Source: Flavobacteriaceae bacterium (lineage in GTDB: Bacteria > Bacteroidota > Bacteroidia > Flavobacteriales > Flavobacteriaceae). From it: a DNA stretch of 36,200 bases. Shown one piece after another: positions 1 through 36,200 of the stretch. Positions within the stretch are counted from its first letter, which is position 1; each line of letters opens with the position of its first letter. The position numbers were made by a program, and so were the translations under genes. Under the pieces are notes generated by a model, which searched no databases, was not told the DNA's origin, and saw nothing but the letters and a program-made list of their open reading frames with translations. Location of the stretch: assembly GCA_009693635.1 (NCBI GenBank), contig SHWW01000011.1, forward strand, positions 1-36,200. The letters run 5' to 3'.

Positions 1-334
1 CTTTTCGCTCAGACCTTGAGTGTGCTAATGTAGGGATTGTCAATCCATTTTAAAAGAGTAAAGTGCCAAAGTTATTAAGAATGATATTGACAAATTATAC
101 GACAGATTTTAAATCAAAAATTTATGAATTAAAACAGACTATTTTTGATGATTTACTTCCACAGAAAATCCAATTCTGTATTTGAAATGATCACTATTTC
201 AAGATTTAAAAGGACTTGAAAACTTGGTGATAAAAAAAGTATTTAGGATTAAATACAAATTTTAAATTAAAAAAGGCTTGAATTACTTGAACGGTTTTAA
301 CTATTGCCTAAAAGTCTATTTTATTTTGGCATAA

Positions 335-1429
335 TTATACATTAAATCTAAAGTGCATTACATCACCATCCTTAACAATATATTCTTTTCCTTCCACTTT
401 GAATTTTCCAGCTTCTTTACATTTGGCTTCTGATTTGTAATGAATGAAATCTTCGTAAGCAATTACTTCGGCGCGAATGAATCCTTTTTCGAAATCAGTA
501 TGAATAACTCCTGCAGCTTGTGGCGCAGTAGCTCCAATATTGATGGTCCAAGCACGAACTTCTTTAGCTCCTGCCGTAAAATAGGTTTGTTGCTTGAGTA
601 ACTTATAAGCTGCACGAATCAAAACGGATGCGCCTGGCTCGGTTAATCCCATATCTTCTAGGAAAATTTGACGCTCTTCAAAACTTTCTAATTCGGTGAT
701 ATCCGCTTCGGCACCAACGGAAAGTATGATTACTTCTGCGGCTTCATCTTTTACTAACTCCCGAACTTGATCTACATATTTATTTCCGTTTACGGCAGCT
801 TCTTCATCTACATTACAAACGTATAAAACTGGTTTTGTAGTAATTAATTGGAAACCTTCCATCAATTCTAATTCTTCGTGATTTTGAGGAATTATGGTTC
901 TTGCTGATTTTGCTTGAAGCAATGTTTCTTTGATTCTATCTAAAAGTGCTTTTTCGGTTTGTGCGTCTTTATTTCCAGTTTTGGCGGCACGATTTACTTT
1001 TTCTAATCGTTTTTCAACATTTTCTAAATCTTTTAGTTGAAGTTCGATATCGATGGTTTCTTTGTCGCGAATTGGGTTTACATTTCCATCTACGTGGATG
1101 ATGTTATCGTTATCAAAACAACGTAGAACGTGGATAATTGCATTACATTCTCTGATATTTCCAAGAAATTGATTTCCTAAACCTTCGCCTTTGCTGGCTC
1201 CTTTTACTAATCCTGCAATGTCAACAATATCAACAGTTGCCATTTGGACGCGTTCTGGACTCACTAATTCCTCTAATTTTCCCATTCTCGAATCGGGAAC
1301 ATTTACAACACCTATATTAGGTTCTATGGTACAAAAGGGAAAGTTGGCACTTTGCGCTTTGGCATTCGATAAACAATTGAACAACGTTGATTTTCCAACA
1401 TTTGGTAATCCTACAATTCCTGCTTTCAT
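335..1429 (-). CDS. ychF: Redox-regulated ATPase/GTPase YchF (OLA1 family)
   Basis: MKAGIVGLPNVGKSTLFNCLSNAKAQSANFPFCTIEPN with the YchF C-terminal TGS region (FRAEVI..KDGDVMHFRFNV). Internal Met preferred over the ORF 5' end because a TATATTTG box lies at 1451-1458 (-). Confidence 0.96.
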   Translation of the reverse strand: MKAGIVGLPNVGKSTLFNCLSNAKAQSANFPFCTIEPNIGVVNVPDSRMGKLEELVSPERVQMATVDIVDIAGLVKGASKGEGLGNQFLGNIRECNAIIHVLRCFDNDNIIHVDGNVNPIRDKETIDIELQLKDLENVEKRLEKVNRAAKTGNKDAQTEKALLDRIKETLLQAKSARTIIPQNHEELELMEGFQLITTKPVLYVCNVDEEAAVNGNKYVDQVRELVKDEAAEVIILSVGAEADITELESFEERQIFLEDMGLTEPGASVLIRAAYKLLKQQTYFTAGAKEVRAWTINIGATAPQAAGVIHTDFEKGFIRAEVIAYEDFIHYKSEAKCKEAGKFKVEGKEYIVKDGDVMHFRFNV

Positions 1430-1450
1430 TATGGTTTGTTTTAAAGATTG

Positions 1451-1458
1451 CAAATATA
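1451..1458 (-). promoter_or_regulatory. Bacteroidetes-type -7 box (TATATTTG) for ychF
   Basis: TAnnTTTG match on the minus strand, 21 nt upstream of ATG 1429; the -33 element is weak. Confidence 0.5.
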
Positions 1459-1596
1459 GGATTTATATTATTTAATAAAAATTGTATAAAAAATGATTAA
1501 TGTTAAGTATTCGTTAATTAAAAAAGAAATCTAATTAATCGGTTAATACTGAAGATGGTTTATATTGGAGTCCTGTTCAAAGGGTTTCAACAGAGC

Positions 1597-1617
1597 TTAT
1601 TATTATTATTATTATTA
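1597..1617. repeat. (TTA)7 trinucleotide microsatellite
   Basis: Seven perfect TTA units read directly in the intergenic sequence. Confidence 0.95.
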
Positions 1618-1664
1618 TGCAACATTAGAATTTAATTTCTAAACTAGATATTTTTCATAAACAT

Positions 1665-1700
1665 AAAAAAAATCCTGAGTTTTAAAGCTCAGGATTTTTT
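1665..1700. terminator. Bidirectional intrinsic terminator downstream of the ferredoxin gene
   Basis: AATCCTGAG-TTTTAAAG-CTCAGGATT stem flanked by A-run and T-run. Confidence 0.85.
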
Positions 1701-1719
1701 ATTTAGTGTTATTTTGTAA

Positions 1720-2070
1720 TTATTCGTTATGCAAGAATGCTTGTCTGTTTAGCAACGTTTCCTCACTCTCAATGTGGGTATCATCAGGAATACAACAATC
1801 AACAGGGCATACTGCGGCGCATTGAGGTTCGTCGTGAAAACCTTTACATTCTGTACATTTTCCAGGAACAATATAGTAAATATCATCAGAAATTGGGGTT
1901 TGAGCTGCATCTGCATCTACTTCAGTTCCATCAGCTAATATTACTTTTCCTCTAATTTTCGTCCCATCTTTATATCTCCAATCGTCTGCTCCTTCATAAA
2001 TTGCAGTATTTGGACATTCTGGCTCACAAGCGCCACAATTGATACATTCATCAGTTATTATAATTGCCAT
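1720..2070 (-). CDS. 4Fe-4S dicluster ferredoxin-like protein
   Basis: [19 protein letters not shown] and [22 protein letters not shown] cluster motifs, 116 aa. Confidence 0.93.
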
Positions 2071-2080
2071 ATTTTTTTAG

Positions 2081-2157
2081 TCTTAAAGTTTGATGTCTTA
2101 AAGTTCTAAAGTTAAAAGAGATTTGAATCTTTTGACATTTGACTTTTGACATTCGAC
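2081..2157. repeat. Heptad/octad periodic imperfect inverted-repeat element
   Basis: Right arm TTTTGAC|ATTTGAC|TTTTGAC|ATTCGAC (2130-2157); left arm GTCTTAAA|GTTTGAT|GTCTTAAA|GTTCTAAA|GTTAAAAG is its degenerate reverse complement; pseudo-centre AGATT-TG-AATCT. Confidence 0.75.
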
Positions 2158-2176
2158 ATATTTATCCTTATTTTTG
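2144..2176 (+). promoter_or_regulatory. Candidate sigma-A promoter of the acyl-CoA reductase
   Basis: TTTTG (2144-2148), 20-nt spacer, TATTTTTG (2169-2176); matches Bacteroidetes TTTG-N19-20-TAnnTTTG. Confidence 0.6.
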
Positions 2177-2215
2177 GACAAAATTACACCCAAAACTATT
2201 CATAAGCAAATCAAT

Positions 2216-3274
2216 ATGACTTTAGAACATAAAAAAAATATTTTCGTTGCATTAGGGACCTTTTTATCTCAATTTTCAGAGGTTAGAAATCTAAAAAAAG
2301 AATCGGTTTTAAATAATGATTTGTTTTTTGACCGTTTTATTGATTTAATCAAATTATCTCAATCTCACAACGGCTGGTACACAAATGACAATGTGTATTT
2401 TGCCATTCAATCTTGGGCGGAAGCATTGACTGTTGACAATTTAAATCAATGGTTAGATGCTTATGATTTTACAAATGTAGATTCTAAATCGGTAGGGTTG
2501 ATATTGGCTGGAAATATTCCACTGGTTGGTTTTCACGATTTTATTTCAGTATTGGTTTCGGGACATAAAGTGTTGGTTAAAACATCTTCAAATGATCAAC
2601 ATTTATTGCCTTTTTTAGCTGAATATTTAATTTCTATTGAACCAAAATTTAAAAATTACATCACTTTTGTAGCTGGTAAATTAGAAGGTTTTGATGCAGT
2701 AGTTGCAACTGGAAGTAATAATACGGCACGTTATTTTGAATTTTATTTCAAAGACAAACCTTCCATTATTAGAAAATCAAGAAATTCAGTTGCTGTTTTA
2801 AACGGACAAGAAACGAAAGAACAAATGGTAGCTTTAGGAGAAGATGTGTTTCGCTATTTTGGTCTGGGATGCAGAAATGTTTCTAAAATATTTGTTCCGA
2901 AAGACTATAATTTTGATGCATTTTTTGGAGGAATGTTTCCCTATCAAGACGTAATTAAATATGAAAAATACATCAATAATTACGATTACAATAAAGCGGT
3001 TTTTCTAATGAGTAATTTTAATTTATTGGATAATGAATTTCTAATTATCAAAGAAGACAGCAGTTATGCTTCGCCAATTTCGAGTGTTTTTTATGAATTT
3101 TACGAAAATTTAGAAGATATAAAAATACGTTTACACGCTGAAAATGAACAAATTCAATGTATTGTCTCAAATGATTTAATAGAGAACAGTGTCGCATTTG
3201 GACAAGCTCAAAAACCAAACTTGTGGGATTATGCTGATAATGTAGATACCATCAATTTTTTAATCGCTTTATAG
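2216..3274 (+). CDS. Acyl-CoA reductase (LuxC family)
   Basis: GLILAGNIPLVGFHDFISVLVSGHKVLVKTSSND and RNSVAVLNGQE; start chosen at the Met downstream of the predicted promoter. Confidence 0.9.
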   Translation: MTLEHKKNIFVALGTFLSQFSEVRNLKKESVLNNDLFFDRFIDLIKLSQSHNGWYTNDNVYFAIQSWAEALTVDNLNQWLDAYDFTNVDSKSVGLILAGNIPLVGFHDFISVLVSGHKVLVKTSSNDQHLLPFLAEYLISIEPKFKNYITFVAGKLEGFDAVVATGSNNTARYFEFYFKDKPSIIRKSRNSVAVLNGQETKEQMVALGEDVFRYFGLGCRNVSKIFVPKDYNFDAFFGGMFPYQDVIKYEKYINNYDYNKAVFLMSNFNLLDNEFLIIKEDSSYASPISSVFYEFYENLEDIKIRLHAENEQIQCIVSNDLIENSVAFGQAQKPNLWDYADNVDTINFLIAL

Positions 3275-3414
3275 ATTATTAATTTACAAAAAAAAAGATC
3301 CCAACTATAACGATTTTGTTAATAAAACAATAAAACTATTTGTGTATTCTTAATTGTTTTTAGATTTCTATTTCCGAAATTTGCAATCTAATTTTTTTGA
3401 ACACAACAACCATA

Positions 3415-4500
3415 ATGAAAAAACACAACTACAGCGCAGGACCTTGTATTTTACCTCAAGAAGTTTTTGAAAAATCAGCGGCAGCGATTTTAAATTTCAA
3501 TAATTCGGGTTTGTCACTTTTGGAAATTTCACACAGAAGCAAAGATTTTGTTGCTGTAATGGATGAAGCACGAGATCTGGCTTTGGAATTATTGGATTTG
3601 AAAGGAAAAGGATACCAAGCGATGTTTCTTCACGGGGGAGCAAGTTTAGAATTCCTAATGGTTCCTTATAATTTAATGAAAACTGATGGAAAAGCAGCGT
3701 ATCTTGATACAGGAACTTGGGCTGCGGCAGCGATAAAAGAAGCTAATTTATTTGGTGAAACTGTAGTTGTAGCTTCATCTAAAAATCAAAATTACAATCA
3801 TATTCCAAAAGGATATACTGTTCCTGAAGATGCTAATTATTTTCACTGCACGAGCAATAATACGATTTTTGGAACTCAAATGAAAATATTTCCAAATGTT
3901 TCAATTCCCGTGGTTTGCGATATGAGTTCTGATATTTTTTCGAGAGTTTTAGACTTTTCTAAATTTGATATTATTTATGCTGGAGCTCAGAAAAATATGG
4001 GACCTGCAGGAACTACTTTGGTGATTATAAAAGAAGAAATTCTTGGGAAATCAGGACGAATAATTCCAAGTATGTTGGATTATGAAAAACACATTAAAGC
4101 AGAGAGTATGTACAATACGCCTGCTGTTTTCCCTGTTTATGCCTCTTTGCTAACATTGCAATGGTTGAAAAAATTAGGTGGTGTAGCCGAAATTGAAAAA
4201 TTGAACAATGCAAAAGCGGAATTAATATATTCAGAAATTGACAGAAATCCCTATTTTAAAGGGGCTGCAAATATTGAAGATCGTTCTATTATGAATGCAG
4301 TTTTCTTATTAGAAAATGAAGCACATGCAGCTATTTTTGACACTTTGTGTAAAGAAGCAGGAATTTCGGGATTACCTGGTCACCGTTCTGTAGGTGGCTA
4401 CAGAGCTTCGATGTACAACGCACTTCCGATAGAAAGCGTTCAAATTTTAGTCGATGTTATGCAGGATTTTGAGAGTAAATTATCGGGAATGAATTTTTAA
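3415..4500 (+). CDS. serC: 3-phosphoserine/phosphohydroxythreonine transaminase
   Basis: MKKHNYSAGPCILPQEVFEKSA, FLHGGASLEF, IYAGAQKNMGPAGTTLVII, GLPGHRSVGGYRASMYNA. Confidence 0.97.
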   Translation: MKKHNYSAGPCILPQEVFEKSAAAILNFNNSGLSLLEISHRSKDFVAVMDEARDLALELLDLKGKGYQAMFLHGGASLEFLMVPYNLMKTDGKAAYLDTGTWAAAAIKEANLFGETVVVASSKNQNYNHIPKGYTVPEDANYFHCTSNNTIFGTQMKIFPNVSIPVVCDMSSDIFSRVLDFSKFDIIYAGAQKNMGPAGTTLVIIKEEILGKSGRIIPSMLDYEKHIKAESMYNTPAVFPVYASLLTLQWLKKLGGVAEIEKLNNAKAELIYSEIDRNPYFKGAANIEDRSIMNAVFLLENEAHAAIFDTLCKEAGISGLPGHRSVGGYRASMYNALPIESVQILVDVMQDFESKLSGMNF

Positions 4501-4505
4501 GAAAA

Positions 4506-4537
4506 GGTTAATCGGTTAATTGATGATTCGTTTAATC
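4506..4537. repeat. Octad repeat, left arm (4 units)
   Basis: GGTTAATC|GGTTAATT|GATGATTC|GTTTAATC; reverse complement has the same RAWTAAMC-like consensus as the right arm at 4613-4644. Confidence 0.75.
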
Positions 4538-4612
4538 CGAAGGAATAAATAAATGATACTTTTAGTAACTATAAAAAAATTAAATAATAATTCTGTTGTT
4601 AATCTGAATTTC

Positions 4613-4644
4613 GATTCAACAAATAACCGAATAAACAAATAAAC
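4613..4644. repeat. Octad repeat, right arm (4 units)
   Basis: GATTCAAC|AAATAACC|GAATAAAC|AAATAAAC, exact 8-bp phase, ending 6 nt before the serA ATG. Confidence 0.8.
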
Positions 4645-4650
4645 ATTATA

Positions 4651-5604
4651 ATGAAAATATTAGCAAATGATGGGATTTCTAAAAGCGGAATTTTAGCTTT
4701 AGAAAAAGGGGGGTTTGAAGTAATTACAACAAAAGTTGCACAGGAACAAGTTGCCAATTTTGTAAACGAAAATAACGTGACTGTTGTTTTAGTTCGTAGT
4801 GCAACGAAAGTTAGAAAAGATATTATTGATGCTTGTCCAGGATTGAAAATCATCGGTAGAGGTGGAGTTGGAATGGATAATATTGATGTTGACTATGCAA
4901 AAAGCAAAGGAATTAGTGTAATTAATACACCTGCCTCATCATCAGAATCTGTTGCGGAATTGGTATTTGCACATTTGTTTTCTGGGGTACGATTTTTGCA
5001 CGATTCCAATAGAAATATGCCTTTGGAAGGAGATTCAAATTTTGAAGGTTTAAAAAAAGCGTATTCAAATGGAATTGAATTGCGAGGAAAAACTTTGGGA
5101 ATTGTAGGAATTGGTCGTATTGGTCAAGCTACTGCAAAAATGGCTTTAGGGCTAGGTATGAAAGTTATTACGGCGGATAGTTATATTGAAAAAGTGGATG
5201 TTTCGGTAGTATTTTTTGATGGTCAATCCATTTCAACTACACTAGTTTCCCAATCGTTAGAATCTTTATTTAAAGAAGCTGACTTTATCACGTTGCACGT
5301 TCCTGCTCAAGATGGATACATCATTGGTGAAGCAGAATTAGCAATTATGAAACCAGGTGTTGGAATTATAAATTGTGCCCGTGGAGGTGTTATTGATGAA
5401 GTTGCATTAGTAAAAGCATTAGATAGTGGTAAGGTGTTATTTGCTGGTTTAGATGTCTTTGAAAATGAGCCAACACCAGAAATCACGATCTTAATGAATC
5501 ATAAAATTTCATTGACACCTCATATTGGAGCTGCTACATTGGAGGCGCAAGACAGAATTGGAACTGAACTGGCTTCACAAATTATAAGTTTATTGAAGAA
5601 TTAA
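4651..5604 (+). CDS. serA: D-2-hydroxyacid / 3-phosphoglycerate dehydrogenase (short form, no evident C-terminal ACT domain)
   Basis: GRGGVGMDNIDVDYAKSKGI, GIVGIGRIGQATAKMALGLGMKV, INCARGGVIDEVAL, FENEPTP, LTPHIGAAT. Confidence 0.92.
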   Translation: MKILANDGISKSGILALEKGGFEVITTKVAQEQVANFVNENNVTVVLVRSATKVRKDIIDACPGLKIIGRGGVGMDNIDVDYAKSKGISVINTPASSSESVAELVFAHLFSGVRFLHDSNRNMPLEGDSNFEGLKKAYSNGIELRGKTLGIVGIGRIGQATAKMALGLGMKVITADSYIEKVDVSVVFFDGQSISTTLVSQSLESLFKEADFITLHVPAQDGYIIGEAELAIMKPGVGIINCARGGVIDEVALVKALDSGKVLFAGLDVFENEPTPEITILMNHKISLTPHIGAATLEAQDRIGTELASQIISLLKN

Positions 5605-5641
5605 AAAAGAGTTTCTCTTTAAAGTATTTCATTTTATACAG

Positions 5642-5672
5642 AAATGCATCTCTAGCTGAGGTGCATTTTTTT
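5642..5672 (+). terminator. Intrinsic terminator after serA
   Basis: AAATGCATCTC-TAGCT-GAGGTGCATTT followed by a T-run; 11-bp stem with one G:U. Confidence 0.85.
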
Positions 5673-5729
5673 GTTTGTCTAAAAAGGTAATTTGGTGATT
5701 AATTTTGTAATTTTGATGAAGATTCAAAA

Positions 5730-6050
5730 ATGATGAAAAAGCTTAAAGAACGCTGGGGAATTACGAACAATTTTCAATTACTATTGATTCTTATTATATT
5801 CGCTATTAATGGTTCTTTTTCGGCAAGAATTTCAAGTTATTTGATCTCATTTTTGGGAATCAATAATGAAAATACTCATTGGTTTTTCTATTATTTGGTT
5901 TTATTACTTCTAGTTATGCCAATTTATCCCTTTTTATTGATGGGTTTCGGCTATTTATTTGGTCAATCTAAGTTTTTCTTTCCCTTTGGTAAAAGAATGC
6001 TGAAAAGTATGGGATTGGGTTTTGTGTTTAAATTAAAAACCCCAAAATAA
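5730..6050 (+). CDS. Small membrane protein, DUF6787-like
   Basis: 106 aa with hydrophobic segments (FQLLLILIIFAINGSFSARISSYLI); family name from memory. Confidence 0.8.
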   Translation: MMKKLKERWGITNNFQLLLILIIFAINGSFSARISSYLISFLGINNENTHWFFYYLVLLLLVMPIYPFLLMGFGYLFGQSKFFFPFGKRMLKSMGLGFVFKLKTPK

Positions 6051-6069
6051 AATTAATTATTTTGAGGTT
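6038..6069. terminator. Hairpin between convergent genes, using the 3' end of the upstream CDS
   Basis: AACCCCAAAATAA / TTATTTTGAGGTT, 13-bp stem with one mismatch; no strong T-run. Confidence 0.45.
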
Positions 6070-6090
6070 AATTCAGAGGATTATAATCTA

Positions 6091-8724
6091 TTATTTCAAA
6101 CTTGCTAAACTTTGCTCGATTGTTCCAATTTTCGCAAGTGTATCTGCTTCTTTTTGTTTTTCGTTTGCTAATACTTTTTCGGGCGCACCAGCAACAAATT
6201 TTTCATTTGACAATTTTGATTGTACCGATTTCAAAAATCCCTGAATGTATTTAAGCTCTTCCGATAATTTTGCAATTTCTTCTTCTATATTGATATTCCC
6301 TGTAATTGGAATAAAATATTCGTTTGATTTCACTCGGAATGATAAGGCGCCATCCACTTTTTCAGTTAAATAGTCCAATGCGGTTATGTTTCCTAATTTG
6401 GTTATTACCGAATCAAAATAAGTAGAAGCGGCATCATTATTAACAATTTTTAACTCGATAGTATCTTTGAATGGAATATTTTTGTCTTTTCTGATGGTTC
6501 TAATGCCAGAAATTACTTCCATTGTATTTTCAAAATCGACAATTAAACTTTCGTTAAATGGTTTTAAAACTGGCCAAGTAGAAACAATTAAAGCTTCTTC
6601 AGGTGTTCTTTCTGCGATGTAATGCCAAATTTCTTCTGTCAGAAATGGCATAAATGGATGCAATAATTTCAAGTTATTTTCCAACATTTCAATTGCTTTA
6701 TCAAAAGTAATTTTGTCTATCGGCGCTTGATAAGCAGGTTTGATTATTTCTAAAAACCAAGAACAGAAATCGTCCCAAACTAATTTGTAGATTCCCATTA
6801 AGGCATCTGAAATTCTGTATTTTTCGAAATTATCTTCAATTTCTAAAAGTGTTTGTTGCATTTTAGCTTCATACCATTCAATGGCAACTTTAGACGATTT
6901 TGGCTGAGGAATAGTTGCGCTAACTTCCCATCCTCGGATTAATTTAAAGGCATTCCAAATCTTGTTGGTAAATCCTTTTCCTTGGTTGCACAATTCTTCA
7001 TCAAACATAATATCGTTTCCGGCAGAAGCACTTAAAAGCAAACCTACACGAACTCCATCAGCACCAAATTTTTCTATTAAGTCCAAAGGATTTGGCGAGT
7101 TTCCTAATGATTTAGACATTTTTCGGCGTTGTTTGTCGCGAACTAAACCTGTCAGATATACATTTGTAAATGGTTTTTTACCAGTGTATTCATAACCCGA
7201 AATTATCATTCGGGCAACCCAGAAAAATAAAATATCTGGACCTGTAACCAAGACATTTGTGGGATAATAATATTTGAAATCTTCATTTTCAGGATCCATA
7301 ACACCACCAAAAACCGATATTGGCCAAAGCCATGAGGAAAACCAAGTGTCTAACGCATCTTTATCCTGAGTTAAATCATTCGTTGTAAGTTGAGGATTAT
7401 TGGTTCTTTGTTTTGCTAAAACCAAAGCGTCTTCGATAGATTCCGCTACCACATAATCTTCTTTTCCGTCACCAAAAAAGTACGCAGGAATTTGTTGTCC
7501 CCACCATAACTGACGAGAAATATTCCAATCTCGAATGTTATTCAACCAGTGCGCATAGGTATTATTAAAACGCGCTGGATGCAATTTTATTTCTCCATCA
7601 ACCAATACAGATTGGATGGCTGGTTTTACTAAATCTTCCATTTTTAGAAACCATTGGTCAGACAAGCGAGGTTCGATTATGGCTTTGGTTCTTTCTGAAG
7701 TTCCCACTTTGTTTAAGTGGGTTTCAGTTTTCACCAAACTGCCATTTGATTTTAATTCTTCTGTAATTGCTTCACGAACTGCAAAACGATCTTTTCCTTG
7801 ATAATGCATTCCAAAACTATTTAGGGATGCATCTTCATTGAGGATGTCGATAATTTCTAAATTATGATTTTCTCCAAGAGTTTTATCGTTCATATCGTGA
7901 GCTGGAGTTACTTTTAGGCAACCAGTTCCAAATTCGATATCTACATAATTGTCTTCAATAATAGGAATTATTCTACCGCATATTGGCACAATTGCTTTTT
8001 TACCTTTTAAATGTGAAAAGCGTTCATCATTTGGGTTGATGCAAATTGCTGTGTCTCCAAAGATTGTTTCTGGGCGCGTTGTTGCTACCGTAATAAAGTC
8101 CGAAGTTCCTTCGATTAGGTATTTTATATAATATAATTTTCCTTGTTGTTCTTCAAAAATCACTTCTTCGTCAGAAAGTGTCGTTTTGGCTTCGGGATCC
8201 CAATTCACCATTCTGAAACCTCGATAAATCAATCCTTTTTTGTGCAAATCAACGAACGAACGTGTCACAGATGCTGACATATCAGGATCCATTGTGAATT
8301 TTGTTCGATCCCAATCGCAAGAAGCTCCTAATTTTTTTAGTTGTTCTAAAATTACACCGCCGTATTTATCGGTCCATTCCCAAGCATGAGCAAGGAATTC
8401 TTGGCGTGTTAAATCGTCTTTGTTGATTCCTTCGGCTTTTAGTTTTGCTACTACTTTTGCTTCTGTTGCTATAGATGCGTGATCGGTTCCTGGAACCCAA
8501 CATGCATTGAATCCTTTTAGTCGAGCACGACGAATTAATACGTCTTGAATGGTGTTGTTTAGCATGTGCCCCATGTGGAGTACACCTGTAACGTTAGGAG
8601 GTGGAATGACAATGGTATAAGGAGTTCTATGGTCGGGGGTGGAATGAAAATAGTTGTTTTTCATCCAGTATTCGTACCATTTATCTTCTATATTTTTAGC
8701 GTCAAATTGCGATGGAATTGTCAT
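6091..8724 (-). CDS. valS: Valyl-tRNA synthetase
   Basis: PPPNVTGVLHMGHMLN, CWVPGTDHASIATE, KMSKSLGNSPNP (KMSKS), C-terminal coiled coil. Confidence 0.98.
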   Translation of the reverse strand: MTIPSQFDAKNIEDKWYEYWMKNNYFHSTPDHRTPYTIVIPPPNVTGVLHMGHMLNNTIQDVLIRRARLKGFNACWVPGTDHASIATEAKVVAKLKAEGINKDDLTRQEFLAHAWEWTDKYGGVILEQLKKLGASCDWDRTKFTMDPDMSASVTRSFVDLHKKGLIYRGFRMVNWDPEAKTTLSDEEVIFEEQQGKLYYIKYLIEGTSDFITVATTRPETIFGDTAICINPNDERFSHLKGKKAIVPICGRIIPIIEDNYVDIEFGTGCLKVTPAHDMNDKTLGENHNLEIIDILNEDASLNSFGMHYQGKDRFAVREAITEELKSNGSLVKTETHLNKVGTSERTKAIIEPRLSDQWFLKMEDLVKPAIQSVLVDGEIKLHPARFNNTYAHWLNNIRDWNISRQLWWGQQIPAYFFGDGKEDYVVAESIEDALVLAKQRTNNPQLTTNDLTQDKDALDTWFSSWLWPISVFGGVMDPENEDFKYYYPTNVLVTGPDILFFWVARMIISGYEYTGKKPFTNVYLTGLVRDKQRRKMSKSLGNSPNPLDLIEKFGADGVRVGLLLSASAGNDIMFDEELCNQGKGFTNKIWNAFKLIRGWEVSATIPQPKSSKVAIEWYEAKMQQTLLEIEDNFEKYRISDALMGIYKLVWDDFCSWFLEIIKPAYQAPIDKITFDKAIEMLENNLKLLHPFMPFLTEEIWHYIAERTPEEALIVSTWPVLKPFNESLIVDFENTMEVISGIRTIRKDKNIPFKDTIELKIVNNDAASTYFDSVITKLGNITALDYLTEKVDGALSFRVKSNEYFIPITGNINIEEEIAKLSEELKYIQGFLKSVQSKLSNEKFVAGAPEKVLANEKQKEADTLAKIGTIEQSLASLK

Positions 8725-8795
8725 TTTATTTTTTATTCGTTATTTATAATTGTTGTGCTTTTTAAACATTTCTAAGTATTCAAATGAAAAAAACA

Positions 8796-8858
8796 TAGCC
8801 CTGATGGCATTGGAAATCCCTCGCTTTTTAGCGAGGATTGAAGCGGACAGCAGGAAAA
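8796..8858 (+). repeat. Dispersed intergenic hairpin repeat, copy 1
   Basis: TAGCCCTGA...CCTCGCTTTTTAGCGAGGATT...GACAGCAGGAAAA; gapless 48/63 match to the reverse complement of 16657-16719. Confidence 0.85.
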
Positions 8859-9033
8859 TGAATTACTGAAAATGCCAAAAATTTCGCTCCTAGAAAAAGA
8901 GATTATGAATTGGTACGTTTTTTGTAATTACTACAAAAGTAAATAATTATGTACAGTTTAAAAAGGGAAATATAAATTTGTGCAATTAATTAAAATAAAG
9001 TAGATTTACATGAACTAATTAAATTATACCTCG

Positions 9034-9468
9034 ATGAAAAAATTACTCTTATTATCAGCCTTTTTTGCCATGAATATGTTTGGTTTTGCTCAAAGCGGAG
9101 CCAAGATTGAATTTCTGAGTAAGGACAATACTATTGATTACGGAACGGTTACAAAGGAAACTGACAACGGACTTAGAACTTTTGAGTTTAAAAATACGGG
9201 TGATGCGCCGTTGATTATTACAAATGTGCAATCGACTTGTGGATGTACGGTACCTACAAAACCGACTGAGCCAATTATGCCAGGAATGACAGGTAAAATA
9301 GATGTTAAGTATAATATGAATCCGGGTCCAATTCGTAAAACAATTACAGTTGAATCTAATGCTGTTAATGTTGAAGGAGGTAAAATTGCTCTGAAAATTA
9401 AAGGGGAAGTTATTATAAAGCAAGAGATTAACATATTAGAAAAGAAAAAAGCATTGCCGAGTCAGTAA
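9034..9468 (+). CDS. Secreted DUF1573 domain-containing protein
   Basis: Signal peptide MKKLLLLSAFFAMNMFGFAQ; FEFKNTGDAPLIITNVQSTCGCTVP is characteristic of DUF1573. Confidence 0.93.
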   Translation: MKKLLLLSAFFAMNMFGFAQSGAKIEFLSKDNTIDYGTVTKETDNGLRTFEFKNTGDAPLIITNVQSTCGCTVPTKPTEPIMPGMTGKIDVKYNMNPGPIRKTITVESNAVNVEGGKIALKIKGEVIIKQEINILEKKKALPSQ

Positions 9469-9485
9469 AATTTAAATAAATATTT

Positions 9486-9511
9486 AAGCGCTTCAAATGG
9501 GGCGCTTTTTT
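9486..9511 (+). terminator. Intrinsic terminator
   Basis: AAGCGC-TTCAAATGGG-GCGCTT followed by a T-run. Confidence 0.7.
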
Positions 9512-9585
9512 ATGGAATAAAGATTGCTAAATTCTCGTTTTTTTCAAAATAAATATTGCAAATTTGCATTTCAAAACTACAAATT

Positions 9586-10779
9586 ATGCCAAAAGTTTCA
9601 AATAAAGGAAAAAAGATGCCAGAATCGCCAATTCGTAAATTGGTTCCTTATGCTGATATTGCTAAGAAAAAAGGAAATAAAGTATATCATTTGAATATTG
9701 GTCAGCCCGATATTAAAACTCCCGAAGTAGCAATGAATTCTATTAAAAATCTTGATATTAAGGTTTTAGAATACAGTCATTCTGCAGGATTTGAAAGTTA
9801 TAGAACAAAGTTATCCGAGTATTATAAAAGAACAGGTTTACCAATAGATGTAGCCGATATTATTATTACTACCGGTGGTTCTGAAGCATTACTTTTTGCA
9901 ATGGGAAGCACAATGGATTATGGTGATGAGATAATAATTCCTGAGCCTTTTTATGCTAATTATAATGGTTTTTCTACTGCATCTGGCGTGAAAGTGGTGC
10001 CTGTTATTTCTACTATTGAAGCAGGATTTGCATTGCCTCCAATTGCAGATTTTGAGAAATTAATTACCCCAAGAACAAAAGCGATTTTGATTTGTAATCC
10101 CGGAAATCCAACTGGTTATTTGTATTCAAAAGAGGAAATAATGCAACTTGCCGAATTGGTAAAAAAGCATGATTTGTTTTTGATTGCTGATGAAGTGTAT
10201 CGTGAATTTACGTATGATGGTGATGTTCATTATTCAGTGATGAATATTCCTGGATTAGAAGAAAATGCGATTATGATTGATTCTGTTTCCAAAAGATACA
10301 GTATGTGTGGCGCAAGAATTGGTTGTATTGTATCAAAAAATAAAGAATTGATGGCAACTGCGATGAAATTTGCACAAGCTAGATTAAGTCCGCCAACATT
10401 TGCACAAATTGCAAGCGAAGCAGCTTTAGACACACCACAAAGTTATTTTGACGAGGTAATTACAGAATATAGAGACCGAAGAGATACGTTGGTTGAAGAA
10501 TTAAATAAAATTGAAGGCGTAAAGGTCAGCAAACCGAAAGGAGCGTTTTATTGTATTGCGCAATTACCAATTGACAATGCAGACACCTTCGCACAATGGA
10601 TGTTGGAATCGTATGATTTGAACAAAGAAACGGTTATGGTTGCTCCTGCGGCAGGATTTTATTCTACACCTGGAGTTGGCTTAAATGAGGTTCGAATTGC
10701 TTATGTTTTGAAAAAATCGGATTTGATTCGTTCCGTAGAAATATTGAAAGATGCTATTTCGGTTTATAATTCAAAGTAA
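9586..10779 (+). CDS. Pyridoxal phosphate-dependent class I/II aminotransferase (aspartate aminotransferase-like)
   Basis: YHLNIGQPDIKTPE, ILICNPGNPTGYLYSKEE, LIADEVYREFTYDG, DSVSKRYSMCGARIG. Confidence 0.93.
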   Translation: MPKVSNKGKKMPESPIRKLVPYADIAKKKGNKVYHLNIGQPDIKTPEVAMNSIKNLDIKVLEYSHSAGFESYRTKLSEYYKRTGLPIDVADIIITTGGSEALLFAMGSTMDYGDEIIIPEPFYANYNGFSTASGVKVVPVISTIEAGFALPPIADFEKLITPRTKAILICNPGNPTGYLYSKEEIMQLAELVKKHDLFLIADEVYREFTYDGDVHYSVMNIPGLEENAIMIDSVSKRYSMCGARIGCIVSKNKELMATAMKFAQARLSPPTFAQIASEAALDTPQSYFDEVITEYRDRRDTLVEELNKIEGVKVSKPKGAFYCIAQLPIDNADTFAQWMLESYDLNKETVMVAPAAGFYSTPGVGLNEVRIAYVLKKSDLIRSVEILKDAISVYNSK

Positions 10780-10815
10780 TATTTGGTCGACTATAATAAA
10801 GCGTCTAAATTGCTT

Positions 10816-10852
10816 AAAACTTCGTTAATGTATTAATTAGCGAAGTTTTTTT
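10816..10852 (+). terminator. Intrinsic terminator
   Basis: AAAACTTCGTTAAT...ATTAGCGAAGTTTT with one G:U, then T-run. Confidence 0.8.
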
Positions 10853-10897
10853 ATTTATATTTATAAAAAAATTAAGATTTGACACCTTTTTAAGTTT

Positions 10898-11566
10898 ATG
10901 AAATTTATTTTATCATTAATTAGTACACTTTTACTTGTTGCCACAGGATATTCGCAGTTTGATAACGGAAATAATTCTTTTGAGATTTCTCCGATTAGGA
11001 AAAATCCAGTTTCTAAAACTAAAAGTACACCCTCAAAATTCAATGTATTTCCTTCAATAAAACCAAATTTCAATGATGTTCCGTTGAAAAAAGAACCAGA
11101 AATTATTTTTAAAAAAATAGGAGGTTCGAAACCTATAGATCTGTCACTGAAAAATGATTTTATTAAACCTGGACTTGTATATCAAGATAAATTAAATAGA
11201 GTGGGTGATGCGGAGGTTTCTCAGGCTTTTAGAAAAAATCAAAATTTAGGTGATTTTAAAACAAAAGCTATATTCTTAAAAATACTTTGTAGAGACAACC
11301 AATTTGTAGATGGAGACCGAGTTCGAATTTATATTAACGACTTAATTATACAAGAAAATGTTTTACTAGATTATAACTTTCAAGAATTTGAAATGACTTT
11401 AAAAACAGGTTTTAATAAAATTGATATTGAAGCACTGAATCAAGGAACTTCTGGTCCAAACACAGCAGAATTTCAAGTTTATGACGATAAAGGAAAGCAA
11501 ATTTCTGCAAATCAATGGAACCTTTCATCTGGATTTAAGGCCACAATAATTGTGATAAAAGATTAA
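10898..11566 (+). CDS. Secreted hypothetical protein
   Basis: 222-aa ORF with N-terminal signal MKFILSLISTLLLVATGYSQ; no family recognised. Confidence 0.85.
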   Translation: MKFILSLISTLLLVATGYSQFDNGNNSFEISPIRKNPVSKTKSTPSKFNVFPSIKPNFNDVPLKKEPEIIFKKIGGSKPIDLSLKNDFIKPGLVYQDKLNRVGDAEVSQAFRKNQNLGDFKTKAIFLKILCRDNQFVDGDRVRIYINDLIIQENVLLDYNFQEFEMTLKTGFNKIDIEALNQGTSGPNTAEFQVYDDKGKQISANQWNLSSGFKATIIVIKD

Positions 11567-11598
11567 AAATTCTCTATTAATTTATTAATAGAGAATTT
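11567..11598. terminator. Bidirectional hairpin between convergent genes
   Basis: Perfect 15-bp stem AAATTCTCTATTAAT-TT-ATTAATAGAGAATTT immediately after the stop codon at 11566. Confidence 0.8.
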
Positions 11599-11606
11599 AA
11601 AAAATA

Positions 11607-13019
11607 TTATCTTCTTTCTAAAAGCACAACGTTTTCAACGTGATGTGTTTGAGGAAACATATCAACAGGACGTACTCGAGTAACTTTATATTTTTTATCC
11701 ATCAGGGCTAAATCACGTGCTTGTGTTGCGGAATTACAACTTACGTAAACTACCTTTTTAGGTTCGATTTTCATGATTTGTTCAATTACATCTTTGTGCA
11801 TTCCGTCTCTTGGTGGATCGGTAATAATAACGTCTGGTTTTCCGTGTTTTGCAATGAAAGCCTCATTAAAAACAACTTTCATATCGCCAACGTAAAACTC
11901 ACAATTAGTGATGTTATTTCTTTCGGCATTAGCTTTAGCATCAACAATAGCTTCAGGAACACTTTCTACTCCAATTACTTTTTTTGCATTTTTAGATACA
12001 AATTGTGCAATTGTTCCAGTTCCAGTATATAAATCGTAAACAATTTCATTTCCTGTTAAACCTGCAAAATCTCTTGTTATCTTGTATAATTCAAATGCTT
12101 GGTCAGAATTAGTTTGGTAGAATGATTTAGCATTAATACTAAATTTCAAACCTTCCATTTCTTCTAAAATATAATCACGGCCTTTGTATAATTTTATATT
12201 TGTATCATATAAAGTATCATTTGCTTTTGAATTAATTACATATTGTAAGGAAGTAATTTGCGGAAACTTCTCATAAAGATGGTCTAAAAGTAATTCACGA
12301 TTACGCTTGTCTTCTTCAAAAAATTGAATTAATACCATTACTTCACCAGTTGATGCTGTTCGTAACATCAATGTTCTTAATAATCCCTCGTGACTTCTTG
12401 GATTGAAGAATGACAAATTATTTAGGTTTGCAAAATCACGAACTTCATTCCGAATTGCATTGGAAGGGTCTTCTTGAAGATGACATTTCGTGATGTCTAA
12501 GATTTTATCCCACATTTTTGGAATATGAAATCCAAGTGCGTTTCTATTTCCTAAATCTTGAGTACTTCCAATCTCTTCTTCAGTTAACCAACGGCTGTTA
12601 GAAAAGCCAAATTCCATTTTGTTTCTATAAAAAAACTGTTTCTCAGACCTTAAAATTGGTTCAAATTTAGGTAATTCTATTTTTCCAATTCGTTGAAGGT
12701 GGTTTTTTACTTCATTTTGTTTGTAATATAACTGTTGGTTGTAGTTCATGTTTTGCCATTTACAACCTCCACAAATACCAAAGTGCTCACATATTGGTTG
12801 TATTCTGTGTTCAGAAAATTCGTGAAATTTAACTGCTTTTCCCTCGTAATACGCTTTGCGTTTTTTGAAAGTTTGAACATCCACAACATCTCCAGGAACA
12901 ACATTTGGAATAAATATAACTTTACCGTCTGGTGCTTTAGCAACTGAAACGCCTTTTGCGCCAGCATCAATAACTTTTATATGATCGAATACGATTTTGT
13001 TTGTAATTTTTCTAGCCAT
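11607..13019 (-). CDS. rlmD: 23S rRNA (uracil-C5)-methyltransferase RlmD
   Basis: TRAM-like N-terminus, CEHFGICGGCKWQNMNYNQQ, YDLYTGTGTIAQFVS, DPPRDGMH, YVSCNSATQARDL. Confidence 0.94.
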   Translation of the reverse strand: MARKITNKIVFDHIKVIDAGAKGVSVAKAPDGKVIFIPNVVPGDVVDVQTFKKRKAYYEGKAVKFHEFSEHRIQPICEHFGICGGCKWQNMNYNQQLYYKQNEVKNHLQRIGKIELPKFEPILRSEKQFFYRNKMEFGFSNSRWLTEEEIGSTQDLGNRNALGFHIPKMWDKILDITKCHLQEDPSNAIRNEVRDFANLNNLSFFNPRSHEGLLRTLMLRTASTGEVMVLIQFFEEDKRNRELLLDHLYEKFPQITSLQYVINSKANDTLYDTNIKLYKGRDYILEEMEGLKFSINAKSFYQTNSDQAFELYKITRDFAGLTGNEIVYDLYTGTGTIAQFVSKNAKKVIGVESVPEAIVDAKANAERNNITNCEFYVGDMKVVFNEAFIAKHGKPDVIITDPPRDGMHKDVIEQIMKIEPKKVVYVSCNSATQARDLALMDKKYKVTRVRPVDMFPQTHHVENVVLLERR

Positions 13020-13116
13020 AGGGCAAAAATAAGTTTTTATAAATCCAAAAGTAAAAATATTTTTTAAAATTTATTTTATTTAAACTGAAATGGTTTTAAT
13101 TTGGTAATTCAAGTAT

Positions 13117-13893
13117 TTAAAATCCTTCAAATACACCTAGTCCAAATAATGCAAAGTCATATTTTACAGGGTCGTTATTATCAAATTCTCTTAGAATTAA
13201 ATCCAATTCTGTAACTGCTTTTCCGTCATTTTGTTTTCGATTTAACATCCCCAATTTACGGGCTACGTTTCCAGAATGAACATCCAAAGGGCATGAAAGT
13301 GAAGCAGGAGATATCGATTTCCAAATTCCTAAATCCACGCCCTTATTGTCTTGACGAACCATCCAGCGAAGGAACATGTTAATTCTCTTTGCAGCGGAAT
13401 TACTCAATGGGTCGGAAATATGTTTTTCGGTTCTATTAAGATGTTCAATTTCAAAAAAGGATTTCTTGAATTCAGATATACCATTTTGCATTGAATTCAA
13501 TCCATAATTTTTAAATTGCCCTTCATAAAAAACAGCTTCCAAACCGTTATGATTACTATAAATATTTTGTAAACTTTTTATAAAAAACCGAAAATCCTGA
13601 CTGTTAAAAGTTCTATGTACAAAGGTTTCTAAACGTTCCAAATCATTTTCAGTGTGAGACATCACAAAATCAAAAGGAGCATTACCCATCAAATCCATCA
13701 TTCGATGAGAATTTTTGATAATCATTTTACGGTTTCCCCAAGCAATGGTAGCGCTTAAAAAACCAGCAATTTCTATATCTTCTTTTTGAGAATATAAATG
13801 TGGAATTTGAACGGGATCACTTTCAATAAAATTGGAGTTATTATACAATTCAACTTTTTCGTCGAGGAAGGTTTTTAATTCGGACTTTTTCAT
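13117..13893 (-). CDS. TIGR02757 family protein
   Basis: FLRWMVRQDNKGVDLGIW, PLDVHSGNVARKLGML, KYDFALFGLGVFEGF. Confidence 0.88.
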   Translation of the reverse strand: MKKSELKTFLDEKVELYNNSNFIESDPVQIPHLYSQKEDIEIAGFLSATIAWGNRKMIIKNSHRMMDLMGNAPFDFVMSHTENDLERLETFVHRTFNSQDFRFFIKSLQNIYSNHNGLEAVFYEGQFKNYGLNSMQNGISEFKKSFFEIEHLNRTEKHISDPLSNSAAKRINMFLRWMVRQDNKGVDLGIWKSISPASLSCPLDVHSGNVARKLGMLNRKQNDGKAVTELDLILREFDNNDPVKYDFALFGLGVFEGF

Positions 13894-13907
13894 GCTTTTA
13901 AAATAAG

Positions 13908-14606
13908 CTAATATAGATATGAACTAATTTGCCCATCAACCATTACTAACTTTCTATCGGCCATATTTGCCAATTCTTCGTTGTGCGTTACAATGACAAA
14001 TGTTTGTCCTAATTCATCCCGTAATTTAAAAAATAGCTGATGCAAATTTTCTGCCGCTGCAGTATCTAAATTCCCCGAAGGTTCGTCAGCAAAAATTATT
14101 GCTGGTTGGTTTATTAAGGCTCTTGCAACTGCCACGCGTTGCTGTTCTCCGCCAGAGAGTTCATTTGGTTTGTGATATATACGATGTGAAAGTCCTAAAT
14201 AATCCAATAATTTTTTAGCGTGAATTTTGGTTTCCTGTTTGGATTTGTTTGCAATAAAAGCCGGTATACATACGTTTTCTAAAGCAGTAAATTCCGGTAA
14301 TAATTGATGAAATTGAAAAATAAAACCCAAATTTAAATTTCTGAATTTTGATAAGGATTTATCATTCATTGTTAAAACATCTTCACCATTAATAATAAGT
14401 TCTGGAGCTTTACTTATATTGACTTCCTCTTTTGAAATTGGTAAGCTTGGGTTGTCTAATGTTCCTAATATTTGCAAAAGAGTAGTTTTTCCTGCTCCCG
14501 AAGCTCCTACAATTGATACAATTTCTCCTTTTTGAATATGTAAATCTACACCTTTCAAAACTTGGAGTTTGTCGTAATATTTGTAAATATTTTTTGCTTC
14601 TATCAT
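13908..14606 (-). CDS. ABC transporter ATP-binding protein (LolD/MacB-like)
   Basis: Walker [10 protein letters not shown], signature [15 protein letters not shown], Walker [13 protein letters not shown]. Confidence 0.93.
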
Positions 14607-14666
14607 TTTTGAACAGTTTTCACAAAGAAACAAAGATTTTAATGATTTTTGAAAGGAACAGAAAAG

Positions 14667-14693
14667 AAAGTTTATTTACAAATTATAAACTTT
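14667..14693. promoter_or_regulatory. Candidate operator dyad in divergent intergenic region
   Basis: Perfect 9-bp inverted repeat AAAGTTTAT-N9-ATAAACTTT. Confidence 0.4.
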
Positions 14694-14727
14694 AGTTAAT
14701 TTGAAAGAGACCAACAGTAATACTTGA

Positions 14728-14735
14728 TAAATTTG
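14728..14735 (+). promoter_or_regulatory. -7 box TAAATTTG for msrA
   Basis: Exact TAnnTTTG, 17 nt upstream of ATG 14753; no well-placed -33 element. Confidence 0.45.
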
Positions 14736-14752
14736 CAGTAAAATAATATTTT

Positions 14753-15400
14753 ATGAAAAAGAAAATCGGAATCCTTTTGGCAATGTTACCGTTTTCGTGT
14801 CAATCAAAAGAAAAAGAGGTTATTCTGCCTCAAATTAAACAACCTATAAAAATGGAAATACAAGAAAAAATTGAAGTTGCAATATTTGCTGGAGGTTGCT
14901 TTTGGTGTACCGAAGCAGTTTTCTTAGAATTAAATGGTGTGCAATCTGTTGTTTCTGGTTATATTGGTGGGAAAACAATAAATCCAACCTATAAAGAGGT
15001 TTGTAATGGCGATACAGGTCATGCCGAAGCAATCCAAATCACATTTGATTCTACTAAAATTTCTTTTGGGGAATTATTGGAAATATTTTTTGCCACACAC
15101 GATCCAACTACTCTAAACCGTCAAGGAAATGATACGGGGACTCAATACAGAAGTGAAATTTTCTATCATAACGAAATTCAAAAAAATATTTCTGAGGACT
15201 ATATTGCGTTATTAAATAAAGAAAATACTTTTGGAAAACCAACAGTAACCTTAATTTCTGTGGCAACAAAATTTTACGAAGCGGAAGATTATCACCAAAA
15301 TTATTATAACCAAAACCAGTCACAAGGGTATTGTAGTTATGTAATAACTCCAAAAGTTGAAAAAGTAAGAAAACTATTTAAAGACAAACTCAAAAAATAA
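14753..15400 (+). CDS. msrA: Peptide-methionine (S)-S-oxide reductase, predicted lipoprotein
   Basis: GGCFWCTEAVFLELNGVQSVVSGYIGG, HDPTTLNRQGNDTGTQYRS, YHQNYY; N-terminal lipobox LPFSC. Confidence 0.96.
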   Translation: MKKKIGILLAMLPFSCQSKEKEVILPQIKQPIKMEIQEKIEVAIFAGGCFWCTEAVFLELNGVQSVVSGYIGGKTINPTYKEVCNGDTGHAEAIQITFDSTKISFGELLEIFFATHDPTTLNRQGNDTGTQYRSEIFYHNEIQKNISEDYIALLNKENTFGKPTVTLISVATKFYEAEDYHQNYYNQNQSQGYCSYVITPKVEKVRKLFKDKLKK

Positions 15401-15448
15401 ATTAATTATTATTTCATAAAAAAAAAGACACTCTAAAGCGGCTTTTTT

Positions 15449-16222
15449 TTATTTTTTATTTTTCTTCATTTTCATATTTAAAACCTCTACTAAAAGTGAG
15501 ACTGAAATCGCAAAATACAAATAACCTTTTGGTACCAAATCTACGTGGTTCCCGAAAAACGATGCATTGGCTAAATGTGCGGATTCTGTAATTAACATAA
15601 ACCCAATTAACACTAAAAACGTTAAACCTAATATTTGAATAGAAGGGTGTTTATTTACAAAAATACCAACAGGAACTGCAAACTGCATCATAATCAAAAC
15701 AGAAATTACAACTGCCGTAATCATTATATAAATTGCGCCTTCAACACCATTTGTCATCCCAACAGCAGTCAAAATACTATCGAATGAAAACACAATATCA
15801 ATCATAATAATTTGGATAATCACATTCGAAAATGACTTTGTTGCAGATTTTCCCAATTCTTTTTCTTCTTGACCTTTTTCCTCTACTTTTTTACGAATTT
15901 CATTGGTGCTTTTATATATTAAAAACAATCCTCCAAAAAACAAAATTAAACTCTGTCCTGAAACTTGAGCTGAGAACCAGCTATAATCAAGAAAAAACCA
16001 GGCTTCTTTCATCGCAATCAATACAGAAATCCCCATCAAAAGGGCAATTCGCATAAACATTGCCAAAAACAATCCGATTTTTGTAGCTCTTTTTCGTTTT
16101 TCCGAAGGTAATTCTCCTGTAGCAATTGAAATAAAAATAATATTATCAATTCCTAAAACAATTTCTAAAAAAGTCAAAGTTAATAAGGCAAACCAGGCAC
16201 TTGGGTTAAAAAAAACTTCCAT
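15449..16222 (-). CDS. TerC family membrane protein
   Basis: LTFLEIVLGIDNIIFISI and IDIVFSFDSILTAVGMT signatures. Confidence 0.93.
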   Translation of the reverse strand: MEVFFNPSAWFALLTLTFLEIVLGIDNIIFISIATGELPSEKRKRATKIGLFLAMFMRIALLMGISVLIAMKEAWFFLDYSWFSAQVSGQSLILFFGGLFLIYKSTNEIRKKVEEKGQEEKELGKSATKSFSNVIIQIIMIDIVFSFDSILTAVGMTNGVEGAIYIMITAVVISVLIMMQFAVPVGIFVNKHPSIQILGLTFLVLIGFMLITESAHLANASFFGNHVDLVPKGYLYFAISVSLLVEVLNMKMKKNKK

Positions 16223-16266
16223 TTATTTATTTGTAAAGAATGATTTATAAATTAAAATTTTGATAA

Positions 16267-16641
16267 TTAAAGTTTTTTAGCAATTCCTTTTTGCTTTTCA
16301 TCACTCCCAATTATTCCAAATTCAAAGGTATAAGAATTTTTCGTAGTTGACACTATTCGCATACTAATTGCCTTCTTTTCTTGAATATTTTTTGGGTGTA
16401 ATTTCTGCAAAACAAACTCGCAATCATTCACCCAACGCACAGTTGCTGAATCAGTTTTGCCCTCATAGGTTTCAATTTGCAATGTTTCAGATCGTTCAAA
16501 AATCGTTGTTTTCTCAACCCCATTCACCAAAATATCAAACTGAAATCTCCCCGTTTTAAAATCATTGCATTTCCGCTCCACCTCATAACACGAAGATAAA
16601 ATTAGTAGTGGAAAGAAGATTATTATTTTTTTTATTTTCAT
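16267..16641 (-). CDS. Small conserved lipoprotein of unknown function
   Basis: MKIKKIIIFFPLLILSSCYEVERKC signal and lipobox; internal Met preferred because the longer ORF reads into the dispersed repeat. Confidence 0.82.
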   Translation of the reverse strand: MKIKKIIIFFPLLILSSCYEVERKCNDFKTGRFQFDILVNGVEKTTIFERSETLQIETYEGKTDSATVRWVNDCEFVLQKLHPKNIQEKKAISMRIVSTTKNSYTFEFGIIGSDEKQKGIAKKL

Positions 16642-16656
16642 TTTTTTTTTGGAGTT

Positions 16657-16719
16657 TTTTCCTGCTGTCATTCCAAATCCTCGCTAAAAAGCTCGAGATT
16701 TTCCCTTTCTTCAGGGCTA
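16657..16719 (-). repeat. Dispersed intergenic hairpin repeat, copy 2 (inverted)
   Basis: Reverse complement TAGCCCTGAAGAAAGGGAAAATCTCGAGCTTTTTAGCGAGGATTTGGAATGACAGCAGGAAAA, gapless 48/63 match to 8796-8858. Confidence 0.85.
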
Positions 16720-16720
16720 G

Positions 16721-17293
16721 TTACTCAATATTAATATCATATTTATCCAATAAACCAACGATTCCCTGCGATGAAAATTTTGCTTTCCGCATTGGATTAA
16801 ATTCTGGGTCAATTTTGAAATTTTGTGCCAATATAAAATCAGCAGCTGTCAATTGCGTATCATTAAAAATAGCACCTTCTAGATTGCTATTCACAAAAAC
16901 AGAATTCGATAAATTAGCGCCAATAAAAGTCACTTCTTTCAAAGACGAATTCATAAATTTTGTTTTCAACATTTTTTTATTGGCAAAAGAGGCATAATCT
17001 AAAACGCATTCTTCAAAACTGACATTAAATAAAAAGTCATCACATTCATTGAATAAAATCCCCAGCAATTTACAGTTTATAAAATCTACAGTTTTCAATC
17101 CCGTTCCTCTCAAATTGGTCATTGAAAGATTGCAATCAAAAAACTCACAATCTATGAATGTATTATTTGAAAAATCACTATTTGAGAAATCACAATTCTT
17201 GAAAATACAACCCTCAAACTCTCGGTTGTTGACTCTTTTATTTATGAAATTGATCTTTTCAAAAGTCTTATGAACGTTAATTAAATTTTCCAT
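16721..17293 (-). CDS. Pentapeptide repeat-containing protein
   Basis: Tandem A(D/N)LXX-like repeats: CIFKNCDFSNSDFSNNTFIDCEFFDCNLSMTNLRGTGLKTVDFINC... Start shares the TAATG overlap with the upstream gene. Confidence 0.92.
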   Translation of the reverse strand: MENLINVHKTFEKINFINKRVNNREFEGCIFKNCDFSNSDFSNNTFIDCEFFDCNLSMTNLRGTGLKTVDFINCKLLGILFNECDDFLFNVSFEECVLDYASFANKKMLKTKFMNSSLKEVTFIGANLSNSVFVNSNLEGAIFNDTQLTAADFILAQNFKIDPEFNPMRKAKFSSQGIVGLLDKYDINIE

Positions 17294-17514
17294 TATTTTC
17301 CGAAAATGCTTTTCATTATTGTATTTAGACCTAAAAAAAGCATTACCATTGCTGTAATACAAATCGCAATTCCGATTCCTAATATCAAATAAAATAAGGG
17401 TTGTAATTTATTTATAAAACCAAAATGAATAACTGCTGGACCTATAAATAAACAAGGTAATGCAATTGTAATAAATTTTATTCCTTTGTTCAAAAGTTCT
17501 TTATCCGTATTCAT
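17293..17514 (-). CDS. Small two-TM protein, DUF6095-like
   Basis: 73 aa, GIKFITIALPCLFIGPAVIHFGFINK; family name from memory. Confidence 0.82.
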   Translation of the reverse strand: MNTDKELLNKGIKFITIALPCLFIGPAVIHFGFINKLQPLFYLILGIGIAICITAMVMLFLGLNTIMKSIFGK

Positions 17515-17515
17515 T

Positions 17516-18337
17516 TTATTTATTTTCTGTTAAAAAATGATAGACTGCTTTTCTAACGCTTCCGTATTTTGCTAATAATTCTGCACCAATTTCGTAAGTT
17601 ACAGGAATTTCGTCTATAATCATTTTCACACCACGATCCACTAGTTTACTGTTGCTCAATTGCATATCAACCATTTTATTTCCCTTGACTTTTCCTAATT
17701 GAATCATCGTTGCTGTTGATATCATATTCAGTACTAATTTCTGTGCCGTTCCTGCTTTCATTCGGGAGCTTCCGGTTACAAATTCGGGACCAACTACTAC
17801 ATCTATTGGGAATTTCGCTGTTCTCGAAAGTGGACTTTCTGCATTACAAGAAATAGAACCCGTAATAATATTATTTTCATTGCACGCTTTCAAACCCCCA
17901 ATAACGTAAGGTGTAGTTCCTGAAGCCGCAATTCCAATGACAACGTCATTTTCAGAAATAGTATGTTCTTGCAAATCAATCCACGCTTGTGTTGGATTGT
18001 CTTCGGCATTTTCTACCGCTTTGCGAATGGCTTTGTCACCACCCGCAATGATTCCATTTACTAAATCAAAAGAAACTCCGAAAGTTGGCGGACATTCTGA
18101 AGCATCAACAATTCCTAAACGACCAGAAGTTCCTGCTCCAATATAAAAAAGGCGTCCTCCCAATTGTATTTTAACCACAATTTGAGCGACCAAAAGTGAA
18201 ATTTGAGGCAATGCTTTTTCCACCGCAAAAGGCACGGTTTTATCTTCTTGATTAATATTAAATAACAATTCCTGAACCGACATTTTTTCTAAATGTTCGT
18301 ATTTTGAGGATTGTTCGGTGGTTTTTATGAATGTCAT
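17516..18337 (-). CDS. murQ: N-acetylmuramic acid 6-phosphate etherase
   Basis: GGRLFYIGAGTSGRLGIVDASECPPTFG, GIAASGTTPYVIGGL, GPEFVTGSSRMKAGTAQKLVLNMIST. Confidence 0.97.
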   Translation of the reverse strand: MTFIKTTEQSSKYEHLEKMSVQELLFNINQEDKTVPFAVEKALPQISLLVAQIVVKIQLGGRLFYIGAGTSGRLGIVDASECPPTFGVSFDLVNGIIAGGDKAIRKAVENAEDNPTQAWIDLQEHTISENDVVIGIAASGTTPYVIGGLKACNENNIITGSISCNAESPLSRTAKFPIDVVVGPEFVTGSSRMKAGTAQKLVLNMISTATMIQLGKVKGNKMVDMQLSNSKLVDRGVKMIIDEIPVTYEIGAELLAKYGSVRKAVYHFLTENK

Positions 18338-18344
18338 TTTTTAG

Positions 18345-18379
18345 GTTCAAAGATTCAAGTTCAAAGTTACAAAGTTTTT
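18345..18379. repeat. Heptad repeat array upstream of murQ
   Basis: GTTCAAA|GATTCAA|GTTCAAA|GTTACAA|AGTTTTT, exact 7-bp phase. Confidence 0.75.
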
Positions 18380-18536
18380 ATTGAAAGGACTATTGTAATT
18401 TTGTGAAATTGTAGTTTTTTTTGCGTGAGTGATTTCAGTGTAAACCCCAAAGTCAAGTGCAGTATAGCAGAACTTGACGTAGACTTGAGAAGTAAAGCCG
18501 AACCTCGCAATGAAGTACAACAGCTCCCCGACCAAA

Positions 18537-19217
18537 TTAAATAAAATAAGCCATTGTCATTCCTAAAATAATCATTGAAATTTTGGTAATATTGAATTTG
18601 TGTGCTTCGCTGCTTTCAAAAATTATGGTTGAGGAAATATGAAATAAAATTCCAATGACAACTGCCGTAATTTCGGTATAATAATTGTTTAAAAGGGGAA
18701 TAATATTCGAGAGTAATGTCCCTAAAGGTGTCATAATTGCGAAGGAAACCATAAATAAAAATATCGCTTTTTTATTCAATTGTGCATTTACAAAATAGGT
18801 AGTCAAAATGATTGCAATTGGAAAATGATGAACGGCAATTCCTAATGCCAATTTATGTTGGTGACTTACTGGAAAACCTTCTATAAGTGCGTGAATGCAC
18901 AAACTTATAAATAAAAGCCAAGGCATTTTGAACAGTTTTTCGTGTCCGTGAACGTGACCGTGTTCGGCGCCTTTTGAGAAAAATTCTAAAATAATTTGAA
19001 ATAAAATTCCCAGCATAATGTATAGTCCAACGGATGAGTTACGTACTTCATATAGTGATGGTAATAAATGCATAACTGTTAATGAAAGCAGGAATGAACC
19101 GCTAAATGCCAATATTAATTTTAAGTTTTTCTTAGCTTCGGGCTTTAGGAATAATGCAAATACGTATCCAATTAAAACAGATAGTAGGGGAAGTAGTAAG
19201 AGTAAATAATTGTTCAT
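18537..19217 (-). CDS. ZIP family metal transporter
   Basis: Histidine-rich loop (EHGHVHGHEK), IHALIEGFPVSH and ALGIAVHHFPIAIIL. Confidence 0.88.
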   Translation of the reverse strand: MNNYLLLLLPLLSVLIGYVFALFLKPEAKKNLKLILAFSGSFLLSLTVMHLLPSLYEVRNSSVGLYIMLGILFQIILEFFSKGAEHGHVHGHEKLFKMPWLLFISLCIHALIEGFPVSHQHKLALGIAVHHFPIAIILTTYFVNAQLNKKAIFLFMVSFAIMTPLGTLLSNIIPLLNNYYTEITAVVIGILFHISSTIIFESSEAHKFNITKISMIILGMTMAYFI

Positions 19218-19981
19218 TATTTAAAAATCATTATTAATCTTTCACTTTCTAATTTATGAAATTTTTTCAAACGATAATTACCAAAAACATCTAATAAATA
19301 AATATCAGCTTGTTTCATGATAGTTTCAAAATCTTGTAAAGTTAAGGCTTTAACTTTTTCGGTAAAATGATATTTTTCACCTTTATCTTCAAAATCTATT
19401 TCTTTACAAATGTGATTATCTTTTAAATATCGTTTAATGTGAAAATCAATATTTTCTACTGTTTTAACTTCGTTTGGAACTAAATTAGCCAAGACATTCG
19501 GCACGTTCATGAAGTCAATTACGGCAAATCCATAATCTGAAATACTTTCTTTTATGGCTTTTAAAGTTATTAAATTATCTTCGTCATTTTCAAAATAACC
19601 AAAACTTGTAAATAAATTTAATATGGCATCGAATTTTTGTTCGAATGGTTTTCGCATATCGTGTTCTATAAAATGCAAGTTTTCATTCTCTAATTTTTTT
19701 GCAAAAGTAATACTATTTGATGATAAATCAGCACCTGTAACATCAAATCCTAATTGGTTTAAATATATTGAATGACGTCCTCTACCGCATGCTAAATCTA
19801 AAATTTTAGCGTCTTCAGGAAGGTTTAAATAATGAACGATGGTGTCTATAAACATTTCTGCTTCTTCTTCATTACGTTCTTTGTAAAGGATGTGATAATA
19901 TGGAGAATCGAACCAAGAGGCAAACCAATTACTCATTTTTAATGGTGAATTTTTGGTGTTTTGTTTATTAGTATCAGGCAT
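19217..19981 (-). CDS. Class I SAM-dependent methyltransferase
   Basis: AKILDLACGRGRHSIYLNQLGFDVTGADLS motif I. Confidence 0.9.
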   Translation of the reverse strand: MPDTNKQNTKNSPLKMSNWFASWFDSPYYHILYKERNEEEAEMFIDTIVHYLNLPEDAKILDLACGRGRHSIYLNQLGFDVTGADLSSNSITFAKKLENENLHFIEHDMRKPFEQKFDAILNLFTSFGYFENDEDNLITLKAIKESISDYGFAVIDFMNVPNVLANLVPNEVKTVENIDFHIKRYLKDNHICKEIDFEDKGEKYHFTEKVKALTLQDFETIMKQADIYLLDVFGNYRLKKFHKLESERLIMIFK

Positions 19982-20048
19982 TATTTATTTCAATTAATTA
20001 AAGTCATGCAAATTTAGTCTATTTTTGCTATGAATACTTAATTTTACA

Positions 20049-21224
20049 ATGGAAAATAATTTTAAAATGATTGCCAAAACTTTTTTTGGTTTTGAAGAAA
20101 TCTTAGCGAATGAGTTGAAAATGCTTGGTGCGCAAGATGTTGAACAAGGTGTGAGAATGGTAAGTTTTAAAGGTGACAAAGGTTTTATGTACAAAGCAAA
20201 CCTTTCTTTGAGAACTGCTTTAAAGATATTAAAACCAATTTATTTTTTCAAAGCTACTAACGAGCAAAATTTATATAAAGGCGTTCAAGGTGTTAATTGG
20301 TCAAAATTTATTAGTGCAAATCAAACTTTTGTTATTGATGCGACAGTTCATTCTGACAATTTTAATCATTCGGAGTTTGTTTCACAAAAATGTAAAGATG
20401 CCATAGTTGACCAATTTAGAGATAGAACAGGACAACGACCAAGCATTGACAAAATTCACCCTGATTTAAGAATTAATATTCATATTGATAAAGACCAAGT
20501 ATCTGTTGCAATCGATACTTCAGGAAATTCATTGCACCAACGTGGTTACAGAACTGCTACAAATATTGCTCCTATTAATGAGGTTTTAGCTGCGGGTATT
20601 TTATTACTTTCTGGTTGGGACGGTCAAACAGATTTCTTAGATCCAATGAGTGGTTCAGGAACTTTTTTGGCTGAAGCGGCAATGATTGCATGTAATATTC
20701 CGGCAAATATAAATAGAAAAGAGTTTGCTTTTGAGAAATGGAACGATTGGGATAATGATTTATTTGATTCAATTTTGGATTCATTAATGAAAAGAGTTCG
20801 TGAATTTCATCATACAATAAAAGGGTTTGACAAAGCGCCAAGTGCAGTAAATAAAGCAAAGGACAATATAAAAAATGCGAATTTAGACGAATATATTTCA
20901 ATAGAAGAACGCAATTTTTTTGATACAGAAAAAACATCAGAGGGAAAATTACACATCGTTTTCAATCCACCTTATGATGAGCGTTTGGATATTCACATGG
21001 AAGAATTCTACAAAAATATTGGAGATACTTTAAAGAAAAATTATCCTGGGACAAACGCGTGGTTCATCACAGGAAATTTAGAAGCTTTGAAATATGTTGG
21101 ATTAAAACCATCACGAAAAATCAAACTTTTTAATGCAAGTATTGAAGCTCGTTTGGTAAAATATGAAATGTATGAAGGTAGCAAAAGAACGAAGTTTCAA
21201 GTGGTAGAAAATTCCACTGAATAA
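20049..21224 (+). CDS. THUMP domain-containing class I SAM-dependent RNA methyltransferase (RlmL/TrmN-like)
   Basis: THUMP-like N-terminus, HQRGYRTATNIAPINEVLAAGILLLSGWDG, DPMSGSGTFLAEAAMIA, FNPPYDERL. Confidence 0.94.
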   Translation: MENNFKMIAKTFFGFEEILANELKMLGAQDVEQGVRMVSFKGDKGFMYKANLSLRTALKILKPIYFFKATNEQNLYKGVQGVNWSKFISANQTFVIDATVHSDNFNHSEFVSQKCKDAIVDQFRDRTGQRPSIDKIHPDLRINIHIDKDQVSVAIDTSGNSLHQRGYRTATNIAPINEVLAAGILLLSGWDGQTDFLDPMSGSGTFLAEAAMIACNIPANINRKEFAFEKWNDWDNDLFDSILDSLMKRVREFHHTIKGFDKAPSAVNKAKDNIKNANLDEYISIEERNFFDTEKTSEGKLHIVFNPPYDERLDIHMEEFYKNIGDTLKKNYPGTNAWFITGNLEALKYVGLKPSRKIKLFNASIEARLVKYEMYEGSKRTKFQVVENSTE

Positions 21225-21241
21225 TATATAAATTTAAAATT

Positions 21242-21478
21242 ATGACAAAATTACAAGTCAAGGCTTTCGTTTTCCAATTGTTATTTTTTGCAATTTTATT
21301 TATTTTGTGTCGTTTTTTAATTGAAAATTACACCAATCTTTATGGTCTTTGGATTCCGTTTACAGCATTTGCTTTAGGAACACTGTTGGCTCCTAAATTC
21401 CAAGCTGTTAAAACTAACGATGGGGAAAAGTTATTTATGAAATGGGTATTTATGAAAGGAATAAAAGAAATAAAATAA
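21242..21478 (+). CDS. Small membrane protein of unknown function
   Basis: 78 aa with two hydrophobic segments, 17 nt after the methylase stop. Confidence 0.78.
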   Translation: MTKLQVKAFVFQLLFFAILFILCRFLIENYTNLYGLWIPFTAFALGTLLAPKFQAVKTNDGEKLFMKWVFMKGIKEIK

Positions 21479-21494
21479 CTATTTTATTTCTTTT
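21463..21494. terminator. Bidirectional hairpin overlapping the end of the upstream CDS
   Basis: Perfect 15-bp stem AAAAGAAATAAAATA-AC-TATTTTATTTCTTTT, T-run; left arm encodes the last codons and stop of 21242-21478. Confidence 0.8.
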
Positions 21495-21497
21495 TTA

Positions 21498-22214
21498 CTA
21501 CTTTTTTGGTGAGAATTTCGTTTTATATAGCGGTAAAAAGTAAGAAACAGTATAGTTAAAACCTACACCAAAATCACCATTATACGTTCGGTTGAAACCT
21601 GGAATATATAAATTATCAAAATTTTCAGGTTTCGTATTAGAAAGCGTTCGATTCATTCTAACGCTAAAACTAACGTAAATATTTTTTAAAACTTCTGCTT
21701 TCATTCCAACTACAACCTCAAACCATTGAGCTGATAATCCGTTAAATTTTTGCCCAGATATAATTGTAGCCGCTTCAGGAAAATAAGTTGAAGTATTGTA
21801 TAATTTATAGGTATTAAGTTGTTGACTGAACGTACTGGCTCCATAACGTAATCCGATAAATACCATATTTCTCATATCCAACCAATTTTCATAGGAATTA
21901 TAATCAAAACCAACTTTAATATAGGTTCCTTTTGCTGTTGAATTTATTCTATCATCTTCAGTTGTTTTGTTCTCATTTCCTAATTCGGCTGCTAAATAGT
22001 AATTTTTCGTAAGTCGGTAATCCCCAACAAATTCTATTCCCTTGTAATTTTTATCGTAAAAAGAACGGGTTAATTTGAATAAATCAGCACCAACTCTAAT
22101 TCCGAATCTTTCAATTTTAGGAGGAATACTATCTGTTTTTTTCTGTTGTGCATTTACTAAAAATGACAGCAAAATTAGTATAATACTAAAAGTAAATTTT
22201 GATGTGTGTTTCAT
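21498..22214 (-). CDS. Outer membrane-like protein, DUF6048-like
   Basis: Signal peptide and beta-barrel-like pattern (RFGIRVGADLFKLTRSF..., GDFGVGFNYTVSYFLPLY); family name from memory. Confidence 0.82.
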   Translation of the reverse strand: MKHTSKFTFSIILILLSFLVNAQQKKTDSIPPKIERFGIRVGADLFKLTRSFYDKNYKGIEFVGDYRLTKNYYLAAELGNENKTTEDDRINSTAKGTYIKVGFDYNSYENWLDMRNMVFIGLRYGASTFSQQLNTYKLYNTSTYFPEAATIISGQKFNGLSAQWFEVVVGMKAEVLKNIYVSFSVRMNRTLSNTKPENFDNLYIPGFNRTYNGDFGVGFNYTVSYFLPLYKTKFSPKK

Positions 22215-22686
22215 TTTCAGTTGTTATGTTTGAGGTTTCAACAGTTATATTTTGAATCCAATATCCATCCGGGATTGAAGGATCAGTTTTAATAAATGGC
22301 AACGTCGAATTTAAATAAAAAGTAGTTTTAAATCCACATGCTCTTGATACAAAGATATTTTGTCGTGTATAATTGAATTGCAAAAAATCTTCATTGTTAA
22401 TAGAAATATTTGTGCTATTTAGTATCAAACTATATTTAGTTATATCTTCATTTGTTTTTAATGGCAATTGGATTTTGCTCTTTTCAGTAAATGGTAAAAT
22501 GGTTGTACTACCAACCTCTTTAATTGCTAAATTGGTTACGTTTTTTAAAACTGTAGGATTTAAAACATCGTAGAATTCTAGTATTAGTTTTGGTGTTGTA
22601 TCTTTTGTTTCTTCACAAATATCGTCTTTTTCACAACTTGAGAAAGTAATTGAAAATACAAGAAGAATGATGAATATTTTTTTCAT
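22186..22686 (-). CDS. Lipoprotein, DUF6452-like
   Basis: MKKIFIILLVFSITFSSCEKDD lipobox; overlaps the next gene by 29 bp; family name from memory. Confidence 0.8.
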   Translation of the reverse strand: MKKIFIILLVFSITFSSCEKDDICEETKDTTPKLILEFYDVLNPTVLKNVTNLAIKEVGSTTILPFTEKSKIQLPLKTNEDITKYSLILNSTNISINNEDFLQFNYTRQNIFVSRACGFKTTFYLNSTLPFIKTDPSIPDGYWIQNITVETSNITTENETHIKIYF

Positions 22687-22733
22687 TTTTGGCTGATTCA
22701 ATTAGATATTAACTACATAAATTTTAAAAACAG

Positions 22734-23507
22734 CTATTCTTTTTTTATAGCTTCTTCGTATTTTTCTTGAACTACTTTCCAATTAATAATATTGAAAAAA
22801 GCATCGATATAATTTTTCCTTTTATTTTGATACTCTAAATAATATGCATGTTCCCATACATCTAATGCTAATATTGGAGTTCCAGAAACATTTGCTTTTG
22901 GCATTAAGGGATTGTCTTGATTAGATGTTGTAGTAACTTGTAGCTTTCCAGTTTTGTCAACAATTAACCAAGCCCAACCTGAACCGAATTGTCTATTGGC
23001 AGCATTTTTAAATTGACTTTTAAAACCCTCATACGAACCGAAAACTTTGTTAATAGCAATTGCCAATGTGTCTTTTGGTTGTCCACCAGCTTTCGGTCCT
23101 ATACATTCAAAAAATAAACTGTGGTTGAAATATCCACCTGCATTATTTCTCAAATTTAAACTATCAGTTACTGACTTTGACAATATTTCTTCAATGGTTA
23201 AATCTTCATATTCAGTTCCTTTTAATGCTTTATTTAGACTATTTGTATAGGATAAATAGTGATTTGAATAGTGGATTTCCATTGTTCTAGCTTCAATTTC
23301 TGGTGAAACGGCATCAAACGAATAGGTTAATTTAACAAGTTCAAATGGACCTTCATCTGCTTTAATATCGTCTGGTGAACCAATTGTTAATTTTTCTACA
23401 GCTGAAGGAAGTGGTACTTCAACAACTTCAGTAAGTTTTTTATTGTTACACGATACTACTACTAAAAATATAGAAAAACACAATAAATACAAATTTGCCT
23501 TTTTCAT
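22734..23507 (-). CDS. Superoxide dismutase (Fe/Mn type), predicted lipoprotein
   Basis: Lipobox FLVVVSCNNKK; HYSNHYLSYTNSLNKAL, GGYFNHSLFFECIGPKAGG, LDVWEHAYYLEYQNKRKNYIDAFFNIINW. Confidence 0.94.
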   Translation of the reverse strand: MKKANLYLLCFSIFLVVVSCNNKKLTEVVEVPLPSAVEKLTIGSPDDIKADEGPFELVKLTYSFDAVSPEIEARTMEIHYSNHYLSYTNSLNKALKGTEYEDLTIEEILSKSVTDSLNLRNNAGGYFNHSLFFECIGPKAGGQPKDTLAIAINKVFGSYEGFKSQFKNAANRQFGSGWAWLIVDKTGKLQVTTTSNQDNPLMPKANVSGTPILALDVWEHAYYLEYQNKRKNYIDAFFNIINWKVVQEKYEEAIKKE

Positions 23508-23782
23508 AATGAGTTATTTTTTTGTAATGAAAGTATATTTTTGATATAAAGTTTCTTAGCATCATCCATAGACAAATGACTGATTTGCATCCAGGCATTT
23601 GTTTTAAATGCATTCCTCAAATCAAAATTTGAATTTTGATTGCTATTTAAATTACCAAAAGTTGCTTGTTTATAATAGGCATACAATCTTAATTGCACAT
23701 CTTGTGGCAATGATTCTTGTGCCATATTTGTTGCGATTTCTACTGCTTCTGCAAATCTAGTATCTAAATCTTTTATTTTCAT
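23504..23782 (-). CDS. Acyl-CoA-binding protein (ACBP)
   Basis: LRLYAYYKQATFGN is the ACBP signature; 92 aa; ATGA overlap with the SOD gene. Confidence 0.9.
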   Translation of the reverse strand: MKIKDLDTRFAEAVEIATNMAQESLPQDVQLRLYAYYKQATFGNLNSNQNSNFDLRNAFKTNAWMQISHLSMDDAKKLYIKNILSLQKNNSL

Positions 23783-23784
23783 TA

Positions 23785-24435
23785 CTATTTAATCGCAATT
23801 ATCGTTTTACCTCCAATTGCTTTTTCATTCAGTTTTACGTTTATTTGTGTACCTATAGGTAAGAATAAATCTACTCTTGAACCAAATTTAATAAAGCCTG
23901 CGTCAGTTCCTTGAATTACTTGCATTCCTTCTTCAGCATAATTCACAATTCTTCTTGCCAACGCTCCTGCTATTTGTCGGTATAATACTTCTCCAAATAC
24001 GATATTTTCAACAATAACAGAAGTTCTTTCATTTTCTTCGCTAGCTTTTGGATGCCAAGCAACTAGAAATTTACCAGGATGGTATTTACTGAATTTTACT
24101 TTTCCATTTAAAGCATATCGAGTTACGTGCACATTTATTGGGGACATAAAAATAGAAACTTGAAGTCTTTTATCTTTAAAATATTCGCCTTCGAATACTT
24201 CTTCTATTACAACAACCTTTCCATCAACCGGTGCAATAATGTGATTGTCATTAATTTCGACCGTTCGTACTGGATTTCTAAAAAATTGTAAAATCAATAA
24301 TAGAAATAATAATACAATTATTTCGACTGCCTTTTGGAGCCAAAGTGTAGCAATAAATGTGTCTGCTAATAATAAAAATGCAACAGTTACTGTTGTTGCA
24401 ATTAAGATAATCTTTCCGCCTTCTTTATGAAACAT
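23785..24435 (-). CDS. psd: Phosphatidylserine decarboxylase family protein
   Basis: RNPVR, APVDGKVVVIEEV, FMSPINVHVTRYALNGKV, FIKFGSRVDLFLPIGT (GS processing site). Confidence 0.94.
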   Translation of the reverse strand: MFHKEGGKIILIATTVTVAFLLLADTFIATLWLQKAVEIIVLLFLLLILQFFRNPVRTVEINDNHIIAPVDGKVVVIEEVFEGEYFKDKRLQVSIFMSPINVHVTRYALNGKVKFSKYHPGKFLVAWHPKASEENERTSVIVENIVFGEVLYRQIAGALARRIVNYAEEGMQVIQGTDAGFIKFGSRVDLFLPIGTQINVKLNEKAIGGKTIIAIK

Positions 24436-25228
24436 AATTCAAAATTTTATAAAATAAAAATACAAATGGTGCTACAAATATAACACTATCTAGTCTATCT
24501 AGAATCCCACCATGTCCTGGCATTATTTTTCCGCTATCTTTTACGCCAGCAATTCTTTTAAATTTTGACTCAACTAAATCTCCAATAGTTCCAAATATTC
24601 CCACTATAATGGCAATTACTAACCAAATAAAAGTAGTGCTTTCCGTATAGTATTTTGAAATAATATAGCCTGCAATAACTGAAAATAAAATCCCTCCAAT
24701 AAAGCCTTCTATAGTTTTTTTGGGAGAAATTTTTTCAAATAATTTATGTTTTCCGATAGATTTTCCAACAATATATGCAAAGGTATCATTTGTCCAAATT
24801 AAGATAAAAATACCAATGATAATTTTTGGATTAAAACCTCTAACTCCTAATGGAATTTTAGTTATTAATATAAATGGAAGAATAATATATCCTATTAAAT
24901 ATAAATATTTTAGATAGGTATTTGAATTTTGTTTTTTGTCGTTAAATAAGAATAAAATACATTTAATAGAAACAAAAATAGTAGCTACTAATATTATAAT
25001 TTCATTGATTTTACTTACATAAAAATAGGAAAACAAAGAGTAACTTGTTGCTGCAATTATGATTGGTAAAATTTTATTTAGATTTAAAAGTGAGCAAAAT
25101 TCATAAACTGAAATCAGTAAAAAAATCCCAAATAAAATTAGAAAACTTTTTAAAGAATACGATGATGCAACTATTAATATAACAACATATATAATACCAG
25201 ATACTAATCTTATTAGAGTTTCACGCAT
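24425..25228 (-). CDS. cdsA: Phosphatidate cytidylyltransferase
   Basis: DTFAYIVGKSIGKHKLFEKISPKKTIEGFIGG and KDSGKIMPGHGGILDRLDSVIF. Confidence 0.95.
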   Translation of the reverse strand: MRETLIRLVSGIIYVVILIVASSYSLKSFLILFGIFLLISVYEFCSLLNLNKILPIIIAATSYSLFSYFYVSKINEIIILVATIFVSIKCILFLFNDKKQNSNTYLKYLYLIGYIILPFILITKIPLGVRGFNPKIIIGIFILIWTNDTFAYIVGKSIGKHKLFEKISPKKTIEGFIGGILFSVIAGYIISKYYTESTTFIWLVIAIIVGIFGTIGDLVESKFKRIAGVKDSGKIMPGHGGILDRLDSVIFVAPFVFLFYKILNYVS

Positions 25229-25229
25229 C

Positions 25230-25832
25230 TTATAAATCCTCTAAAAGCAATAAATAAAGATTTTTTGCAGAACTTCCATAGTGCAGGAAATCCTCTTCTT
25301 TTACTTTTTCGAAATATTTAATAGTGGTAATATTTGTAGGATAGTCTTTTTTGTATTTCTTCTTAATCATTCTAAGTCCGTCGCTTGTACTTTCAACAAT
25401 TTGACTTGTTGTTGCTAGAATTATAATGTTTGTAGGTAATTCGTTTGGTTTATTTTGCTTAATTTGATTTGAAGAAAATAGAATAGAACCTTCTTCAGCA
25501 ATTAAATTTTCACAATTAGCTAATAGAAATTTAGGATTTGATGGTTTGTCGTAAGTCAGTTTGTTATCATCTAACATACTATAAAGGCTAGGGTCAAAGC
25601 ATAAAACTTCAGATTCGAACCAATCGTTTTCTTCTAAAATGTTTTCAAAGTGTTCTTTAACTTCACTAACGTTTTCACAATATAAAAATTTACCTCCATT
25701 TTTTTTGAAGTTAAATGTGAATCTTTCATCAACTGGTAATGATAAATCTGATGCCGAACGATTGAATTCACTGTGACTTTCATCTTCTGATGATTCCTCA
25801 CCAGAACCAAAAAATTTTCTAAAAAGACTCAT
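25230..25832 (-). CDS. LUD (lactate utilisation-like) domain protein
   Basis: FKKNGGKFLYCENVSEVKEHFENILEENDW, ANCENLIAEEGSILFSSNQ. Confidence 0.85.
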   Translation of the reverse strand: MSLFRKFFGSGEESSEDESHSEFNRSASDLSLPVDERFTFNFKKNGGKFLYCENVSEVKEHFENILEENDWFESEVLCFDPSLYSMLDDNKLTYDKPSNPKFLLANCENLIAEEGSILFSSNQIKQNKPNELPTNIIILATTSQIVESTSDGLRMIKKKYKKDYPTNITTIKYFEKVKEEDFLHYGSSAKNLYLLLLEDL

Positions 25833-25879
25833 ACTGTTGATTAAAATATTTAGTTAGTTAATACAAAACATCCAAAGAT

Positions 25880-25923
25880 AAAAAAATCTTAATTCAAAAG
25901 CATTTTTGAGTTAAGATTTTTTT
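25880..25923. terminator. Strong intrinsic terminator downstream of ftsH
   Basis: 20-bp stem AAAAAAATCTTAATTCAAAA-GCAT-TTTTGAGTTAAGATTTTTTT with one G:U. Confidence 0.88.
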
Positions 25924-25949
25924 AAAAAAAGTATAAAAAAAAGTATATT

Positions 25950-27881
<1,932 letters not shown>

Positions 27882-27896
27882 TTAATATATTTATCG

Positions 27897-28268
27897 TTAG
27901 TATTTATTAATAATAGTTGTAATTTTTGCATCACCCCAAAGGCTTTCGAGGTTGTAATATTCTCTAATATTTTTTTGAAATACATGAACTACAATATTTA
28001 CATAATCCATCAAAACCCATTCTGCATTTTCCATACCTTCAACATGCCAGGGCTTGTCTTTTATTTCTTTTGAAACCATTTTTTGAACAGAATTGACTAT
28101 TGCACTTACTTGAGTATTTGAATTTCCATTACAAATAACAAAATAATCACATGCCGAATTATCAATTTCTCTCAAATCTAAAATGTCTATATCATTCCCT
28201 TTTACTTCTTCAATACCTTTAATAATGTTTGCTAGTAAAACATCATTACTATTATTATTTTTAGTCAT
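27897..28268 (-). CDS. rsfS: Ribosome silencing factor
   Basis: CDYFVICNGNSNTQVSAI, PWHVEGMENAEWVLMDYVNIVVHVFQKNIREYYNLESLWGDA. Confidence 0.96.
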   Translation of the reverse strand: MTKNNNSNDVLLANIIKGIEEVKGNDIDILDLREIDNSACDYFVICNGNSNTQVSAIVNSVQKMVSKEIKDKPWHVEGMENAEWVLMDYVNIVVHVFQKNIREYYNLESLWGDAKITTIINKY

Positions 28269-28361
28269 TTAAAATTTTATATTTTTTTGCAAAGTTACCA
28301 TTTTTTGTGCTTAATTTTGAACCTTAACTCAAGTTTAAATTCTGTAACATATTTTATTAAT

Positions 28362-29093
28362 ATGAAATTAATCAAACTCGATGCCATAGATTCTACGAAC
28401 GATTTTCTAAAGGCTATGTCAGGTAAACATTTGTATGAAAATTTTACCGTTGTTTCAGCCGAAAATCAAACCAACGGCAAAGGTCAAATGGGAGCAAAGT
28501 GGAATTCTGAAACTGGTAAAAACCTTATTTTTAGCGTTTTAGTAAATAAAGTTTTAAATAATATTACTGAAATTTTTGATCTAAACGTTGCTGTTGCTTT
28601 GTCATTAATAAATACATTAGAAAAATATAATATTCCTGATTTATCAATAAAATGGCCAAACGACATATTGTCAGATAATAAAAAAATTGCTGGAATATTA
28701 ATTGAAAATACTATCAAGAATAATGTTGAAATCACTTCAATAATTGGTATTGGGCTTAATGTTAATCAACTTAATTTCGATGAACTTCCTATGGCTTCTT
28801 CCATGGCAGTTATAAAGAAAATCCAATTTGACAAAGAAATTTTATTAAATCAATTTATTGAATGTTTGAAATTGAATTGCAATTTACTTCAAAATAATTA
28901 TTCTAAAGAATTGTGGAACAATTACAATATGAAGTTGTTTAAAAAAGGAATTCTAATGGCTTTTTCATTACCTAATGGAAATAAATTTATGGGAATAATT
29001 CAAGGGGTAAATTCTTCAGGAAAATTAGAAATAAAATTAGAAAATGATGTCCTAGAAACCTATGGTATTAAGGAAATTCAGCTGCTTTACTAA
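28362..29093 (+). CDS. birA: Biotin-[acetyl-CoA-carboxylase] ligase
   Basis: DSTNDFLKAM, ENQTNGKGQMGAKWNSETGKNLIFSVLV, SIKWPNDILSDNKKIAGILIE, GIGLNVNQ. Confidence 0.95.
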   Translation: MKLIKLDAIDSTNDFLKAMSGKHLYENFTVVSAENQTNGKGQMGAKWNSETGKNLIFSVLVNKVLNNITEIFDLNVAVALSLINTLEKYNIPDLSIKWPNDILSDNKKIAGILIENTIKNNVEITSIIGIGLNVNQLNFDELPMASSMAVIKKIQFDKEILLNQFIECLKLNCNLLQNNYSKELWNNYNMKLFKKGILMAFSLPNGNKFMGIIQGVNSSGKLEIKLENDVLETYGIKEIQLLY

Positions 29094-29105
29094 ATGCAAT
29101 TGAAT

Positions 29106-29498
29106 TTACAATTTATGCATATTTTCAGATAAAGTTTCAATGAATTTGGTAATTGGACCTTTTATCATCATCGCCATCATCGCATTAAATTCTCCTTCAA
29201 AAACTAATTGAATTACTGAAGAGGAATCTGATACAGCTTCAATATCTACTGTTAATATAAATGGTAGTTTGTCACTTGCAGCACCTAATATAATTTTTGA
29301 ATTAACAGTTTTTTCCTTCATTCTCAACTTTATTTCTGGCATTCCTTTTAATCCAAATATAAAAGAATTAGCATCAGTAACTTCAAATTTTGCAATACTA
29401 TCAGGCATTAATTTTTGAAAATTGGTAACATTACAAAGCGCTTCAAATAAATAAGAAGCATTTTTTTGAACATTAACTTTTGAACTTTCTATATTCAT
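29106..29498 (-). CDS. SRPBCC-fold protein
   Basis: 130 aa, FEALCNVTNFQKLMPDSIAKFEVT..., typical START/SRPBCC-like pattern. Confidence 0.82.
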   Translation of the reverse strand: MNIESSKVNVQKNASYLFEALCNVTNFQKLMPDSIAKFEVTDANSFIFGLKGMPEIKLRMKEKTVNSKIILGAASDKLPFILTVDIEAVSDSSSVIQLVFEGEFNAMMAMMIKGPITKFIETLSENMHKL

Positions 29499-29520
29499 AA
29501 TATTTAGAATTGGAAAAGAA

Positions 29521-30162
29521 TTATTTTGCCCAAGTTGAAGGACTTTTTCGCCATTCTTGCAAGGTTATTTCTTCTTCTTCGGTGATGTATCTTTTGGCTA
29601 CAGCCAATGGTAATAAGTTTTCATAATTGCTTAAGGTAAACAAATCAATATTTGCATTTCTGAAATTTTCAGTTGCAACTTCAAAATCATAACTGAAAAT
29701 TGCAGCCATACCTTTAACATTTGTACCAGCTTCTTTTAAAGCTTCAACAGCTAACAAACTACTATTTCCAGTACTTATTAAATCTTCAACCACAATTACG
29801 TTTTGTCCTTTTTGTAAATACCCTTCAACTTGATTCAATCGACCATGTTTTTTATGTTCTGGTCTAACATATACAAAGGGTAATCCTAAGCTCTCAGCAA
29901 CTAAAATTCCTATTCCAATCGCTCCAGTTGCAACGCCTGCAATAACATCAGGTTTTCCAAATTGTTTTTCAATGTTTTTAGAAAATTCATCTCGAATGTA
30001 ATTTCTAACCGCTGGAAATGAAAGTATTATTCTATTGTCACAATAGATAGGTGAGTTCCATCCTGAAGCCCATGTAAAAGGATTTCGTGGATTCAATTTA
30101 ATTGCATTAATTTGTAAAAGCAATTCGGCTGTTTTTTCGGCTGTATCTTTATTAAAAATCAT
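29521..30162 (-). CDS. pyrE: Orotate phosphoribosyltransferase
   Basis: PFTWASGWNSPIYCDNR, DVIAGVATGAIGIGILVAESLGLPFVYVRPEHKKHG, VIVVEDLISTGNSS. Confidence 0.97.
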   Translation of the reverse strand: MIFNKDTAEKTAELLLQINAIKLNPRNPFTWASGWNSPIYCDNRIILSFPAVRNYIRDEFSKNIEKQFGKPDVIAGVATGAIGIGILVAESLGLPFVYVRPEHKKHGRLNQVEGYLQKGQNVIVVEDLISTGNSSLLAVEALKEAGTNVKGMAAIFSYDFEVATENFRNANIDLFTLSNYENLLPLAVAKRYITEEEEITLQEWRKSPSTWAK

Positions 30163-30166
30163 AGTA

Positions 30167-30174
30167 CAAATGTA
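30167..30174 (-). promoter_or_regulatory. -7 box TACATTTG for pyrE overlapping the NUDIX start codon
   Basis: Exact TAnnTTTG on the minus strand, 4 nt from pyrE ATG; no good -33 element. Confidence 0.4.
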
Positions 30175-30754
30175 TAAAGTTTTTGTCAACGATAAACCAC
30201 TTTTTTTAACAAATCAAATCTTCAAAGAAACAGATTTCCAACTGTTTTTACTTGAAAGTGTTGATTTTAAAAGGCTTATCGTTAAAATGTTTCAAAATAA
30301 AATTCAAAAAGCCTATTTATATCATCCCGATGAAAAGGTAATTATGAAGGTTTTGAAGACTAAAATTCCAGTTAACAAAGCTGGCGGAGGTTTAGTTTAT
30401 AATAAAAATGACGAAGTTTTATTCATTTTTAGAAATGGAAAGTGGGATTTACCAAAAGGGGGAACTAATAAAGGCGAAGATATAGAACAAACTGCAATGC
30501 GGGAAGTGGAGGAAGAAACAGGGGTGAACGGTTTGTCAATTTCAAAAAAACTTCAAAAAACGTATCACATTTTTAAACGCAACGGCATTTATAAACTTAA
30601 AATCACCCATTGGTTTGAAATGCATTCTACCTATGAAGGAATTCCTTTAGGTCAAGCAGAAGAAGGGATTGAAAAAGTTGAATGGAAAAATCCTGAGCAG
30701 ATTAAAAAAGCTTTGAAAAATTCCTACGAAAACATAAAATTATTATTTGAATAA
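30170..30754 (+). CDS. NUDIX hydrolase
   Basis: NUDIX box GGTNKGEDIEQTAMREVEEETGV. Confidence 0.93.
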   Translation: MYKVFVNDKPLFLTNQIFKETDFQLFLLESVDFKRLIVKMFQNKIQKAYLYHPDEKVIMKVLKTKIPVNKAGGGLVYNKNDEVLFIFRNGKWDLPKGGTNKGEDIEQTAMREVEEETGVNGLSISKKLQKTYHIFKRNGIYKLKITHWFEMHSTYEGIPLGQAEEGIEKVEWKNPEQIKKALKNSYENIKLLFE

Positions 30755-30783
30755 GGTTTCTAAACTATATTTTTATTTTGAGT

Positions 30784-30791
30784 TATCTTTG
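30784..30791 (+). promoter_or_regulatory. -7 box TATCTTTG directly before the DEAD-box helicase
   Basis: Exact TAnnTTTG ending 4 nt before ATG 30796; no clear -33 element. Confidence 0.35.
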
Positions 30792-30795
30792 AAAA

Positions 30796-32142
30796 ATGAA
30801 AAATAAATACCATTCCAATAATATTCTTCTCAATTTAGGTATTAAAAACCTAAACGAAATGCAAATTGCCGCGCAAGAAACCGTTAAAACCGACAATAAT
30901 ATTCTTTTATTATCACCTACAGGTTCTGGAAAAACATTGGCTTTCTTGTTGCCAATATTTGAAATGTTGCAACCTGAAATTCTATCTGTGCAATGTTTAA
31001 TTTTAGTTCCATCACGAGAATTGGCTTTGCAAATTGAGCAAGTTTGGAAAAAAATGGGAACTGATTATAAAGTAAATGTTTGCTACGGTGGACACTCCAT
31101 TGATACTGAAATTAAAAATTTAAGTAATCCACCAGCAGTTTTAATTGGAACTCCAGGACGAATTGCCGATCATATTGACAGAGGAACTTTCCGTTTAGAC
31201 AAAATTCAAACGTTGGTTTTAGATGAATTTGACAAATCATTGCAATTGGGTTTCCACGAGCAAATGTCATTTATAATTGGGAAATTATCAAAATTAAACA
31301 AGCGCGTTTTAGTATCGGCAACTTCTGATATTGAAATTCCAAAATATACGAGAGTTATAAATCCAACGATTCTGGATTATATTCCTTCCGAAGAAGAGCG
31401 CACGAATTTGGCAATGAAATTAATGGTTTCTAAAGAAAAAGATAAAATCGGGAGTTTATTCAACTTGATTTGTTCTTTAAAATCGCAATCGGCTTTAATT
31501 TTTTGCAACCATCGCGACGCTGCAGAACGTATCAGCGACACCTTAAACGAAAAAGGAATTTATTCTACCTATTATCACGGCGGAATGAATCAAGACGAAC
31601 GTGAACGCGCCCTAATTCAGTTCAGAAACGGAAGTGTGAGCTATTTGGTCACTACCGATTTAGCTGCTCGTGGTTTGGATATTCCAGAAATGAAACACGT
31701 TATTCATTATCATTTACCATCCAAAGAAGACGAATTCACACATAGAAATGGAAGAACGGCTCGTATGTTAGCTTCTGGAACCGCCTATATTATTGCTCAC
31801 GAAAGCGAGAAAAAAATGGATTATATCGATTATGGAATGGAGGTATTGAAAATCGAAAATTTAAATGCATTGCCAAAACCACCTGAATTTCAGACAATTT
31901 ATATAAGTGGTGGAAAGAAAAATAAGTTGAATAAAATTGACATTGTAGGTTTCTTTTCTCAAAAAGGAAAGCTTGAGAAAGGCGATTTAGGATTGATAGA
32001 AGTGAAAGATTTCATTTCGTTTGCAGCCGTAAAATTTTACAAAGTAAAAGACTTACTTCATAATATTAGTGAAGAAAAAATGAAAGGCAAGAAATTTAAA
32101 ATCGAAGTGGCTAGAAAAGTAGTCAAGAAAGCGGATGAATAG
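30796..32142 (+). CDS. DEAD-box RNA helicase with DbpA-like C-terminal RNA-binding domain
   Basis: SPTGSGKT, VLDEFDK (DEFD variant of DEAD), SATSD, HRNGRTAR; C-term KIDIVGFFSQKGKLEKGDLGLIEVKDFISFAAV resembles DbpA RBD. Confidence 0.92.
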   Translation: MKNKYHSNNILLNLGIKNLNEMQIAAQETVKTDNNILLLSPTGSGKTLAFLLPIFEMLQPEILSVQCLILVPSRELALQIEQVWKKMGTDYKVNVCYGGHSIDTEIKNLSNPPAVLIGTPGRIADHIDRGTFRLDKIQTLVLDEFDKSLQLGFHEQMSFIIGKLSKLNKRVLVSATSDIEIPKYTRVINPTILDYIPSEEERTNLAMKLMVSKEKDKIGSLFNLICSLKSQSALIFCNHRDAAERISDTLNEKGIYSTYYHGGMNQDERERALIQFRNGSVSYLVTTDLAARGLDIPEMKHVIHYHLPSKEDEFTHRNGRTARMLASGTAYIIAHESEKKMDYIDYGMEVLKIENLNALPKPPEFQTIYISGGKKNKLNKIDIVGFFSQKGKLEKGDLGLIEVKDFISFAAVKFYKVKDLLHNISEEKMKGKKFKIEVARKVVKKADE

Positions 32143-32433
32143 CTATTTTTTATAGTTTTATCCCAGCGCCCCTGGCTTAATCGTCTTTTCTAAGGAGAGT
32201 TTATCCAAAAATAAATGCCTCCAATCCTGTTATGTTTGCTCTATCTGAAAGGGGCGGGTTGTCGCCAGTCGATTTTTTATTCAATAATTACTTTGTCATT
32301 ATTATAAACTCTAATTGAGACGTATCTTCGCAGCGAATTGAAGAGATTGAGCCGAATGAAGCAATTGCAATTCCAAATGCAAAATGATAATTCACTACAA
32401 AAAAAGAAATTTTTATTTTAATGTCTTCCGATT

Positions 32434-32463
32434 TTGGTTTCTACTTTAAACAATCTACTTTTG
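32434..32463 (+). promoter_or_regulatory. Consensus Bacteroidetes promoter for purC
   Basis: TTTTG (TTG 32434-32436), 19-nt spacer, TACTTTTG (32456-32463), 27 nt before ATG 32491. Confidence 0.75.
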
Positions 32464-32490
32464 CAAGACAATAACAAAAATCACTTTTAA

Positions 32491-33444
32491 ATGAATACAA
32501 TAACCATAACCGATTTTAATTTTCCGAATCAAAAATCGGTTTATCGCGGTAAAGTTCGCGAGGTTTACAACATTAATGACGACCTTTTAGTCATGGTTGC
32601 CACCGATAGACTTTCGGCCTTTGATGTAGTGATGCCAAAAGGAATTCCTTATAAAGGGCAAATTCTAAATCAGATTGCGACTAAATTCATGGAATTGACG
32701 CAAGATATTGTGCCGAATTGGTTGGTTGCTACTCCAGATCCAAATGTAGCTGTTGGTCATTTATGTGAGCCTTTTAAGGTTGAAATGGTGATTCGCGGTT
32801 ATGTTTCGGGACACGCTGCCAGAGAATATGCTTTGGGAAAACGAATTTTGTGTGGCGTTACTTTGCCAGAAGGATTGAAAGAAAATGATAAATTTCCAAC
32901 ACCTATTATTACGCCTTCTACAAAAGCGGATAATGGCGAACACGATGAGGATATTTCTCGGGAAGATATTATATCCAAAGGAATTGTTAAGGAAGCGGAT
33001 TATGTGGTTTTAGAAAAATATACTAGAGCTTTATTTCAAAGAGGAACTGAAATTGCTGCCAGTCGCGGATTGATATTAGTGGATACTAAATATGAATTTG
33101 GAAAAACAAAAGAAGGAAAAATCGTTTTGATTGACGAAATTCATACGCCAGATTCTTCTCGTTATTTTTATACAGAAGGATACCAAGAACGACAAAACAA
33201 CGGCGAAGAGCAAAAACAACTTTCTAAAGAGTTTGTAAGACGCTGGTTAATCGAAAATGGCTTTCAAGGAAAGGAAGGGCAACAAATTCCAGAAATGACT
33301 GACGATTATATTGCCACAGTTTCAGAACGTTATATTGAATTGTATGAAAATATAATGGGTGAAAAATTTGTGAAAGCGGATATTTCTGATATAAATATTA
33401 GAATTAAAAAAAATGTTTTAGAGAATTTGGCTAAAATACAGTAA
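32491..33444 (+). CDS. purC: Phosphoribosylaminoimidazolesuccinocarboxamide synthase
   Basis: [57 protein letters not shown]. Confidence 0.97.
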
Positions 33445-33478
33445 TAACTTTTTTTGGCTTATTTAATGCGAAATAATT

Positions 33479-33509
33479 AAAAACGAACTTAAAAAAGTTC
33501 GTTTTTTTT
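33479..33509 (+). terminator. Intrinsic terminator after purC
   Basis: AACGAACTT-AAAA-AAGTTCGTT followed by T8. Confidence 0.92.
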
Positions 33510-33636
33510 ATTTTAATTATGAAGTTGTTAACAATTTAATAATTATATGTTTAATAACTTTTTTAAACATTGATATTATTTTGCTCTAAATTAATTAAGT
33601 TTGATATTAAATTAACGATATTTTAAGTATTGTTAA

Positions 33637-33722
33637 TGATAGTGGAGTCCAGAAACCATAACATAAACTGGGGAGAAACTGAAAATCCTTAAGAGTAGGA
33701 AAATTTTTTATAACCACTATTA
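33637..33722 (+). ncRNA. Candidate structured 5' leader (riboswitch-like or cis-regulatory)
   Basis: TGATAGTGG (33637-33645) pairs with CCACTATTA (33714-33722), 9 bp with one G:U, enclosing 68 nt with CCAG/CTGG and TCCT/AGGA sub-helices; ATG of the downstream gene at 33735. Confidence 0.35.
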
Positions 33723-33734
33723 AAATAATAAATT

Positions 33735-35792
33735 ATGGAAAAATTGACATTATTTTTTGGAAGTACATTATCTGTTCTAATCGTTATTTATCTACTGGGT
33801 AGATTTTATTCAGAACTCCTTCAAAGGCAGATCCCTAAAATACTTAACCTTGAAGAGATTAGAGATAATATAAGAAAATCAAATGGAATTTGGGAATTTA
33901 CAATTCCTTTCGCTCTTGTTTTTGGATTTATATTTAATGTTATTGCTACTGGAATTTGGTTTATTGGAGAAGTTATTGTTTGGGGTTTAAAATTAGCAAA
34001 ATGGTTATTTACTGAATTTTTTATTCCAGGAGTTTGGTTTTTAGTTCGAATGGCATGGCATTATATAGTAATTTGGCCATGGACTATTATTAAAATAGGT
34101 TTTAATCAACTAAAAAACGGATTTAATGTTGGGCAATATAAAGTTGCTGTAGCAGGTTTGTTTTTTACTTTTTTAATTTCTTTTTTAGGTAGATTTTTTG
34201 CAACTTGTTTTGGTTATGAATGGTGTATTCATGTTGCAACCGTATTGTCATTATTTCCAATTGGAATTTGTTTAACAGAAATTGCCTGGATGCATGGAAA
34301 TCAAGGAAATGAGTTCAATAATTCTCATAGAATCAAATATTTAAAACACCTTGGTATATTAATTGGCTTTTTCGGACTTTTATTTGTTATAGAAGCACTT
34401 TTAATTAAATTAGGAACTACTACAAATTATTCTAACGCCTTTTCTTCACTTCTTATAGGCGGAACTTTAATATCTTCTTTATTTATATTGTTTAATGCAG
34501 TATTATTATTGTTTATTTTTAGTGCTTTACCTTCTTTCAGTCCAAATTATTCAGGAACATTGAAAGAATTCCCTGGGGCTTTGTGGAATCATATTAAAAG
34601 TAAAGGATTACAATATTTATTAACTTTATTGGCAACTTTGGTTCCGATGATAATTTTAGCTGTAATTCCTTACTATTTAACTTCTGGTATTGTTAATATT
34701 ACACAAAATACAACAAATCAGATCTATGACAGAGAAATAAATTCAGCACAAAAAGATTCTTCTGTTATCGATTATAATGTTTGGTATAACACGGATTCTA
34801 TCTCTAATCAAAAATTAGATGAATTATTTGCTAAAGATAAAGTTTCATTTCAAAATAAACGTCACATAGCTATATTAACTTCTAGCAAAGATTATCTTAA
34901 TAGTGTTTACAGTAAACACAGCGATCCTATTTTAGCTACACCACTTTTTTCTTTATTTGCTGCATACGGAAAATATAATAATTTGCAATCAGAAACAGTA
35001 AACATTAATAGACCTGAGCAAACTATATTTTTTGAGCAACCATTAAATAATGATAAGTCTAATGCAGAGGGAATTGAAAAAGATGTAGAGACTATTCTTG
35101 CAGATAAAGAAAGTTATAAAAGTCAAGTATGTAATGAAACTTCAAGTCCTGTAGTTGAAAGTCAAGATGCTGCTCGAGCTGAAGCTCCAGCACAAGAACC
35201 TGCAAATGAAGATAATTGTGCATTGGCTAAAAAACAAGTTGATAAAGCAACTTTGTTATTAGCTAGATCCAAAAAAATTACCTCCTATCATAAAGATATG
35301 ATAGATTATTCAAAATCAATTAACGGCGCTGAATCCAATTCAAATTATTTAGCATGGTTATTTGCATCAATGTGGATTTCATTATTGCTAGCATTGTCTT
35401 TTGGATTTTCCTTAGCTTTATTTGCAAGAACCAATCAAACTATTTATTCAAAAGATGATGGGGCTGATGAATATGTTTTTGTTGGAGAAATAAAAAGAAT
35501 GAATGCTATTAATTCCAATCAACCTTTATTAGCTTTAGGAATTTTATTTGGTTTAATATTTTTATCATTATCTTCATTAGGGACTTTCTTTGATAAAATA
35601 AAGGATATTTTCCCAAATAATGTAAATCCAATTGTTAATTCTGCCCCACTATCAGTGGATGATTCTGTTTATACAGATTCAATTCAAGTTACTTCAGATA
35701 CAATGGCTGTGGCTTTAGATACAGCTGCTGTTGATTATCCTGAGTATCAAGAAATGCCTGCAGATACAGTATACGCAGCCCCACAATATTAA
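33735..35792 (+). CDS. Large multi-pass membrane protein of unknown function
   Basis: 685-aa ORF, several Trp-rich TM segments in the N-terminal half, a soluble Ser/Asn/Lys-rich middle, two further TM segments, Asp/Ala/Tyr-rich tail. Confidence 0.88.
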   Translation: MEKLTLFFGSTLSVLIVIYLLGRFYSELLQRQIPKILNLEEIRDNIRKSNGIWEFTIPFALVFGFIFNVIATGIWFIGEVIVWGLKLAKWLFTEFFIPGVWFLVRMAWHYIVIWPWTIIKIGFNQLKNGFNVGQYKVAVAGLFFTFLISFLGRFFATCFGYEWCIHVATVLSLFPIGICLTEIAWMHGNQGNEFNNSHRIKYLKHLGILIGFFGLLFVIEALLIKLGTTTNYSNAFSSLLIGGTLISSLFILFNAVLLLFIFSALPSFSPNYSGTLKEFPGALWNHIKSKGLQYLLTLLATLVPMIILAVIPYYLTSGIVNITQNTTNQIYDREINSAQKDSSVIDYNVWYNTDSISNQKLDELFAKDKVSFQNKRHIAILTSSKDYLNSVYSKHSDPILATPLFSLFAAYGKYNNLQSETVNINRPEQTIFFEQPLNNDKSNAEGIEKDVETILADKESYKSQVCNETSSPVVESQDAARAEAPAQEPANEDNCALAKKQVDKATLLLARSKKITSYHKDMIDYSKSINGAESNSNYLAWLFASMWISLLLALSFGFSLALFARTNQTIYSKDDGADEYVFVGEIKRMNAINSNQPLLALGILFGLIFLSLSSLGTFFDKIKDIFPNNVNPIVNSAPLSVDDSVYTDSIQVTSDTMAVALDTAAVDYPEYQEMPADTVYAAPQY

Positions 35793-35819
35793 AAGAATTT
35801 AAATAATAAGTTTTTTAAG

Positions 35820-35849
35820 TTAAAGCCAGACTATTTAGTCTGGCTTTAA
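35820..35849 (+). terminator. Terminator hairpin 1 after the membrane protein
   Basis: TTAAAGCCAGACTA-TT-TAGTCTGGCTTTAA, perfect 14-bp stem. Confidence 0.85.
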
Positions 35850-35853
35850 TTAT

Positions 35854-35886
35854 TAAAAAAACTGAGCTCCTTTCTCGGTTTTTTTA
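35854..35886 (+). terminator. Terminator hairpin 2 (tandem)
   Basis: AAAAAACTGAG-CTCCTTT-CTCGGTTTTTTT with one G:U and T-run. Confidence 0.8.
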
Positions 35887-35997
35887 TTAGGTTAAATCGT
35901 TCGTTTCCTTCTTTAAATATGATTTAAATTAACCAAATGACTGCTGTAATTTTCCAATTTAAAACTTTTCCGTAAATTTACTACTTAAATGATTAAT

Positions 35998-36200
35998 ATG
36001 AGAAAGATAAAATATAAGAAAGGTATAAAATTGCACCCTTTTAGCCTAGAGTATACAGGAATTCATAATGAGACAGATTCAGAAATGCAACTGTTTGTTT
36101 ATGATAGTTTTAATTTATCTGAATATGAAGATTTTCCTTTTTCTAAATTAGAAAAAAGCATTGATCATAAAAAAATAAATTGGCTCAATATCCATGGATT
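35998..36200 (+). CDS. corA: CorA-like Mg2+/Co2+ transporter, N-terminal fragment (runs off window)
   Basis: Translation MRKIKYKKGIKLHPFSLEYTGIHNETDSEMQLFVYDSFNLSEYEDFPFSKLEKSIDHKKINWLNIHG resembles the CorA N-terminal domain (WLNIxG). Confidence 0.7.
   Translation, partial: MRKIKYKKGIKLHPFSLEYTGIHNETDSEMQLFVYDSFNLSEYEDFPFSKLEKSIDHKKINWLNIHG

Follow-up and report, generated by a model that had tools for sequence, protein, structure and literature searches.

A flavobacterial DUF805-class leader RNA with a predicted double-pseudoknot fold, upstream of a probable rhodopsin-locus gene

The leader RNA at positions 33637–33705 of the window (the whole 36,200-nt stretch of a Flavobacteriaceae contig analysed here) is, with practical certainty as judged from its sequence, a member of the DUF805 class (Rfam RF03081). 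It is an ordinary copy of a catalogued leader class, not an unknown RNA. It probably lies in the 5' UTR of a 685-aa membrane protein gene, where it is predicted to act in cis. For the class as a whole, comparative analysis shows a covariation-derived fold of two interlocked H-type pseudoknots (P1 with PK1, P2 with P3), in which the segments GAAAA and GAGUA are conserved and unpaired. The features of the window are collected in Table 1.

A cmscan search against Rfam 15 matched 33637–33705 to RF03081 at 68.8 bits (curated cut-off 51.1, E 8e-11), over the full length of the model (positions 1–68). Within 33637–33722 nothing but RF03081 scored above cut-off in all of Rfam, and no riboswitch family did. 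An earlier note on this DNA had placed the RNA in an unassigned class, which this match does not bear out; its description of a structured, probably cis-regulatory leader with internal helices agrees well with the RF03081 match and with P1, PK1, P2 and P3. In the cmscan alignment, P1 and P2 of the Rfam consensus are both present, P1 with one G-U, and no non-canonical pairs are flagged. Our own covariance model gave the window copy 71.4 bits, a score to be read with the copy itself being part of the training set. The letters and positions on which the earlier note was built are correct (TGATAGTGG at 33637–33645, CCACTATTA at 33714–33722 and an ATG at 33735, leaving a gap of 12 nt). The same holds for its remark that the core is less AT-biased than its surroundings (GC content 0.36 at 33637–33705 vs 0.16 upstream and 0.10 downstream).

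RF03081 is a cis-regulatory class without assigned function, belonging to clan CL00115. Reportedly, the class stems from a 2017 description of 224 candidate RNAs. The literature that we searched, to which this original description does not belong, held no discussion of DUF805 RNA. Among the genomes searched, 70 of 298 from the order and 57 of 297 from the phylum carry sites, and Pseudomonadota have them as well. A second DUF805 RNA of the same genome (L055, G000:C22:30198-30263) has a degenerate 3' half, scores 45.5 bits, which is below the cut-off, and precedes a 439-aa secreted-looking protein. The window also contains a Flavo-1 RNA (RF01705, 53.8 bits), a flavobacterial element, at 8793–8861, and two more of these are found near purC in L384.

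Table 1. Positions of the leader RNA, its helices and the neighbouring features in the window
Feature	Position	Strand	Basis or remark
SAICAR synthetase gene (purC), upstream	32491..33444	+	PF01259, E 3.6e-73; also precedes the leader in two related genomes
Flavobacterial -7 promoter box TAAGTTTG	33596..33603	+	consensus TAnnTTTG (PMC9723704); predicted TSS near 33608
DUF805 RNA (Rfam RF03081) leader element	33637..33705	+	cmscan 68.8 bits, cut-off 51.1
P1 hairpin	33642..33659	+	GUGG 33642–33645 with CCAU 33656–33659, one G-U; Rfam structure line, compensatory changes in family
PK1 pseudoknot	33649..33671	+	CCAG 33649–33652 (P1 loop) with CUGG 33668–33671; family covariation
3' half matching DUF805b (RF02914)	33670..33701	+	28.8 bits, cut-off 35.6
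P2	33672..33688	+	GGA 33672–33674 with UCC 33686–33688; Rfam structure line
P3 pseudoknot	33679..33699	+	CU 33679–33680 with GG 33698–33699 (C-G and U-G); family covariation
Unpaired GAAAA (33681–33685) and GAGUA (33693–33697)	33681..33697	+	near-invariant columns of alignment A1; candidate recognition site
3' arm of the 9-bp helix	33714..33722	+	in the lengthened spacer; among syntenic leaders, full complement of the P1 strand in the window genome only
685-aa membrane protein gene, downstream	33735..35792	+	relative in G026 (83% identity) lies beside blh and rhodopsin

Using genome searches for RF03081, a DNA pattern run on genome and viral collections and a covariance model (R1), we assembled 257 distinct sites. 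R1 was built with P1 and P2 only, and the Rfam consensus line holds just these stems (P1 as GUGG/CCAC, P2 as GGC/GCC); PK1 and P3, being absent from both, were therefore not built into the alignments. Many compensatory changes are seen in P1 and P2, the latter exchanging GGC/GCC, GGA/UCC and GGU/ACC. PK1 joins Y13, C14 and G16 of the P1 loop to the triplet immediately preceding P2, with A15 usually bulged. Its three pairs are formed in 161 (13x36), 158 and 161 of 169 sites, vs 138.6, 152.1 and 156.4 expected, and none of 2000 shuffles reached any of these values. Neighbouring registers are at or near chance, and the pairing is kept with variant loops (CUUGU/ACAAG, AUGU/ACAU, CUG/CAG, CCUU/AAGG). 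P3 is formed by the bases before GAAAA and those after GAGUA, which pair in 230, 235 and 146 of 240 sites (193.5, 231.2 and 124.0 expected, 0/2000 shuffles each); C-G is exchanged for U-A, and the third pair occurs as U-A, C-G, G-C or A-U.

In an independent count over all four helices, the share of paired cells was 93.2% (alignment A1), 94.5% (A2) and 94.1% (A4), with 49, 110 and 80 cells changed on both sides as compared to 13.6, 31.3 and 17.6 in shuffles. Structures that were slid along the alignment reached only 11–51% pairing. Although the shuffles keep the kinship among sites, three observations speak for PK1 and P3 as real structure, namely the slid controls, the thinned set and the loop variants. 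The elements follow one another in the order P1a-PK1a-P1b-linker-PK1b-P2a-P3a-GAAAA-P2b-GAGUA-P3b. Five sites (L061, L078, L264, L279, L317) carry a hairpin-like insert of 20–30 extra nt between linker and P2. The window copy is a weak example of this fold. Its P1 contains a G-U and lacks a fifth pair, and P3, the weakest helix, consists of two pairs of which one is U-G. PK1 is a continuous 4 bp in the window, whereas most relatives keep the A bulged.

The earlier note had proposed a different architecture, in which an unassigned, riboswitch-like RNA is closed by a 9-bp helix (33637–45 with 33714–22) that perhaps switches with P1. This helix is real in the letters (eight Watson-Crick pairs and one G-U), and it dominates the predicted ensemble, being favoured in isolation with pair probabilities of about 0.9–0.99 for eight of its nine pairs. 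It shares the GUGG strand with P1 and thus excludes this conserved hairpin, and such mutual exclusion is what a switch would need. Its 3' arm lies outside the RF03081 model. The fold of 33630–33735 has an energy of -17.9 kcal/mol (z = -1.61), and 13 of 200 dinucleotide shuffles were as good, so that energy alone makes no case for structure. Of the shuffles, 2.7% contained a match of 9 bp to the 3' flank of 29 nt, and the intergenic region contains 16 such helices vs about 11 in dinucleotide shuffles.

In relatives, the closing helix has no advantage over shuffles. When the first nine RNA bases were compared with the region preceding the AUG in 238 family members, the longest possible helix had a mean length of 4.03 bp (4.06 shuffled). 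On the alignment of seven syntenic leaders (A8), 56.7% of cells are paired in the 9-bp helix, compared to 58.7% in shuffles and 57.4% after a shift by one column; for the family helices, this alignment gives 95.5%. The leader of G026 (L008), whose gene was the one close orthologue found for the 685-aa gene, can form at most 5 bp of it. Complementarity requires CCAC, which among the syntenic leaders is present in the window genome alone; the spacer of the others mostly reads TTAACCAA.... Compensatory changes in orthologous leaders, to which the earlier note had looked as a test, are absent for the 9-bp helix, yet abundant for the family helices. On these comparisons we rejected it as a conserved structure, and the outer stem is, from all that can be read in the alignments, incidental to the conserved fold. 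Since the site also belongs to a known Rfam class, the riboswitch-like RNA of the earlier note is very improbable. By nearest-neighbour energies the 9-bp helix is nevertheless more stable than the family fold, whose pseudoknots are outside that energy model, and given this competitor the window copy could be misfolded or rewired.

Sites without P1 are called DUF805b by Rfam (RF02914, 35 positions), in a model that spans P2 and P3. They are commoner than DUF805, with up to 10 copies in a genome and presence in 34 of 40 relatives. The window copy stays below the curated cut-off of RF02914 (28.8 vs 35.6 bits). In a pattern set drawn from DUF805b loci, the three P3 pairs again exceed shuffles; spurious matches in this set lower the pairing percentages and leave the direction of the result unchanged. 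The simplest reading is that DUF805 and DUF805b would be variants of a single device, built on a P2/P3 core to which P1 and PK1 can be added as a brace. Several DUF805b-type leaders (L327, L332, L334, L351, L352) precede small ORFs that by eye resemble double-glycine leader peptides of peptide natural products (e.g. MKKLNLNKKTISALNQAEMKKINGGG).

The position of the RNA relative to the gene is constrained. From the end of the model to the ORF start, the family median is 15 nt, and 94% of sites fall within 5–35 nt; in the window the gap is 29 nt, on the same strand. The distance between the end of P3 and the AUG has a median of 21 nt (IQR 19–24, n = 231) and amounts to 35 nt in the window. Around -12 and at -3 before the start codons of the family, A is enriched, and an A-rich stretch around -12 and an A at -3 are the determinants of Shine-Dalgarno-free initiation in F. 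johnsoniae (PMC6847099). The consensus of the flavobacterial -7 box is TAnnTTTG, located at -12 to -5 (PMC9723704). We found this box at -75 to -10 in 41 of 162 sites of the order, where shuffles (about 0.7 per 5-nt bin) would give roughly 9. A transcription start downstream of 33645, which the earlier note had named as one that would speak against its leader, is not favoured in the window, as the box at 33596–33603 predicts a start near 33608. A strong hairpin is predicted at 33611–33637 (UUAACGAUAUU...AGUAUUGUUAA), between this start and the RNA; it may be a 5' stabiliser or an operator.

Because the promoter precedes the RNA, whose 3' end comes shortly before the place where ribosomes land, our best guess at the mechanism is control of translation initiation in cis, towards which we lean somewhat. 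The compact fold would reach as far as the 5' border of the 30S landing site. A ligand or partner read through GAAAA and GAGUA may stabilise or open the P2/P3 knot, and the state of this knot would set the access of the ribosome to the A-rich, Shine-Dalgarno-free start region of Flavobacteria. The 3' half, as in DUF805b, would then be the minimal unit and P1/PK1 an added brace, while the controlled unit in the lineage of the window would be the rhodopsin-associated locus.

The 250 ORFs that follow these RNAs form about 110 clusters. They include the PixA inclusion-body protein, DUF1842, SCO4226-like, AHSA1, DUF805 and TM2 proteins, and also phosphatidylserine decarboxylase, an MscS channel, aquaporin, scramblase and bacterial rhodopsin. 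The DUF805-domain cargo that gave the class its name is just one of these clusters (8 of 250 sites) and does not define it; no DUF805 domain was found in the 685-aa protein of the window. Judged by these predicted products, no single pathway is served by the genes downstream of DUF805 RNAs. A constitutive 5' element, that is a portable translation enhancer or an mRNA 5' stabiliser that responds to no signal, would explain such unrelated genes without a common pathway. The fixed distance to the AUG also fits an enhancer or stabiliser, and the element is intact in Pseudomonas. However, the near-invariant unpaired GAAAA and GAGUA together with two pseudoknots exceed the needs of a stabiliser, and only some genes carry the RNA, usually with 0–6 copies per genome. 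We regard a constitutive role as unlikely.

In several places (L391, L260, L264, L279) short genes stand in tandem runs, each with its own DUF805 RNA, and L391 has three copies in some 1.7 kb. Such repeated copies beside unrelated genes raised the idea of integron attC-like cassette boundaries, which we set aside on general knowledge, as covarying pseudoknots and a set distance to the AUG do not fit them.

The RNA is also found beyond Bacteroidota. Three Pseudomonas genomes (L079, L111, L117) carry it at 61.9–65.5 bits in front of a gene for a small 'VGGW' protein (cystatin-like by eye), a family that in Flavobacteriales follows the RNA more often than any other (26 sites). Their spacers contain a Shine-Dalgarno-like GGAG before the AUG in two genomes and GGGAG in the third, and the distance from RNA to AUG is kept. 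The conjugative plasmid pNK6d of Bradyrhizobium diazoefficiens (L395) harbors the same pair of RNA (62.2 bits) and 'VGGW' gene on a stretch with 86% DNA identity to that of Pseudomonas, suggesting that leader and gene were transferred together across phyla. Further copies were seen in contigs of viral collections.

This distribution bears on two other explanations. The RNA might be the binding site of a global RNA-binding regulator protein that unites many genes in one regulon. Such a site would be in keeping with the presence of one or a few copies in a genome, placed in front of accessory genes, with the tandem arrays in which each gene has its own copy (three in L391) and with the conserved purine-rich unpaired segments. 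However, the RNA sequence is preserved in Gammaproteobacteria and on an alphaproteobacterial plasmid, which argues against a protein restricted to Bacteroidota and makes this regulon quite improbable. It is also conceivable that the element acts as DNA, as an operator or the end of a mobile element, and only appears to be structured, as it is found in many unrelated places including plasmid and viral contigs. Covariation over two pseudoknots, a single orientation and the constant spacing before the AUG speak for an RNA rather than a binding palindrome, and we give a DNA-level role hardly any credence.

For the 685-aa protein, the label of an orphan membrane protein in the earlier note has been right so far: we found no confident Pfam or NCBIfam family (matches to Pfam YlaC and to NCBIfam entries were rejected, all being far below cut-off), and 400 genomes of the genus yielded one relative only (83% identity). 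Over the 150 nt that precede the RNA, the window aligns with leaders in six contigs of related genomes, and the gene order is purC or dnaK, promoter, DUF805 RNA and then a variable first gene. This is the 685-aa gene in the window and in G026, a 271-aa membrane protein gene in G002, G028 and G014:C134, and rhodopsin itself in G014:C29 and G035. In contigs that are long enough, blh (PF15461, on the opposite strand) and rhodopsin come next; the order differs in G002, where rhodopsin and blh lie on the other side. In the genome of the window itself (G000), contig C68 opens with a rhodopsin C-terminus, and the genes after it match those after rhodopsin in G026. Since the promoter and leader of relatives precede exchangeable genes beside blh and rhodopsin, the 685-aa "orphan" is probably a gene of the rhodopsin locus. 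A DUF805 RNA also lies immediately in front of rhodopsin in L069 and in L302, where two rhodopsins follow in tandem and each has an RNA to itself. Placement at rhodopsin or rhodopsin-blh genes is recurrent (L004, L010, L302, L069, L383–L388). At 35989–36200 of the window, an ORF truncated where the contig ends looks by eye like the N-terminal part of a CorA-type transporter; the 70 residues present gave no Pfam match.

Taken together, we tentatively suggest, as a possible but not the probable outcome, that DUF805 and DUF805b are a single device, a P2/P3 core with or without the P1/PK1 brace, which would control translation initiation of diverse accessory genes from a set distance to the AUG. 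It would respond to a general signal across Bacteroidota, Gamma- and Alphaproteobacteria, move with its gene and, in freshwater flavobacteria, control the rhodopsin locus. Provided that they are absent from the original class description, the two pseudoknots beyond the Rfam model are added here, as are the explicit link between DUF805 and DUF805b, the constrained start-codon distance, the cross-phylum transfer with the gene and the recurrent placement at rhodopsin genes. If DUF805 RNAs do sense a signal, they would represent a form of translational control in wide use among bacteria whose translation makes no use of Shine-Dalgarno sequences.

Compared to DUF805 RNA as catalogued (RF03081), the window copy is the same in sequence, length, P1, P2 and its place before the start codon. 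It differs in that the downstream gene encodes no DUF805-domain protein, an inserted U fills the PK1 bulge, the spacer to the AUG is 35 nt instead of about 21 in the family, and P3 is weak; the Rfam model as printed holds P1 and P2 alone, without pseudoknots. DUF805b (RF02914, same clan) covers with its 35 positions the half that holds P2, P3, GAAAA and GAGUAGG, but lacks P1 and PK1. Unlike the small pseudoknotted riboswitches of the preQ1-I type, DUF805 RNA has no single downstream pathway, and flavobacterial starts offer no Shine-Dalgarno sequence to sequester; the likeness, which we draw from general knowledge as a working analogy, lies in an H-type pseudoknot of 35–70 nt placed before the ribosome landing site.
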